In this document: positions 1 to 64,000 of the stretch, one piece after another
Numbering within the stretch: position 1 is the first letter of the stretch
Layout of the letters: every line of letters begins with the position of its first letter
Assembly: GCA_947462875.1 (NCBI GenBank)
Contig: CANHQJ010000022.1
Span: forward strand, 1 to 64,000
DNA from: Verrucomicrobiia bacterium
Lineage (GTDB): Bacteria > Verrucomicrobiota > Verrucomicrobiia > Verrucomicrobiales > Akkermansiaceae
DNA: 64,000 nt
Reading direction: 5' to 3'
Translations under genes and position numbers: made by a program
The notes under the pieces: model-generated
The model's input: the letters and a program-made list of their open reading frames with translations, nothing else
Told to the model about the DNA's origin: nothing
Databases searched by the model: none

Positions 1-33
1 CGGGCGCTCCTCCGCTACGCTCCGAAGCGCCCG
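1..33. repeat. Short palindromic element at window edge
   Basis: Eight-base arms CGGGCGCT (1-8) and AGCGCCCG (26-33) form an inverted repeat around a C-rich loop that itself contains TCCG repeats. It may be cut by the window edge. The shape is like that of dispersed intergenic hairpin repeats; I cannot tell whether it is repeated elsewhere in the genome. Confidence 0.4.
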
Positions 34-73
34 CAGGGGCAACCAAACCAACCACCAAAAACAAAGCCGCTAT

Positions 74-144
74 GGTGTCTCAATTATGAGGCAACGATCC
101 CGATCATTCAGGAACCTTTGGGTGTGCTCGAATTATGAGGCAAC
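74..144. repeat. Pair of short direct repeats
   Basis: The 14-base block AATTATGAGGCAAC occurs at 82-95 and again at 131-144. Each copy is preceded by a near-identical GGTGT...CTC segment (from 74 and from 121), so the repeat unit is about 22-24 bases with a 47-49 base period. It lies just upstream of the hydrolase gene. It could be an operator pair or the trace of a small duplication. Confidence 0.45.
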
Positions 145-222
145 AGGGATGCGGGGCAAGTGTGAGATTGATGGAAAAATGGCCACCACCGGCGCGTATC
201 TGCGGGGATGATCAAGGGAAGT

Positions 223-1062
223 ATGTTTCGCAAGCGGTTGGGGGCGGTATGGCTGATGCTGATGGCTGGATGCGCGATGGCGGAGGAGTGGAAAATGGAT
301 TTTCCCGAGGCAACAGTCGATCGCTGGCAAGGCCATGAACGGCATGTGTTTTCGGTGGCGGGGAAAAAGGCATGGGTCGTCGTGCCCACGCAACCGGCCG
401 CAGGACGGCTCTGGACCTGGGTCACGGAGTTTCCCGATGCGTTTTTCCCACGCACGGGCGTGCCGCAATTGCTGAAGGATCACGGCATTTATCATGCCCA
501 CGTGAGTGACTTCAACCGTCTGGGCTGCGACGAACAGCTCAAGGTGATGGATGCCTTTTACGAGTTGATGGTGCAAAAGGGCTTCGCCAAAAAGCCGGTC
601 ATGATCGGCCTGTCGCGCGGGGGATTCATGGCCTACCGCTGGGCGGCGGCCCATCCCGATCGGGTGGCTGGCATCTATGGCGATGCTCCGGTGTGCGATT
701 TGAAAAGCTGGCCGGGCGGATTCGGCAAAGGGAAGGGGAGCAAGGGCGATTGGGAAAAGGCGAAGTCGCTCTATGGCTGGAAGTCCGATGAGGAAGGAAA
801 AGCCTTCCAGGGCAATGCCGTGGATGACGGGCCTCTGGGCATCCTCGCGAAGCACAAGGTGCCGCTCTATCATGTGGTCGGCGATACCGATGACGTCGTG
901 CCAGTGGCCGAAAACACGGCCATCGTCGAGCGCAAATACAAACAACTCGGCGGCGAAATCACCGTGATGCACCACGCAGCGGGGCATCATCCGCACGGTC
1001 TCGACGACCCCGCACCGACGGTGGCATTCATCGTAAAAGCGCTCAAGGCGGCGAATCCGTGA
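223..1062 (+). CDS. Exported alpha/beta hydrolase
   Basis: An alpha/beta-hydrolase-fold protein of about 280 residues, probably an esterase or peptidase-like enzyme acting outside the cytoplasm. The N-terminus has basic residues (MFRKRLG) followed by a hydrophobic stretch ending LMAGC, which is either a signal peptide or a loose lipobox with Cys17. The nucleophile elbow GLSRGG places the catalytic Ser near residue 131. A later GDTDDVVP supplies a plausible acid and HHPHGLDD the His. An in-frame ATG at 208 is also possible; I prefer 223 because it begins a normal signal peptide. It is monocistronic and convergent with the LysR gene. The substrate is unknown. Confidence 0.8.
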   Translation: MFRKRLGAVWLMLMAGCAMAEEWKMDFPEATVDRWQGHERHVFSVAGKKAWVVVPTQPAAGRLWTWVTEFPDAFFPRTGVPQLLKDHGIYHAHVSDFNRLGCDEQLKVMDAFYELMVQKGFAKKPVMIGLSRGGFMAYRWAAAHPDRVAGIYGDAPVCDLKSWPGGFGKGKGSKGDWEKAKSLYGWKSDEEGKAFQGNAVDDGPLGILAKHKVPLYHVVGDTDDVVPVAENTAIVERKYKQLGGEITVMHHAAGHHPHGLDDPAPTVAFIVKALKAANP

Positions 1063-1117
1063 TGGTGATCAGGCTTATGATTTTGCCTCTGGCTTGAACG
1101 ATGGTCTGATCGGTATT

Positions 1118-2032
1118 TCATAGCATTTTTTCCACTCCCAAGACTTTCTCCAGACGATTCGTTGCGCTCGCATCCAGTCCCGCGCGTTCCAGACTGCGTG
1201 TGTTGGCAATCAGGACCATGGCCCGTTTTGGCAGGCTGGCGATGGGTTCGGCATGAAACCGCCGGGGATCGAGCTCGACGCTTGCGATTTCCGGTAAGAC
1301 CGCCGCCGCTTTGCCTGTGCGTACCACCCGCGCCATTTGGGTGAATGACGCCAGTCGTGCGATGACGTGAGGATGAAGCTTTTTCTCTGACAACCACGCC
1401 TGCCACCTGCTGCCGAATTGTCCACCGGGCAACAACTCCACTAAGGGGAATTTCTGAATCGCCTGCTCCACGGATCCCGCTGATTTCCCTGTGTTTTTTG
1501 CCACAAACAGCGCGTATCCCACATTGCCCAGCTTCCGGCGCTTGGTTTCTTTGGGCAGGGCATCGGCACGCAGGATGCCGAAGTCGATCCGTCCATCGGC
1601 CACGGCGCGCATGACATCGAGCGTGCGCATCTGCTCCAACTCCACGGTGACGTCGCCGAGCGCTTTGCGAATCTCGTCGATGCGCGGCGTGAGAATCCAG
1701 TCGATGATGCTGCCCTGCGCGCCGAAGCGAACCTGGACGCTCTTTCCGGCCATCGCGGCGCGGAAATCCTCCAGTTCGCGGAATTGTCGGCGGATCATCA
1801 GCGCGAGGTGATGGCCTTCATCGGTGATCTCGATGCGACGTCCGACACGGCGGGTGAGTGCCACGCCGAAAAAGGACTCCATCTCCTTGATCTGCCGCGA
1901 GAACTGCGATTGTTTGGTCGCATCTCCCAGTGCGGCCTTGGCGATGTTGCCCGCTTCCACGACTTGCAGAAAGGAGTTCATTCTCTCCAGCGAGAGGCCG
2001 GAAGTGGACAAAAGATGTGCGGATTGATTCAT
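1118..2032 (-). CDS. LysR-family transcriptional regulator
   Basis: A 304-residue DNA-binding regulator. The N-terminal winged helix-turn-helix runs over about residues 15-75 (MNSFLQVVEAGNIAKAA, then SQFSRQIKEMESFFGVAL and TRRVGRRIEITDEG). A periplasmic-binding-like effector domain of normal LysR length follows. The longest frame begins 21 codons upstream, but the ATG at 2030-2032 gives the usual short lead before the HTH. The gene is divergent from the metallophosphatase at 2105, with only about 70 bases between them, so it may control that gene as well as itself. A perfect ATGACT-GAAA-AGTCAT dyad sits on the start codon. The effector is unknown. Confidence 0.85.
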   Translation of the reverse strand: MNQSAHLLSTSGLSLERMNSFLQVVEAGNIAKAALGDATKQSQFSRQIKEMESFFGVALTRRVGRRIEITDEGHHLALMIRRQFRELEDFRAAMAGKSVQVRFGAQGSIIDWILTPRIDEIRKALGDVTVELEQMRTLDVMRAVADGRIDFGILRADALPKETKRRKLGNVGYALFVAKNTGKSAGSVEQAIQKFPLVELLPGGQFGSRWQAWLSEKKLHPHVIARLASFTQMARVVRTGKAAAVLPEIASVELDPRRFHAEPIASLPKRAMVLIANTRSLERAGLDASATNRLEKVLGVEKML

Positions 2033-2046
2033 GACTGAAAAGTCAT
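2031..2046. promoter_or_regulatory. Dyad at the lysR start, candidate operator
   Basis: Perfect six-base arms ATGACT (2031-2036) and AGTCAT (2041-2046) are separated by GAAA. The dyad overlaps the start codon of the minus-strand regulator and lies in the divergent intergenic region. LysR proteins commonly bind short dyads near their own start; the binding here is inferred. Confidence 0.35.
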
Positions 2047-2104
2047 ATAAGTTGTTAAACATACCATTGCAAGGATGAATGTTTCGCGCCATCATTCACA
2101 CGTA

Positions 2105-3064
2105 ATGAAAATCAACTACGACATCATCGCCGACATCCACGGGCGATTCGACAAACTGGAGGCTCTGATGGAGGGCCTTGGCTATGAGAAGCGCGGTGAC
2201 AGTTTCATCGCGCCCGCACGTCACAAGGCGCTGTTCCTCGGTGACCTCATCGATCCCAAACCCGGTCACGAATCCCCCGGCGGCGTGCGCGCCACGCTGC
2301 AAGCGGTGAAGGCCATGTGCGATCGGGGTGACGCGCTTTGCCTGATGGGCAACCATGAGCTGAATGCCATCTACTTCCACAGCAAAGGACCGGATGGGAA
2401 ATACTTGCGCGTCCGCGGTTCCAAAAACATCGCCATGCATCAGGGCTCGCTCGACGATTTTCCCGACTACGACGATCCGATGAGCGAATGGCAACAAGTG
2501 TGGATTCCGTGGATGAAGCGGTTGCCGTTTTTCCTCGAACTGGAAGGATTGCGGGCGGTGCATGCTTGCTGGCATCCGGAAATGATCGCCCGCATCGGGC
2601 AGCGGAATTTTGATGACCTCGCGTTCTTCTTTGCGGCGGCGAACAAAGCCCATCTGGAAGGGGAGGCGCTGGAGATCCTGCTCAAAGGCATCGAAGTGCC
2701 ATTGCCGCACCCGCATTCGCTGGTCGACCACACGGGCAGCGTCCGGCGTCAATTCCGGGCCCGCTGGTGGGAGCGTGTGGAGAAAAACGCGGTTTGCTCC
2801 GAGCTGGTGTTTCCTGCCAACGATCAGATCTTCGACTGGCCCATCGCCGAGGAAGCCATTTCGCAATTCCTTCCTTATCCCGAAAGTGAGCCGCCGGTGT
2901 TTTTCGGTCACTACCTCAAGCCCGCGCATTCACCGCTGGAGCCGGAAAAAGCCAACGTCGCCTGTCTCGACCACGCTGCCGCCAAGGATGGCCCGCTGGT
3001 GGCCTACTCCTGGAGAGGAGAAGCGCAAATTAATCCTCAACACTACATCACTCATGAATCCTGA
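2105..3064 (+). CDS. Metallophosphoesterase, PP2A-like/calcineurin-like
   Basis: A cytoplasmic dinuclear-metal phosphatase of about 319 residues. The metal-binding signatures appear in order: DIHG near the N-terminus (D-x-H), GDLID (the G-D-x-x-D block) near residue 44, and GNHE near residue 82, as in protein-phosphatase and Ap4A-hydrolase-like enzymes. A later HYLKPAH gives further His ligands. An upstream in-frame ATG at 2075 would add ten residues; I chose 2105 because family members begin just before the first strand (MKINYDIIADIHG). The substrate could be a phosphoprotein, a dinucleotide or RNA ends and cannot be read from the sequence. The 3' end overlaps the next small gene by 11 bases. 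Confidence 0.85.
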   Translation: MKINYDIIADIHGRFDKLEALMEGLGYEKRGDSFIAPARHKALFLGDLIDPKPGHESPGGVRATLQAVKAMCDRGDALCLMGNHELNAIYFHSKGPDGKYLRVRGSKNIAMHQGSLDDFPDYDDPMSEWQQVWIPWMKRLPFFLELEGLRAVHACWHPEMIARIGQRNFDDLAFFFAAANKAHLEGEALEILLKGIEVPLPHPHSLVDHTGSVRRQFRARWWERVEKNAVCSELVFPANDQIFDWPIAEEAISQFLPYPESEPPVFFGHYLKPAHSPLEPEKANVACLDHAAAKDGPLVAYSWRGEAQINPQHYITHES

Positions 3065-3293
3065 CCCATCAAACACCGTGCCGAAGCAAGCGTCGGAAAA
3101 CAGAGAATGCACACCATACGAGCGTGATCGCATGGCTCTGGGCGATCTCAGCCAAAAAATCGAGATGGCCTACAACGCAGCCACAGACCCTGACATCAAA
3201 GCCGACTTGTGGGACGAATGGATGTGCGCTTGCGATTCCGCTTTCATGCTGGAAATATTGGCAGAAGAAACCGAATCACTTGAGTCTGATTGA
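3054..3293 (+). CDS. Small conserved-looking hypothetical protein
   Basis: A 79-residue, acidic, cytoplasmic protein beginning MNPDPSNT. Its ATG lies 11 bases inside the end of the metallophosphatase gene, a translational-coupling arrangement that favours a real gene. The body is predicted helical (YERDRMALGDLSQKIEMAYNAA), has two Cys close together (WMCACDS) and ends in a strongly acidic stretch (EETESLESD). I do not recognise a family. It could be a partner or regulator of the phosphatase, inferred only from the coupling. Confidence 0.55.
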   Translation: MNPDPSNTVPKQASENRECTPYERDRMALGDLSQKIEMAYNAATDPDIKADLWDEWMCACDSAFMLEILAEETESLESD

Positions 3294-3461
3294 TGAAAGC
3301 CATGAAAAAACACACCCCGAACAGGCAGTAATCTCGAGCTGGAGCGTCAACTGAGCGGGGCAATTTCGGCTTTGGGCAGAAATCTGCTGGACGAAAACAA
3401 ACGAATGCACCTATCCTTTTCGCGCGCTGCCGAGGCACAGAGGCAGGCGCACGAAAGAAAA

Positions 3462-3545
3462 GCCACCGTGGCGGAATCGGTAGACGTCGCGGACTTAAAA
3501 TCCGTTGCCCGTGAGGGCGTGCCGGTTCGAGTCCGGCCGGTGGCA
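3462..3545 (+). tRNA. tRNA-Leu (anticodon TAA)
   Basis: The 7-bp acceptor stem pairs GCCACCG (3462-3468) with CGGTGGC (3538-3544), with discriminator A at 3545. The anticodon loop CTTAAAA holds TAA at 3496-3498, reading UUA. A long variable arm (TTGCCCGTGAGGGCGT) and the GGTTCGAGTCC T-arm are typical of class II tRNA-Leu. The CCA end is not encoded. Confidence 0.97.
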
Positions 3546-3599
3546 CTTTTGGGATTGAATGATCGAAATTTTGGCTGGGAGGCGGGGACGCCTCCGCCA

Positions 3600-3639
3600 C
3601 AAAACAAAACCGCCCATCAGAGCTGCTGATGGGCGGTTT
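3600..3639 (-). terminator. Intrinsic terminator downstream of ppdK
   Basis: Perfect 14-base arms, AAACCGCCCATCAG at 3607-3620 and its complement at 3626-3639, enclose a 5-base loop. Read on the minus strand, the stem is followed by a T-rich tail (TTTTGTTTT), so it most likely ends the ppdK transcript. Confidence 0.8.
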
Positions 3640-3646
3640 GTCGTTA

Positions 3647-3698
3647 GGGGCGGACTGCCTACTTCGTCCCGCTGAGCGGGACTACGAAGGCCGGGAAA
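3647..3698. repeat. Long imperfect palindrome between terminator and ppdK
   Basis: Nested arms: GCGGACT near 3648 pairs with AGTCCGC near 3691, CTTCG with CGAAG, and TCCCGCT with AGCGGGA around a single-base loop. This is more than a simple terminator and looks like a dispersed palindromic repeat unit. It lies just past the ppdK stop codon. Confidence 0.5.
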
Positions 3699-3710
3699 GT
3701 CCGCGCTCCA

Positions 3711-6536
3711 TTATTTTTTAGCAGCTTTTTTCGCGGCTTTTTTGGCTGGTGCTTTGGCACCACCGGCGCGTTTTTCCTCGATGGCTGCCTGAGCGGCGGC
3801 GAGGCGGGCTACGGGCACGCGGTAGGGCGAGCAGCTGACGTAGGCGAGGCCGAGCTTGTGGCAGAACTTGACGCTGTCCGGGTCACCACCGTGTTCGCCG
3901 CAGATGCCGAGTTTGATGTCGGGGCGGACGCTGCGGCCTTTGGCGACGGCGATCTCCATGAGTTGTCCCACGCCGGTCACATCGAGTGTGGCGAAGGGGT
4001 TTTTCTTGAAGATTTCGTTTTCGGTGTAAGGCAGCAGGAAGTTGCCCATGTCGTCGCGGCTGATGCCGAGAGCGGTCTGGGTGAGGTCGTTGGTGCCGAA
4101 GCTGAAGAACTGGGCGGTGCCGGCGATGTCATCGGCGGTGAGCGCGCCACGTGGCACTTCGATCATGGTGCCGACGAGGTAGTCGAACTTGATCTTCTTC
4201 TCGGCCATGACGGCTTTGGCGGTGGCGTGCACCACTTCGACCTGCAGTTGCAGCTCCTTGGCGAAGCCGACGAGCGGGATCATCACTTCGGGCTTCACTT
4301 TGATGCCTTTCTTGGCGACATCGGCAGCGGCTTCGAAGATCGCACGGGCCTGCATCTCGGTGATTTCGGGGTAGGCGATGCCGAGACGGCAACCGCGGTG
4401 ACCGAGCATCGGGTTGAACTCGTGGAGTTGTGCCACGCGCTGTTGGATGTAATCGCACTTGATGTTGAGTTTCTTGGCGAGGTCCAGTTGTTGCTCCTTG
4501 GTGTGAGGAAGGAACTCGTGGAGCGGGGGATCCAGCAGACGGATGGTGGCGGGCAGACCTTTGAGGGCCTTGAAGATGCCGGCGAAGTCAGCGCGCTGAT
4601 ACGGCAGCAACTTGGCGAGCGCCTTGCGACGGTCGGCTTCGTTGTTGGCGAGAATCATTTCGCGCATGGCGTCGATGCGGTCGCCTTCGAAGAACATGTG
4701 CTCCGTGCGGGTCAGACCAATGCCTTTGGCACCGAATGCCACGGCGATGTTGGTTTGCTCCGGCGTGTCGGCGTTGGTGCGGACATCCATGCGGGTGGCT
4801 TTTTCGCACCATTGCATGAGCAGCAGGAAGTTTTGGAACTTCTCGGTCTTCTGGGCTTTTTTGTCGCCGCTGACGATACCGGTGATGATCTCGGAAGGAG
4901 CGGTTTTCAGCTCGCCTGCATAGACGATACCGGAGGTGCCGTCGATGGAGAGGAAATCGCCTTCCTTGAAGGTGAGACCGGAAACCTTGACGGTTTTCTT
5001 ATCGTAGTCGATGTCGAGAGCGCCGGCACCGCAGATGCAGACTTTGCCCATTTGACGTGCGACGAGAGCGGCGTGGGAAGACACACCACCTTTGGCGGTG
5101 AGGATGCCCTCGGCCGCGATCATGCCGCGAAGGTCTTCGGGAGACGTTTCGTTGCGGACGAGCAGGACTTTTTCACCGGCTTGTTCGGCGAGAACGGCGC
5201 GGTCGGCGTTGAAGTAGATTTTACCGGAAGCGGCGCCAGGACCAGCGGGAAGGCCGGAGGCGATGGCTTTGGCTTTCTTGACTTCGGCGAGGTCGAAGAT
5301 CGGCGCGAGCAATTGGTCGAGCTGATCGGCGGGGTTGCGCAGAACGGCGGTTTCCCAGTCGATGAGTTTTTCTTTCACCATGTCGGCGGCGAATTTCAGT
5401 GCGGCGGCGGCGGTGCGCTTGCCGTTGCGGGTTTGCAACATGAACAGAGTGCCGTTCTGGATGGTGAACTCGATGTCCTGCACGTCCTTGAAGTGTTTTT
5501 CCAGGATGGAGCGGACTTTCATCAGTTCGGCGAAGGCTTTTGGCATCGCTTTCTTGAGCTTGGAAACCGGCTCGGGGGTGCGGACACCGGCGACCACGTC
5601 TTCGCCCTGGGCGTTGATGAGGAACTCACCGTAGAACTCGTTGGCGCCGTTGGCGGGGTTGCGGGTGAAGGCCACGCCGGAACCGGACTCTTTGCCGGTG
5701 TTGCCGTAGACCATGGCCTGCACGTTGACGGCCGTGCCCCACTCGGCGGGGATGTTGTATTTGCGGCGATAGACGATGGCGCGGTCGTTCATCCACGAGC
5801 TGAACACGGCACCGGCGGCACCGCGGAGCTGGTCCCACACGTCGTTCGGGAAACCTTTGCCCGTGCGCTGCTTGACGAGTGCTTTGAAGCGCTTGACCAG
5901 TTCCTTTTGGTCATCGGCGGTGAGATCGGAGTCGATGATATCTTTGCCGTATTTTTCGTGTTTGAAGCCTTCGATCACGACTTCGAATGGCTCGTGGTCT
6001 TCGCCTTCGCGCTTCTGCACGCCGAGAACGACGTCGCCATACATCTGGATGAAACGGCGGTAGCAGTCCCAGGCGAAACGCTCGTTTTTCGTAGCGGCGA
6101 CGAGGGCCTCCACGGTTTGGTCGTTGAGGCCGAGGTTGAGAACGGTGTCCATCATGCCGGGCATGGAGTCACGGGCGCCGGAGCGCACAGCGACGAGGAG
6201 AGGCATGCCGGAGGTGCCGCCGAACTTGGCGCCCATGATTTTTTCCATGTTGGCGACGCCTGCTTCCATTTGTGCCTGGAGCGAGACGGGGTAGGATTTT
6301 TTGTTTGCGTAGAAATAGGTGCAAACTTCCGTGCTGATGGTGAATCCTGGAGGCACAGGGAGACCGATGCGGGTCATTTCTGCGAGGTTGGCACCTTTTC
6401 CGCCGAGAAGGGCTTTTTGGCTGCCATCACCATCGGCCTTACCGGCACCCCAGGTGTAAACATACTTGACGGACTTGGCTCCCTTGGCGGGGGCTGACTT
6501 TTTCGCGGCCTTGGTGGCCTTTTTTGCTGCTGCCAT
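3711..6536 (-). CDS. ppdK: Pyruvate, phosphate dikinase
   Basis: Interconverts pyruvate, ATP and phosphate with PEP, AMP and PPi in the cytoplasm, linking glycolysis and gluconeogenesis. The order is an N-terminal ATP-grasp nucleotide domain, a central phosphohistidine domain ([16 protein letters not shown], catalytic His near residue 488), and a C-terminal PEP/pyruvate TIM barrel ([19 protein letters not shown] with catalytic Cys near 879). At 941 residues it is slightly longer than usual because of extra ends: the N-terminus opens with about 20 residues of [12 protein letters not shown]-type sequence and the C-terminus ends [14 protein letters not shown] start at the MAAAKK ATG rather than 16 codons upstream, because the upstream codons look untranslated. 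It is single-gene with its own terminator. Confidence 0.96.
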
Positions 6537-6768
6537 AATTCTACTGAATGATAGTGTTGGGTAGGAGGCAAAGAGGTGAAGCACTGTGCCAAACCCCTCT
6601 GACGCGCGCGGAGAATAGCTGTCTTTGTTGGACTGTCAATCAGTCAGTTGTGCATTTTTCCGCTTTTTTCTGGGGGTACCCCTTGACCACGCGTGTTTTT
6701 GCTACGATAAGTCTCGTATTCCTTCGCATGGATTGACAAAATTTTCAAAAAAACTTGTTTGCCGAGTA

Positions 6769-6786
6769 TTTCTACATTCGTAGTAA
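6769..6786. promoter_or_regulatory. BlaI/MecI-like operator candidate
   Basis: The dyad TTTCTAC-ATTC-GTAGTAA has arms matching at six of seven positions. Its CTAC/GTAG core resembles the TACA/TGTA-type operators of the BlaI/MecI/CopY repressor family. It lies about 67 bases before the BlaI-type start codon. Binding is inferred from family knowledge. Confidence 0.45.
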
Positions 6787-6789
6787 TTC

Positions 6790-6837
6790 GCGGTTGACAG
6801 TTCTGGCGATATTTTGTAAATCCTAACTGTCAACCGC
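6790..6837 (+). promoter_or_regulatory. Perfect 13-bp inverted repeat over the repressor promoter
   Basis: The arm GCGGTTGACAGTT (6790-6802) is matched exactly by AACTGTCAACCGC (6825-6837), 22 bases apart and ending 15 bases before the ATG. The left arm contains a consensus -35 (TTGACA, 6794-6799). A weak TGTAAA lies at 6815-6820, 15 bases downstream of it. A protein binding both arms would cover the promoter, so autoregulation is likely. A transcribed hairpin over the ribosome entry site is the alternative reading. Confidence 0.55.
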
Positions 6838-6852
6838 AGCCCACCTAACGCC

Positions 6853-7332
6853 ATGATACGGATCTCACAACCTTCGAATTTGGAATTGCAGGCCCTCACG
6901 GTGTTATGGCATCTGGGTCCATCGACTGTGGCCACGGTGCTGGAAGAGCTGCCGGACGGCAAGGAGCGCGCCTACACCACGGTGCTGACGGTGATGCAGA
7001 ATCTGGAGAAAAAAGGCCATGTGCGGCGGGTGAAGTTGGGCCGCGCCCACGTTTATCAGGCCGCGCATCCGCAGAAATCGGTGGTGTCCGAGGCGGTGGA
7101 AGAGTTCATTACCAACACCTTCGGCGGAAGACTTGGCGAGGCTGTGATGGCCTTGCTGGCATCGGGCACGCTGACGGCTGAAGAAAAAGCGGAGATCACG
7201 CGGCATCTGAAGAACAGCAAGACGCTGGTCAGCAAAAAAACAGCGAAAAAAGCGGCGGCCCCTGCGAAAAAGGCTCCCGTTGCGAAAAAGGCAGTGGCGA
7301 AAAAAGCTGCCAAGAAAAAGGGTAAAAAGTAA
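6853..7332 (+). CDS. BlaI/MecI/CopY-family repressor with Lys-rich tail
   Basis: A 159-residue winged-helix repressor of the penicillinase-repressor family (PF03965). The winged helix covers about residues 5-75 (LQALTVLWHLGPSTVATVLEE; YTTVLTVMQNLEKKGHV), followed by the dimerisation helices (SEAVEEFITNTFGGRLGEAVMALL). Beyond the normal family end there are about 40 extra residues made almost only of Lys, Ala and Pro ([17 protein letters not shown]), resembling histone-H1-like tails. No BlaR1-type membrane sensor protease is adjacent, so this is an orphan repressor. The divergent neighbour is ppdK and the convergent neighbour ispE. Two dyads upstream suggest autoregulation. Targets elsewhere are unknown. 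Confidence 0.85.
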   Translation: MIRISQPSNLELQALTVLWHLGPSTVATVLEELPDGKERAYTTVLTVMQNLEKKGHVRRVKLGRAHVYQAAHPQKSVVSEAVEEFITNTFGGRLGEAVMALLASGTLTAEEKAEITRHLKNSKTLVSKKTAKKAAAPAKKAPVAKKAVAKKAAKKKGKK

Positions 7333-7342
7333 GCCTGGAGGC

Positions 7343-8188
7343 TTACCCGCCGATTTCCCCATACCACGCCCAGATCACGGGGTCGAGGCGGTCGCGCACG
7401 GTCTGGATCAATGGCTCGGCCTGGCTCGGATCCGAGAGCAGGGCGAACATGGCGGAGCCCGAGCCACTCATGAGCGCGGTGCGTACTTCGGGGCGGGAGT
7501 TGAGCCAGTTTTTCAGCTCGGCGAGGAAGAGGAACTTGCCGAATACAGGTTTTTCGAGGTCGTTCACGAGCGTGCCCCAAGGCATTTGAACGGCGTCATA
7601 GGTGACTCCGGGCAGGGCGACGGCGCCTTTCCAGCGGGCGTAGGCATCCGGAGTGGAAACGGCGAAGGCTGGTTTGAAAATCACGATGGTCTGGCGCGGT
7701 GGGGCATCGGCAGGCGTGAGGATCTCGCCGCGACCGGTGGCGCGGGCGGTGGTGCCGGTGAGGAAAAACGGCACATCGCTGCCGAGTGTGGCGGCGGCTT
7801 CGTGAAGCGTGGCGTCATCGAGCGGGCCGCCGTGCCATTCATTCCAGGCGCGCAGGGTGGCGGCTGCATCGCTGCTGCCACCGCCGAGACCGGCACCGTG
7901 GGGGATGCGTTTTTCCAAGTGAATGTGGGCGAGGCAGGATTTTTTGATGAGTTTTTCAAAGAGCAGCGTCGCCTTGGTGATGAGATTGCCTTCGTCCACG
8001 GGGATGTCCGCAACATCGCAGGTCAGCGAATAGGCTTCCGCTTCGGTGAACGTCAGGGTATCGAACAAGCCGGGAACCGGAGTCATGAGGGTATCCACCT
8101 CGTGAAAGCCATCGCTGCGTTTGCCGATCACGCGCAGGGAGAGATTGATTTTGGCGGGGGCTGTGACGGTGATGCTTTTTTCGCTCAT
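7343..8188 (-). CDS. ispE: 4-(cytidine 5'-diphospho)-2-C-methyl-D-erythritol kinase
   Basis: Phosphorylates CDP-methylerythritol in the MEP isoprenoid pathway, in the cytoplasm; dxr of the same pathway is also in this window. It is a GHMP kinase of 281 residues, normal length, with N-terminal APAKINLSLRV, the phosphate-binding loop PHGAGLGGGSSDAAA near residues 95-109, and the C-terminal SGSGSAMFALL motif. Its start overlaps the stop of the upstream pgeF gene by four bases (ATGA type), so the two are translationally coupled. Confidence 0.96.
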   Translation of the reverse strand: MSEKSITVTAPAKINLSLRVIGKRSDGFHEVDTLMTPVPGLFDTLTFTEAEAYSLTCDVADIPVDEGNLITKATLLFEKLIKKSCLAHIHLEKRIPHGAGLGGGSSDAAATLRAWNEWHGGPLDDATLHEAAATLGSDVPFFLTGTTARATGRGEILTPADAPPRQTIVIFKPAFAVSTPDAYARWKGAVALPGVTYDAVQMPWGTLVNDLEKPVFGKFLFLAELKNWLNSRPEVRTALMSGSGSAMFALLSDPSQAEPLIQTVRDRLDPVIWAWYGEIGG

Positions 8189-8859
8189 GAGTGTGTAGGG
8201 TATCCGATGATGGCCATCATGCGGCCTGTGCGCCCGAGTTCTTTACGGTAACTGTAGAAGCGGTGCAAGTCCGATGCGGTACAAGTTTTGCAATCGTGAA
8301 AGCTGCCAATGCCCGCGTCGGCCGCCTGGCGGACGATTTCCGCGGCAAAATCCACCTCATAGTGCGGCGGGCGGATGCAGGGACCGAGCACGCCGATGAG
8401 GTCCTGTGGAGAGCTGCCGAATTCCTCTTTCATCCGCTCGACCGCACGACCGAGGATGTTTCCCTCCGTGCCTTTTTTTCCCGAGTGGAGCAGGGCGATG
8501 GCTCCATTGGCGCGGTCGGCGAGCCAGATCGCGCCGCAATCGGCGACATAAATCGCCAGTGCCAGTGCGGTTCTCGGGGCGATCAAGCCATCCACGCCCG
8601 CGATCACCGGCAGTCCATCAGGAGCCACGATGGTGGGCGATGCACCGGCGATGGCTACCTCCGCACCGTGCACTTGTTCCGCCCGCCACCACTGCTCTGC
8701 GGTGAAGCCGTGTTGCTCGATGGCGCTGGTGTGGTGGTCGCGGAGGCGGCGCATCGCCTCATCCCGATCCGCATCCATGGGCTGATCCGGCACGCGCTCG
8801 ATGAAATCCACCCGCAACCGGGGGATCGCGCGCAGGGGGCTGAGAAAATCTTCGGTCAT
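8185..8859 (-). CDS. pgeF: Laccase-domain (YfiH/PgeF) protein
   Basis: A 224-residue member of the YfiH/LACC1 family, once called polyphenol oxidase. In other bacteria the family is linked to peptidoglycan editing and to purine-nucleoside phosphorylase or deaminase activity. The metal-site residues are present: QVHGAEVA (His), VADCGAI (Cys) and LLHSGKKGT (His), followed by VLGPCIRPPHYEVD. I use the ATG at 8857-8859 (MTEDFLSPL); the longer frame adds 42 low-complexity residues. It is coupled to ispE by a four-base overlap. Confidence 0.88.
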   Translation of the reverse strand: MTEDFLSPLRAIPRLRVDFIERVPDQPMDADRDEAMRRLRDHHTSAIEQHGFTAEQWWRAEQVHGAEVAIAGASPTIVAPDGLPVIAGVDGLIAPRTALALAIYVADCGAIWLADRANGAIALLHSGKKGTEGNILGRAVERMKEEFGSSPQDLIGVLGPCIRPPHYEVDFAAEIVRQAADAGIGSFHDCKTCTASDLHRFYSYRKELGRTGRMMAIIGYPTHS

Positions 8860-8981
8860 GGCGTGAATCAATAAATGCGAAAAAAAATCCTCCGCTGCGA
8901 CATAAGCGCGGCGGAGGATGTTGTGTCGATTTTTCCGCCGATTGTCAAACGCAAGCGCGTGACGGGGCGGGGGAGGTGCGA

Positions 8982-9443
8982 TCAACCTTGGGGCAGGGCG
9001 GACATGGCGCGGCGGGTGGCATCGACGGTGTCGGCTTCTTCCTGGTCCATGTTCGAGAGCATGTCGGCGAGATCGGCGGCGATTTCACGGCGCATGCGCG
9101 AGACGAGCTCCACGCCTTTTTGCGTGATGCGAACCATGATCTTGCGGCGATCTTCGGCGGCATGGATGCGCTCGACGTAAGCGAGTTTCTCCAAGCGATC
9201 CACCAGACCGGTGGCGGCGGCGGTCGAGTGACCCATTTTCTTGGCGATGTCGGACATCGTCAGGTATTCCTCACTGGACAGGTAGGCCATCAGGAAGAAC
9301 TGGGGAAACGAAACATTTCCTTTGCTCAGTTCTCCGGAGAGGTTGAGAATGCAGCTGCGTTGGGTGAACAACACAAAGTCTGCGAGGCGATCGGCCTCTG
9401 CCTGTACAGCAGGGCCCGTATTCATCGAGTGAACATTTTTCAT
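8982..9443 (-). CDS. MarR-family transcriptional regulator
   Basis: A winged-helix regulator of about 153 residues. The DNA-binding core reads EEYLTMSDIAKKMGHSTAAATGLVDRLEKL (shown in part; about residues 60-90), followed by the wing (YVERIHAAEDRRKIMVRIT) with the family DRR signature. The start is uncertain: ATGs lie at 9443 and 9425 and a TTG at 9467. It lies 122 bases upstream of pgeF on the same strand and is divergent from the PSD1 gene, so it might sense an aromatic or stress signal for either side. No ligand residues can be identified. Confidence 0.85.
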   Translation of the reverse strand: MKNVHSMNTGPAVQAEADRLADFVLFTQRSCILNLSGELSKGNVSFPQFFLMAYLSSEEYLTMSDIAKKMGHSTAAATGLVDRLEKLAYVERIHAAEDRRKIMVRITQKGVELVSRMRREIAADLADMLSNMDQEEADTVDATRRAMSALPQG

Positions 9444-9467
9444 GGCTGATATGGAGTTGAGAGACAA

Positions 9468-9780
9468 ACCCGCCGGGTTGGGACGTAGGCGAATTTATCG
9501 GGACAGCAGCAGTCAATCGAAAAGCCGGATAGTAATCAAGTCTAAATTTTAAAATAATCTTATTAGCTCGATTTTGGTGATACCTGCCAAAGGTCGATAA
9601 TCGGCTTGATATCTAAGTGTATCATTGGGTTTTCTTGATATTTCAGTCATGTAAAATTTTTATCTGCTAATCTTTCGATGAATGGAAATTTTGAAATTTG
9701 TAGCTTGATTGGGTGTTTCAGGCGTGGAGTGGCGGGCATTTCCCTCGAAAGAAAAAGCGCTGTGGCTGCGTATTTTGGTG
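9468..9780. other. AT-rich divergent intergenic region
   Basis: About 313 bases with no gene, clearly richer in A and T than the flanking genes. It contains the perfect 10-base palindrome ATTTTAAAAT (9546-9555), a possible MarR operator, and two copies of CTTGATAT (9605-9612, 9634-9641) 29 bases apart. It should contain the promoters of both divergent genes; I cannot assign -35/-10 boxes with confidence. Confidence 0.45.
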
Positions 9781-12700
9781 ATGTTTCGGCACGGTGTCAT
9801 TGGTTTTCTGTTCGCTTTTCCTGTCTATGCCGATCCTGAGATCCGCTACGGTCGCGACATTCGCCCGATTCTCTCGGACAAGTGTTTTTTCTGCCACGGG
9901 CCCGATGCCAAAACGCGCGAGGAGGATCTGCGGCTCGACATTCGCGAGGAAGCCATCGCCAGCAAGGCCTTCATTCCCGGCAATCCGGAAAAGAGCCGCC
10001 TGATCAAGCTGATCAATGCCACCGATGAAGACGACATCATGCCGCCGCCGAGCAGCCACAAGGTGCTCACCAGCAAGGAAAAACAATTGCTGGCCGATTG
10101 GATCAAAGCGGGGGCCGTGTATGAACCGCACTGGGCCTACTCGGTGCCGAAACGCGAGGCGGGGCGGGACATTGACAGTATCGTGGCGCGTGATCTGACG
10201 TCGCGACAACTGACATTTTCCCCAACGGCGGATGCGGTGACCTTGTTGCGGCGCTTGCATTTCGATGTGACGGGATTACCGCCTTCGCCCGCGCAAGTGG
10301 CGGCATTTCAGACAGCCTACGCGAGCGATCCGCGCGCGGCGGTGGTTCGTGTGGTCGATGAACTTCTGTCTTCGCCGCACTACGGCGAACGCATGGCGAT
10401 CGGATGGCTGGATGCCGTGCGTTATGCGGATACGGCGGGCTATCATGGTGACAACGATCGCTCCGCCTCGCCCTATCGGGATTACGTGATCGATGCCTTC
10501 AATGCCGACAAACCTTTCGATCAATTCACCATCGAGCAATTGGCCGGAGATCTGCTGCCGAATGCGACACTGGAGCAGCAGGTCGCCGCTTCCTACAACC
10601 GGCTCAATCAAATTTCCAAAGAAGGCGGCATTCAGGATGCGGAGTATCTGGCCAAGTATCAGGCCGAGCGCGTGCGCACCACCGCGTCCGCCTGGCTGGG
10701 ATCGACCTTGGCCTGTGCGGAATGTCATGATCACAAATTTGATCCATTCACGGCCAAGGACTTTTATTCCTTTGCGGCGTATTTCAGCGACATCCTCGAA
10801 AAAGGCGCGTGGACGGGCGATGGCAGCTATCAGGAAGACACGGCGAAATGGACCGCGCGCGGCGTGGTGTTTGCAGAATTCGGACCCATCCTGTCGGTGC
10901 CCACGCCATCACAAAAGGCGGCCCTTGTTTCGCTGGAGCAAAAGATCGCCGCGCTGCGCCAGGAGCTGCAGGCCCTGCCGAAACCGGAACAGCAAGCGCT
11001 TACCGCGTGGGTCAGCGAGCAAAAAGCCCTGATGGCCTCCACGGAATCCTTCGATGCTGCGTTGCTCGATGAGACCTCCGCCGAGGCCGCCACCATCGAC
11101 GTGCCCGGCCTCACCGATGCCAGCGCCGGACCCGTGCAAAGCGGCACCCACGCCCGACTGCAAGAATCCGCAGGCTTGGTGCAACACATTGCCACCTTGA
11201 AAAAACCGTATGTCGTCCAGGCGGGGGAAGAGTGTTTTCTGTGGGTGCATCTGGATCCCGCCAAGCCTACCAGCGCCGTCATGCTGCAGGTGAATGTGGA
11301 TGGCAAGTGGTCGCACCGCGCCTACTGGGGCGAGGCCGTGATTCCCTATGGAAAGGGAGAAGCGGCCACGGCCTATCACCGCGCTGGTGATCTGCCTGCT
11401 GCCGGCCAATGGGTGCGGCTCACGGTTCCCATCGCCGCCATAGGTCTGGCACCCGGGGCGAAGGTCGGCCAGATCGCATGCACACAATTCGGGGGCAAGG
11501 TTCACTGGGACAATGTCGGCTTCGTCACACGTGATCCGGCTCGTCGGCTCGCCCATCTTTCGCCGGAGGCTGTCGCTGCCCTGAAAGCGGCCACTCCTGA
11601 TGGGGAAAAACTCGCGCTGGTCTATCGCGAATCCACCCCCGCCTACCAAAAAATCAAATCCGAGCTGCAGGTCCGGGAAAAAGAACGCGAGAACCTTCTC
11701 AAAACGGCACCCAGTGTGCTCGCCACCATTTCCGCCACTCCGCGGGAGGTTCGCTTGCTCAATCGCGGCGATTGGCAGGACAAATCCGGTCCGTTGGTGG
11801 CACCCGCACCGCCGGCGTTCTTGAGCAAACCAACGCCACCAGGCGAACAACCCGCGCCCCGCGGCACGCGCCTGGATCTCGCGAAGTGGATGGTGGATGC
11901 GGAAAACCCGCTCACGGCGCGCGTTTTTGTCAATCGCCTGTGGGCGCGGCTGTTTGGCGTCGGCCTCTCGAAAGATCTCGGTGACTTCGGCCTGCAAGGG
12001 GAATACCCCAGCCATCCCGAGCTGCTGGACTGGCTGGCCATCGAGTTTCGCGAAAAAGGCTGGAGCGTGAAGCACTTGATGCGCACCATTTTGCTCTCGC
12101 GCACCTACCAGCAATCCAGCACGCCCACCGCTGCCCTCGCCGAGGCGGATCCGCAGAACCGCTGGCTCGCGCGGCAGAGCCAGATCCGCCTGCCAGCCGA
12201 ATTGATTCGCGACAACGCACTCGCCGTCTCCGGCCTGCTCCATCCGGAAATCGGCGGCCCCAGCGTGAAGCCATATCAGCCGGCGAAATACTATCGTCAC
12301 CTGAATTTCCCGCCACGCGAGTATCAGCCGGATAGCGGTGCCTCTCTCTACCGGCGCGGGCTTTACACGCACTGGCAGCGGACCTTCCTCCACCCCATGC
12401 TCAAGGCCTTCGATGCCCCATCGCGCGAGGAATGCACGGCGGAGCGGTCCGCCTCGAACACACCCTTGCAGGCACTGAATTTGCTCAATGATCCGACCTT
12501 CACCGAAGCCGCCCGCGTGATGGCGGCGCGTCTGCTATCTGATGAAAAAGGAGAAACCGATCTCGCGCAACGCGCCTGGGTGCTGTGCCTGAGCCGCCAG
12601 CCCACGGACGAAGAGCTGCGCATTCTCACACAGTTCCATCAAGAGGAAATGAAGCGTTTCACCGCCAGCCCCGCCGATGCCCAGACATTGCTGACCGTTG

Positions 12701-12804
12701 GCGCGATGCCTGCGCCCAAGGAAATGCCCGCCATTCCGCTCGCGGCGGCCACCTCGCTCTGCCGCGCGCTTCTGAATCTGCATGAAGCCATTACTCGTTA
12801 TTAA
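9781..12804 (+). CDS. PSD1 / planctomycete cytochrome c domain protein (DUF1549, DUF1553)
   Basis: A large exported protein of about 1007 residues typical of Planctomycetota and Verrucomicrobiota. After a signal peptide (MFRHGVIGFLFAFPVYA) comes the PSCyt1 domain, with a haem-binding CFFCH at residues 35-39. The DUF1549 domain follows (RLHFDVTGLPPSP; LDAVRYADTAGYHGDN; LACAECHDHKFDPF), then a central carbohydrate-binding-like region (about residues 430-600). The DUF1553 domain comes last (ARVFVNRLWARLFG; ECTAERSASNTPLQALNLLND). I start at the ATG at 9781; a TTG 24 codons upstream gives no better signal. The gene is followed by a DUF1501 gene after 30 bases, the usual pairing. A role in polysaccharide degradation is proposed for the family but unproven. 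Confidence 0.92.
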   Translation: MFRHGVIGFLFAFPVYADPEIRYGRDIRPILSDKCFFCHGPDAKTREEDLRLDIREEAIASKAFIPGNPEKSRLIKLINATDEDDIMPPPSSHKVLTSKEKQLLADWIKAGAVYEPHWAYSVPKREAGRDIDSIVARDLTSRQLTFSPTADAVTLLRRLHFDVTGLPPSPAQVAAFQTAYASDPRAAVVRVVDELLSSPHYGERMAIGWLDAVRYADTAGYHGDNDRSASPYRDYVIDAFNADKPFDQFTIEQLAGDLLPNATLEQQVAASYNRLNQISKEGGIQDAEYLAKYQAERVRTTASAWLGSTLACAECHDHKFDPFTAKDFYSFAAYFSDILEKGAWTGDGSYQEDTAKWTARGVVFAEFGPILSVPTPSQKAALVSLEQKIAALRQELQALPKPEQQALTAWVSEQKALMASTESFDAALLDETSAEAATIDVPGLTDASAGPVQSGTHARLQESAGLVQHIATLKKPYVVQAGEECFLWVHLDPAKPTSAVMLQVNVDGKWSHRAYWGEAVIPYGKGEAATAYHRAGDLPAAGQWVRLTVPIAAIGLAPGAKVGQIACTQFGGKVHWDNVGFVTRDPARRLAHLSPEAVAALKAATPDGEKLALVYRESTPAYQKIKSELQVREKERENLLKTAPSVLATISATPREVRLLNRGDWQDKSGPLVAPAPPAFLSKPTPPGEQPAPRGTRLDLAKWMVDAENPLTARVFVNRLWARLFGVGLSKDLGDFGLQGEYPSHPELLDWLAIEFREKGWSVKHLMRTILLSRTYQQSSTPTAALAEADPQNRWLARQSQIRLPAELIRDNALAVSGLLHPEIGGPSVKPYQPAKYYRHLNFPPREYQPDSGASLYRRGLYTHWQRTFLHPMLKAFDAPSREECTAERSASNTPLQALNLLNDPTFTEAARVMAARLLSDEKGETDLAQRAWVLCLSRQPTDEELRILTQFHQEEMKRFTASPADAQTLLTVGAMPAPKEMPAIPLAAATSLCRALLNLHEAITRY

Positions 12805-12834
12805 CGATTGAACCTACTTACACGACACACGCAC

Positions 12835-14220
12835 ATGTCCATTTTTTCCGATAGCAACCGTCGCACCTTTCTCGGCCAGGGTCTCACAGGGCTGGGGACC
12901 ATCGCGCTCTCACGCATGCTCGGTGCCGAGCTGGGAGTGAGTGCAGGGAGCGTGATTTCGCCCAAGGTGAAGCGGGTGATTTTCCTCAGCATGGCGGGCG
13001 GTCCCTCGCACCTGGAGACCTTCGATTTCAAACCGAAGCTGCGCGAGCTGCACGGCAAGCCGATGCCGGAATCGTTCACCAAGGGCCAACAGCTCGCGCA
13101 ATTGCAGGGCAAAAAACTCAATTGTTTCGGCGCGCAGCACGATTTCTCGCGTCACGGCCAGTGCGGCATGGAAATCTCCAACATTTTTCCCAACATCGCG
13201 AAACATGCCGATGAGATCGCGCTGGTCCGCTCGATGCATACCAAGCAGATCAACCACGATCCCGCGCATACCTTCATGAACACCGGCTCCATCATTCCGG
13301 GGCGGGCGTCGATGGGTTCATGGGTGCTTTACGGTCTGGGCAGCGAGAGCCAGAGCCTGCCGGGCTTCGTGGTGCTCACCAGCGTGGGTGGGGGACAGGC
13401 GCAGCCCATTTCCTCGCGCCAGTGGAGCAGTGGATTTCTGCCCGGTCACTTGCAGGGCGTGGAGTTCCAGTCGGCAGGCGATCCCGTGCACTACGTGCGC
13501 AACCCGGGCGGCGTCACCACGGAGGCGCAGAAACAACTCATCGCCACCGTCAATCGCCTCAATTCCCTCAGCGCCGCGCGGACCAGCGATGCGGAAATCG
13601 CCACGCGCATCGAGCAATACGAGCTGGCCTTCCGCATGCAGAGTTCCGTGCCGGAGCTGATGGGCTACGAGGGCGAGACAAAACAAACGTTTGATTTATA
13701 CGGATGTACGCCGGGCGATGGCTCCTTTGCCTCGAATTGCTTGCTGGCGCGGCGTTTGGCCGAGCGCGGGGTGCGTTTCATCCAGGTCTATCACCGTGGC
13801 TGGGATCACCACGGCGGCGTGAAAAACGGCACCGCCACTACGGCGAAACTCGTCGATCAAGGCACCTCCGCCCTGCTCACCGATCTGAAACAGCGCGGCA
13901 TGCTCGATGATACCCTGGTCGTCTGGGGTGGGGAGTTTGGCCGCACACCGATGGCCCAGGGCGATGGCCGCGATCACCACATCAAGGCCTTCTCCATTTT
14001 CCTCGCCGGCGGCGGCATCAAGGGCGGCACCGTGCACGGCGAGACCGATGAACTGGGCTACGGCATCGCCAAAGACCCGGTCTCCGTGCACGACCTGCAC
14101 GCGACCCTGCTCCACCTGCTGGGCCTGGACCACCAGCGCCTCACCTACCGCGCCCAAGGCCTCGATCAGAAGCTCACCGGCGTGGAACCAGCGGCGGTCA
14201 TCAAGCAGATTCTGGCGTAA
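12835..14220 (+). CDS. DUF1501 sulfatase-like exported protein
   Basis: A protein of about 461 residues with a twin-arginine signal (SNRRTFLGQGLTGLG), so exported folded. The DUF1501 domain is related to the alkaline-phosphatase/sulfatase fold. It shows FLSMAGGPSHLETFDFKP near the N-terminus, HGQCGMEISNIFPNIA, and late metal-site-like motifs VVWGGEFGRTPM and GRDHH. The ATG at 12835 puts the Arg pair at the right place; the longer frame adds nine residues. It lies 30 bases after the PSD1 gene, its usual partner, and is presumably co-transcribed. The catalytic activity is not established for the family. Confidence 0.92.
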   Translation: MSIFSDSNRRTFLGQGLTGLGTIALSRMLGAELGVSAGSVISPKVKRVIFLSMAGGPSHLETFDFKPKLRELHGKPMPESFTKGQQLAQLQGKKLNCFGAQHDFSRHGQCGMEISNIFPNIAKHADEIALVRSMHTKQINHDPAHTFMNTGSIIPGRASMGSWVLYGLGSESQSLPGFVVLTSVGGGQAQPISSRQWSSGFLPGHLQGVEFQSAGDPVHYVRNPGGVTTEAQKQLIATVNRLNSLSAARTSDAEIATRIEQYELAFRMQSSVPELMGYEGETKQTFDLYGCTPGDGSFASNCLLARRLAERGVRFIQVYHRGWDHHGGVKNGTATTAKLVDQGTSALLTDLKQRGMLDDTLVVWGGEFGRTPMAQGDGRDHHIKAFSIFLAGGGIKGGTVHGETDELGYGIAKDPVSVHDLHATLLHLLGLDHQRLTYRAQGLDQKLTGVEPAAVIKQILA

Positions 14221-14584
14221 TCGCTATGCATCGCAGACATGGGCAGGAAACGCGCCCGTTTGACGCGCTAGATCAGAGTTTCCGCGAAGACGCGGCATAG
14301 CCTCATCCCATTCGTGAAAATCCGAGCCATTCGTGCCCCCCCCAGCATCAGCTCCAGCGCCTTCCATTCCGCACACGGAAACGACAACCTTACCTTTGAT
14401 AACTGTTAGATTAATGACCCCAGAACACCAAGCGATCCAAATGATAAGGCAATCCTGATAAATTGATAAAGTCGTTGAATGTCAATGTTTTATAGGAGAG
14501 TGAATAATCACATTGTCTTTTTTACTAGATTTCCTATCATAATGGGCGGAACGAACTAATACTGTTCTGCTGTAAATTTTTCCG
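14221..14584. other. Gene-free stretch, AT-rich right half
   Basis: 364 bases without a plausible gene. The left part resembles the GC-rich genome; from about 14390 on it becomes AT-rich and remains so through the next two genes. I see no terminator with a T-run after the DUF1501 gene. Confidence 0.5.
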
Positions 14585-15085
14585 ATGGATAGTCGTCCTC
14601 CAATACCTGCTGACATCCGCCGCCGCGTCCTCGTCGAGGCTGGGCATCGGTGCGCGATCCCCACTTGCCGATACATCGAGGTCGACGTTCATCACGTTAT
14701 CCCGTGGGCGCAGTGTCAGGCGCACGAATATGACAACCTCATCGCTCTCTGCCCGAATTGCCATCGGCGCGCCGATAGAGGGGAGATTGATCGTAAGGCT
14801 CTTCGGCTCTACAAAGTTAACTTGCGTTTCATTCATGATAAGTATTCTCAGTTGGAGATGGATATTTTGTTTGAGTTGGCAGGTGCGCCTGTGAATGCTG
14901 CGATTCAGTGGCCGCCTGCGAACAACATTCTTCTGAAGCGATCCCTAGAATCAGGCCTCTTGGGTTTAGCCCAGAATCCGAATGGATCGGTGGTTGTGAT
15001 GGGTATGCAGGCGTCACCTAATAATCTTTTCATTACCGATAAAGGTCGTGAGTATGTTGCTGATCTAGGACTCCACGAACTATAA
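14585..15085 (+). CDS. HNH endonuclease-domain protein
   Basis: A 166-residue protein with an N-terminal HNH nuclease module: RCAIPTC (first Cys pair), EVDVHHVIPW (the HH), YDNLIALCPNCHRRAD (Asn plus second Cys pair and His). The zinc-binding Cys and catalytic His are all present in the first 65 residues. The remaining 100 residues are of unknown function, with a C-terminal VVMGMQASPNNLFITDKGREY stretch (shown only as a landmark). The gene is AT-richer than its neighbours, which suggests transfer. It could be a defence or mobile-element nuclease or a stand-alone repair-type HNH; nothing nearby decides this. Confidence 0.8.
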   Translation: MDSRPPIPADIRRRVLVEAGHRCAIPTCRYIEVDVHHVIPWAQCQAHEYDNLIALCPNCHRRADRGEIDRKALRLYKVNLRFIHDKYSQLEMDILFELAGAPVNAAIQWPPANNILLKRSLESGLLGLAQNPNGSVVVMGMQASPNNLFITDKGREYVADLGLHEL

Positions 15086-15098
15086 CAAATGAAGAAGC

Positions 15099-15223
15099 AG
15101 AACAAGTCGTGCATGGCAATCCCCACTAGCGCCTCTGTCGGCGAAGTCTCGCATGACTTTACGGCTTCACCTCCGTTTCCACGATTACCCCAGCTAGTGG
15201 GGCTGCCATCACTCTAACGTTCT
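15099..15223. repeat. Long imperfect palindrome between two small genes
   Basis: The left arm (15099-15130) and right arm (15193-15223) pair over AGAAC/GTTCT, then, after an unpaired spacer, over about 20 base pairs (GTG-ATGGCA, CCCCACTAGC) with one extrahelical C at 15112. The loop is 62 bases and holds smaller hairpins. The architecture (short outer core, unpaired spacer, bulged inner stem) resembles integron attC sites, but the canonical GTTRRRY core is not matched exactly. No integrase lies in the window. Could alternatively be a structured RNA or repeat. Confidence 0.4.
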
Positions 15224-15232
15224 TTAGAAAAA

Positions 15233-15598
15233 ATGGCCATGTTGCGGATTACACTGACGTTTTTAGCCGCATTATCAATATGCGGATGCGATGATTCTGT
15301 CACATGCCAATACGAGACGAGAGCAGATGCCGAAGCGGACAGATTCTTTGATTGCGGCTGGCTTCCAAGCATCATTCCGATGTCTAGTAGAGTGATTACA
15401 ACAAAGAACGATTTGGACATGAATGTATCAGAAGGTGAATTTTTCTTCGATCCCGGCGATGCCGATGAGTTTATTCGACATTTGTCCGGAATTGATGGCA
15501 GTGGTTCATACACATATGAGGAGAGCAACTCGACATGGATTTTTCACATTGATTCCAAAGCTGGTCATTGCAGATATTCGATGCGATTGCGAAGATAA
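15233..15598 (+). CDS. Small putative lipoprotein
   Basis: A 121-residue protein with a hydrophobic N-terminus ending SICGC, a lipobox-like site giving a lipidated Cys near residue 19. The mature part has several Cys (CDDSVTCQYET; FFDCGWLP), the stretch SRVITTKNDLDMNVSEGEF and a Cys near the C-terminus (AGHCRYSM). The pattern resembles small YbbD-like bacterial lipoproteins, but the match is loose. A second start two codons in (ATG 15239) is possible. It is AT-rich like the preceding HNH gene and separated from it by the long palindrome. Function unknown. Confidence 0.6.
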   Translation: MAMLRITLTFLAALSICGCDDSVTCQYETRADAEADRFFDCGWLPSIIPMSSRVITTKNDLDMNVSEGEFFFDPGDADEFIRHLSGIDGSGSYTYEESNSTWIFHIDSKAGHCRYSMRLRR

Positions 15599-15976
15599 AC
15601 TGAATGCGAACAAACTACTTTCCAGGTTGTAGCTCGCGTAGTAATATTTCGATCTTCTGTTAGTCTAACATTTTTTATCATGGAGCCAGCAACGTTATGT
15701 TCCGCATGTCGGGGCGGTGGGCAAACCTGGGCTGGATGCCACCAAAATTTTCCTGCCCTGTTAGTGTGTGCGCGAAGTCGTTGTCAATCGGTGGGAAGGA
15801 CCTCATCGCCGAGGACGTAACCCTTACAGGGTAAGAGAAAAACGGTGCGCGGATTTTCCTAGGGTAGCCACGCCCGTGGCGTGACAACCCTGGGCTTTGG
15901 GACACAACCCCGGTGGGGTACTGGTGGTTTCCTATCTCATGTGGAAAGTTGTCGATGCGAACGGCAAGACGATACC
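15599..15976. repeat. Gene-free stretch with a chain of short hairpins
   Basis: 378 bases without a convincing gene. The right part carries consecutive short palindromes: CTTAC-agg-GTAAG (15823-15835), CACGCC-cgt-GGCGTG (15869-15883) and ACCCC-ggt-GGGGT (15907-15919). The surrounding wording (ccctgggctt, accccggtgggg) is like the intergenic mosaic repeats seen in many Verrucomicrobiota and Planctomycetota. The left part holds GTTAG-T-CTAAC near 15659-15669. The minus-strand open frame over this region is a by-product of the repeat. Confidence 0.5.
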
Positions 15977-16276
15977 TTAGAACACCACACCGGTGATCAA
16001 TGATGCGAGGCTCAAGGCGCACCACGATGGCCAACGACCTTGCTCTCCGCCCATGCGAAGCCAGACATAACCAAGCAATATGATGCCAAAAAGAAATGGG
16101 GACCAAAGGTGCGCGGTGATCGCTATTCTGGTTTCAAGTCCGAATATGCTCGTCTCGCCATAGATTTCAGAAAGTCCTCGGCCTCCATAGATGCTTCCGA
16201 AGCCTACCATAACAGCGAGAGCGGCAATCGTAACAACCGTCACCACCGTTTCGATCGTCGATTCTCGTTTTGGCAT
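15977..16276 (-). CDS. Small hypothetical membrane protein
   Basis: About 99 residues from the ATG at 16276 (MPKREST). Three hydrophobic segments are visible: TVVTVVTIAALAVMVGFG, LWSPFLFGIILLGYVWL and WCALSLASLITGVVF, so it is probably a three-helix inner-membrane protein. No family motif is recognised. Its start is 25 bases after the ftsK stop on the same strand, so it may be the tail of that operon, although no ribosome site is evident. It could also be a chance frame, but the membrane pattern argues against that. Confidence 0.5.
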   Translation of the reverse strand: MPKRESTIETVVTVVTIAALAVMVGFGSIYGGRGLSEIYGETSIFGLETRIAITAHLWSPFLFGIILLGYVWLRMGGEQGRWPSWCALSLASLITGVVF

Positions 16277-16300
16277 CCGATTTTTTTGCAACTTGACTCC

Positions 16301-18796
16301 TCAATCCGTGATAAACACCTCGCGTGGCTTCGCACCTTCACCGGGGCCGATGAGGCCGCGGCTTTCGAGGATGTCCATCATGCGGGCGGCGCGGGTGTAG
16401 CCGAGGCGCAGGCGACGCTGGAGCAGGGAGGTGCTGGCTTTTTGTTCCTGGCGCACGACCTCGATGCATTTGATCACCAGGTCTTCGTCCACATCGGATT
16501 CGTCATTGTCTTCGCCGTCGCCGAAATTTCCGGTCTCGATGGCTTTGTGGATGTCGCTCTCGAAGTTCGGTTTGCCGAAGGCGGCGCAGTGGTCGACGAG
16601 GCGCTCGACTTCCGCATCGGACACAAAAGCGCCCTGCGAGCGTTCGAGTTTCGCCGAGCCGGGCGGGAGGTAGAGCATGTCGCCCTTGCCCACGAGTTTG
16701 TCGGCTCCCTTGGTGTCGAGAATCACGCGTGAATCGAGCTGGGAAGACACCTGGAACGCGATGCGGCAGGGGATGTTTGCCTTGATGATGCCTGTGACCA
16801 CATCGGCGCGCGGCGTCTGCGTGGCGATGATGAGGTGGATGCCGGCGGCGCGGGCTTTCTGGGCGATGCGGGCAATGCAGCCTTCGACATCGGCGGGGGC
16901 GGTCTGCATCAGGTCGGCGAGCTCGTCGATCAACACGACGATGTAGGGGAAACGATCGGGGAGTTTGTCGTCATCGGGGATGATGTCCTCCTCGTCTTCC
17001 TCGGGGCCGAGTTCGCCGGATTCCAGCGCAGCGGCGATGGACTCGATGGCCTCCATGTCCGGTTCTGGTTCGGGCTCTTTTTCCTCGAAGGGCAGATCGC
17101 CCATGATGGTTTTTTCGGGGCGCGGGCGGTTATTGTAGCCATCGAAATTGCGCACGCCGACCTTGGCAAAGATGCGGTAGCGTTTTTCCATCTCGTTCAC
17201 CACCCACTTGAGAGCGGCCACGGTTTTTTTCGGGTCCGTGACGACGGGCACCACGAGGTGGGGCAGTTTGTTGTAAATCTGCATTTCCACCACCTTCGGG
17301 TCCACCATGATGAAACGCAGTTCATCCGGGCCGAACTTGAACAAGATCGAGGCGATGATCGAATTGATGCACACCGATTTCCCCGAGCCCGTGGCACCGG
17401 CGACGAGTAGGTGCGGCATCGCGGCGAGGTCGCCGATGACGGTTTTCCCATACACATCCTTGCCGAGGGCGAGCGGGATTTTTTTCTTGGCGGAGCGGAA
17501 CTCCGGGTCTTGCAGCAGCTCGCGCAGCGGCACGGCGACTTTGTTCGAGTTCGCGATCTCGATGCCGACGGTGTCCTTCCCAGGAATGGGCGCGAGGATG
17601 TTGATACGCTCGGCGCAGGTGGAGCGGGCGAGGTCTGCCTCGAGCTGGGAAATGCGCGAGACTCGCATGCCCGGCGGCGGGTAAATTTCGTAACGCGTGA
17701 TCGTGGGGCCGCGGGTGATGTCGCCGGGGGTGACGTCGATGTTAAAGGACTTCAGCGTCTCGATGATGTTGCGCTGGATGGCGAGCAATTCGTCCTTGTC
17801 AGCCTCGGGGGCATCGGGGTTTTCATCGATATCCAGCAGGTCAAAGCCGGGGAGCTCGTAGTTTTCAAAGCCCGTCGTGGAGAGCGAGAGGTCCGGATCG
17901 CGTTTTCGCTCGAAGGGTTTGTCACCGGGATTCGGCGCGGCAGGGCGGCGGGCGGAGGCATCGATGATCTTCGGCGCGGGGGTGCTGACCAGCGGGAGGA
18001 ACTGCTGGTTGTCCTCCGGCATGGGGTTAAACAATGGCTTGAAATGACCGTTTTCATCCTCGGCGCTAGCGGGAGCGGTGCCGCGTTCGCGTTTGCGGCG
18101 TTCCTTTTCCGCCTCGCGTTCCTGGAGTCGGGCGAGTTCGCGCTCCTTGGCTTGCTGGGCTTCCTGTTGCTCAAGGCGTTTGGCCTGCCATTTTTGTTTG
18201 CTGACGGCCCAGCAGGCGCGGAAAAATTGAAGCGGGGGTACGCCGGTGATCATGATCAGTGCGACGATGTAGAGGCCGGAAAGCAGAATGATGCTGCCGA
18301 TTTTGCCGAGGAACATGGCAAAAACGTATTCGCCTATGCCCTTGCCGAGGATGCCGCCGGGGCCGGGGATGATGTAGGTTTTTTCCCAATCGGGAAACAA
18401 CAAGCCGGAAACATGCAGCAGCGAGGCGGCGCTGAGGCTGAGAATGGAGAAACCGATCATCGTGCGGCCCCAGAGGCGGGCATTGAACAGCATTTTCGCC
18501 AGGCCGAACCAGAGCAGGGCGACGGGAATCAGGTAGCCGGCGGCACCGAGCAGCAGCATCTGCGCGGCACCGATCAGGGCGCCGACGGGACCGATGAGGT
18601 TTTTCCGCTCCACGCCCTCGGGATGGCCATTGATGCCGAGAATTTTCGCTACGGGGGAATCGTGCGGAGTGTACGAAACAAGCGAAAGCAAGCAGACCAA
18701 GCCAGCGATGAGCAAAATGATGCCCAAAATCTCGCTATTGCGCTTGTCTGGCTCCGGGGGTGGTTCGCCACGTTTGATGTTCTCGTTTTTCGCCAT
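16301..18796 (-). CDS. ftsK: DNA translocase FtsK/SpoIIIE
   Basis: An 831-residue septum-located DNA pump that clears and aligns chromosome termini during division. The N-terminus has about four membrane helices (residues 25-200), then a charged Gln/Glu/Arg-rich linker. The RecA-like motor has Walker A GATGSGKSV near residue 470 and Walker B VVLIDELADLM near 620, with the HLIIATQTPRADVVTG segment following. The C-terminal gamma winged helix, which reads KOPS polarity sites in other bacteria, is present (SLLQRRLRLGYTRAARMMDILE). The motor carries an acidic insert (EKEPEPEPDMEAIES; GPEEDEEDI) before the Walker B. Gene symbol by family. Confidence 0.95.
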   Translation of the reverse strand: MAKNENIKRGEPPPEPDKRNSEILGIILLIAGLVCLLSLVSYTPHDSPVAKILGINGHPEGVERKNLIGPVGALIGAAQMLLLGAAGYLIPVALLWFGLAKMLFNARLWGRTMIGFSILSLSAASLLHVSGLLFPDWEKTYIIPGPGGILGKGIGEYVFAMFLGKIGSIILLSGLYIVALIMITGVPPLQFFRACWAVSKQKWQAKRLEQQEAQQAKERELARLQEREAEKERRKRERGTAPASAEDENGHFKPLFNPMPEDNQQFLPLVSTPAPKIIDASARRPAAPNPGDKPFERKRDPDLSLSTTGFENYELPGFDLLDIDENPDAPEADKDELLAIQRNIIETLKSFNIDVTPGDITRGPTITRYEIYPPPGMRVSRISQLEADLARSTCAERINILAPIPGKDTVGIEIANSNKVAVPLRELLQDPEFRSAKKKIPLALGKDVYGKTVIGDLAAMPHLLVAGATGSGKSVCINSIIASILFKFGPDELRFIMVDPKVVEMQIYNKLPHLVVPVVTDPKKTVAALKWVVNEMEKRYRIFAKVGVRNFDGYNNRPRPEKTIMGDLPFEEKEPEPEPDMEAIESIAAALESGELGPEEDEEDIIPDDDKLPDRFPYIVVLIDELADLMQTAPADVEGCIARIAQKARAAGIHLIIATQTPRADVVTGIIKANIPCRIAFQVSSQLDSRVILDTKGADKLVGKGDMLYLPPGSAKLERSQGAFVSDAEVERLVDHCAAFGKPNFESDIHKAIETGNFGDGEDNDESDVDEDLVIKCIEVVRQEQKASTSLLQRRLRLGYTRAARMMDILESRGLIGPGEGAKPREVFITD

Positions 18797-18976
18797 AACT
18801 TCTGAGGCAGCAAGAGGATGAACTGCTTTCAGAGCTGCGGCAAGCCTGATTTTCAGGAAACTTTAAGCTTTTTCGGGGGAGATGGGTGAGTGCGGACCTG
18901 ATTGTGTGTGCCTGTTGCCCTCCGTTCGATTTGTTCTTGTGAACGCTGGGTGCTTTGGTAGACTGGCGGCACAAAG

Positions 18977-19417
18977 ATGAAATACACACACAAACGGGCG
19001 TTATTGGGAGGGATGATGGTGTTGTTTTGCCAGTGTCAGGATGTCGAGCGGCAGGCGGATCGGGCGCAGTTTCATGCGGCCGATGCGAATGGCGATGGCA
19101 AGCTGACTCTGGACGAGGCGCGGAACTTCGAGCACTCGCGTGTTTTCAAGCTCATCGACTACGATCAAAACGGCGTCATTTCCCTGCAAGAGGCGAAGGA
19201 CATCGCGCCGGAGTTCACGCGGGCGAAGTTCGACGCCTATGATCGCAATCGCGATGGCAAGGTGACCTATGCCGAGTATTTCAAGACACAAACGGCCAAG
19301 GGCTATGTGAAGCAACGCTTCGAGGCCGCCGATGCGGATGGCGATGGTTTCGTGACCATCAAGGAAGCGGATGCGCGGGTGCGGTTCTTGCAGGCCTATG
19401 CGGGTGGGGAAATGTAA
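18977..19417 (+). CDS. Exported EF-hand calcium-binding protein
   Basis: A 146-residue protein with four EF-hand loops in sequence: DANGDGKLTLDE, DYDQNGVISLQE, DRNRDGKVTYAE and DADGDGFVTIKE. All show the D-x-[DN]-x-[DN]-G pattern with a Glu at position 12. The first 20 residues are basic then hydrophobic (KRALLGGMMVLFCQC), suggesting a signal peptide, possibly with a non-standard lipobox. It lies 18 bases before a DinG-type helicase gene on the same strand. Proteins of this kind are frequent in PVC bacteria; the calcium-dependent role is not known. Confidence 0.8.
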   Translation: MKYTHKRALLGGMMVLFCQCQDVERQADRAQFHAADANGDGKLTLDEARNFEHSRVFKLIDYDQNGVISLQEAKDIAPEFTRAKFDAYDRNRDGKVTYAEYFKTQTAKGYVKQRFEAADADGDGFVTIKEADARVRFLQAYAGGEM

Positions 19418-19435
19418 GCGCTGGGGTCCGATCGC

Positions 19436-21451
19436 ATGATTTCGGTCACAGAAGGGCTCGCGGTGCCGGGATTGGTGGAGGAAATGCAGTTGGCATTTTC
19501 CACCGAGGGCGTTTTGGGGCGATCGAAGGACTTTGAATACCGCCCGCAACAACAGCAGCTTGCGGTGGCGGTGGCGGAGGCCCTGGTGCAGCGGAGTTGT
19601 GTGATTGCGGAAGCGGGCACGGGGGTGGGGAAATCCCTGGCCTACCTGCTGCCAGCCGCGCGTTTTGCGCTGGAGACAGGGCGCAAGGCGGTGATCTCCA
19701 CGCATACGATCAATTTGCAGGAGCAGCTCATTCGCAAAGACATTCCCATCGTACGTAAGGTCCTGCGCGATGAATTTCCCGCTGTGTTGCTGAAGGGGCG
19801 GGGGAATTACCTTTGTCCGGTGCGGTTGCGTCGGGCGATCGAACAAACGGCGGATCTTTTCACGAGTTCCGAAGACGAGGAACTGCGCTCGATCGCGCGC
19901 TGGGCGGAGGCGACGCACGATGGCACACTGAGCGATCTGCCTTTCACGCCTTCACCAAAAATCTGGGCGCAGGTATGCAGCGACCCGCACATTTGCACGG
20001 CGCGGCTGTGCGGACCGCGCGGGAATTGTTTTTTTCAAGAGGCGCGCAAGGCGGCGGCGGAGGCGAAGATGGTGGTGGTGAATCACACCTTGTTTTTCGC
20101 GTTGTTAGGCGCGGCGGATGACGGCATGGAGGCGGATGCGGGCGCGATGAACGGCTTTCTTTTTCCGAACGACTTCGTGGTGCTGGATGAGGCCCACACC
20201 GTGGAGCACGTGGCCGCGGCACAGCTCGGGCTGCGACTGAGCCAGGCGGGGCTGAAATACGAGCTGATGCGGCTCTATCATCCGCGCACCAAAAAAGGCC
20301 TGTTGAAGAGCTATCGCAAGGCCTCGGCGATGAAGGCTGTGGAAGCACTGTTAGACGAAGCGGAGAACTTTTTCTATCAAGTGGGCGAGTGCGTGCGCTT
20401 CGGCGAATACTCGCGTGAGTTCCGCGTGCGGCGGCCGGGATTGGTGGAAAACACTTTGGCCGCACCGCTGCGTGCGCTGTGGTCGGAGATCGATGACCTC
20501 GCTGCCGATGTGGAGGGCGATACCAGCAAGGCGGAGCTGGCGGAAGTATCACGCAAGCTGCGCGAAGTGCACGGCACGGTGCAGGTGTTTCTCGATCAGC
20601 AGCAGGAGGGCAATGTCTATTGGGTGGAGCGTGGCGGTCGCGAGGAGGTGCAGTTTTCCCTGCATGCCGCGCCGGTGGAGGTGGCGGAGAGCTTGCGCAG
20701 GTTGCTGTTTGCGCCGGAAAAAACCTGCATCATGACGAGCGCGACGCTGGGCGTCGGCGATCCTTCCTTGCAGTGGTTCAAGGGGCGCGTCGGTGCCGAG
20801 CAGGTGCGCAGTTTGAGCATCGGCAGTCCTTTTGATTACAAGAGGCAGATGAAGGTGAAAATTTTCCGCGACATGCCCGAGCCGTCGCATCCGACCTACA
20901 ACAAGGCACTGGCGCAGGCGATTCAGATATCGGTCGAGGCCAGCGAGGGGCGCGCGTTTGTGTTGTTCACCAGTTACCGGGCGATGCGCGATGCGGCGAC
21001 GCAGTTGGAGGCCTTTTTCCGCAAAAAGGGCTGGCAGCTCATTGTGCAAGGCGCGGGCATGACGCGTCACCGCATGATCGAGGAATTCCGCAACGACATT
21101 CACAGCGTGCTGTTTGGCACCGATAGTTTCTGGACGGGCGTGGATGTGCCGGGCGAGTCGCTCTCGAATGTGGTGGTCACGCGCTTGCCGTTTTCGGTGC
21201 CGGATCATCCGCTCACGCAGTCGCGCATCGAGGCGATCGAGGCCGCGGGAGGCAATGCCTTCATGGAATACAGCGTGCCCGAGGCCATCCTGAAAATGCG
21301 CCAAGGCGTGGGCCGCCTCATCCGCACGGCGAAAGATCACGGCTTCGTGCACATCCTCGACAACCGCATTCTCACGAAGCGCTACGGCAAAAATTTCCTG
21401 CAAGCCCTGCCGGACGCGCCGGTGGAGGAAGTGTATCTCTATCCTCGCTAG
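19436..21451 (+). CDS. dinG: DinG/YoaA-type ATP-dependent DNA helicase
   Basis: A 671-residue XPD-like superfamily 2 helicase, 5'-3', for resolving R-loops or damaged forks. Walker A AEAGTGVGKS lies near residues 58-67 and the DEAH box VLDEAHT near 250. Iron-sulfur-cluster cysteines are visible at YLCPVR (about 126) and in CSDPHICTARLCGPRGNC (about 180-198). The C-terminal motor has GTDSFWTGVDVPGE and the final QGVGRLIRTAKDHG motif VI. It starts 18 bases after the EF-hand gene and its stop lies one base from the stop of the convergent SDR gene. The subfamily (DinG versus YoaA) cannot be told by eye. Confidence 0.92.
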   Translation: MISVTEGLAVPGLVEEMQLAFSTEGVLGRSKDFEYRPQQQQLAVAVAEALVQRSCVIAEAGTGVGKSLAYLLPAARFALETGRKAVISTHTINLQEQLIRKDIPIVRKVLRDEFPAVLLKGRGNYLCPVRLRRAIEQTADLFTSSEDEELRSIARWAEATHDGTLSDLPFTPSPKIWAQVCSDPHICTARLCGPRGNCFFQEARKAAAEAKMVVVNHTLFFALLGAADDGMEADAGAMNGFLFPNDFVVLDEAHTVEHVAAAQLGLRLSQAGLKYELMRLYHPRTKKGLLKSYRKASAMKAVEALLDEAENFFYQVGECVRFGEYSREFRVRRPGLVENTLAAPLRALWSEIDDLAADVEGDTSKAELAEVSRKLREVHGTVQVFLDQQQEGNVYWVERGGREEVQFSLHAAPVEVAESLRRLLFAPEKTCIMTSATLGVGDPSLQWFKGRVGAEQVRSLSIGSPFDYKRQMKVKIFRDMPEPSHPTYNKALAQAIQISVEASEGRAFVLFTSYRAMRDAATQLEAFFRKKGWQLIVQGAGMTRHRMIEEFRNDIHSVLFGTDSFWTGVDVPGESLSNVVVTRLPFSVPDHPLTQSRIEAIEAAGGNAFMEYSVPEAILKMRQGVGRLIRTAKDHGFVHILDNRILTKRYGKNFLQALPDAPVEEVYLYPR

Positions 21452-21452
21452 A

Positions 21453-22151
21453 TTAGGAAAACAGACGCACGGAAGAAAGTCCGCCGTCGGGGCGCAGGAC
21501 TTGTCCGGTGAGGAAGCGGCTGTGATCGCTGAGCAGGAAATCCATCAGCGCTACGACATCGCGCGGGTCGCCGACTTGTTGCAGCGGATGCCGTTTTGCG
21601 GCGGCGGCGCGTTTGGTTTCATCGCTCAGCAGCGGGCTGGCGAGGGTGGTATCGGTGAGCGATGGCGCGATCACATTGACGCGGATCAGCGGCGCCCACT
21701 CGGCGGCGAGGCTGCGGGCCAGGCCTTCCACGGCTCCCTTGGCGGCGGCGATCGAGGCGTGAAACGGCATGCCCTGCGCGACGGCGATGGTGGAGAACAG
21801 CACCACCGAGGCACTGCCGCTGGCCTTGAGCGCGGGCATGGCGGACTGCAAGACATGAATGGCACCGAGCAGATTGACTTGCAGGTCCCGCGCCAGGTCC
21901 TCGCTGCTGAGGCGATGAAACGGTTTCAGGGTGATGGTGCCGGGGCAATACACGAGGCCATCGAGTTTTTCCGGCCATGAGAGAGGCGTGGGTGCGGTGG
22001 CATCGAAGTGCTGCGCATGGATGCCCCGGGCGGCGAGGAGTTGCGGTTGGCGACAGGCGATGTGGAGCTCGTGCCCTGCGTGTTGCCAGTATTCCCGGGC
22101 TGCGGCGCCGATGCCCGACGTTCCTCCAATCAATGCGATGCGTTTTGCCAT
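21453..22151 (-). CDS. SDR-family protein lacking the catalytic Tyr
   Basis: A 232-residue Rossmann-fold short-chain dehydrogenase/reductase family member. The cofactor loop is GGTSGIG near residue 9; an SDR-like strand LVYCPGTITLKP stands in for the usual NNAG. The catalytic Ser position is in VVLFSTIAVAQG. At the YxxxK active site the sequence is IAAAK, so Tyr is replaced by Ile (codon ATC), while the Lys is kept. Loss of Tyr would prevent standard proton transfer, so this may be a non-dehydrogenase, binding protein or altered enzyme. The frame extends 71 codons upstream without family similarity; MAKRIALIGG is the real start. Confidence 0.85.
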   Translation of the reverse strand: MAKRIALIGGTSGIGAAAREYWQHAGHELHIACRQPQLLAARGIHAQHFDATAPTPLSWPEKLDGLVYCPGTITLKPFHRLSSEDLARDLQVNLLGAIHVLQSAMPALKASGSASVVLFSTIAVAQGMPFHASIAAAKGAVEGLARSLAAEWAPLIRVNVIAPSLTDTTLASPLLSDETKRAAAAKRHPLQQVGDPRDVVALMDFLLSDHSRFLTGQVLRPDGGLSSVRLFS

Positions 22152-22201
22152 GCGGGATCTTCGCCGAGAAAATTCCCGCGTCAAGCTGCGCGCGGAAATT
22201 G

Positions 22202-23152
22202 TTAGGACGCGGCGCGATTGAGCTGCTCGCGGCGGAAGGCGGTGGGGGAGGTGCCGGTGATGCGGGCGAAGGAGCGATTGAACTGCGAGAGCGATTGGTA
22301 GCCGATCTGGTAGGCGATTTCCGACACGCGCACTTCCGGGCGCAGCAGCTCGCGCTTGGCCCACTCGATGCGGCAGCGGTTGATGTAGTCGGTGAGGGTG
22401 AGATCGGTGGTCTCCTTGAACAAGCGGCAGAAATGCGATTCCGATAGACCGGCCACGCGCGCGACTTCGCCGAGCGGCAGGGCCTGATCGAGGTGCTCGT
22501 GAATGTATTTTTTCGCCTTGGCGATGGCAGCCGGCTCGGAGCCTTGATCGATGATGGAGAGCTGCTCGGTGTAGTGGGAGAGCTGCTCCGCGAAGCTGGC
22601 GAGCAGTGTCACCATGCTCTGGTAGCGCTGCGGTTCGACGGTGCGCGTTTGGAAATAGGCGTCACGCAGGAGGGCGATGTCTTCCTTGGCGATCGTTTTT
22701 TTTCCCAACATCGCCAGCACGTCTTTGAACGAATGCTCATCAGGCGTGGTGGAAAAGACCTGGCCGGTTTTGAGATAGGCGATGGTCGAGGCACCCAGCT
22801 TGATCGGCACGGCGGTGGCGTTGAGTCCGGCGAAGCAGTGGCAGGTCGAGGGACCGGCGACATCTGCCTCCTTCATGAGGCGCGCATTGACGTCGATGCA
22901 GGCGTGGCAGGCGCTTTTGCAGAGATTCAATTTCTCGCAGAAGGGACTGCGATTGATGCTTTGGTCATCGAGGCACCACTTCTCCGTATCCGATGCGACG
23001 AGGCGCAACGGCAACCCTGTGGCGGCGCGGAAGGCGTCTTGGTAGATGGTGAAACGTTCCGACGAGAGCAGGCGCTCGAAAATCGCGTTTTGGAACGACT
23101 TATGGGACTGAGTCGGCGGTTGCGAAGTTTCCGGGAGTGGCATCGGCGGCAT
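22202..23152 (-). CDS. PocR-sensor AraC-family regulator
   Basis: About 316 residues. The N-terminal half is a PocR-type ligand-sensing domain (PF10114) with its Cys cluster (CEKLNLCKSACHACID and later STCHCFAG), likely binding a small metabolite or metal. The C-terminal 100 residues are an AraC double helix-turn-helix (GEVARVAGLSESHFCRLFKE; VSEIAYQIGYQSLSQFNRSF). The start could be the Met at 23152 or at 23143; either overlaps the end of the upstream ATPase gene by about 50 bases, so the two are co-expressed. The gene before it in the operon is a copper ATPase, making metal or redox sensing a reasonable inference. Confidence 0.85.
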   Translation of the reverse strand: MPPMPLPETSQPPTQSHKSFQNAIFERLLSSERFTIYQDAFRAATGLPLRLVASDTEKWCLDDQSINRSPFCEKLNLCKSACHACIDVNARLMKEADVAGPSTCHCFAGLNATAVPIKLGASTIAYLKTGQVFSTTPDEHSFKDVLAMLGKKTIAKEDIALLRDAYFQTRTVEPQRYQSMVTLLASFAEQLSHYTEQLSIIDQGSEPAAIAKAKKYIHEHLDQALPLGEVARVAGLSESHFCRLFKETTDLTLTDYINRCRIEWAKRELLRPEVRVSEIAYQIGYQSLSQFNRSFARITGTSPTAFRREQLNRAAS

Positions 23153-25526
23153 TATACGGAGACCGCTGGGATTTTTCAATCAAAGAACGTCGATTTCTGA
23201 GAGATAATGCCACAATCGCCAGAGAAACCAGCGAACTGAGCGGCATCAGGATCGCCGCGAGAAGCGGATTCATTTGACCGTAAAGGGAAATGGCGATGAC
23301 GCTGAGATTGTAGAGCAGGGCGAAAAGAAAGGCGTTTCTCACGCCATGAGCTCTCGCGGTGGCGAGGGAAAACATCTGCGGCAGGAAGGAGAGCCCGGCG
23401 CCGAGCGTGTAAAAGTCCGCTTTGCTCTCCAGCAACGAGCGGTCGGTCACGGGCGTGCCGGTGACATAGGCGGCATCGAAGGCGAGCGAGTCATTCGCGC
23501 CATCGCCGAGGTAGAGGGTATCATCCGCATTGATCTGCCGCACCGAGGCGGCCTTTTGCTCGGGTGTCAGGCCGCCATGAGCGTGGTGTTGATCGATGTG
23601 TAGCGCCTCCGCGATGCGGCGCACTTTATCCGGGTGATCGCCGGAGCAGATGTGCAGTTGCATGCCCTTGCGCCGTAACACATCCAATGCCACGCGCGCC
23701 GAGGGGCGCAGGGAATCGCGGAAGATCAGGCGCGCCCGGCATTTTCCATCGCAGCAAAAGTCCGTGCCCATGAGATGCGGATCCGCCAGTGAGTCGATGG
23801 TTTTCCATCCCGGGCGACCGAGCGACCAGTGATGTTTCCCATCGAAATACTCCAGTCCCATGCCGGGCGTTTCCTCCACGGTTCCCTCGCTGGTGCGCTG
23901 GAGCAGTTTCTGCCCGCGATGTCCGAGCTGCTCCAACAAACTGCGGGATACCGGATGCAGCGAGCCGTGGGTGAGCCGGGCGAGCGCCTGCGCGGCCTCG
24001 TCGTCCAGTTGCTCGACGGCCTCGGGATTTTCCAACACCGGGCGCTCCAAAGTGAGGGTGCCGGTTTTGTCGAAAATGATGTGTTTTACTTTTCGGATGC
24101 GCGACCAGAAAGTCGTTGAGCGCAGGAATACTCCCCAGCGCTGAAGCTGGGTCGCGGCGAGATCATCGGCCAAAGGAATGGCCACGCCAAGCGCACAGGG
24201 GCAGGAGACCACGAAGACCGAGATCATCACTTGTAGCCCGTGAATCCACTGCTGATGCAAGGCATGCCATCCGAAGCCCGCCACGCCGATGAGCAAGATC
24301 ACCGCCAGCCAGTAGCGCAGCAGGGTGTCGAGAAACGCATGGCCACGCTCCTGCGCGGCGGGGGCGGTCAGTCGTGCCAGCAGCGAATCCGCCCACGCCT
24401 CCGAGGCCTGCAGCGACACGTCCTGGCGGCTTAACAAAATCGCTCCCGCCGGCAAGCGTGAGCCTACCGCAAACGAGACGGATTCGGCCTCGCCATTGAT
24501 CCACTCTAACGAAAACGAAGCCTGCTGCGCGGTGACCACGGCCGCCACGGGATTGGCCTGACCGGGCCGCAGCAGAAATTCATCGCCTGCCGTGAGTTCG
24601 TGCAGTGCCATTTCCCTCGCTGGTTCGCCGACAGCGGTGAACGATTGCGGCACGGGTTGCTGGCGGACCAGACGCTTGCGATTCCGCTCCACGGCCGATG
24701 TTTGCAGCGCGCGACCGACCAACATGAGGAAGACAAACATCGCCACGAAATCAAAATACAGCAAGCCCTCGGCCCCCGTGAGCCAGCCGATGATGGAGCC
24801 CGCATACGCCGCGATCAGGCCGAGTGCGATGGGCAGATCGATGTGCACGGTGCCCATGCGCAAGGCGCGCCAGGCTTTTTTCATGAACCAGGTGCCGCCG
24901 ATCAGCATCGCAAAAGTCGCGGAGAGAAACGTGATCAGTCGGAACAAATCCGCATACATGAAATCGCGTGGCATGCCCAGATAGGTCGGCAGCGTGAAAG
25001 CCATCGCATTCAGCGCGAAGGCCCCGCACAGCCCCATGCGTGCCATCAATTTCTGCTGCTCGCCATGACCCGCGCGTTGTTCCCCTGGCGCGGCGATGTA
25101 GCCGAATTGCGTGATCTCGCGCAGAAATGCCGCGATGTCGCACTGCCCCGGCAGCCACTCGAGATGCAGCATGCCCTGCGTGGGATGCGCGGCGGCGCGG
25201 ATCGAGCCGGCGTGGCGGGCGAATATCGTCTCGATCATCCACACGCAGCCGACACAGGAGATGCCATCGAGCGAGAGATCCAGCGATGCCTCTTCGCGGC
25301 CGTCCTTTTCCGCCGCCTCGATCAGCGCGGGCAGCCAGGAAAAATCGTGTTCCTCAAACGGTCTGCTTTTCACCGGTGTGGTCGCCAGGCCTTGTTTCAA
25401 ATCATAAAACTGATCCAGTCCGTTATCGTTGATCAGCCGGAACACATACTCGCATCCATGGCAGCAGAATTCCTCCTCCGCTTTGCGCGGGGAAAAGGCG
25501 GTGTTGCAGTGACGGCACGACTTCAT
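23100..25526 (-). CDS. FixI/CcoI-type copper P1B ATPase
   Basis: An 808-residue heavy-metal ATPase of the membrane. The N-terminus has the metal-binding domain specific to FixI/CcoI-like pumps (CRHCNTAFSPRKAEEEFCCHGCE), then an HMA domain with GISCVGCVWMIE. Six to eight membrane helices follow, with the CPC ion-binding motif SCPCALGVAIP. The phosphorylation site is DKTGTLT and the hinge is GDGANDSLA. FixI/CcoI pumps export copper for cbb3-type oxidase assembly; no ccoNOQP, ccoG or ccoS gene is adjacent here, so the target oxidase is elsewhere or the pump has another role. The 3' end overlaps the PocR/AraC gene. Confidence 0.9.
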   Translation of the reverse strand: MKSCRHCNTAFSPRKAEEEFCCHGCEYVFRLINDNGLDQFYDLKQGLATTPVKSRPFEEHDFSWLPALIEAAEKDGREEASLDLSLDGISCVGCVWMIETIFARHAGSIRAAAHPTQGMLHLEWLPGQCDIAAFLREITQFGYIAAPGEQRAGHGEQQKLMARMGLCGAFALNAMAFTLPTYLGMPRDFMYADLFRLITFLSATFAMLIGGTWFMKKAWRALRMGTVHIDLPIALGLIAAYAGSIIGWLTGAEGLLYFDFVAMFVFLMLVGRALQTSAVERNRKRLVRQQPVPQSFTAVGEPAREMALHELTAGDEFLLRPGQANPVAAVVTAQQASFSLEWINGEAESVSFAVGSRLPAGAILLSRQDVSLQASEAWADSLLARLTAPAAQERGHAFLDTLLRYWLAVILLIGVAGFGWHALHQQWIHGLQVMISVFVVSCPCALGVAIPLADDLAATQLQRWGVFLRSTTFWSRIRKVKHIIFDKTGTLTLERPVLENPEAVEQLDDEAAQALARLTHGSLHPVSRSLLEQLGHRGQKLLQRTSEGTVEETPGMGLEYFDGKHHWSLGRPGWKTIDSLADPHLMGTDFCCDGKCRARLIFRDSLRPSARVALDVLRRKGMQLHICSGDHPDKVRRIAEALHIDQHHAHGGLTPEQKAASVRQINADDTLYLGDGANDSLAFDAAYVTGTPVTDRSLLESKADFYTLGAGLSFLPQMFSLATARAHGVRNAFLFALLYNLSVIAISLYGQMNPLLAAILMPLSSLVSLAIVALSLRNRRSLIEKSQRSPYNAADATPGNFATADSVP

Positions 25527-25632
25527 GAGGCAGGAGAGTCACAGAAAGGATCCGATTCCGCTACGCAGGCTTTGCGATTCGACGCGCATTCTTTGCCATT
25601 GCAGAGCAGTTGCCGCTTGCCTAGCATGGCGC

Positions 25633-26058
25633 ATGTCCTTTCCTCTCCGCTCCGCTTCCGCCACCGTCGGCGGGATTGTTGTCTTCGGTCGCATTCTCGA
25701 TAAAATCCGTCTCGATGCCCAGGGCCTCTTGCCTGCTGGATACCACGTCGGCATAATACCCGGAAAAAAAACCTTCGATGACCGCGTCTGCCGATTTCTC
25801 GGCGTGGACTTCGAGGCTCTGCGCGCTCGCACCTTGCAGGGCGGCAGCGACGAGGAAATTCTCGACTGGTGCTTCGCGCATGGACGTCGCCCCGATGACG
25901 AGCAGATCGAGGTCTGGAATGCCTTCATGCAGAAACGCGGCTGGAGCGATGCCGCCACGCCGGGGCTGGCCCAACAAAAGGCCGATGCCGGACTGGCCCA
26001 TCGTGATGACATCCAGACGTTTTTCGCCTTGTTCGATGCCGAGGAAGGCCGCGCCTGA
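25633..26058 (+). CDS. DUF5069 family protein
   Basis: A 141-residue soluble protein matching the DUF5069 pattern: GGIVVFGRILDKIRLDAQG at the N-terminus, a YHVGI strand, FDDRVCRFLGVDFEALRART, then SDEEILDWCFAHGRRPDD. No activity is known for the family. The open frame extends 36 codons further 5', but the ATG at 25633 gives the family start (MSFPLRSASATVGG). It lies six bases before the GreA/B-like gene, so the pair is an operon. It is divergent from the copper ATPase. Confidence 0.8.
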   Translation: MSFPLRSASATVGGIVVFGRILDKIRLDAQGLLPAGYHVGIIPGKKTFDDRVCRFLGVDFEALRARTLQGGSDEEILDWCFAHGRRPDDEQIEVWNAFMQKRGWSDAATPGLAQQKADAGLAHRDDIQTFFALFDAEEGRA

Positions 26059-26064
26059 CCTGCC

Positions 26065-26514
26065 ATGAAAGCGCTTTTGTTAGATGCCATACGTGAAGAG
26101 TTGCGCGCGCAATTGCTCCGTCTCAAACAAGCGGCACAGGAAGCCCACGCCGCCGCCACCGATGCCGGCAGCAAGGCCGAGAGCAAGTATGATACGCGCA
26201 ATCTGGAAGCCTCCTATCTGGCATCCGGCCAGGCCAAGCAGGTCGAGGAACTCGCCGAGGCGCTGCGTTTGTTCGAGGCGTTCGATGCCTCTTTCATCGC
26301 CCAAGTGGACACCATCGTCATGGGCTCGCTGGTCGGGACCAGCGACGGATCCTGGTTTCTGTTAGCCCCCAGCGCCGGCGGTTTGGAGATTTCCTGTGAG
26401 GGTAGGGAAGTGACGGTGCTCACGCCCTCCAGCCCGCTCTATCAAAAACTGTTAGGCGCAAAATGCGGTGATTTCATCGAAGGCGGCAGCCGTTTCATCA
26501 AAACGATCCTCTAG
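26065..26514 (+). CDS. GreA/GreB-like transcription factor
   Basis: A 149-residue protein with an N-terminal charged helical hairpin (residues 1-80, with SKAESKYDTRNLEASYLASG) and a C-terminal GreA/GreB FKBP-like domain. The latter has IVMGSLVGTSDGSWFLLAP, AGGLEISCEGREV and LTPSSPLYQKLLGAKCGD. Gre factors insert a coiled coil into the RNA polymerase secondary channel. The helical region is of Gre type, but the tip acidic pair (DE) that drives RNA cleavage is not obvious, so it may act as a non-cleaving channel factor like Rnk or GfH1. Six bases separate it from the DUF5069 gene. Confidence 0.75.
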   Translation: MKALLLDAIREELRAQLLRLKQAAQEAHAAATDAGSKAESKYDTRNLEASYLASGQAKQVEELAEALRLFEAFDASFIAQVDTIVMGSLVGTSDGSWFLLAPSAGGLEISCEGREVTVLTPSSPLYQKLLGAKCGDFIEGGSRFIKTIL

Positions 26515-26607
26515 TTTTGATTGTGACAAAAGGCGCTGCCCGCAATGAAATCATCTAATACAAAGGAAATTCATCGGTTTTGGCACGCCAGACGCTAACC
26601 GTCCGGT

Positions 26608-27423
26608 ATGAAAAATCAGCTGGGATTTCTGTTAGACATGGATGGTGTGGTGTATCGGGGGAATCAGATGATCCCCGCTGCCGATCGTTTCATCGAGACC
26701 CTGAAGAAGAATGAGGTGCCGTTTTTGTTCCTCACGAACAATTCCCAGCGCGCCCGTCGCGACATCGCGATGAAGCTCCAGCGCATGGGCATCGCGGCGG
26801 AGAGCGACGATGTGTTCACCTGTGCGATGGCGACCGCGCGTTTCCTCGCCCAGCAGCGCAAGCGGGTCACGGCATTTGTGATCGGCGAAAACGGCCTGAC
26901 CTCGGCGCTGCATCACAATGGCATCGCGGTCGTGGATGACGATGCCGACTACGTGGTGATCGGCGAAGGGCGCACGATGAACTTTGAGATGGTGGAAAAA
27001 GCCGTGCGTTTGGTGGAAAAAGGCGCTCGATTGGTGGCGACGAATCTGGATGCGACCTGCCCCACCGATCAAGGCACGCGCCCCGGCTGCGGGGCCATCG
27101 TGGCGATGATCGAAAAGGCCACGGGAGTGCAGGCCTTTTCCGTCGGTAAGCTCAGCGGCGTGATGATGCGCATGGCCCAACGCCAGCTCGGCGTGCGCTC
27201 CGAACATACCGTCATGGTGGGTGACACGATGTACACCGACATTCTCGGCGGCGTAGAAATGGGCTTCATCACCTGTCTCGTGCTCAGCGGGCACACCAAG
27301 ATCGAGGAAGTGAAACGCTACGCCTACCAGCCCGATCACATCATCGAATCCCTCGCCCACATGCCCGATGCCCTCATGGAAAAAGCCGGTATCATCAGCA
27401 AAACAGGCGGCGTGGCAGCCTAG
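26608..27423 (+). CDS. HAD-IIA phosphatase, NagD-like
   Basis: A 271-residue haloacid-dehalogenase phosphatase of class IIA, cytoplasmic. Motif I is LDMDGVVYRG (nucleophile Asp near residue 10), motif II FLTNNSQR, and motif IV VGDTMYTDILGG near residue 208. The cap region includes the family phrase CPTDQGTRPGCGAIVAMIE. NagD-like enzymes dephosphorylate nucleotides, sugar phosphates or 4-nitrophenyl phosphate; the physiological substrate here is unknown. It stands alone between the Gre-like gene and a pseudopilin-like gene. Confidence 0.9.
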   Translation: MKNQLGFLLDMDGVVYRGNQMIPAADRFIETLKKNEVPFLFLTNNSQRARRDIAMKLQRMGIAAESDDVFTCAMATARFLAQQRKRVTAFVIGENGLTSALHHNGIAVVDDDADYVVIGEGRTMNFEMVEKAVRLVEKGARLVATNLDATCPTDQGTRPGCGAIVAMIEKATGVQAFSVGKLSGVMMRMAQRQLGVRSEHTVMVGDTMYTDILGGVEMGFITCLVLSGHTKIEEVKRYAYQPDHIIESLAHMPDALMEKAGIISKTGGVAA

Positions 27424-27504
27424 TGGCTTCCAAAGCATCCTGCCGATTCATACGATCGCATCGCGAGCGATAGACATCCGCTCCTCACCATGCTACCCTG
27501 CAGC

Positions 27505-28266
27505 ATGGCCACTGAGGAGGAACCGCTCTACACCGAAGAGGATGTCATGCGACATGTGGAGGAGCAGGAAAAGTCAGGCAGAGAAGCGCAGCAATGGTTT
27601 GTTTTTAAATGTGTTTTCCTGATGCTAGTGATCACGGGTGTGATAGCGATTGCTTATTCCGTTTATCGCGGCTCTGGTAATACAAAAATACATTACTCCA
27701 CAATGGCCATTTCCAACGCCAGGCAAGTCTACCTCGTTTTGATGGATTTCGAAGCTGATTATGGATATTTTCCCGATGATCATACAGCACTCAAAGATCC
27801 AGCACTCTCAGGGTTCACAGGCAGCTATTCCAACGATTATTTGGGTCAATTGATCGCAGGGGAATACACCCGAAGTGAGGAGATTTTTTACGCGCTGGAC
27901 AACCGTCACCGCGCAAGGAAGCCGGACGATGTGATCGCGCCCGTTTCTCGCATTCTAGAAAAAAACGAATGCGGTTTTTCCTACGTGCTGGTGGAAGAGA
28001 AGGGAAAACGTCGCGGCCTGAACACCAAGGACAACGGCGGCATTCCTATTCTCGTGGCACCGATGGTCAATCAATGGGGGGCTTGCGAGAAAACCAGCTA
28101 TGACAACAAAGCGGTCTATCTCCGGGTCGATGGTTCCGCGCGCAGCGAACGCCTGCGCTCCTCAGACGGCAAAATCAAGCTCGGCGGCGGGATGACTTTA
28201 TTCGACACCGGTCCCAGCACTGTCTGGGGAACGTTAAAGCCGGTGGTGTTATTGCCGGAACGGTGA
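27505..28266 (+). CDS. Membrane-anchored pseudopilin-like protein
   Basis: About 253 residues: a charged cytoplasmic N-terminus (residues 1-35), one membrane helix (VFLMLVITGVIAIAYSVY) and a large exported domain. After the helix the segment MAISNARQVYLVLMDFEADYGYFPDD resembles the post-helix region of type II secretion pseudopilin-like proteins common in Verrucomicrobiota. The prepilin peptidase site (Gly-Phe at the helix start) is not present, so it is not a standard pilin. The ATG at 27490 is an alternative start. No secretion-system genes are nearby. AT content is slightly higher in the first third. Confidence 0.6.
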   Translation: MATEEEPLYTEEDVMRHVEEQEKSGREAQQWFVFKCVFLMLVITGVIAIAYSVYRGSGNTKIHYSTMAISNARQVYLVLMDFEADYGYFPDDHTALKDPALSGFTGSYSNDYLGQLIAGEYTRSEEIFYALDNRHRARKPDDVIAPVSRILEKNECGFSYVLVEEKGKRRGLNTKDNGGIPILVAPMVNQWGACEKTSYDNKAVYLRVDGSARSERLRSSDGKIKLGGGMTLFDTGPSTVWGTLKPVVLLPER

Positions 28267-28394
28267 TCGCCGTGGCAGGAACATTTCATCACCACAATCC
28301 GGGCTAGGGTGTTTCGGGCCTTGGAATCTTAGAATTTTTTCTCCCGCCCCATATTTTCACTTGTCAAGGGAGGGGATTTTCGATTGCATCGCTC

Positions 28395-29849
28395 ATGGCA
28401 GACTTCCCTTTAGCTTTTTCCTTTGACGATGTCCTGCTGGTGCCTGCGCGCAGTGCCATTTTGCCTGCGGATGCGGTTCTTGACACCATGCTGACCAAGG
28501 ACATTTCGCTCCACATTCCCGTGGTTTCCGCGGCGATGGATACGGTGTCCGAATCCGAACTCGCGATCGCTCTGGCGCGTGAGGGTGGCATGGGCGTGAT
28601 CCACCGCGCTTGCACGATCGAGGAGGAAGCGGCGATGGTCTCGCGGGTGAAGCGCTCGGAAAATGCGGTGATTCTCAAGCCATACACGTTTCGCAAGGAG
28701 CAGAGCGTGGATGAGGTGCGATACGTCATGGAAACGCAAGGGTTCTCCGGGTTTCCCGTGGTCGATGCCGATGGGCATCTCGAGGGCATGGTCACGGGAC
28801 GCGATGTGCGCTACATCGAACGCACGGATGTCCTGGTCGCCGATGTGATGACGCCGCGCGATCGCCTGATCACCGCCGCGCCAACGACCGAGCTCGAGGA
28901 AGCGCGTCGCATTCTTTACAAAAATCGCATCGAGAAACTGCCGCTCGTCGATAGCGCGAATCGCCTCGTCGGTCTCATCACCGGCTCCGATATCGAGAAG
29001 CGCATCACCTTTACCAACGCCGCCAAGGACCCGAATGGCCAGCTCCGCTGCGGTGCGGCGGTCGGCGTGGGGCCGGAATTCATCGAGCGGGCGCAAGCCG
29101 TGATCGAAGCGGGCGCGGATGCCTTGTTCATCGATGCAGCCACCGGCCACACCACGCGGGTGATGGAAGTGATCGCGAAGCTGCGTGAACTTTCCGATCG
29201 GCCGGTGATTGCTGGAAATGTGGTGACGGAGGCGGGCGCACGCGATCTGGTCGCTGCCGGTGCCTCGGCGATCAAAGTCGGCGTCGGTCCCGGATCGATC
29301 TGCACCACGCGCGTGATTTCCGGCGTGGGCATGCCGCAGTTCACCGCGATTCGCAATGTGGCCGATTACTGCCACGAACACGGCGTGAAAGTCATCGCCG
29401 ATGGCGGCATTCGTTACTCGGGCGATATCGTCAAAGCTCTTGCCGCTGGTGCCGACCTCGTCATGCTCGGCTCTCTGCTCGCTGGCACGCGCGAGAGTCC
29501 GGGGCAGACGGTGCATTCGCAAGGCCGTCGTTTCAAAACCTATCGCGGCATGGGTTCGCTCGGCGCGATGCGCAAAGGCTCGGGCGACCGCTACGGCCAA
29601 AACAGCTCCGGAAAACTGGTGGCCGAGGGCGTGGAAGCCCGCGTTCCTTACAAAGGCCCGCTGTCCGATGTCGTCTTCCAACTGATGGGCGGCCTGCGCT
29701 CCGGCATGGGATATGTCGGTGCCGCGAATCTGGCGGAGTTGCAGCGCGATGCGCAGTTTGTTCGCATCACCACCGGCGGTTTGCGCGAGAGCCACGTGCA
29801 CGATGTCGTGCTCACGGAAGAGCCGACGAATTATCAACCGATGAGTTGA
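28395..29849 (+). CDS. guaB: IMP dehydrogenase
   Basis: Oxidises IMP to XMP with NAD in guanine nucleotide synthesis. A 484-residue TIM barrel with two CBS domains inserted at about residues 95-210. The active-site loop [17 protein letters not shown] carries the catalytic Cys near residue 303. Also seen are [12 protein letters not shown] and the mobile flap region [10 protein letters not shown]. It starts 26 bases before guaA, the next pathway step, forming the guaBA pair. A 128-base upstream gap has no clear riboswitch. Confidence 0.97.
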
Positions 29850-29874
29850 TCACGGAATTTTTGTTAGAGAAAAT

Positions 29875-31398
29875 ATGAAAGAGTTTCACCACGTAGCGGT
29901 TTTGGATTTTGGTTCGCAGTACACGCAATTGATTGTGCGGAAAGTGCGGGAGTTAGGCTATTACGCGAAATTGTATGCGCCCGAGGACATCGAGGAAATC
30001 GGCCATCCTGGCGCGATCATTCTCTCCGGCGGTCCGCGCAGCACCAGCGAGCCCGATGCGCCTGATATTGATTTTGAAAAACTCCAATCCTTCTGCTGCC
30101 CGGTGCTCGGCGTCTGTTACGGCATGCAGTTGCTCAATATCAAATTCGGCGGCACCGTGCATGCGAGCAATCGCCGCGAATACGGTCCGGCGGCGCTGAC
30201 GCCACAGGTGCGCGAGGGCTTGTATGAAGGGCTCTCGGCTTCGTCACAGGTGTGGATGAGCCACTCGGATACCGTCGATGTATTGCCCGCTGGCACGAAA
30301 GTCCTGGCCGTCAATCAACACGGCACGCCCGTTTCCTTACAATGGTGCGAGGGTTTTTACGGCATCCAGTTTCACCCGGAAGTCACGCACAGCCACGAAG
30401 GCCTGCGCATCTTGCACAACTTCCTGCTCACGGCAAAAGAACTGCAACCCTTCCACATCGAGGATTTCAAACGCGAGATGATCGAGGGCATTCGCAAGAC
30501 CGTCGGCGACCGACAAGTCGTCTGCGGTGTTTCCGGCGGCGTCGATAGCACGGTGCTCGCGGTGCTGCTCAAGGAAGCGGGTGTGAAAGTACGTGCCATC
30601 TTTGTCGATCACGGCCTGATGCGTCTCAACGAAGGCGACGAAGTGCGCAATAACTTCCACCGCATGGGCGTGGAGATCGAGACCGTCGATTGCGCGGAGC
30701 TTTTCCTCAGCAAACTCGCCGGTGTCGATGACCCCGAAGCGAAACGCAAGATCATCGGCAATCTCTTCATCGATGTGTTCTGGGACACCGTCGGCAACGC
30801 GGAAATGCTCGCCCAGGGCACACTCTATCCGGATGTGATCGAGAGCGCCTCGAATGCCAAATCGAAGGCCTCGAAAATCAAAACGCACCACAACCGCGTC
30901 GATCGCATTCTCGAATTGCAAGCGCAAGGAAAAGTGTTAGAGCCATTGGCTGAGCTGTTCAAAGACGAAGTGCGTGAACTCGGGAAATCGTTAGGCATCG
31001 CCGAGGACATCCTGCAACGCCATCCTTTCCCCGGTCCAGGCCTTGCTGTCCGCTGCCCAGGTGAAGTCACTCCCGAGCGCCTGCGCATCATCCGCGAGTG
31101 CGATGCCATTTTCATCAATCAGCTCAAGGAAGACGGCTGGTATGACCGCGTCTGGCAAGCCTACGCCGGTCTGATCCCCGTGAAAACCGTGGGCGTAAAA
31201 GGGGACGAACGTTCCTACGAATGGGCCACCAATCTGCGCGCCGTGATCAGCGAAGACGCCATGACCGCCGACTGGGTCGATCTGCCCTACAGCCTCCTGC
31301 GCAAAGCGAGTCACCGGATTTTGAACGAAGTCAAAGGCATCAACCGCGTGCTTTACGATATTTCCACCAAACCGCCGGCGAGCATTGAGTGGGAGTGA
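29875..31398 (+). CDS. guaA: GMP synthase (glutamine-hydrolysing)
   Basis: Converts XMP to GMP. A 507-residue protein with an N-terminal class I glutamine amidotransferase (GVCYGMQ, catalytic Cys near residue 81; FHPEVTHS for the His/Glu), an ATP-pyrophosphatase domain with P-loop SGGVDST near residue 220, and the C-terminal dimerisation domain ending KPPASIEWE, which is characteristic of GuaA. It is the second gene of guaBA. The 3' end lies 20 bases before a hairpin-rich repeat that separates it from the convergent methyltransferase gene. Confidence 0.98.
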   Translation: MKEFHHVAVLDFGSQYTQLIVRKVRELGYYAKLYAPEDIEEIGHPGAIILSGGPRSTSEPDAPDIDFEKLQSFCCPVLGVCYGMQLLNIKFGGTVHASNRREYGPAALTPQVREGLYEGLSASSQVWMSHSDTVDVLPAGTKVLAVNQHGTPVSLQWCEGFYGIQFHPEVTHSHEGLRILHNFLLTAKELQPFHIEDFKREMIEGIRKTVGDRQVVCGVSGGVDSTVLAVLLKEAGVKVRAIFVDHGLMRLNEGDEVRNNFHRMGVEIETVDCAELFLSKLAGVDDPEAKRKIIGNLFIDVFWDTVGNAEMLAQGTLYPDVIESASNAKSKASKIKTHHNRVDRILELQAQGKVLEPLAELFKDEVRELGKSLGIAEDILQRHPFPGPGLAVRCPGEVTPERLRIIRECDAIFINQLKEDGWYDRVWQAYAGLIPVKTVGVKGDERSYEWATNLRAVISEDAMTADWVDLPYSLLRKASHRILNEVKGINRVLYDISTKPPASIEWE

Positions 31399-31418
31399 TA
31401 CTGAGCAGTGAGTTATCG

Positions 31419-31502
31419 CGTCCCAACTGGACGACTCATAGCAGCCCATGGTGAAGCCATGGGCTGGGTGACTCCTTACGTAACCGCGTCCTAAAGGGAC
31501 GC
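31419..31502. repeat. Three tandem short hairpins, mosaic repeat
   Basis: CGTCC-caact-GGACG (31419-31433), CAGCCCATGG-tgaag-CCATGGGCTG (31442-31466) and GCGTCC-taaag-GGACGC (31486-31502) follow each other in the gap between two convergent genes. The wording (gtcctaaagggacg, ccatgggctgg) is like dispersed intergenic repeats in this phylum and like the chain near 15.8-15.9 kb in design. It may also slow or end transcription from both sides. Confidence 0.65.
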
Positions 31503-31520
31503 TACCTAAAGCGATTTGTT

Positions 31521-32411
31521 TCAACACTCGACCCACACCGATTTCAAATAGGGAGTATCCGTGAAATCGGGGGGCATGGGGGTGTGGGTGAACTGGCTTC
31601 TGCGGGGTAAGGCGGCGCGGAGTTGGCGTTCGAAGTCCTTGGGGTGGAGTTTGTGGCAGTTGGTGGAGCAGAGGATCCAGCCGCCGGGGTGGAGGCAGCG
31701 GTGGGCGAGATTCGCGAGCGCGCCGTAGTCGTTTTCGACGCGGAAGACGGTGCCTTTTTCATCGCGGGAAAAAGTTGGTGGATCGAGGATGATGCCGTGG
31801 AATTTGCGGCCTTGTTTTTCGAAGCGCCGCAGCCAGTGAAAGGTATCGCCTTTGCAGAAGTGATGCTCTAACGGGTCAAGCTGGTTGTGGGAAAAATTCC
31901 GTTTCGCCCAGTCGAGGTACGGTTGTGAGAGATCGAGCGTGGTGGTCTGCGCGCCGCCGAGAGCGCCAAAAACGGAAAATACGCCGGTGTAGGCGAAGGT
32001 GTTGAGCACGGTATCTCCCTTTTGCACACGGGAGCGCACGCGTTGGCGGTTATCGCGCTGGTCGAGGAAGATGCCTTGGGAATAGCCGCTGTGAAAGGAG
32101 ATCTCGAAGTTGACACCGTTCTCGCGGGCGAGGAAGGGAGCGTCGACGCGCGGGCCGTGGAAATGCGTGGGCGATTCCTTTTGCTGCTGGCTGAGGCATT
32201 TGTGATAGATGCTGCGCGGTTGCTGGCGCAGCCAATCCGCCACAACGGCGGGCACGCTGGCGCCGGTGGTCGAGACCAGCCAGTGACTGGCGAACGTTTC
32301 CAAATAGACGCCGGGCAATCCATCGCCTGCACCGTCGATGAGCCGCACGGCATCGGTATCGGCATGCAAGAGTGAACTTCGTGCCGCAAGGGCTTGGGAA
32401 AAGAGAGACAT
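31521..32411 (-). CDS. Class I SAM-dependent methyltransferase, RlmI/RlmK-like
   Basis: A 296-residue methyltransferase of the family of 23S rRNA m5C1962 enzymes. The N-terminal part is a short OB/EEHEE-like subdomain (DAVRLIDGAGDGLPGVYLETF). The Rossmann core has the SAM site NTFAYTGVFSVFGALGG and the catalytic-loop motif ILDPPTFSR near residue 205, plus STNCHKL near the end. The usual N-terminal PUA domain of RlmI is missing, so the exact RNA target is uncertain. It is convergent with guaA and upstream in its own strand lies the DUF2236 gene. Confidence 0.82.
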   Translation of the reverse strand: MSLFSQALAARSSLLHADTDAVRLIDGAGDGLPGVYLETFASHWLVSTTGASVPAVVADWLRQQPRSIYHKCLSQQQKESPTHFHGPRVDAPFLARENGVNFEISFHSGYSQGIFLDQRDNRQRVRSRVQKGDTVLNTFAYTGVFSVFGALGGAQTTTLDLSQPYLDWAKRNFSHNQLDPLEHHFCKGDTFHWLRRFEKQGRKFHGIILDPPTFSRDEKGTVFRVENDYGALANLAHRCLHPGGWILCSTNCHKLHPKDFERQLRAALPRRSQFTHTPMPPDFTDTPYLKSVWVEC

Positions 32412-32481
32412 GAGGTGGCGCGGTGGGCGATGCTAGCAGCGTGAGGTCTTTTTGACAATGCCACGATTGCCTGCTGCGCGA

Positions 32482-33375
32482 TCATGCCTTGCAGCGAGCG
32501 AGCCGGGCTAACGCGGCATCCTGGATCGGGTTTTCGGGGCCGATGGCGATGCGCAGGAATTTCAGAATCAAAACGGTGATGGGAACGATCAGCCACGCAG
32601 GTAGCACGCGCATGCCTATCATCTTTTGGTAGCGATCGGGAAGGGTCAGGTAGGCGGATTGGTAGAGGAGGCGATAGAAAATCCCGGCGACCCACGGCAG
32701 CGGTGGCTTGCGCAGCCAGAGCAGCACTTCCTGGGTTTCCGCGGATACGGTCAACTCGCGATCGAAGGTTTCGATGGTGGCCAGCATTTCGCTCTCGCTG
32801 AGAGGAGCCGTCGATAGCCCGAGCGGCTGCACGGATTTCGCCCACAGGCGGATGTAGGCATCGGCTCCGCCGGGGATGGGCGTATGCGAGTAGGTTTGAT
32901 GGCAGCGCAAAAAGGACTCCATGAACGCGATGTGGACCCAGAGCAGCAAGTGCGGGTCGGACGCATCGTATTCGCGCGTTTCGCCCTGGGCATCGCGATA
33001 CTGGCCACGCACTTTGCCGTGCATGCCGCGCACGCGAGCGGCCTCGCGCTCCAGCGATTCCTGGGCGGCGAAGGTGGTGACAGTCAGCCACTGAATGGTG
33101 CCCGCCAGGCGGCCCAACGGGTCGTTTTTGTAGCGGGAATGATTGCGCACGCCCGCCAGGCTGCCGGGATGCAGGGCTTGCAGGAGCAGCGCGCGGATGC
33201 CGCCTACGAGAGTGGCCATGTCACTGTGCACGATCCACGGCGCTTCCTCCGGCGAGAAAAATCCCGGGCCTTCTCCCGCGGCGACGGCGCCCAGCCAAGG
33301 CGGATCGCCACTGGGGTCGCCGCAGAGTAGCGCGCGGAAACGTTTGCCGATGATGTCCTGAATGTGGCGGATCAT
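32482..33375 (-). CDS. DUF2236 (MpaB-like oxygenase family) protein
   Basis: A 297-residue mainly helical protein of the DUF2236 family, which includes fungal MpaB-type and rubber-cleaving haem oxygenases. Typical features are WIVHSDMATLVGGIRALLLQALHPGSLAGV near the N-terminus (only in outline; about residues 45-80), a DPHLLLWVHIAFMESFL region with a conserved His, and a late hydrophobic helix (LPAWLIVPITVLILKFL). The haem-ligand His cannot be fixed by eye. It follows the DUF2237 gene by 15 bases and is co-directional, so the two are probably one operon. Confidence 0.8.
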   Translation of the reverse strand: MIRHIQDIIGKRFRALLCGDPSGDPPWLGAVAAGEGPGFFSPEEAPWIVHSDMATLVGGIRALLLQALHPGSLAGVRNHSRYKNDPLGRLAGTIQWLTVTTFAAQESLEREAARVRGMHGKVRGQYRDAQGETREYDASDPHLLLWVHIAFMESFLRCHQTYSHTPIPGGADAYIRLWAKSVQPLGLSTAPLSESEMLATIETFDRELTVSAETQEVLLWLRKPPLPWVAGIFYRLLYQSAYLTLPDRYQKMIGMRVLPAWLIVPITVLILKFLRIAIGPENPIQDAALARLARCKA

Positions 33376-33390
33376 GGGGTGGGGGAGATG

Positions 33391-33753
33391 TTAGAGGCTG
33401 GCGGCATGGGATTGCCAGATTTCCAAATCCGCAAATTCCGTGACCGACGCATGCGTGGCCTCCAGCACCACGGGCGGCGCAAAGCCCGCATCGTGCGCTT
33501 CCAGCCATCGGCCCAGGCACAGACACCAGCGGTCGCCGGCCTTCAAGCCGGGAAAATCAAACTCAGGTCGCGGAGTGATGAGGTCATTGCCCATCGATCG
33601 ACTGTATATGAGAAAATCATCCGTCATCACGGCGCAGACCGTATGCATGCCGCGGTCCTGCTGCGTGGTGTTGCAGCAGCCATCGCGGAAAAAGCCGGTC
33701 ATCGGATCGGTGGAGCAGGCTTGGAGAGCGGTGCCCAGAACGTTTTTTGCCAT
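33391..33753 (-). CDS. DUF2237 family protein
   Basis: A 120-residue soluble protein with all hallmarks of DUF2237: NVLGTALQACS at the start, TGFFRDGCCNTTQQDRG, HTVCAVMTDDFL, GNDLITPRPEFDFPGL and GDRWCLCLGRWLEA. The four to five conserved Cys suggest a metal or disulfide role, but the family has no known activity. I use the MAKNVLG ATG at 33753; the longer frame adds 11 residues. It lies directly before the DUF2236 gene and divergent from the Fur-type gene. Confidence 0.85.
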   Translation of the reverse strand: MAKNVLGTALQACSTDPMTGFFRDGCCNTTQQDRGMHTVCAVMTDDFLIYSRSMGNDLITPRPEFDFPGLKAGDRWCLCLGRWLEAHDAGFAPPVVLEATHASVTEFADLEIWQSHAASL

Positions 33754-33816
33754 GCCGCAGTAAAGCGCTGATTTCGCCACGCGCAATGTTTCGTTTCTTT
33801 TGTTCGAGGAGAATTT

Positions 33817-33836
33817 TATTTTATGGAGTAAAAATA
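33817..33836. promoter_or_regulatory. AT-rich dyad, candidate Fur/PerR box
   Basis: TATTTTA (33817-33823) and TAAAAATA (33829-33836) form a near-perfect dyad around TGGAG, followed directly by a -35-like TTGACT (33837-33842). It lies just upstream of the Fur-type repressor gene and its katG partner, where an autoregulatory operator is expected. It does not match the Bacillus PerR box literally. Confidence 0.45.
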
Positions 33837-33870
33837 TTGACTTAGTCCATTTTTGACTGATCCTAGCTCC

Positions 33871-34287
33871 GTGACTGATCCTGGCAGCTTACTCCGTGAT
33901 CACGGTTTATCCGTAACGGCGCAGCGCATCGCTGTGCTGCGCGCCGTAGCCGCGTGTCCTCATGGCACGGCGGATGACATCGCGGAATCGGTGAAATCAG
34001 AGATCGGTTCCATCTCCAAACAAGCCGTTTACAACGCTCTCGGCACTCTGGTGGAAAAGGGGGTCCTACGCCGCATTCAGCCGGCTGGCTCTCCCGCGTT
34101 GTTCGAGAATCGCATCGGTGACAATCATCATCATCTGATCTGCAGAGCGTGCGGGAAAACGGTCGATATCGACTGCGCCGTCGGCAAGACGCCTTGCCTC
34201 CACGCGTCGCATCACCACGGTTTCCACATCGAGGAAGCGGAAGTCATTTACTGGGGCACCTGCCCGGAGTGCCGCACGCAAGCCTAA
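33871..34287 (+). CDS. Fur-family repressor, PerR-like
   Basis: A zinc/iron-dependent repressor of about 138 residues. The winged helix is in residues 1-80 ([40 protein letters not shown]), then a dimerisation domain with metal sites ([12 protein letters not shown] and a final CPEC pair). Two CxxC motifs give the structural zinc site. The start is uncertain: GTG at 33871 or TTG at 33853; neither has a clear ribosome site. It is followed after 42 bases by a catalase-peroxidase gene, the classic arrangement for peroxide-sensing PerR/FurA repressors, so it most likely controls katG and itself. Confidence 0.88.
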
Positions 34288-36666
<2,379 letters not shown>

Positions 36667-36690
36667 TCGCATGGCTTCCTGCCTTTGCCA

Positions 36691-36726
36691 AACCTGCCCG
36701 GAGTCACGCTTCGGGCAGGTTTTTTG
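36691..36726 (+). terminator. Intrinsic terminator after katG
   Basis: AACCTGCCCG (36691-36700) pairs with CGGGCAGGTT (36712-36721) around an 11-base loop and is followed by a short T-run. It lies 25 bases after the katG stop. Confidence 0.85.
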
Positions 36727-36797
36727 TGCCACGTGATCTTGCCTCTTCGGAAATTTGCTCATTGTCGGACCAGACGGTTTTGTGCTATACCGCAGGC

Positions 36798-37349
36798 ATG
36801 AAAATCGTCTTCCTGCTCGTCTTCACGATGTTTCTCTGTCATGCCACGGTGATCGATGTGGTGAACATCTATCAGCCGCTGAGTTTGCACGGATCCGATG
36901 TGGATGATGAGGTGGACGATACCGGCGAGGCGCTGCAGGCGGCGATCCTTTCGCGGCCCATGGCTCTGACGGGGGCGTTTCCCGAGGTCCTGATTGAGTC
37001 CATCGCGATGCCGCATCAGCTGCCGACGAACAATCCGAACTATGCGATCAAGGAGGTAAATCTTGTCGTGCTCTGCGGTCTGAAAGTGGCGGCGGAGCTC
37101 GATGACACGGGCACCTTGCAAGTGGAGATCAACATCGCCAACCTGGTCATACCGCCCGATATCGATCTCACGGCGCGGCAGGTGTTGAAACTGCTCTCCG
37201 CCTCCATACGCAAGACGCTCACAGAATACAACGGCGGACAAAAGGACGATCTGAAGGTTTTGCTGCGCATTGTCGGGACCAACGACAACAACCAGAGTCT
37301 GCAGGACCTGGGAAGCCAGTATAAGGTGCCGGGGAAGGTGAACGGATGA
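36798..37349 (+). CDS. Secreted hypothetical protein
   Basis: A 183-residue protein with a clear signal peptide (MKIVFLLVFTMFLCHA). The mature part is acidic at its start (SDVDDEVDDTGEAL) and then alternates strand-like segments (VNLVVLCGLKVAAELDDTGTLQVEINIA; only in outline) ending with a helical and Gly-Asn-rich tail. No known domain or repeat is visible. The first 45 codons of the long frame are ignored because the ATG at 36798 begins the signal peptide. It lies between the katG terminator and an HtrA-like gene and might belong to the same envelope block. Confidence 0.65.
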   Translation: MKIVFLLVFTMFLCHATVIDVVNIYQPLSLHGSDVDDEVDDTGEALQAAILSRPMALTGAFPEVLIESIAMPHQLPTNNPNYAIKEVNLVVLCGLKVAAELDDTGTLQVEINIANLVIPPDIDLTARQVLKLLSASIRKTLTEYNGGQKDDLKVLLRIVGTNDNNQSLQDLGSQYKVPGKVNG

Positions 37350-37422
37350 CGCAAATCGGCAGTCATCCGGTGGAAAAAGTGAGATAATTTGACGAACGGG
37401 CATCGTTTGCTACCATGCACAT

Positions 37423-38382
37423 ATGAAAGCATCATTTCTTGGATGGATTGTACTGACGCACCTCGCCATCGCGGCACCTGTGCGGGACTTGCAGGCTCTT
37501 CTGGAAGTAGAGGCCAAGGTGCAGGCGGTGGCGCAGAAGCGCGTGCCGCTGACGGTGGCCTTGATCGCGGCGGATGCCTCCAGCTCCGGTTCGGGCGTGA
37601 TCACCAGTGAGGAGGGGCTGATCCTCACCGCCGCGCACGTGGTGCAGGGCAGCGAGACGATGGATGTGGTTTTTCCGGATGGCAAGACGGTGAAAGGAAA
37701 AGTCCTGGGCGCGAACTACGGAAAGGACCTCGCCATGGTGAAGATCGAGGGCGAGGGCAAGTGGCCGGCCGCCCCGCGCGGTGCCTCGAAAACGCTGGAA
37801 GTCGGCGACTGGGTGGTGGCCACGGGACACGCGGCGGGCTTTGATCCGGCGCGCACGCCGCCGGTGCGCTTCGGCCGTGTCGTTTCCAAGGGGCCGGGGA
37901 ATTTTTTCACGACCGACTGCACTCTCATCGGCGGCGATTCCGGCGGGCCGATCTTCGATCTGGAAGGAAACATCATCGGCATCAACTCGAACATCGGCCA
38001 AGCGCTCAAGGTGAACAACCATGCGGGTGTGGATGGCTTCAAAGAGGACTGGGACAAGATGCTGAATGGCGAGCAGTGGGGTAAGCTGGTGCTGGATCCT
38101 TTGCAAAACGAGGACATGCCCGTTCTGGGTGTGGCGATCGATTGGTCGCGCGCGGGATTGATCGTCGGCGAGGTCAGCAAGGGCTCGAAGGCGACGGAAG
38201 CGGGCATCCAGCCGGGTGATGTGATTGTTTCGTTGGAAGGGCAGAAAATCCGCAATCTGGATGATCTGCGCAATGAGCTCCTGCGCAAGCAAGTGGGAGA
38301 CAAGGTGAAGCTGGCGATTTTGCGCGATGGCAAGGCGATGGATAAAGAAGTGGAACTAGTTCGCCGCGGCGATGCCCAATAA
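37423..38382 (+). CDS. HtrA/DegP-like PDZ serine protease
   Basis: A 319-residue exported serine endopeptidase of the S1C family. After a signal peptide (ending AIAAP) the trypsin-like domain carries the whole triad: His in TAAHVV (residue 72), Asp in GKDLAMVK (102) and Ser in GGDSGGP (173). A single C-terminal PDZ domain (about residues 225-315) has the ligand loop VLGVAIDWSRAGLIVGEV. Such enzymes degrade or chaperone misfolded periplasmic proteins. It is co-directional with, and 19 bases before, a second protease-like PDZ gene, so both are likely made together. Confidence 0.9.
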   Translation: MKASFLGWIVLTHLAIAAPVRDLQALLEVEAKVQAVAQKRVPLTVALIAADASSSGSGVITSEEGLILTAAHVVQGSETMDVVFPDGKTVKGKVLGANYGKDLAMVKIEGEGKWPAAPRGASKTLEVGDWVVATGHAAGFDPARTPPVRFGRVVSKGPGNFFTTDCTLIGGDSGGPIFDLEGNIIGINSNIGQALKVNNHAGVDGFKEDWDKMLNGEQWGKLVLDPLQNEDMPVLGVAIDWSRAGLIVGEVSKGSKATEAGIQPGDVIVSLEGQKIRNLDDLRNELLRKQVGDKVKLAILRDGKAMDKEVELVRRGDAQ

Positions 38383-38401
38383 CAAACGAAGAATTTTACC
38401 G

Positions 38402-39604
38402 ATGAAACGCCATATTTTGTTAGGATGTTTGATGGCCTTGCCGCTGTGGGCGCAGGATTTGCCATCACAGAGGGATTTGCCACTGCAGAAAGAACAGGAC
38501 CGCGTGGTGCTGCGCAGGCAGGCGGGCGAGGTGTTCGATGTGGTATCGCCCATCGCGCAAAAAGCGGGCAAGTCCGCAGTGTGGGTGTGGGCCGGTGGCA
38601 AACGGCAACTGTGCGTGGGCACCGTGGTGGGAGATGGTTCGCAGGTGCTGGCGAAATGGAGCGAGGTGGCGCGCTCGAAAGGCCAGCCGCTGCAATGTGT
38701 GGCGGGCGGCAACGTGACCTATGATGCCACCATCGAGGGCGTCTACGAGGATGAGGACTTGGTGCTTCTCAAGCTGAAGGAATCCAAGCTGCGCCCTGTC
38801 ACATTTGCTCCGGCGGCAAAGCCGGATCTGGGACGTTTCCTCATCGCGGCAGGTCCCGGTGATGTGACGCTGGGCATGGGCGTGGTGAGTGTGAAGGAGC
38901 GCACCCTGCGTGAGAGCGATCAGGCGTTTGTGGGGGTGGGTGTGGAGAATCACACGGATGGCACAGGCGTCGTCGTTCGTCAGGTGGCGGAGGATTCGCC
39001 AGCGGAAAAGATGGGTCTCAAGGTGGGTGATATCATTCTCAATCTGAACGGGAAAGTGATCGGAAGCATGATGGAATTCCGCTCCATGCTCACGACGATG
39101 AAACCCGGCGACACGGTGAAAGTTCTGTTTTCCCGCGAGGGCAAATCACTTGCGGTCGATCTGGTGCTAGGCTCGAAGCAGGCGATGGGGCAATTTCCGC
39201 AGCGGCGCCTGGAGGTCATGGAGCGCATGGGTGGCGAGATCAGCCAGGTGCGCGATGGCTTTCCTTCCGTGATTCAGACCGATATGGTGCTCAATCCCGA
39301 GGAGTGCGGTGGCCCGGTGCTCGACCTGCAAGGGCAGGTGGTCGGCATCACCGCTGCGCGTGCGGGGCGCATTCGCAGTTATGTCATTCCTGCGGAAACC
39401 ATCGTCGCGATGCTGCAACGCAAGCCGGTGGAGGAGAGTCTGGCCAAAGTGAAATCCGTGCAGCCCGGACCCCAGCTATCGCGCACCCGCGAAGTCCGTC
39501 CCCGCCTCAATCGTCCCGACATGGAGCGCATGAGGGCCCGCATGAAGGAAATGCAGCAGTTGATGCGCAAGCTGGATGAGGAACTCGGCGGACTTGATCG
39601 CTGA
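38402..39604 (+). CDS. Protease-like protein with PDZ inserted in the trypsin fold
   Basis: A 400-residue exported protein. After a signal peptide comes the N-terminal half of a trypsin-like fold (residues about 45-170), where the His position reads VLAKWSEV, so no catalytic His. A PDZ domain (about 176-256; VGVGVENHTDG...SPAEKMGLKVGD) follows, and only after it the second half of the fold: FPSVIQTDMVLNPEECGGPV, in which Cys302 replaces the nucleophile Ser of GNSGGP. The C-terminus is a charged Arg/Met helix (RMRARMKEMQQLMRK). It is probably an inactive or altered partner of the protease 19 bases upstream. Substrates unknown. Confidence 0.8.
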   Translation: MKRHILLGCLMALPLWAQDLPSQRDLPLQKEQDRVVLRRQAGEVFDVVSPIAQKAGKSAVWVWAGGKRQLCVGTVVGDGSQVLAKWSEVARSKGQPLQCVAGGNVTYDATIEGVYEDEDLVLLKLKESKLRPVTFAPAAKPDLGRFLIAAGPGDVTLGMGVVSVKERTLRESDQAFVGVGVENHTDGTGVVVRQVAEDSPAEKMGLKVGDIILNLNGKVIGSMMEFRSMLTTMKPGDTVKVLFSREGKSLAVDLVLGSKQAMGQFPQRRLEVMERMGGEISQVRDGFPSVIQTDMVLNPEECGGPVLDLQGQVVGITAARAGRIRSYVIPAETIVAMLQRKPVEESLAKVKSVQPGPQLSRTREVRPRLNRPDMERMRARMKEMQQLMRKLDEELGGLDR

Positions 39605-39654
39605 GCATCCTTACCGCTTGCTCTTTTGCTGAATCCGTAGCAATCTATCGACCG

Positions 39655-40680
39655 ATGGCAGCCGAGCAAAAAAAGTCCGAATTGTATGTTGGCACGTTCT
39701 TTCTGATCGGCTTGTTGCTGCTGGGCGGGCTGATCCTGCAATTCGGCCGGTTCGGCGAGCGTTTCAACGAGTCCTACGCGCTGAGTTTGATCGTGGACGA
39801 TGCCGCAGGCATCATCAAGGGCTCGGAAATCCGCATGGGTGGCGCGAAGATCGGGCGTGTGGCACGATTGCCGGTTCTGAACGATGAAGCGCTTGTCGAG
39901 ATCGATCTGCGGATTGATGAACGCATCAAAATTCCGCAGGGTGCCACCCTGGGGGTCGCCTCTGCATCACTTCTCGGTGACAAGATGATCATCGTCACGC
40001 CGCCCAAGGAAAAATCGGGCAATTTCATCGAGCCCGACACCGTCATCATGGGCACTGGTCCTTCGGGGCTGGACGCGATCCAGAGCAATGCGGAAATTCT
40101 CAGTCGCGATGCGCGCAAGCTGATGGATGGGGCTGCCGGGACTTTGAAAAAGGTGGATGGTGCCATCGATGACATTCGTGCGGCCTCGCAGCATCTCTCC
40201 CAGACCTTGCAGAAGGTCAATACTTCCGTGCTGAAAGAGGAAAACCTCACCCAGGTCGATCAGACCATCAGCAGTTTCCGCGTGACCAGCGAGAACTTCC
40301 AAAAGGTCAGCCGGGAAATGGAACCCGCCATCGCAGATGCGCGACGTGCGATTGTATCGATGGAAAAAGCCGCCGCGGGAGCGGAAAAGACTTTAGCGAA
40401 GATCGATCAGCGGGTGGACGAGCTGGGGCCTACCTTGGCCGAGCTGCCCAAGGCCACCAAGGCCATCACGCAGGCGGCGAACAAGGCGAACGATACGATG
40501 GACAAGGTAGTGCAGGGCGATGGTCTGTTAGGCACGCTCACGCACGACGATGAAGTTTCCACCGACGCGAAAGCCTTCATCCGCAATTTGAAAGAGCGGG
40601 GGATTCTGCGTTACCAGGATGGGGAATCGGTGCATCCGGCGGATGATCCGCGCAATCGTTTCCGCGGCAAGCGCCGCTGA
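39655..40680 (+). CDS. MlaD/MCE-domain protein
   Basis: A 341-residue inner-membrane-anchored lipid-transport protein. One N-terminal helix (YVGTFFLIGLLLLGGLILQF) is followed by an MCE domain (residues about 40-130, KGSEIRMGGAKIGRV and PQGATLGVASASLLGDKMI), then long helical coiled-coil segments (residues 150-300; repeats of KAT, SMEKAAAGAEKTLAK). This resembles the substrate-binding MlaD of phospholipid ABC importers. The ATPase (MlaF) and permease (MlaE) genes that normally sit beside it are absent from this window. It starts 50 bases after the pseudoprotease gene. Confidence 0.85.
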   Translation: MAAEQKKSELYVGTFFLIGLLLLGGLILQFGRFGERFNESYALSLIVDDAAGIIKGSEIRMGGAKIGRVARLPVLNDEALVEIDLRIDERIKIPQGATLGVASASLLGDKMIIVTPPKEKSGNFIEPDTVIMGTGPSGLDAIQSNAEILSRDARKLMDGAAGTLKKVDGAIDDIRAASQHLSQTLQKVNTSVLKEENLTQVDQTISSFRVTSENFQKVSREMEPAIADARRAIVSMEKAAAGAEKTLAKIDQRVDELGPTLAELPKATKAITQAANKANDTMDKVVQGDGLLGTLTHDDEVSTDAKAFIRNLKERGILRYQDGESVHPADDPRNRFRGKRR

Positions 40681-40693
40681 GGGATTTTCCGTT

Positions 40694-41890
40694 ATGCAGA
40701 GCAAACGAGCCGATATCCCTCGCAGGAAACGAGAGCCAGGCGAAGCCCCGCGCGTTGCCCTGCTGATCGAAACGTCCAATGGCTACGCGCGTTCCATCTT
40801 GCATGGCGTGGAGGATTACATCCGCAGCCACCAGCCCTGGCACATCTTTCTCGCCGAGCGCGGGCGCGGTGATGCTCCGCCGGAATGGTTGCACGGTTGG
40901 GATGGCGATGGCATTATCGCCAGGATTGAAAACAAAAGCATCGCCCAGGTGCTGGCGCACGCCCGTCAACCGGTCGTGGATCTCAGCTCCTATCGTTTTT
41001 TGCCACAACTGCCTGCGGTCATGACCGATGGCAAGGCGATCGCGGAGTTGGCCGCCACGCATTTCCTCAATCGCGGCTTCGAACATTTCGCCTACTGCGG
41101 GGTACCGCGCTTTCCGTGGTCGCGGCAGCGCGGCGAGTTTTTTGTGGCGGCTCTCGCGGAAAAACGATTCGCCTGTCATCTGTATCAGAGCGCGCAAAAG
41201 AGCGGCGACGATAGCGAGCGCGAGACGGATGACATCGCGCGCTGGCTCCAGCATCTGCCCAAGCCGGTGGCGGTATTCGCCTGCTACGATGCGCGCGGGC
41301 GGCAGATCCTTGATGCCTGTCACCGCGCGCATTTGGCGGTACCGGAGGAGGTGGCGGTACTCGGTGTGGACGATGACGAACTGCTCTGCGAACTCAGCCC
41401 TCAGCCGCTCTCCAGCATCGATCCGAATCCGCGCCGCTCGGGATGGCTTGCGGCCGAAATTCTCGATCAGATGATGGCGGGGAAAAAGCCCATGCCTCTG
41501 ATTCACATTGTCAGCCCCACCGGCATCAGCACGAGACAAAGCACCGACGTGTTTGCAATCGAAGACGCGAACCTGGTCAAAGCCCTGCGTTTCATCCGCG
41601 AGCACTCCTGTCGCGGCATCTCGGTCGATGAAGTCGCGCGCGTGGCCGGGCTGGCGCGGCGCACGATGGAAGCGCGCATGAAAAAAATGTTAGGTCGCAG
41701 CCCGCACGAGGAAATCATGCGCATCCAGGTCCAGCGGGCCCAGCGGCTTTTGCTTCATACCAACTTGCCCGTTGCCGTGATCGCCGAGCGCGCCGGATTT
41801 GACAATCCCGAGTACTTCAGTGTGGCCTTCAAGCGCGTCACCGGAGTGCCGCCGGGCACCTATCGCCGCGCCCGCGGGGAGTCACGATGA
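40694..41890 (+). CDS. xylR: XylR-like AraC-family sugar regulator
   Basis: About 398 residues: an N-terminal LacI/GalR-like periplasmic-binding domain (VALLIETSNGYARSIL; LGVDDDELLCEL; PQPLSSIDPNPRRSGWLAAEIL, given as landmarks), then an AraC double HTH at the C-terminus (SVDEVARVAGLARRTMEARM; AVIAERAGFDNPEYFSVAFKR). This domain order is that of XylR, the xylose-binding activator. A xylose isomerase gene lies 1.5 kb downstream on the other strand, supporting the assignment. I use the ATG at 40694, 13 bases after the MCE gene. Its stop overlaps the convergent DUF4328 gene by nine bases. Confidence 0.85.
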   Translation: MQSKRADIPRRKREPGEAPRVALLIETSNGYARSILHGVEDYIRSHQPWHIFLAERGRGDAPPEWLHGWDGDGIIARIENKSIAQVLAHARQPVVDLSSYRFLPQLPAVMTDGKAIAELAATHFLNRGFEHFAYCGVPRFPWSRQRGEFFVAALAEKRFACHLYQSAQKSGDDSERETDDIARWLQHLPKPVAVFACYDARGRQILDACHRAHLAVPEEVAVLGVDDDELLCELSPQPLSSIDPNPRRSGWLAAEILDQMMAGKKPMPLIHIVSPTGISTRQSTDVFAIEDANLVKALRFIREHSCRGISVDEVARVAGLARRTMEARMKKMLGRSPHEEIMRIQVQRAQRLLLHTNLPVAVIAERAGFDNPEYFSVAFKRVTGVPPGTYRRARGESR

Positions 41891-42646
41891 TGCCCCGTCG
41901 TTGGATCTCGCGGACGAAGACGTTCCTTCGGGGAGTTGCGCTCGGTTCATCGGCACAGCCGGAATGTGCGCGGGTAGGCTCTGGTTCATCGGATTGATCG
42001 TGCCGATCCTGGTCGCCAGCGAGGCATCCGTCATGATGTCGTACTGACGACGTGTCAGCGTGAAGATCACCCACAATACAAATAGCGCGCTGAGCATGGA
42101 TAGCGTATGAGTGGCCGATATCACTGCGACATCATCCGTTTTCATGGCAATTCGTTCGATGATTCCATTGAAAATCCACGAGAGCCACCATAGCAGAATC
42201 AGACCGTTCGGTGGTTTTTTTTCCAAGAGAAGATAGGTTTTTTCGTAGATGTCCTTCATGCATTGATAGGGCCGGAAAAGCATCATGATCGGAATGAAAT
42301 AGTAACCCACGCACCAACCCGGCGTGTACATCAGGGGGCCGCCGTAGAAGTAGCGCGCGTTGCAGGCGCAGCGATACTTCCAGATGCAGTAAAAAACCAC
42401 ACCGAGTATGAAGATGATCGCGTGCAGGCCATCAACCAGTTCCAGAACGTCCATGGGAAGGGTGACGAACTGTTTCATCAGGAGAAAAATCAACACAGCG
42501 TAGGGGAACGTGCTGGCAATGCAAGCCGCCGCTAACCATGCGAAAATTTTCATCTCGCGAAATGACTCCCCCTGCGCTGTGGGCAGAGCGGGAGGAGCAT
42601 GCTGCGTCGTCGGCGCCTGGTAGGGATTGAGCGGTGGTGATTCCAT
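41882..42646 (-). CDS. DUF4328-type membrane protein
   Basis: A 254-residue protein opening with NPYQAP, a phrase frequent in PVC-bacterial membrane proteins, followed by a Pro/Gln-rich linker. Four to five membrane helices are visible (AWLAAACIASTFPYAVLIFLL; AIIFILGVVFYCIW; GYYFIPIMMLFRPYQCM; LILLWWLSWIFNGII; LSMLSALFVLWVIFTL). The central YFIPIMMLFRPYQ...MKDIY region is a DUF4328 hallmark. The C-terminus is Ser-rich and soluble. The function is unknown. It is convergent with xylR and the overlap is nine bases. Confidence 0.78.
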   Translation of the reverse strand: MESPPLNPYQAPTTQHAPPALPTAQGESFREMKIFAWLAAACIASTFPYAVLIFLLMKQFVTLPMDVLELVDGLHAIIFILGVVFYCIWKYRCACNARYFYGGPLMYTPGWCVGYYFIPIMMLFRPYQCMKDIYEKTYLLLEKKPPNGLILLWWLSWIFNGIIERIAMKTDDVAVISATHTLSMLSALFVLWVIFTLTRRQYDIMTDASLATRIGTINPMNQSLPAHIPAVPMNRAQLPEGTSSSARSNDGASS

Positions 42647-42711
42647 CGGTTGATCCTGACGCAGGCAGTCGCTTCACGTCAAGAACGCGAATCGACATTT
42701 TTCCGCAAGGC

Positions 42712-43308
42712 TCACTCCGCTAACATCGATGGCAGGGGATGCGGTCCCTCGTGAATTTTTACGGGTGTGCCGATGCGGCAGTGCTGGTAAAAAAACGTCT
42801 GACCTTCTTCCGGGCAGCGGATGCATCCTTTGCTCGTTGTGATGCCGCGTGGAAACTGCCCGACGTGCATGCCGACGCCACCTGCCGTCAATCGCATCCA
42901 GTAGGGCATGGCGATGCCCTGAAAGACTGTGCCGGCGGGCCTCGGTCCCTTGTGTTCCCAGTGTCGTGCCACGACCACCTCACGCGTGTCCTTGTTGACA
43001 TACTGGCCGTAGAGGTTCGAGCGCTTCAGGGGCATTTTTTCGGAAATGCGGAACACTCCCTTGGGCGTGCGATGACCTGCTTCTCCGGTGGACACATCCA
43101 TTTCCGCGAGCAAGGTGTCCTTTCCTTGCAGCAATTGGGCGGTCATCGAACTGAGCGAGATGTCCACGCGCAGCGGACCGCTAGGCGCAGTCGCTGCCAC
43201 GATCTTCGCCCGCGGGGCCTTGTAGGCATTGGCCTCATCTTTTTTGCCTTGCAGTGCGCATGAAACGAACAGATAGGGGAGGATCAGAAGTAGGGAAATG
43301 TGTTTCAT
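42712..43308 (-). CDS. L,D-transpeptidase (YkuD) lipoprotein
   Basis: A 198-residue exported enzyme that crosslinks peptidoglycan or attaches proteins to it. A short signal peptide ends in LFVSC, a lipobox with Cys17. The YkuD catalytic region has GVGMHVG and TSKGCIRCPEE, with the His and the catalytic Cys in the S-x-G-C-x-R pattern. The upstream part (DISLSSMTAQLLQGKDTLLAEMDVSTG) is the usual strand-rich start of the fold. I start at MKHISLL rather than the longer frame. It lies between the DUF4328 gene and xylA, with no obvious link to sugar use. Confidence 0.88.
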   Translation of the reverse strand: MKHISLLLILPYLFVSCALQGKKDEANAYKAPRAKIVAATAPSGPLRVDISLSSMTAQLLQGKDTLLAEMDVSTGEAGHRTPKGVFRISEKMPLKRSNLYGQYVNKDTREVVVARHWEHKGPRPAGTVFQGIAMPYWMRLTAGGVGMHVGQFPRGITTSKGCIRCPEEGQTFFYQHCRIGTPVKIHEGPHPLPSMLAE

Positions 43309-43371
43309 CGGCGAAACATTGATAGCGGCAAGGAAGCGCCTGCTCAAGAGGTTTCCTCACATAGTCTCTAA

Positions 43372-43409
43372 CAAAAAAACGCCTTTCCACACGGGGTGAA
43401 AAGGCGTTT
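43372..43409 (-). terminator. Intrinsic terminator downstream of xylA
   Basis: AAACGCCTTT (43377-43386) pairs with AAAGGCGTTT (43400-43409). Read on the minus strand the stem is followed by a run of about eight T. It lies 18 bases beyond the xylA stop. Confidence 0.88.
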
Positions 43410-43427
43410 GGTGAAGGGAAATGGATG

Positions 43428-44735
<1,308 letters not shown>

Positions 44736-44820
44736 GCGCGATCGTTAGCAGCAGATGCGCTGGTGGGCAAGCGGATAAAGTGTCAGTCATGGAGCGCGCG
44801 GAATCATTGGCGGCGCATGA

Positions 44821-44856
44821 TAAAAAAAAAGCCGCCACGAGTGGTGGCGGCTTTTT
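44821..44856 (-). terminator. Intrinsic terminator after the DUF1080 gene
   Basis: AAAAAGCCGCCAC (44826-44838) pairs with GTGGCGGCTTTTT (44844-44856) around GAGTG. On the minus strand it is followed by a T-run. It lies 20 bases beyond the DUF1080 stop and separates that operon from xylA. Confidence 0.88.
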
Positions 44857-44875
44857 GCACTGTGACAGCGTGGGA

Positions 44876-45574
44876 TCAGTCTTGCTTCAGCACGATGTCC
44901 TTGAACTGCACCTGCATCGGCGGACCGGCGTGGAGTTGCAGAGCGAGGATGCCTTTTTTCGCACCTTCCGCTGTTTCATCCATGACATCCACCGATTTGT
45001 GACCGTTGATGAAATGCTGCAAGTGGCCACCTTTGGCGACGATGCGGTATTCGTTCCATTCGCCGAGTTTGATCGAGGCCTGGATTTCATCGCTCTTGCC
45101 GGCCTCGCCGGTGACTTCGATCGTTGGCTTGTTCGGTGCGGCACCAGCGGTGATTTTGACCGCTTGACCGCGCAGGGCGAGAATGCCACGGGCTTTTTCC
45201 TCATAGAGGATGCCGCTGTATTTTGCTCCCACTTCGAAGTCGGCCTGGTAGCCGCTGACCACGAACTTCGCCGGATCGACGAGCTTGCTGCGATACTGCA
45301 CGCCGCTGTTCCCCGAGGTGGAGCCGGCGGCGAATTTGTAGCGGAAGGTCAACTCGAAGTCGCCGACCTCGCCGTCTTTCCATACCAAAAAGGTATTGCC
45401 TGCCGTGGGCTTTTCCTTGGTGGTGCGACCGGTGATCGCGCCGTCTTCGACCGACCAGAAATCGGCGTGGCCTTCCCAGCCGCTGAGGTCTTTGCCGTTG
45501 AAAAGCTGCTTCTCGCCACCGAAGGCAAGGGAGCAGGCGAGGAGTGCTAGGGCACTGGTAGTGATGGATTTCAT
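44876..45574 (-). CDS. Exported DUF1080 (3-keto-disaccharide hydrolase-like) protein
   Basis: A 232-residue secreted protein with a signal peptide (LALLACSLAFGGE) and a DUF1080 concanavalin-like jelly-roll domain. Typical features are LFNGKDLSGWEG, VEDGAITGRTT, NTFLVWKDGEVGDFELTFRYKF (in outline), SGNSGVQYRSK and the C-terminal LALQLHAGPPMQVQFKDI. Members of the family include 3-keto-disaccharide hydrolases; the exact sugar here is unknown. The gene follows the epimerase gene by 7 bases, so they form an operon ending at the terminator. Confidence 0.88.
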   Translation of the reverse strand: MKSITTSALALLACSLAFGGEKQLFNGKDLSGWEGHADFWSVEDGAITGRTTKEKPTAGNTFLVWKDGEVGDFELTFRYKFAAGSTSGNSGVQYRSKLVDPAKFVVSGYQADFEVGAKYSGILYEEKARGILALRGQAVKITAGAAPNKPTIEVTGEAGKSDEIQASIKLGEWNEYRIVAKGGHLQHFINGHKSVDVMDETAEGAKKGILALQLHAGPPMQVQFKDIVLKQD

Positions 45575-45581
45575 GGAGTGA

Positions 45582-46433
45582 TTATTTCTTTTTGAAGAGT
45601 TTTTTGAGATTGGCGAGACCTTTGACGGCGATGTCATCGCGCTTCGGCTCCATCTTGCGCCAGATGGCGGCGGCACGGGCGATGACTTTGACGTCGGTGG
45701 TGAAGGATTCGATCACCACATCGCCGTTGTAGTTGATTTCCTTGAGCGCTTTGACGATGGGCTTCCAGTCGATGTGGTCGCCGCCAGGGGTGCCGCGGTC
45801 GCTGCCGCAGGCATGGAAGTGACCGAGAAGGGGACCAGCCTTGATGATGGCGGCAGCCTGGTTTTTCTCCTCGATGTTCATGTGGAAGGTATCGAGGTGG
45901 AGCTTCACGGCTTTCGAGTTGATCGCCTTCACCAGCTTGAGACCCTGATCGCAGGTGTTGAGGAAATCGGTTTCAAAGCGGTTGAGCGGCTCGATGCAGA
46001 GCAGCACGCCTTTCGACTCCGCATACTTCGCGAGCGGTTTGAGATTTTTCACCACGAGGTCGAAATGTTTTTTCTTTTCCTCATCGCTGTGGGATCCGAT
46101 CAGGCCCACTACCGAGTAGATGGGGCCGATGATGGAGTGGGCGCCGAGAATGGCCGCCTGGTCGATCAACTGGGTGATGTAGGTGGTAGCGGTTTTCTGA
46201 TCGGCAGCGGAGCCACGGAAATCGCGTCCGGGTCCCATGCAGGCGCAGACGGTGCCGATGGCGATGCCGGCCTTGTCCGCCGCGGCACGCACTTTGACGG
46301 GATCGATGTGCGAGGGGTCCTCGATCGGAAGCTCAAGAGTATCGAAGCCCCACTTTTTGAATTTGGGGAAAAGTTTCGCACTCTCCGTAACGAAAGGGGA
46401 GACATAGAGGAAGGTATTTAATCCGAAGCGCAT
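45582..46433 (-). CDS. Sugar epimerase/isomerase, tagatose-3-epimerase-like
   Basis: A 283-residue TIM-barrel protein of the AP endonuclease/sugar-phosphate isomerase family, close to D-tagatose/psicose 3-epimerases. The metal and catalytic residues are visible: LLCIEPLNRFE (Glu), HLDTFHMNIEE (Asp/His), GHFHACGSDRGTPG (His) and VVIESF (Glu). I start at MRFGLNTFLY; the longer frame adds 12 residues. The C-terminus is Lys-rich (KKLFKKK). It precedes the DUF1080 gene by 7 bases, so keto-sugar handling in one operon is a reasonable inference. Confidence 0.87.
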   Translation of the reverse strand: MRFGLNTFLYVSPFVTESAKLFPKFKKWGFDTLELPIEDPSHIDPVKVRAAADKAGIAIGTVCACMGPGRDFRGSAADQKTATTYITQLIDQAAILGAHSIIGPIYSVVGLIGSHSDEEKKKHFDLVVKNLKPLAKYAESKGVLLCIEPLNRFETDFLNTCDQGLKLVKAINSKAVKLHLDTFHMNIEEKNQAAAIIKAGPLLGHFHACGSDRGTPGGDHIDWKPIVKALKEINYNGDVVIESFTTDVKVIARAAAIWRKMEPKRDDIAVKGLANLKKLFKKK

Positions 46434-46678
46434 AGTAGTGGTCGATAGGTTAGTAATGGCGCGATACAATGATCGCAGCAGGGATGATACCTAGCAATGA
46501 ACGAGGATTTATCAATGAAAACCTGCGTCACCCGCGATGATTCTGTGGAGCGGGCAAAATCGCCATGCAAGCGGGCAGCAAAAATTTCCTGATTCCGTGC
46601 TGGACGCCTGCCGCTGATGCGTTACAACGCTCTGCCGCGACAAGCTGTTGCGTTCTATCAATCCTACGATCATTCATT

Positions 46679-47101
46679 ATGGACATTCAAATTGCATCCC
46701 TCTGTGACTTCGCTGCTGACTACCAGGGCAAACTGGTAGTGACTGGCGTGTTCGATACCCTTGCTGCCCGCGCCATGCCGGTGGTGCATCCGCATTGCGC
46801 TCTGGCGCTGCGCTTCTGCTTCACGCCGGATGATGCCGGACGCCACAAGCTCTCCATCACCATCATCGATGAGGACGGCAACGCTCTCGACCCGAACAAC
46901 ATGCCGATCGAGCCTGAGTTCGATGTGGCTCTGCCGAACAACGTGCCTTTCCTGACGCGCAACCTGATTCTCAATCTGCAAGGTCTGCGTTTCCCGAATG
47001 CCGGCATTTATTCGGTGGACGTAGGTTGCGACGGCGAAGTGATGGCCCGCATCCCGATCCGCATTCTGCAAGTCAATGCCGATGGCAAGCCGGTGAACTG
47101 A
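46679..47101 (+). CDS. DUF6941 family protein
   Basis: A 140-residue soluble protein beginning MDIQIASLCDFAADYQGKL. It has strand-rich segments (LVVTGVFDTLAARAMPVVHPHCALALRFCF in outline; HKLSITIIDEDGN; FLTRNLILNLQGLRFPNAGIYSVDV) that fit the DUF6941 family, which is found in many phyla without a known role. The long frame reaches 38 codons further upstream without similarity. It has its own terminator downstream. The 245-base upstream gap is divergent with the epimerase operon and holds no further gene. Confidence 0.7.
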   Translation: MDIQIASLCDFAADYQGKLVVTGVFDTLAARAMPVVHPHCALALRFCFTPDDAGRHKLSITIIDEDGNALDPNNMPIEPEFDVALPNNVPFLTRNLILNLQGLRFPNAGIYSVDVGCDGEVMARIPIRILQVNADGKPVN

Positions 47102-47124
47102 GTTTTACCACCGAACAACTTTCA

Positions 47125-47154
47125 GGAGGGACGTTTGCGCGTCCCTCCTTTTTT
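47125..47154 (+). terminator. Intrinsic terminator after the DUF6941 gene
   Basis: GGAGGGACG (47125-47133) pairs with CGTCCCTCC (47140-47148), followed by six T. It lies 24 bases past the DUF6941 stop. Confidence 0.9.
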
Positions 47155-47217
47155 GTTGTCGATCGTTTCTGGTCTTTTGCTTGAGATTCGTCGCGTGTCA
47201 TGATATGGTGGCGCTTC

Positions 47218-48024
47218 ATGAAAGACATCGACTGCGTACTGATCACGGGAGCCTCGGCAGGGTTGGGAGAGGAGTTTGCGCGGCAACTCGCATCGCGCGC
47301 GCGCAGCATGGTGCTCGTCGCACGTCGTGGCGACCGCCTGTCGGCGCTCGCCGGAGAACTGGCGGCCAGCGCCGACGTGAAAGTGCGTTGTTTCGAAGCC
47401 GACCTCGCCGATCCGGAACAGCGCGTGCAGTTGTTCGAGGCACTCGAGGAGAAATCTTTGTTTCCCGATCTGCTCATCAATAACGCCGGCATGGGCGACT
47501 ACGGGACATTTGTCGAGGCGGACTGGGAAAAGCTTGAAACCATGATGCGCCTGAACATGGAAGGACTCACGCATCTCACCCACCTGTTTCTGCCCGCCAT
47601 GCGCGAGCGCCGGCGTGGCGCGATCATGAACATCAGCTCGCTCGCCAGCATCCTGCCCATCCCCGACTTCGCCGTTTATGCCGCGACCAAGGCCTACGTC
47701 TCCAGCTTTTCCGAAGCCCTGCGCATCGAGCTGCGCGAGGATGGCATTTCCGTGCTGGCGGTCTGCCCCGGCCCGGTGCACACCGAATTCGGCAGCGTGG
47801 CGGCGCGTGGCCCGGGGGATGCCTTCGATGGCATGCGCGAGTGGTTCTACGTTCGCAAAGAACAAGTCGTGGCCGAAGCGATCCGCGCGATGGATGCCGA
47901 CCACGCCCGGGTCTATCCCGGCTGGCAAATCGCACTCGCCGCCGCCGGCATCTCGCTCTTGCCGCTGGCGCTGCTGCGTCTGATCATGGCCACCCGGCCG
48001 CGACGCGTGAGAGAACCCGATTGA
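47218..48024 (+). CDS. Short-chain dehydrogenase/reductase
   Basis: A 268-residue NAD(P)-dependent oxidoreductase. The cofactor site is TGASAGLG near residue 10, followed by the NNAG-type motif LLINNAGMG (about residue 88), the catalytic Ser in MNISSLAS (about 140), and Tyr/Lys in YAATK (about 155). After the core, a hydrophobic C-terminal helix (AAAGISLLPLALLRLIM) ends with a basic tail, which suggests membrane attachment. I start at MKDID (47218), six codons into the frame. The substrate is unknown. It stands between the DUF6941 terminator and a tRNA gene. Confidence 0.88.
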   Translation: MKDIDCVLITGASAGLGEEFARQLASRARSMVLVARRGDRLSALAGELAASADVKVRCFEADLADPEQRVQLFEALEEKSLFPDLLINNAGMGDYGTFVEADWEKLETMMRLNMEGLTHLTHLFLPAMRERRRGAIMNISSLASILPIPDFAVYAATKAYVSSFSEALRIELREDGISVLAVCPGPVHTEFGSVAARGPGDAFDGMREWFYVRKEQVVAEAIRAMDADHARVYPGWQIALAAAGISLLPLALLRLIMATRPRRVREPD

Positions 48025-48110
48025 GAAAAGCTGCGGAAAATTTCGATGACAAGAGATTTTCCCTTGCCAAATCGCAATCCAATCCCTATCAATCGCGCCC
48101 CGCCACGTCA

Positions 48111-48185
48111 GCGCGATTAGCTCAGTGGTAGAGCACATCCTTCACACGGATGGGGTCGCAGGTTCGAACCCTGCATCGCGCACCA
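48111..48185 (+). tRNA. tRNA-Val (anticodon CAC)
   Basis: The acceptor stem pairs GCGCGAT (48111-48117) with ATCGCGC (48175-48181), with discriminator A and an encoded CCA (48183-48185). The anticodon loop TTCACAC holds CAC at 48143-48145, reading GUG. The D-arm AGCTCAGTGGTAGAGC and T-arm GGTTCGAACC are canonical. Confidence 0.97.
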
Positions 48186-48206
48186 TGGTGTTTTTTCGGG
48201 AAAGTG

Positions 48207-50825
48207 TTAGCTTTCGCGTTTTCTTGCCGCTTTTTTGGCTGCTTTTTTCGCCACTTTTTTCGCGGGAGCGGGGCTGCCCTCGGTAGGGACGGCCGCTTTG
48301 GGGACGCGGGGCTCGCGCTCGGGGAAATCGAAGCCGATCTTGTAGGACTTCGGATCGAGCTGGAGGTAGGCGTCGAACTTGCGTTTGGTTTTGTTAGAGA
48401 CAAAGCCTTTGAGCAGATTGGTTTTTCCTTCGCTGAGCAGCTTGAGTATTTCTTCGGCGGGCAGTTCTTTTTGCAGGATGGAGCGACCGATGCGCAGTCC
48501 GTCTTTGTCCTTGGGCGTGACGATGGAGGGAACGTAGTAGGCTTTTTCGTTGGCGTACACTTTGGCTGGTTTTCCATCCGGTAGGGTGGCGGTGCCGATG
48601 AGCATTTCCTCGGTGAGCTCTACTTTGGCATCGGAGTCTTCGTTATCGAACTGGAAGTTGATCTTGAATTTTTCATCGAGCTTGAGCGAGGCATCGAAGG
48701 GTTTGTTGAAGCGCGACTTGAAGCCGGTGAGCGGGCCGACGATGCCTTTGGTGAGAAGCTCGCGGGCTTCGTCCAGCGAGAGCTCGCGTGAGGCGATGTG
48801 TTTCTTGAAGGAAAATTTGCAATCCGGCGTGCGGCACTCGAAGGTGGCATCGGTTTGTTTCAGTTCGGTGGCACCGCATTTCGGACACGGGGCCTTGAGG
48901 TCCGGGAAATTTTGTCCTTTGGAGGCTTCCGCGTGGCTGCGGGCTTTTTCGACAATCTCGCGGGTGTAGGCCTGGATTTCCTTCATGAACACATCGCGGC
49001 TGAGTTCGCCGTGTTCCATCTGGCGGAGTTTGTATTCCCAATCACCGGTGAGGGCGGGGGAGCTGAGGCCATCGATTTTCATCTCACGCACGATGCGGAT
49101 GAGGGTCATGCCATTGGGGGTCACATGGAGATCGCGGCCATCGCGGGCGAGGTATTTTTGGGAAATGAGGCCCTCGATGATGGCGGCGCGGGTGGCGGGT
49201 GTGCCCAGGCCGCGCTCGGCCATGGCTTCGGCGAGCGCTTCGTCATCGACCAATTTCCCGGCACCTTCCATGGCGGAGAGCAGGGTGGCTTCGTTGAAGC
49301 GGGCGGGTGGCTTGGTGGTATCGGCCTTGACTTCCACCTCGATGGCTTCGGCTTTTTCGCCCGCGGTGATGCCGACGAGTTCGTCCTTGTTCGCAGCGAC
49401 GCCGATGCGGCGGCCGTACACTTCCATCCAGCCGGGTTTGACGAGGACCTTGCCATTGGTTTGGAAGGTATCGGTCAGTGCGGGTGTGTGCACGATGCGG
49501 GTGAGGCGGCGTGTGAGTTCGAACTCGGCGGCGGGGTAAAACACGGCGATGAAGCGCTTGGCGACGAGGTCATAGACCTTGGCCTCGAGGTCGTTGAGTT
49601 TGCTGAAGGCACCGGTGGGGATGATGGCAAAGTGGTCGCTGACTTTTTTATCGTCGAACACGCGTTTGGATTTTGTCAGTTGCGGACCGTTCGCTTCCTT
49701 GCCATTCAGCACGGCTTTGGCGTAGGGGGCGAGCGAGGGGAAGCCGCTGACGATATCGGAAAGGGTGGTGCGCACGGTGCCGACGTAGTCCTCCGGCAGG
49801 TACTTGGAGTCCGTTCGCGGATAAGTCAGCATCTTGTGCTTTTCATACAGCGCCTGCGCGATTTGCAGGGTGGACTTGGCAGAGAGGCCGAGGCGGGATG
49901 AGGCATCGCGCTGGAGGGAAGTGAGGTCGTAGAGTTGTGGCGCGATCTGGGTTTGCGGCTTGGTTTCCTCCGTGACGGTGCCGGACTTCCCGAGGCAGCG
50001 TTGTTTGATTTCTTCGGCTTGCTGGGCGTTCCAGATGCGCTCGGCCTTACCGTGCGGTTTGGTTTCGTCTTTTTTGAATGCTTCGTCGATCCAGGTGGCG
50101 GGATATTGGCCCTTGGCGACCTTGAATTCGGCACTGACTTCCCAATACGCTTGGGGAATGAAGGCTTGGATTTCGGCCTCGCGCTGGGCGAGGATGGAGA
50201 GGGTGGGGGTTTGCACGCGACCGGCGGCGGTGATGTTGAACCCACCGTGGCGCGAGCGGAAGCAGGTGAGGGCGCGGGTGGAGTTGAGTCCGACGAGCCA
50301 ATCGGCCTCCGAGCGGCACTTGGCGGCATCGGCGAGGTGTTTCATGGCGGAGGACGGGCGCAGGTGTTCCCAGGCTTCCAGGATGGCACCTTGGGTCATC
50401 GACTGCATCCACAGTCGTTTGATCGGTTTTTCGATTTTGCCGTATTCGATGATGTATTGGAAAATCAATTCGCCTTCGCGGCCCGCATCGCAGGCGTTGA
50501 TGATTTCGCTGACGTCCTTGCGTTTGGCGAGCTTGAGCACTTGTTTGAGGCGGGCTTCCGAGTCCGCAATGGGATCGAGATCGAAGTGTGGCGGGATGGC
50601 GGGCAGCACATCGAATTTCCAGGGCAGGTTCTTGCCATTCGGGCCCTGCGGCATGCGCAATTCGATCAAATGTCCGACGGCGGAGGTGATGATGGCCTTT
50701 TCATTTTCGAACCACGTATCACGTCCGGAGCCTTCCTTTTCAAATTTCCCCAGGGGTTTGGCGAGAGCGCGACTGAGGTCGGTCATGACGCTGGGTTTTT
50801 CGGCAATGATCAGAATTTTTCCCAT
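48207..50825 (-). CDS. topB: DNA topoisomerase III (type IA)
   Basis: An 872-residue type IA topoisomerase that removes DNA crossings in replication and recombination. The TOPRIM domain opens the protein ([23 protein letters not shown] near residue 115). The active-site Tyr lies in [16 protein letters not shown] (about 335), and [15 protein letters not shown] follows. A zinc-ribbon-like region has [10 protein letters not shown] and a second Cys pair, then two to three domain repeats ([30 protein letters not shown]). It ends with a Lys/Ala-rich tail ([19 protein letters not shown]). The domain order fits TopB rather than TopA. Confidence 0.93.
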
Positions 50826-50911
50826 GAGAGTTAGTACAAAAGTGAAGTGTGTGACAGGTCACTAGGGCTCGAAATCAGCCGATTGCAAGACTTTTTTGTC
50901 ACGACCGCCGA

Positions 50912-51619
50912 TCAGGCGAGTGCCGAGGCGAGACTTTTGAACATGTAGTAACCCCAGCCGAAGTCGGGGGTGAGGTTCCAGTCGGGATCGTAGTGGTGGT
51001 TTTTCTGGATGAAACGCTCGGGGTGGGGCATGAGGCCGAAGGCGCGGCCCGTGGGGTCTTGGAGACCGGCGATCGCGAGCGTGGAGCCGTTGAAGTTTTC
51101 GGCGTAGGTGAGGGCCACGTTGCCGTTGGCGAGGTAGGTTTCGGCATCGCCGGGGAAGGTGACGAAGCGGCCCTCGGCGTGGGCGACGGGAAGCTCGAAT
51201 TCCTCGGGCAGACCTTGCAGGTAGGGGCTGGAGGAATTTTTCACCTGCAGCTTGGCCCAGCGGCAGACGAAGCGCTCGGTGGTGTTGTCGATGAGGCTGC
51301 CGGTCGGGAGGATGCCGAGTTTGGTCAGGATTTGGAAGCCATTGCAGATGCCGAAGGTAAAGCCTCCGCGGGCGTGGTGATTCTGGATGGCATCGCCGAG
51401 TTTCGATTCGGTGACGAGTTGCGCGAGGCGACCGGACATGACGTAGTCGCCGTAACTGAAGCCGCCGGAAAACATCACGAGCTGGGATTTTTCAATGTCG
51501 GCCACGGTGGCATCGGCGATGGGCACGATGGCGGTGGTGAAGCCGACGAGTTGGAGGGCGCGGGCGGTTTCGGCATCACAGTTGGTGCCGGGGTATTTGA
51601 GCAAAGTCGCGTGTGGCAT
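50912..51619 (-). CDS. purQ: Phosphoribosylformylglycinamidine synthase subunit PurQ
   Basis: The glutaminase subunit for the fourth step of purine synthesis. A 235-residue class I glutamine amidotransferase: YPGTNCDAETARAL at the start, the oxyanion strand MFSGGFSYGDYVMSG, the nucleophile elbow FGICNGFQIL (Cys near residue 90) and the HPERF box (about 207). It stands alone here; purL and purS are not adjacent, while guaB and guaA are elsewhere in the window. The long upstream frame is antisense-type shadow; the ATG at 51619 is right for the family. Confidence 0.95.
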   Translation of the reverse strand: MPHATLLKYPGTNCDAETARALQLVGFTTAIVPIADATVADIEKSQLVMFSGGFSYGDYVMSGRLAQLVTESKLGDAIQNHHARGGFTFGICNGFQILTKLGILPTGSLIDNTTERFVCRWAKLQVKNSSSPYLQGLPEEFELPVAHAEGRFVTFPGDAETYLANGNVALTYAENFNGSTLAIAGLQDPTGRAFGLMPHPERFIQKNHHYDPDWNLTPDFGWGYYMFKSLASALA

Positions 51620-51701
51620 GTTACGGTTCGGGTGGATCGTCAAAGCGTTCTTGTAATGGCAAAGTCCTGTGGCGGCAATCGTGTATTTTTGTTTTTTGCG
51701 G

Positions 51702-52859
51702 CTAGGCGGGAAGGCTTGCGGTGGCGAAGCCGCGGGCCCATTGGTCGGCGGCGAGGATGGGCACGAGTTCGCTGGCGTCCTGCACCACATGTGCCTGCAT
51801 GGTTTTTTCCACCAAGTGCCAGATGCCGGGGAAGGGGATGCGCCCGGCGACGAAGGCATCCACGGCGATTTCATTTGCGGCATTGAAGACGGCGGGCAAT
51901 GTGCCGCCGCGGGTGCCTGCTTCGCGCGCGAGGCGCAGGGCGGGGAAATCGTTCTCGCGCGGGGCGATGAATTCGAGTTGCGCCAGCTCTTCAAAACGCA
52001 GTGGCTTGAGCCCGCCGCGCAGGCGTTTCGGCCAGGTGAGGGCGTATTGGATGGGGAAACACATGTCCGTATGGCTCATCTGCGCGAGCACCGAACCATC
52101 GATGAACTCCACCATCGAGTGGATGATGCTTTGCGGGTGGACGATGACATCGATGCGATCCATGCCGATGCCGAAAAGCCAGCGCGCTTCGATCATTTCG
52201 AGGCCTTTGTTGAAGAGAGAGGCGGAGTCGATGGTGATCTTGCGGCCCATCTCCCATGTCGGATGTTTCAGCGCCTGTGCCAAAGTCACGTGCGCCAGGT
52301 CTGCGGCCGGAGTATTGCGAAACGGTCCGCCGGATGCGGTGAGAATGAGGCGGGAAATTTCCGCCGCGCCGCCACGATGGCCATCGAGGCACTGGAAGAT
52401 CGCGTTGTGCTCGCTATCCACTGGTAACAACTGTACTCCGGCCCGTTGCGCTTCACGCGTCACGATCTCTCCTGCCATAACGAGAATTTCCTTGCTGGCC
52501 ACGGCGAGATCCTTGCCCGCGCGGATCGCGGCGAGCGCGGGCTGGAGACCGGCGGTGCCGACGATGGCCACCAAAACGGCATCCGCTTCCGCGAGGCTCG
52601 CCAGCTCGATCAGGCCGGCTTCACCGAGATAAAGACTGACATCGGAGGGCAGCAGCGAGCGCAATGCGTCGGCGCGGCTGCTGTCATAGAGTGCGACGTG
52701 TTTTACGCCTGTGTCGTGTACTTGTTGTGCCAGTTTTTCGATATTGCCATGCGCGGCGAGGGCGATGATTTGCAATTCCTCCGGCAGATCCCGGGCAACC
52801 TTGAGCGTCGAACAGCCGATCGATCCGGTGGAGCCTAACAAAACGATTTTTTTGGGCAT
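51702..52859 (-). CDS. dxr: 1-deoxy-D-xylulose 5-phosphate reductoisomerase
   Basis: Makes 2-C-methyl-D-erythritol 4-phosphate, the first committed step of the MEP pathway. A 385-residue enzyme with the NADPH site LLGSTGSIGCSTL at the N-terminus, VDSEHNAIFQCL (metal site, about residue 148), SGGPFRN, HPTWEMGRKITIDSA and the final AAADQWARG-like end. It starts two bases after the stop of cdsA, so the two genes are coupled. Confidence 0.97.
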   Translation of the reverse strand: MPKKIVLLGSTGSIGCSTLKVARDLPEELQIIALAAHGNIEKLAQQVHDTGVKHVALYDSSRADALRSLLPSDVSLYLGEAGLIELASLAEADAVLVAIVGTAGLQPALAAIRAGKDLAVASKEILVMAGEIVTREAQRAGVQLLPVDSEHNAIFQCLDGHRGGAAEISRLILTASGGPFRNTPAADLAHVTLAQALKHPTWEMGRKITIDSASLFNKGLEMIEARWLFGIGMDRIDVIVHPQSIIHSMVEFIDGSVLAQMSHTDMCFPIQYALTWPKRLRGGLKPLRFEELAQLEFIAPRENDFPALRLAREAGTRGGTLPAVFNAANEIAVDAFVAGRIPFPGIWHLVEKTMQAHVVQDASELVPILAADQWARGFATASLPA

Positions 52860-52861
52860 GA

Positions 52862-53752
52862 TCAGAGAAAAAGAATGACGTAGAGATAGACCGCGGGGGC
52901 GGTGAAACAGAGGCTATCGATGAGATCCATGGCACCGCCGATGCCCGGCAGGGAGTGGCCCGAGTCCTTCACGGCGAGCGCGCGTTTCCACAGGCTCTCC
53001 GCAAGATCGCCGACCACGGCGAGCAAGGCGACGATCTGGCTCAGCACGATCACATGCAGCCACGAGGGGAAAATCGCCAGCTGCGCGGGGAACAGTTGAT
53101 ACAGACCGCCACCAATGAGCAGGGCGAACACCAGGGCACCGGCAAAACCTTCCCAGGTCTTGGCGGGGCTGATGTGCGGAATCATCTTGTGCTTGCCGAT
53201 CAGCGAGCCGGTGATGTAGGCGCCCATATCGGTGAATTTCGTGACGGCGATGCACCAAAGCAGCACGTAGGCTCCGGGGAGGGAGCCATCATAGGCAGGG
53301 GCGAAGTCGAGCCGCGCGGTGAAGTAAAACATCCACGTCAGCCACAGGCCGCCCAGCATGGTGGAGGTCACGGCCAGCACGCTTTGCGCGCCCTCGATGG
53401 GACGCCGCAGTTGCAAGATCAGGGTGCCGGCGACGAGGAAAAAGATCAGCGCGAAGTCCAGCTCGGCGGGAATCGCTTTTCCCTGAAGCAGGAAATACGA
53501 GACGCCCGCTCCGTAGCCGAGGCTGAGGAAAAGCAACCAGGCGCGGTGCACCGGGATGCCGCTTTGATGCGACAGATGGCAGAACTCCACCACCGCCCAG
53601 ATTGCGAGAAAGCCAATCAGCGCAAGGTGCGCCCAGGGTTTCATCGAGCCGAACGCAATCCCCACGACGCCCCATAGCAGCAGGGTGCTGAAGGTGCGAC
53701 GGAAAAACGTCTGCGATTTGCTGGAGGCCGCGGGTGCGTCAGGCATGGGCAA
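52862..53752 (-). CDS. cdsA: Phosphatidate cytidylyltransferase
   Basis: Makes CDP-diacylglycerol from phosphatidate and CTP, for phospholipid synthesis in the inner membrane. A 296-residue protein with about seven to eight membrane helices. The signature lies near the C-terminus: KTWEGFAGALVFALLIGGG and the later DSLCFTAPAVYLYVILF; SHSL...GGAMDLIDS gives the metal-binding Asp residues (GHSLPGIGGAMDLID). A second ATG at 53746 is possible. It is coupled to dxr, a common order cdsA-dxr. Confidence 0.94.
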   Translation of the reverse strand: MPMPDAPAASSKSQTFFRRTFSTLLLWGVVGIAFGSMKPWAHLALIGFLAIWAVVEFCHLSHQSGIPVHRAWLLFLSLGYGAGVSYFLLQGKAIPAELDFALIFFLVAGTLILQLRRPIEGAQSVLAVTSTMLGGLWLTWMFYFTARLDFAPAYDGSLPGAYVLLWCIAVTKFTDMGAYITGSLIGKHKMIPHISPAKTWEGFAGALVFALLIGGGLYQLFPAQLAIFPSWLHVIVLSQIVALLAVVGDLAESLWKRALAVKDSGHSLPGIGGAMDLIDSLCFTAPAVYLYVILFL

Positions 53753-53820
53753 GGATTCCAGTCGGATTTGCTCTCCTGTGCAATCTTAAACTGGCGAATG
53801 CGATCGTTTCGTCAGGACAC

Positions 53821-53853
53821 AAAAAAAGGCACCACAGCGGGTGCCTTTTTTTT
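53821..53853 (-). terminator. Intrinsic terminator after rpsU
   Basis: GGCACC (53828-53833) and GGTGCC (53840-53845) pair, flanked by A7 and T8. On the minus strand it follows the rpsU stop at 53868 after 15 bases and carries a T-run. Confidence 0.85.
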
Positions 53854-53867
53854 CAGGAGACCGGATT

Positions 53868-54083
53868 TCAATCCACTGCCTCGTCGAGGATCAGGGTCGG
53901 CTTGTCCGTCGAGAAGCGCCAGCGCAGTTTGTTGCGCTTTGAAGCGGTGCGGAGCTTGCGTTTGAAGCGATCGCTGGGAGTTTCAAAAGCGCGGCGACGA
54001 CGGATTTCCTCGAGAATGCCTTCGGCATCGAGTTTGGTTTTGAGACGTTTGAGGGCCCGATCGACTGGCTCTCCTTTTTTCAT
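53868..54083 (-). CDS. rpsU: Ribosomal protein bS21
   Basis: A 71-residue small-subunit protein involved in recognising mRNA starts. The sequence KGEPVDRALKRLKTKLDAEG and then RRRRAFETPSDRFKRKL is the bS21 pattern; the C-terminus is longer than in Enterobacteria, with an acidic end. I start at the ATG at 54083 because GGAG lies six bases upstream, whereas the next ATG (54098) has no such site. It has its own terminator and is divergent from rodA. Confidence 0.92.
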   Translation of the reverse strand: MKKGEPVDRALKRLKTKLDAEGILEEIRRRRAFETPSDRFKRKLRTASKRNKLRWRFSTDKPTLILDEAVD

Positions 54084-54273
54084 AGTCACTCCGCGCATGC
54101 TGCTAGATTGGTTATAGTTTGGTTGAAAATTTCGGTTGGGGGGCGGATGCTTGGGGAAAAAGAGGGGATTGTCAAGAAGGAAACTGCAAAGAAATGCGTT
54201 TTTTTTGGCAATAGGAAAACAGTGACTTGCCACGGTGGGGATGTTCGGGCATGGTGCGCCTTGTCGTTTTTCC

Positions 54274-55485
54274 ATGTCGCCCATTTTACGCAAAATCCTA
54301 GGAATGAATTGGGTGCTGGTGTTGCTCATGTACGCGCTGCTGATTTTCGGCATCTACGCGATCGAGAGTGCCGCGCGCCATCTGCCCGTGAGCGCGAAGC
54401 TGCTGGAGGAGTTCGGCACGCCGGGGGCGTATTACGCGGACTTGCAGAAGCGCTGGATCGTCTATGGCTCGGTGGTGTATTTTGCGACGGCTCTGATCGA
54501 TTACCGGTGGATTCGCTGGCTGGCGCTGCCGATTTATGCGGTAAGTTTGTTTTTCATGGCGCGTGTGATGGGCAGTGATGACGAGGTGCACCAGTTGCGG
54601 CTCGGTCCCATCATTTTCCAACCGGCGCAATTGGGGGTGACTTCGGGGGTGCTCATGATCGCGTGGTTGTTGCAGGATCTGCCGCGGCTGCACCGGATCT
54701 TCGGATTGCCCATCGTGCGCATCGGCCTCATCGGCGCGCTCTCGGGGGTGCCGTTCTTGATGGTGATGAGCATGGGCGACATGGGCTCCGCCCTGGTATG
54801 GCTGCCTGTGGCCCTGGTGGCGTTGCTCATAGGCGGGGTGCCGTTTCGCTATCTGAGTTTGATGGCGATCGTGGCCTTTGGGTGCATTCCGATGATATAC
54901 ATGGTGGTACTGCCCAAGGTTTCCAAGCGGGGTCCTGAGCGGATCCAGTTGTATCTGGACATGTTGCAGGACAAGCCTGTGGACATCGCCGGGCCGGCGT
55001 ATGCGGCGTATTATGTCTCGATGGCGGTGGGCAAGGCGGGCATGATAGGAAATGGCTGGAACGCACCGGCGGAGCGTGGCTCGCTGCACGGTAAGCGCTA
55101 CATTCCGTGGAAAACGGCACACAACGATTTCATTTTTGCGGTGGTCGCGGAGGAGTTCGGCTTCCGCGGCAGTTTGTTTCTGATCACGGCTTTCGCGGCG
55201 CTGTTGATTCTTTGTCTGTATGTGTCGTTTTACAGCAGGGATCTGACCGGGCGATTGGTGGTGGCCTGCGTGGTGGCTTTCTTTTTCGCGCACATCTTCG
55301 AGAACATCGGCATGTGTGTGTTGATCATGCCGATCACGGGCATTCCGTTGCCCCTGATCAGCTACTCCGGAACCTTTGCCGTGATGTGCATGTTCATGCT
55401 CGGTCTGGTGCAGAGCGTGTGGATTCATCGCAACTCGATGGAAATCGTGAAAGTATCCTCTTCCGACGTCGATTTGCTGCGGTGA
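54274..55485 (+). CDS. rodA: SEDS glycosyltransferase RodA
   Basis: A 403-residue inner-membrane peptidoglycan polymerase for cell elongation, in the SEDS family. About ten membrane helices are visible. Characteristic segments are QPAQLGVTSGVLM, the catalytic-loop region ending in HNDFIFAVVAEEFGF (about residue 285) and the FtsW/RodA signature HIFENIGMCVLIMPITGIPLPLISYSGT (landmark only). Its normal partner, PBP2 (mrdA), is not adjacent in this window. I use the ATG at 54274; the frame adds 13 residues upstream. It is followed by a strong nested-hairpin terminator. Confidence 0.92.
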   Translation: MSPILRKILGMNWVLVLLMYALLIFGIYAIESAARHLPVSAKLLEEFGTPGAYYADLQKRWIVYGSVVYFATALIDYRWIRWLALPIYAVSLFFMARVMGSDDEVHQLRLGPIIFQPAQLGVTSGVLMIAWLLQDLPRLHRIFGLPIVRIGLIGALSGVPFLMVMSMGDMGSALVWLPVALVALLIGGVPFRYLSLMAIVAFGCIPMIYMVVLPKVSKRGPERIQLYLDMLQDKPVDIAGPAYAAYYVSMAVGKAGMIGNGWNAPAERGSLHGKRYIPWKTAHNDFIFAVVAEEFGFRGSLFLITAFAALLILCLYVSFYSRDLTGRLVVACVVAFFFAHIFENIGMCVLIMPITGIPLPLISYSGTFAVMCMFMLGLVQSVWIHRNSMEIVKVSSSDVDLLR

Positions 55486-55544
55486 TGAGAAAAATTGATA
55501 TTTTGGTTGATTCTTTGTCAATTTTTTCTAAATCTCTCCGCGTT

Positions 55545-55612
55545 CCCCGTCTTGGGAGTTGATCGAGAGTGTCTGGGGGGAGACTCTTGGTTGTCCAAGG
55601 CGGGGTTCTTTT
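55545..55612 (+). terminator. Nested-hairpin terminator downstream of rodA
   Basis: The outer stem pairs CCCCGTCTTGG (55545-55555) with CCAAGGCGGGG (55595-55605), 10 of 11 positions; inside, AGAG/CTCT and TCT/AGA form a second hairpin around GGGGGG. A T-rich run starts right after the outer stem (TTCTTTTTTT). It begins 60 bases after the rodA stop. The nested fold is more elaborate than a simple terminator, so a small RNA is possible. Confidence 0.7.
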
Positions 55613-56423
55613 TTTGTTAGAAAAGAAAAAACGTTGGAATTACAAGGATTTTCAAACTCTCTTTAACAGTCGATGTCCTACCTTATCAGTCTGATGATCT
55701 TACTTGTGTTGGGGTCCTGAATTCGGAATTCCTTGGCCCAAGAGAGGCGTGCGATGCGCGAAACTGTAGTGATGGGGCGTACAATGATGATGCCGTGTGG
55801 ATTACTCCGGATGTCATGCGTGCGATTCTAACATCCGGTGAATATCGCAACCAGGTTGCTTTTTCGCCGACGTGGAATTGTGGCGGCGGCGGAGTAATTT
55901 CCGGAAGGCAACGGGGCACATTCCCGGTAGTTGCCGATTCCCGGAGCTTTACTTCGCACCGGGATTGAAGGTTGTGGTCATGACGGTCATTCCGGCTCGG
56001 AGCGGGTCGCGGGTTGTCTACCACCGCCTTGTCCGGTTTGCTGGATTCTGGTGTTCTGAGACTTCGTCAGATTTGAGAATCCGATTAGCGATGACCCAGG
56101 CAAAAACTTGATGTTCCTACCAAAAGCGAAATCCCGGCGAAGATGAAGCCAGCCCCTGCTGGCCCATCATCGTGGAATCGACCTCCGTATGTCACTCAGT
56201 TCAATGGATTCCTCGACGCCACGGTTCCGGAAGAGTCATCAAGCCCGCGAAGCAACCGAGGACCACGGGAAAGACTCGCTTTCCGAAGAAGGTGGTGCCT
56301 GATGTGAGCCTCTTACGATCGCGGCGTCGCTTCAGGAGAAGGAACAGAGACGGGCAGATGTCGGGCTTTTTGCTACGGATCCTGAGGGGCGTCGTAGGTT
56401 GTTTTCCGGCCGCCGATGCGCAC
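55613..56423. other. Long stretch without a convincing gene
   Basis: About 800 bases. On the plus strand a frame runs open from about 55621 to 55968 (over 110 codons, TCVGVLNSEFLGPRE, then VWITPDVMRAILTSGEYR) but has no ATG or GTG near its beginning and no known family. The next open frame (55872-56111 region) is in another phase, suggesting a decayed gene with frameshifts. The rest shows no coding bias, RNA gene or repeat that I can identify. Confidence 0.5.
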
Positions 56424-56455
56424 AAAAAAACGCCCACCGTTGTGCGGTGGGCGTT
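56424..56455 (-). terminator. Intrinsic terminator after tsf
   Basis: AACGCCCACCG (56429-56439) pairs with CGGTGGGCGTT (56445-56455) around TTGTG, with A7 on the left, giving a T-run on the minus strand. It lies about 21 bases beyond the tsf stop. Confidence 0.9.
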
Positions 56456-56476
56456 GGGAAGTGTTGTGGCGGAGGT

Positions 56477-57343
56477 TTATTCGCCGAGGCCGAAACGCAC
56501 GTAGCGGCGCAGGGTCAGGGTGTCGCTGAGCTCTTTGCCTTTGGCTTCGAGCAGGGACTTCACGGTGACGCTGGGGTCTTTGACGAAACCTTGCTCCAGG
56601 AGGCAGTTTTCGGCGAAGAAGCGCTTCATTTTGCCGACGATGATGTTTTCCAGCATCGCTTCCGGTTTGCCTTCTTCGAGCAACTGGGCGCGGAAGATGG
56701 ATTTTTCGGCAGCGATGACGTCCTCGGAAATGTCCTCACGAGCGAGGCCACGTGGGCTGAGGGCGGCGATGTGGAGGGTGATGTCCTTGATCAGATCGCG
56801 GAAGCCCTCGGTGCTGGTGGTGGCGGCAGTGGTGCAGCCGATCTCGACGAGCACGCCGACCTTGCCACCCATGTGGATGTAGGAGGCGATGGCGCCTTCG
56901 CCCTGGGCTTCGTAGCGCACGTATTTGCGGAACAGCAGGTTTTCGCCGATCTCGGTGATTTTTGCCTTGATGGTGTCCTCGATCGTCAGACCGTTGCTGG
57001 TCACCGCATTGGCGGCAGCGAGGTCGTCAGCGGAGGAGGCGATCAGGGCATCGGCGATGCCGGCGACGAAGCCTTGGAAGTTGTCGTTTTTCGAAACGAA
57101 GTCCGTCTCGCAGTTGACTTCGAGCAGGATGCCCGATTTGCCATCGGCGGAGATGCGTGCGGTGATGGTGCCTTCGTTGGCTTCGCGGTCGGCTTTTTTC
57201 GCGGCCTTGGCAATGCCTTTTTCGCGCAGCAGGGTGATGGCGGCATCGAGATCGCCATTGGTTTCTTCGAGGGCGCGTTTGCAATCCATCATGCCCGCGT
57301 TGGTTTTGTCGCGGAGTTCTTTAACAGTAGCAGCAGTAATCAT
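56477..57343 (-). CDS. tsf: Elongation factor Ts
   Basis: The nucleotide exchange factor that regenerates EF-Tu-GTP. A 288-residue protein: the UBA-like N-terminal domain (VKELRDKTNAGMMDCKRALEETNGD), the charged linker, then the core EF-Ts domain (VNCETDFVSKND near residue 78; AALSPRGLAREDIS). The C-terminal lobe has MKRFFAENCLLEQGFVKDPSVTV. It follows rpsB on the same strand after a terminator, in the usual order rpsB-tsf. Confidence 0.97.
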   Translation of the reverse strand: MITAATVKELRDKTNAGMMDCKRALEETNGDLDAAITLLREKGIAKAAKKADREANEGTITARISADGKSGILLEVNCETDFVSKNDNFQGFVAGIADALIASSADDLAAANAVTSNGLTIEDTIKAKITEIGENLLFRKYVRYEAQGEGAIASYIHMGGKVGVLVEIGCTTAATTSTEGFRDLIKDITLHIAALSPRGLAREDISEDVIAAEKSIFRAQLLEEGKPEAMLENIIVGKMKRFFAENCLLEQGFVKDPSVTVKSLLEAKGKELSDTLTLRRYVRFGLGE

Positions 57344-57369
57344 ATGAGTGAGTGTGTTTGTGGAGTGGG

Positions 57370-57405
57370 AAAAAAAAGGGCGGCGCTGAGATGCTCAGGC
57401 CGCCC
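57370..57405 (-). terminator. Terminator between rpsB and tsf
   Basis: GGGCGGC-g-CTGAG (57378-57390) pairs with CTCAG-GCCGCCC (57394-57405) around ATG, with one bulged G, and is followed on the minus strand by a run of eight T. It lies 14 bases past the rpsB stop, before tsf. It could allow partial read-through and so set a tsf:rpsB ratio. Confidence 0.88.
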
Positions 57406-57419
57406 GGATGAAGTGGGGA

Positions 57420-58103
57420 TCAGGCCTTGGAGGCTACCACGATCGCATCCACCAGGTTTTGCAGGATGATGCGGATGGAGCGGATGGCGTCGTCGTTGCC
57501 GGGAATCGGGTATTCCACTTTCGATGGATCGGCGTTGGTGTCGACGAGGGCCACGATCGGGATTTTCAAGCGGCGAGCCTCGGCGACGGCGATCGATTCA
57601 CGGGCGGAATCGACGATGACGATGGCATCGGGAGCTTTTTCCAGATTGCGGATACCGCGCAGGTTGCGCAGGAGTTTTTCGCGCTCGCGGCCGAGGGCGG
57701 CGAGTTCTTTTTTGGACATGGCTTTGAACTCCGGTTGTTTCTCGATGTTTTCGAGATACTTCAGACGCTCCACGCTCTTGCGAACGGTGGCCATGTTGGT
57801 GAGCATACCACCGAGCCAGCGGTGATTGACGTAGTTCTGGTTGGTGGCTTCCGCCGCCTCACGCACGGCTTCCTGAGCCTGGCGCTTGCAACCGACGAAG
57901 AGAATCTTTTTGTTCTTGCTGGCAAGACCGGCGAGGAAATCCGCGGCTTTGTCGAGGCACTTGACGGTTTTGTCGAGGTTGATGATGTAGATCCCGCTCT
58001 TATCCTTGAGGAGATAAGGCTTCATTTTGGGATTCCACTTTTTCGTTTGGTGACCGTAGTGAACGCCTGCGTCCACCATTTCTGAGATGAGTTCGTTAAT
58101 CAT
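57420..58103 (-). CDS. rpsB: Ribosomal protein uS2
   Basis: A 227-residue small-subunit protein. Typical features: [24 protein letters not shown] at the N-terminus, [46 protein letters not shown] and the C-terminal [23 protein letters not shown] (landmarks only). Length is normal. It is the first gene of rpsB-tsf, with a terminator between them. Its upstream region may be an autoregulatory leader. Confidence 0.97.
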
Positions 58104-58200
58104 AGAGGTTGAGGTTGTCCCTTCTTAAAGCAGAAAGGGCGCTTTTGAAAGATCCGCCGCTTGGGTCCCTTCGATCTTTCCTGGTTGTCTCGCAGCACGG
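58104..58200 (-). other. Possible rpsB leader
   Basis: About 90 bases upstream of rpsB with a hairpin of AAAGATC (58148-58154) and GATCTTT (58173-58179) and a GAAGGGA stretch ahead of the ATG. Leaders of rpsB operons are known to carry autoregulatory structures that bind uS2; whether this one does is only inferred. Confidence 0.3.
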
Positions 58201-58293
58201 GAAGGGGCGGCGAAAGTAGGGGACTGACCGTGTTTGGCAAGCAAAAAGCGTGTTTTTTGATGAAAAAATTCCACAGATGCCGATCATTTCGAC

Positions 58294-60009
58294 TTATTGC
58301 AGCGATCCCGCTGCCAGTTCGGCGTAGTGGCCGTGGCGGGCGAGGAGTTCTTCGTGGGTGCCGTGTTCTGCGATTTTTCCGTCTTTGAGGACGTAGATGC
58401 GGTCGGCTTTTTGCACGGTGGAGAGGCGGTGGGCGATGACGAAACAGGTGCGATCGCTGCGCAGGGTATCGAGCGCTTGTTGAACCAACCGTTCGGTTTG
58501 GTTGTCGAGCGCGGAGGTGGCTTCATCGAGCAGGAGCAGGGGCGGGTTTTTCAGCAGGGCGCGGGCGATGGAGAGGCGCTGCTTTTCCCCGCCGGAAAAA
58601 CGGACGCCGCGCTCGCCGGCGATGGTGTCGAGGCCCTCGGGCAAGGCGCGCACGAAATCGGCGGCATTCGCGGCGGTGAGAGCCTGCCAGATTTCCTCAT
58701 CGCTGGCGTGGGGCAGGGCCAGTTGCAGGTTCTCGCGCAAACTGGTATTGAACAGGAAATTTTCCTGGGTGACGAAGCCGGTGTGATCGCGCAGCCATTC
58801 TTTCGAAAGCTCGGTGATGGGGGTATCGTCGATCCAGATCGTGCCGCCGCTCGGGTCGTAGAAGCGGGTGAGCAGGTTGAGCACGGTGGATTTTCCCGCA
58901 CCGGTGGGGCCGACCAGCGCGATGGTCTGTCCCGGAGCAGCGGCAAGCTGTAGGCCGGTCACGGCGGGGCTGTCATCGCTGTAGGAAAAACTCACGTTTT
59001 CGAAACGCACGGCTCCGCGAAATGTCGTGGGGCGCAGGCCGGCGGTGAGATTGCTTTCATCGGGGGTATCGATGATGGCAAACACGCGTTTCGCCGCCAC
59101 CACGCCGCGCGTGAAGGTCTGGGCTAGGGCATTGATGCGGGAAATCGGGTCGAAGAGAAATCCCCAGGCGACGAGAAAGGACATGACCACACCCGCTGTG
59201 AGTTTGCCCTCAATGGTCCACCAGGCACCGAAAGCCACCATCAGAATGATACCGGATTCCGCAATCAGAGAGACGCTGGGCCAGACGATGGCCTGGCCTT
59301 TCATCACGTCCTGGTGGGCCTTGCCGACCTTGCGCGAGGCGTCATCGAACTGCTGCAAAGCTTCCGGTTCCACTGTGTAGGCTTTGATTTGACGGATGCC
59401 GGCGAGGTTGTCGTGCAGGAGGGCATTGAGCGCCGAGGACGCCTCCGAGGAAGCCCTCCACTTCGCCTCCGACCGGCGTGACCACCAGGTGGTGAGAATG
59501 CCGATCAGCGGCAAGGGGATGAGCGTCACCAGCGTGAGTTGCCAGGAGTGAAAAAACAAATACGCCAGGACAATCAGAAATTGCAGCGCGGCGGCGAGTG
59601 CCTGATCGATGCCCTCGATGATCACGCGGTCCATGGTGGGCACGTCATCGGCCACGCGCGACATGATTTCACCGGAGGATTTCGTATCAAACCACTTCAC
59701 CGGGAGTCGCTGCAATTTATCATAAAGCTCCACGCGGATCAGATGCGTGATGCGCGTTTCCAACAGATTGTTCGCGTAGGTGCGCAGCGTGAAAAGAAAC
59801 TGCCGCCCCGCGATGGCCGCGATGCCGAGCGCGGCGGTGGGCAGGATCAGATCATGCCGTTTCTGCGGAATGATCACATCGATGAAACGCATGGTCACCG
59901 CCGGCAGCACCAGCACCAGCGAGGTGCAAAGCACGGCGAGAATCAGCGATAGCAGACTCGCCAGCGGAAAGCGCAGGGTGTGTTGGATGATGCGACGCAG
60001 CGTGGGCAC
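58294..60009 (-). CDS. ABC exporter, MsbA-like (fused permease-ATPase)
   Basis: A half-size exporter of about 570 residues. The N-terminal six-helix membrane domain (SLLSLILAVLCTSLVLVLPAV; FLIVLAYLFFHSWQLTLVTLIPLPLIGIL as landmarks) is followed by a nucleotide-binding domain with Walker A VGPTGAGKST, signature VRFSGGEKQRLSIARA and Walker B LLLLDEATSALD, then the switch His in FVIAHRLST. Such homodimers export lipids, drugs or peptides; the substrate is not determined. The start is uncertain: GTG at 60009, or a TTG at 60087 directly after the upstream stop. It follows the PVC haem protein gene closely, so may be co-transcribed. Confidence 0.9.
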   Translation of the reverse strand: MPTLRRIIQHTLRFPLASLLSLILAVLCTSLVLVLPAVTMRFIDVIIPQKRHDLILPTAALGIAAIAGRQFLFTLRTYANNLLETRITHLIRVELYDKLQRLPVKWFDTKSSGEIMSRVADDVPTMDRVIIEGIDQALAAALQFLIVLAYLFFHSWQLTLVTLIPLPLIGILTTWWSRRSEAKWRASSEASSALNALLHDNLAGIRQIKAYTVEPEALQQFDDASRKVGKAHQDVMKGQAIVWPSVSLIAESGIILMVAFGAWWTIEGKLTAGVVMSFLVAWGFLFDPISRINALAQTFTRGVVAAKRVFAIIDTPDESNLTAGLRPTTFRGAVRFENVSFSYSDDSPAVTGLQLAAAPGQTIALVGPTGAGKSTVLNLLTRFYDPSGGTIWIDDTPITELSKEWLRDHTGFVTQENFLFNTSLRENLQLALPHASDEEIWQALTAANAADFVRALPEGLDTIAGERGVRFSGGEKQRLSIARALLKNPPLLLLDEATSALDNQTERLVQQALDTLRSDRTCFVIAHRLSTVQKADRIYVLKDGKIAEHGTHEELLARHGHYAELAAGSLQ

Positions 60010-60087
60010 GGCGCGACTATGACGGCAAACGCCCGCGACGGAAAGCGCGGAATGTGCGCGCTTTTTCGCGGCGCGGGCGCGTGACAA

Positions 60088-63000
60088 TCATTTGCCTAAC
60101 AAAAACGCCAGCAGGTCCTTGAGTTCGTCTTCGCTTAGTCGATTGATCAGCGCGGGCGGCATCGGGGAAATGGTGGAGGGTTTGGTGGCCTTCACGTCGG
60201 CTTTGGCGATCTGCGTTTGCTGCTGCATATCGAAAGGATTGGCGGCGATGATGAGCTTGCCGTCTTTTTCATCGAGGATTTTGGCGATCACAGTGGTGCC
60301 ATCGTTTTTCTCAATGGCGGAAACAGCATACTGATCGGAGACTACTTTGCTGGGATCGATGATGGCCTCGGCGATGTCGCGCACGGAGAAACGACCGCCC
60401 AGGGCGTTGAGCTGCGGGCCGGCGACGCCCCCTTCATTGCCCACCACGTGGCAAGCGGCGCAGAGACAGGCTTGATACATTTTTTTGCCGTTTTCGATGT
60501 TGCGGCCCGTGAGTCCGGAGGCGGCGATTTTTTCCACATCGGCGATGGTCCAGTTTCGGCCCGGGCCTTTGATTTCGGGGAGGTTGGCAAACATGTCGGC
60601 ATTTTTCAATTGCTTGTCCTTGCCGAAACGTTGGCGTTCCTCCTCGGTCGCATTGGCGAGGGCATCATTGCGGGTGGCATTGAGATAGCCGATGTAGGAA
60701 TTGCCGCCGCTGCGTTTGGCTGCTTCCCCGAGCCAGGAGAAATAGCGCTCGCGTTCGCCGTTCTGCCAAGGGCCTTTCACCTGGCGCAGGCAATAGGCGT
60801 AGAAGGTGTTTTGCAGCGGAGGGAACTTGGCTAACAGTTTTTTCACACTGCTGCCGTAGCGCTCGTTGCGCGTGGCGAGCTCCGCCCAATCGGGGATGGG
60901 GGAGGGGCCGGCCTGGTCCATCAGATCGAGCGTGCGGGCTACGATGCCGGGGGCCTGCAGGTAGCTGAGCAAACGGCAGAGCTCGCGATTCACATCCTCG
61001 TCTTTCGCGGGGAATTTCGCGTCGATCTTGGTGAGAACTTTGGCGCGTTCGTCGGCGCTGAATTCTCCGGTGCGCATGGCCCAGAGACCGGCGACACGGA
61101 GCCAAGTCAGTTGCTGCTGGATCGAGAGCTTGGCCCAGTCGAGTTTGTCGAGCGCGGTAAGTCCGGTGGCGCGTTGGTCCTTGGCGTTGAGGCGGGCGAG
61201 AGCCATGCTGCCGTGGAGCACTCGCCATGGCTGTGACTCCGCGGCCAGGCGGCCGGCCCACTGGGCGGCGGGGATTTTTTCCAATGCGACGCGTGCGGCA
61301 TAGCGCATGGTTCTGTCCTCGGAGCCGAGTTGTTGCCAGATTTCCTCCAGCTTGGAGGCTTCGCCACTGAGAGTGACTTCGCCCATGGCGCGGCGGATTT
61401 GCGCCTCCTTGCTGACCGCGAGAGGTGCTACCGGAGCGGTGGATTCCGTACCAACATAGCTCACGCGCCAGAAGGCGGACTTGGTGCGGCGACCACCGGT
61501 GGTGAAATACATGTGGCCATCCGCGCCGATGACGGCATCGGTGAGCGGCAGGCCTTCGCCCGCCACGAGCTCCTCGGTGGTGCCTTTGTAACCGGCGCCA
61601 TCCGCTTGCAGATGAATCGCGTAGAGCGTGGCAAAGGTCCAATCGAGCGCATAGATCGCGCGCTGGTATTTTTCGGGAAATTTGGCACCTTTTCCGGAAA
61701 CGACACCGGTGGGGCAGCCGGGGCCGATATCGACCACCGTGCCGAGACTGTCTTCATAATAGGCCGGCCATTTGCCCGAGCCATTGCGCCAGCCGAATTC
61801 GCTGCCGGGAATCGCGTGGTTGATGCGAGTGGGGCGATACCACGGCGTGCCGAGGTCCCATTCCATGTCGGCATCGTAGGCGAACAGTTCGCCCTCCAGA
61901 TTGAAGCCGATGTCGTAGGTATTGCGATAGCCCATGCTCACCAGTTCCCAGTGTTTGCCGTCGGGCGTGAAGCGGGAGATCCAGCCGCCGGGAGCCATGC
62001 GGTCACGGGCATGTCCGCCGGGATCGGCCTGGCGCGGGAGCAATTGGTCCTCCTGCCAGGTGGTGGCCGGCATGCTGGCATCCATCGGCGCGAGATCCGT
62101 GTGATTGCCGGCTACGAAATAAATCCATTTGCCATCGGGCGAGGGGACCAGCGAGTGCGGGCCGTGCTCGCCGCGGCCTTTCATTTCCTTGAGCAGGACC
62201 GGCTTTTCAAACACGCCATCCTTGTTCTCGTCGCTGAGGCGATAGACACCGGCGGCGCCGCCCACCGACTCATTGACGGTCACATAAAGCGCGCCTTGGT
62301 GCCACAGCAGGCCATGCGCTCCACCGATTTCCGCATCCAGCGGCTTGACCTGGGTGCCTTGATCGGGCTTGCCCACTTCCGGTGCGCGCACGTAGAACAG
62401 CTTGCCGTATTGATCGGAACAAATGAAATTGCCGTGATCAGCCAGCGTGATACCGACCCAGCTGCCCTGTGGAGCGGGGACATCGTAGAGTTTTTCCAGA
62501 CGGAACCCGGGAGCGACCTTGAACTTGCTGGTCATGTCCTCCGCCGGAGCGGGGCCCGCTTTGGTATCGACAATCAGGTCGCCCCACGGACCGCCGCCCA
62601 TTTTCTCCAGCACCACGGCGCGTCCCCATGATTTGCTGTTGAAGTCGATCGCTTCCCAACCTTTCGCAGCCGATGTCGAGAAACTCCAGGTCTCATCCGA
62701 GTTGATGCGGATCACGCGCTTGTTCGGCATTTCCATTTGCAGCAGCAGGGCCATGCCGGCGCTGCCGCCTTCGTTGCCCGCCTCCACGGCGATCACATTG
62801 CGCCCGCCGAGCTTGAGGTGCTTTTTGACATCATACTCCGCGACTTTTTCCCAAGCGCGGCTCTCACCGAGCAAATGGCCATTGATCCAGACGCGATGCC
62901 AGTTGTCCGCGGATGAGGAAATGGTGGCGGATACCACCTGGTCGGGCACTTCAAAATCCCGGCGGAACGATACTTTCTCCTGAGCGCCCGGAGATTTGCT

Positions 63001-63090
63001 GCTCCATATCCATGACAAGCCGCCCGCGTTGGCAGGGAGGCTGAGAAACAATAACAGGGCTGTGGCGGATCGAGTTAGGAAACGAATCAT
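60088..63090 (-). CDS. PVC-type haem-binding dehydrogenase-like protein
   Basis: A 1000-residue secreted protein with a signal peptide (ALLLFLSLPANA). The order is an N-terminal galactose-binding-like domain (residues about 25-170), then a glucose/sorbosone dehydrogenase-like beta propeller (residues about 180-560; HGLLWHQGALYVTV, RYGHTG-like sugar-PQQ features such as WDLGTPWYRPT and GSEFGWRNGSG). A HEAT-like helical linker follows, then a C-terminal cytochrome c domain with CAACHVVG near residue 880 and DIAEAIIDPSKVV. This architecture is widespread in Verrucomicrobiota and Planctomycetota, perhaps oxidising sugars outside the cytoplasm. Unproven here. Confidence 0.9.
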   Translation of the reverse strand: MIRFLTRSATALLLFLSLPANAGGLSWIWSSKSPGAQEKVSFRRDFEVPDQVVSATISSSADNWHRVWINGHLLGESRAWEKVAEYDVKKHLKLGGRNVIAVEAGNEGGSAGMALLLQMEMPNKRVIRINSDETWSFSTSAAKGWEAIDFNSKSWGRAVVLEKMGGGPWGDLIVDTKAGPAPAEDMTSKFKVAPGFRLEKLYDVPAPQGSWVGITLADHGNFICSDQYGKLFYVRAPEVGKPDQGTQVKPLDAEIGGAHGLLWHQGALYVTVNESVGGAAGVYRLSDENKDGVFEKPVLLKEMKGRGEHGPHSLVPSPDGKWIYFVAGNHTDLAPMDASMPATTWQEDQLLPRQADPGGHARDRMAPGGWISRFTPDGKHWELVSMGYRNTYDIGFNLEGELFAYDADMEWDLGTPWYRPTRINHAIPGSEFGWRNGSGKWPAYYEDSLGTVVDIGPGCPTGVVSGKGAKFPEKYQRAIYALDWTFATLYAIHLQADGAGYKGTTEELVAGEGLPLTDAVIGADGHMYFTTGGRRTKSAFWRVSYVGTESTAPVAPLAVSKEAQIRRAMGEVTLSGEASKLEEIWQQLGSEDRTMRYAARVALEKIPAAQWAGRLAAESQPWRVLHGSMALARLNAKDQRATGLTALDKLDWAKLSIQQQLTWLRVAGLWAMRTGEFSADERAKVLTKIDAKFPAKDEDVNRELCRLLSYLQAPGIVARTLDLMDQAGPSPIPDWAELATRNERYGSSVKKLLAKFPPLQNTFYAYCLRQVKGPWQNGERERYFSWLGEAAKRSGGNSYIGYLNATRNDALANATEEERQRFGKDKQLKNADMFANLPEIKGPGRNWTIADVEKIAASGLTGRNIENGKKMYQACLCAACHVVGNEGGVAGPQLNALGGRFSVRDIAEAIIDPSKVVSDQYAVSAIEKNDGTTVIAKILDEKDGKLIIAANPFDMQQQTQIAKADVKATKPSTISPMPPALINRLSEDELKDLLAFLLGK

Positions 63091-63319
63091 GATTGGATGA
63101 CCTATACGGAGTGAGATCGGTCCTCTTTCACGCGAATGGCATAATATGACAAAGTCGCTGCCATGCAGGGAGCGAGCCGTTTTGACAAAAGTCTCCCGTT
63201 CCCACCGCGCTGTCTGTGACAGAATGGAAAAAACTCACACTTTTCCTTGCCATGGAGGGAAAATCAGTGCATTGCACCGCGCCGACGCACCGACGCTTCG
63301 TTTCTGACTCCCATTGCTT
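63091..63319. other. Divergent intergenic region upstream of typA
   Basis: 229 bases without a gene. A TTGACA-type box lies at 63182-63187, but I see no clear -10 at the right distance. A small dyad, TTTTCC (63241-63246) and GGAAAA (63258-63263), lies 60 bases before the typA ATG. Confidence 0.4.
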
Positions 63320-64000
63320 ATGTCCATCAATATCCGCAACCTTGCCATCATCGCTCACGTTGACCACGGCAAAACCACTCTCGTTGACCAACTTCTCCAA
63401 GCCGGCGGCACCTATCGCGAAAACCAGGCCGTGACCGAGCGCGCCATGGACTCGATGGACCTGGAAAAAGAAAAGGGCATTACCATCAAGGCGAAAAACA
63501 CCGCCGTTCTGTGGAAGGGCTACACCGTGAACATCGTCGATACCCCGGGCCACGCCGACTTCGGTGCGGAAGTGGAGCGTGTGATGAAAATGGTGGACGG
63601 CGTTCTCCTCGTTGTTGACGCCTCCGGTGGCCCGCAAGCGCAAACCCGCTTCGTGCTGCGCAAGGCCCTGCAAGAAGGCCTGACGCCCATCGTAGTGGTC
63701 AACAAAGTCGACCGCCCGCTCGCCACGCCTCTCAAGGTGCGCGACATGGTGCTGGAGCTTTTCCTCGACCTCGATGCCACGGAAGAGCAGTTCAACGCTC
63801 CTTTCCTCTACGGTTCCGCCCGCGATGGCTACTTCATGCTTCATCCCGATGACGAGCGCGTCGATTGCGCACCGCTGCTCGATAAAATCATCGAATATAT
63901 CCCCGAGCCAAAGGCCGATCCCGAGGCTCCCTTTTCCATGCTTGTTTCCAACATCGAGTGGGATGACTATGTCGGTCGTGTTGGCGTGGGCAAAGTGCTC
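63320..64000 (+). CDS. typA: Translational GTPase TypA/BipA (5' part)
   Basis: The first 227 codons; the gene runs off the window. TypA is a ribosome-binding GTPase important under stress and at low temperature. The G1 loop is HVDHGKTT (about residue 14), G2 is KGITIKAKN, G3 VDTPGHADF, G4 NKVDRP and G5 YGSARDGYF. The sequence DLEKEKGITIKAKN distinguishes TypA/BipA from EF-G and LepA. The ATG at 63320 begins MSINIRNLAIIAH, the standard TypA start. The open frame is unbroken to the last base of the window. Confidence 0.95.
   Translation, partial: MSINIRNLAIIAHVDHGKTTLVDQLLQAGGTYRENQAVTERAMDSMDLEKEKGITIKAKNTAVLWKGYTVNIVDTPGHADFGAEVERVMKMVDGVLLVVDASGGPQAQTRFVLRKALQEGLTPIVVVNKVDRPLATPLKVRDMVLELFLDLDATEEQFNAPFLYGSARDGYFMLHPDDERVDCAPLLDKIIEYIPEPKADPEAPFSMLVSNIEWDDYVGRVGVGKVL

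Follow-up and report, generated by a model that had tools for sequence, protein, structure and literature searches.

The window, by which we mean the whole stretch of 64,000 nucleotides analysed from a Verrucomicrobiia bacterium of the Akkermansiaceae, encodes a trypsin-like protein whose fold is split by a PDZ domain, and this protein lies immediately downstream of a gene for a second, HtrA-like protease. Two conclusions are well supported: that catalysis has been lost in the family of proteins with the inserted PDZ, and that these pseudoproteases are paired with an HtrA-like partner. On balance we lean toward the interpretation that pseudoprotease and partner make up a two-component HtrA, in which the former, with its PDZ in loop L3, has the regulatory role and the upstream gene supplies the catalytic subunit. 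The coordinates of the two genes and of their parts are collected in Table 1.

Table 1. Features of the pseudoprotease and its partner, with positions in the window unless a locus is named.
Feature	Position	Strand	Detail	Evidence
Partner, HtrA-like protease	37423..38382	+	His72-Asp102-Ser173, C-terminal PDZ, shortened L3	ORF, Pfam, model
Pseudoprotease gene, inserted PDZ	38402..39604	+	400 aa; other in-frame ATG at 38372	ORF, Pfam, model
Signal-peptide-like N-terminus	38402..38455	+	residues 1-18	by eye
N-terminal part of S1 fold	38573..38917	+	residues 58-172, through strand 8 (GVVSVKER)	Pfam, HMMs, model
Ser87 codon	38660..38662	+	place of catalytic His (AKWS here, TAAH in partner)	alignments
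Asp119 codon	38756..38758	+	catalytic Asp position retained	alignments
Arg167 codon	38900..38902	+	aligns with L3 Arg of HtrA activation cluster (DegS Arg178 / DegP Arg187)	alignment, papers
Inserted PDZ domain in loop L3	38918..39175	+	residues 173-258	Pfam, HMMs, model
C-terminal part of S1 fold	39203..39451	+	residues 268-350	Pfam, HMMs, model, fold match
Gln292 codon	39275..39277	+	aligns with activation-cluster Gln (DegS Gln191 / DegP Gln200)	alignment, paper
Cys302 codon	39305..39307	+	nucleophile position, unconserved across family	alignments
Long C-terminal helix	39512..39598	+	residues 371-399	model
Tandem-PDZ proteins	L153:744-4181, L151:359-3286, L152:1736-4756, L154:1278-3398

A single barrel with a PDZ domain in loop L3

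An earlier note, made from the letters of the window, had placed a PDZ domain between the two halves of a trypsin-like fold, and this is borne out by Pfam, by HMMs and by a structural model. Pfam finds PDZ_2 at residues 177-254 (E 4.4e-18) and reports Trypsin_2 as two stretches, the best of which covers residues 73-167 and profile positions 3-108 of 144. HMMs built in this analysis return the same order of N-terminal half, PDZ and C-terminal half. The window protein was aligned with 63 relatives, and the AlphaFold2 model computed from these 64 rows has a mean pLDDT of 87.7 and a pTM of 0.78. In the model the PDZ occupies residues 179-255; it is preceded by strands at 59-64, 68-76, 81-85, 97-100, 106-115, 120-125, 146-150 and 156-167 and followed by strands at 290-293, 305-307, 313-320 and 326-330. 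The model was compared by VIA-align with two DegS chains that contain the protease only, 2rce_I (Z 21.3, 186 of 198 residues, rmsd 4.3, model residues 31-344) and 2qf3_A (Z 20.6, 177 of 200 residues, rmsd 2.7, model residues 47-347). Because these chains, which lack a PDZ, fit across both halves, the halves make one fold, and this is the trypsin-like double barrel. A prediction in which the first and last segments failed to form one barrel would have told against the arrangement; no such outcome was obtained, and two separate folds are ruled out by the model together with a match that spans both halves. Whole-chain Foldseek TM-scores, normalised to the query, were low (0.26-0.37 among the 50 matches listed). 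We attribute this to the displaced PDZ, which breaks the order of the chain, and the VIA-align comparison was used instead.

Strand 8 precedes the PDZ and strand 9 follows it, which places the insertion in the loop termed L3 in work on HtrA. The note had described its site as lying between the strand that ends in GVVS and the strand that carries the nucleophile. The placement between these strands stands, but the nucleophile position falls in the loop after strand 9 and not on a strand. In the HtrA proteins of MEROPS family S1C the PDZ is C-terminal to a contiguous protease domain, whereas here it divides the two halves. With the NCBIfam Do-family model TIGR02037 the protein scores 100.1 bits, under the cut-off of 416.2, and the partner is likewise under this cut-off at 164.9. 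From the appearance of the N-terminus to the eye we infer that the pseudoprotease is probably exported.

A search for the same domain order among relatives had also been proposed, and the order was found within a single ORF at 148 of 149 relatives' loci, some likeness among which is to be expected because they had been selected as those that best match the window protein. The exception, L089, consists of two ORFs. A chance occurrence or a frame artefact is ruled out by this recurrence. The 149 loci are L001-L130 and L141-L159; 12 duplicates were removed, and 136 distinct members are used in the counts below. Loop L3 tolerates insertions of whole domains, up to four PDZs in tandem: at the same insertion site there are two PDZs in L151, L152 and L154 and four in L153 (the Pfam totals of 4 PDZ_2 stretches in L152 and 5 in L153 include PDZs ahead of the insert). 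In L151-L153 the tandem-PDZ protein carries, in addition, a fused protease domain of the active type.

Loss of the catalytic residues and retention of the activation cluster

When 23 relatives were aligned, every row had Ser in the column of the catalytic His, and the nucleophile column varied. The same positions were read in 50 members reached without motif patterns, namely the window protein, the 29 best matches and 20 stretches chosen from hits. In these the His position is Ser in 47, Glu in 2 and Thr in 1, the Asp position is Asp in 48 and Asn in 2, and the nucleophile position is Cys in 20, Met in 10, Ala in 8, Val in 7, Ile in 2, Ser in 2 and Thr in 1. Over all 136 distinct members the nucleophile position is Cys in 76, Ile in 17, Val in 16, Met in 11, Ala in 9, Gln in 3, Ser in 2 and Thr in 2; for L031-L110, the best 80 of 101, residue frequencies at positions 82-90 and 299-308 are biased, since the patterns used to find these loci covered those positions. 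The window protein has Ser87 in place of His and Cys302, a variable residue in the family, in place of Ser, and it keeps Asp119. These residues make it very unlikely that its barrel works as a serine protease. A cysteine protease is made unlikely by the variability of position 302 and the loss of His. We also considered an active enzyme with an unusual centre, in which either Cys302 serves as the nucleophile or a conserved cluster of Lys85, Ser87 and Asp119 does the work, and we regard this as highly improbable. The 76 members with Cys at position 302 and the conservation of Lys85 (47 of 50 pattern-free members), Ser87 (47 of 50) and Asp119 (48 of 50) would suit such a centre. However, 56 of the 136 have Ile, Val, Met, Ala or Gln at position 302, position 87 is Glu in two members and Thr in one, position 119 is Asn in two, and there is no His at the position of the general base.

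Residues of another kind have been kept. The activation cluster of HtrA proteins consists of Thr167, Arg178 and Gln191 in DegS and of Thr176, Ser183, Arg187 and Gln200 in DegP, according to the available part of PMC11642142, in which L3 of DegS is the loop that passes on the PDZ signal and Arg178 in this loop touches the LD loop of the subunit next to it. The same role is described for Arg302 of HtrA1 in what is available of PMC5666011. In an alignment with a DegP-like solved chain, Arg167 of the pseudoprotease occupies the column of the L3 Arg and Gln292, ten residues ahead of the nucleophile position, that of the cluster Gln, so that by alignment the protein appears to retain both. Each is present in 50 of the 50 pattern-free members; among the 136 distinct members Arg167 is found in 130 and Gln292 in 135, and position 163, which corresponds to DegP Ser183, is Ser in 111. 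The third cluster residue, Thr167 of DegS, has no conserved counterpart in the 50 pattern-free members, where the nearest position, 156, varies. The Arg is absent from six members (L151-L154, L156 and L157), all from the Planctomycetota search, which have a Tyr-containing stretch instead and which carry extra PDZs, a fusion or both. An Arg relay is therefore not universal in the family. Alternatively, Arg167 could be a structural anchor for the PDZ. Elsewhere in the protein, nearly all members keep an AR-x-x-R motif that follows strand 11, with Arg323 in 136 and Arg320 in 132 of the 136.

The earlier note had suggested that the insertion could couple peptide binding directly to the barrel. Such coupling is plausible, because the PDZ is inserted in the loop that passes on the PDZ signal in DegS (PMC11642142, available part), but the protein's own active site is the less likely target. 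Since the barrel is so unlikely to be a working protease, coupling to the adjacent partner is more likely.

The partner protease, its shortened L3 and the distribution of the pair

The stop codon of the partner gene ends 19 bases ahead of the ATG of the pseudoprotease at 38402. The partner has the triad motifs, a trypsin-like fold and a C-terminal PDZ. Its AlphaFold2 model (31 rows, pLDDT 88.6) matches HtrA structures over both the protease and the PDZ, the best match being 2z9i_A (Z 26.2, 268 residues, rmsd 4.4). What it lacks is a normal L3 with Arg: DSSP assigns strands to residues 148-155 and 161-164, with five residues between them. In the LD region of the partner (residues 139-152), Arg144 and Arg149 are invariant in 31 aligned rows, and this may be a docking surface.

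An HtrA-like protease with the His and GDSGG motifs accompanies 129 of the 136 members, 111 of them upstream on the same strand and 18 as fusions, and the partners mostly have a PDZ of their own. All 129 have the His motif before GDSGG; the Ser is intact by construction because partners were selected by GDSGG. The Asp was not a selection criterion, and Asp102 is kept in 95 of 95 rows. The length of L3 was estimated from the distance between the strand-8 motif and GDSGG in 128 partners, all except that of L156. This distance is 16-20 residues in 127 and 23 in one. Arg is found at the L3 site in none of the 128 and Gln at the second cluster site in 21; in 34 the short stretch contains an Arg at another place. 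An earlier count of 112 distinct partners had given 16-18 residues in 111, no Arg at the site, Gln in 15 and Arg elsewhere in 23. For comparison, 11 other HtrA-like loci were fetched from four genomes (G000, G264, G435 and G659) and residues were counted by hand; of the 10 that were readable, 9 have the L3 Arg, and 24-32 residues are found there. The window's genome also encodes Trypsin_2 proteins that are less closely related; of these, L131 has the Arg motif and L132, L134, L135, L137 and L139 do not. Taken together, the residue and L3 counts describe a complementary pair: the partner keeps the triad but not the L3 relay, and the pseudoprotease keeps the relay but not the triad.

These counts bear on the possibility that the pseudoprotease is an adaptor or chaperone, whose PDZ or PDZs capture substrates for the partner without switching its active site, Arg167 being purely structural. 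The arrays of two (L151, L152, L154) or four (L153) PDZs that lack Arg167 suit capture, and the modelled partner has the fold of a normal HtrA. However, this explanation does not account for the presence of Arg167 in 130 of 136 members while L3 of the partner is shortened and without Arg, and we consider it rather unlikely.

Of the 18 fusions, 17 have the active domain first. In the reverse case, L121 (positions 1-1782, minus strand), the pseudoprotease comes first and the active-type HtrA-like protease second. By eye, the fusions of L102 (positions 3512-5326), L105 and L106 have an EF-hand-like stretch in the linker where the partner would have its PDZ; Pfam reported no EF-hand in L102 at E 0.001. 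No partner was seen at 7 of the 136 members. Two of these, L095 and L108, are near the end of the available DNA, and five (L094, L096, L127, L141 and L159) have upstream DNA; among the five, the genomes of L127, L141 and L159 were searched, and all three contain unlinked proteases of the partner type (L163, L161 and L162, respectively). When neighbours were counted at 80 loci with flanks of up to 4 kb, the partner was found at 76, MlaD at 6, an AraC-type protein at 5, a hypothetical protein at 2 and katG at 1. A conserved operon with katG, MlaD or AraC-type neighbours was rejected, as these occur at just a few loci within such flanks. In the window, the ORF at 34330-36666, which we take to be a KatG-type catalase-peroxidase, has a signal-peptide-like start that suggests an exported form.

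A tree was built from 73 partners, 73 pseudoproteases trimmed of the PDZ and, from the window's genome, 4 further HtrA-like proteins. The pseudoproteases form one clade (support 100/99) and the partners another (100/98), each of which extends across Verrucomicrobiota and Planctomycetota. A second, paralogous pair in the window's genome (L118) has largely the same neighbours in the pseudoprotease half of the tree as in the partner half, which would be expected if pairs were duplicated as units. The match between the halves is large and not complete; those of L119, for example, are placed differently. At E <= 1e-25, 37 of 387 genomes from the window's phylum have a match, as do 53 of the 294 that belong to the same phylum as G412, the Planctomycetota record that contains L110. 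The pair is present in several genera of the Akkermansiaceae and in Planctomycetota. In genus g3 of this family, with genomes of 2.2-3.5 Mb, 13 of the 23 listed genomes have a match; this is probably the gut genus Akkermansia, as we presume. Records L031, L032, L033, L035 and L039 are titled Akkermansia muciniphila, apparently belong to the window's genus (g1) and not to g3, and seem to be wrongly labelled. A tblastn search of plasmids returned 16 records, none of which covers 80% of the query, and spread of the pseudoprotease on plasmids was rejected on this ground. Of the 15 plasmid matches listed, 3 have no annotation and the other 12 are labelled as DegQ, Do-family or trypsin-like proteins.

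A proposed mechanism and its relation to known systems

If the pseudoprotease serves a two-component HtrA as its regulatory subunit, the two proteins would assemble through their protease folds, in the manner of the subunits of an HtrA trimer. The inserted PDZ would bind a peptide or the tail of a misfolded protein, and L3 would move as a result. Arg167, with Gln292, might then dock on the LD loop of the neighbouring catalytic subunit and switch on its active site. Export, a physical complex, peptide binding and activation rather than inhibition as the direction of control are what we infer. The opposite sign is conceivable, with the pseudoprotease holding the partner off until peptide binds the inserted PDZ or acting as a decoy that binds substrates unproductively. 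The unliganded PDZ of DegS, together with L3, keeps that enzyme inactive (PMC11642142, available part), and the protease fold of the pseudoprotease has been retained. Nothing specific stands against inhibition, as the sequence is silent on the sign of the effect and the fused and paired forms suit either direction; we judge it improbable. With the pseudoprotease as a regulatory subunit, a broader and more tentative proposal, to which we give somewhat less than an even chance, is that the pair is an old, undescribed two-component HtrA machine common to Planctomycetota and Verrucomicrobiota. Sensing and the relay between subunits would reside in a dead protease, through one to four PDZs in L3, and the catalytic subunit would have lost its L3, so that activity would need hetero-assembly.

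PDZ domains inside or between the parts of a protease occur in families S41 (CtpA/CtpB) and M50 (RseP). These proteases have folds unrelated to the present one and are active enzymes. In a full-text literature search the arrangement was undescribed in the listed titles and the openings of their abstracts, and no role assigned to the pair was found in the literature searched; most subscription papers, InterPro and MEROPS lie outside this search, and an unnamed family entry may exist there. In the available text of a survey of 7,852 microbial PDZ proteins (PMC6411480), the words 'inserted' and 'inactive' do not occur.

A functional parallel may be drawn with MamO and MamE of magnetotactic bacteria. 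According to the available part of PMC4794232, MamO, an inactive trypsin-like relative of HtrA, is needed in a non-catalytic way for MamE-dependent proteolysis, and a direct interaction of the two was not detected. Unlike the present protein, MamO keeps His and Asp, has Thr as its nucleophile residue and carries a TauE-like transporter domain (PMC4794232, same part); no such domain is among the Pfam hits of the pseudoprotease. The term 'PDZ' is absent from the main text of that paper as available. Deg5 and Deg8 of plants are also a synergistic couple from the HtrA family, one member of which has no PDZ and does not degrade casein. They differ in that the available part of PMC3640471 describes no inserted PDZ, and in that the conserved His is present, although rotated in the crystal structures.

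HtrA, DegP, DegQ and DegS of MEROPS family S1C are also among the closest known systems, and the pseudoprotease is probably derived from a protein of the HtrA kind. Its fold matches DegS, DegP, AlgW, MucD and M. tuberculosis HtrA with Z of about 21, and it shares with this family an HtrA-type PDZ, the L3 Arg, the activation-cluster Gln and, probably, export. It differs in the position of the PDZ, which is in L3 here and C-terminal there, in the loss of the catalytic His and Ser, and in its pairing with a second protein, which is catalytic and has a shortened L3. How a PDZ signal travels through L3 to a neighbouring active site is a core question of HtrA allostery, and this has been worked out in homotrimers like DegS, in which each subunit is both sensor and enzyme. 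In the present pair these roles are apparently divided between two proteins, so that mutations could be made in one half of the relay at a time.
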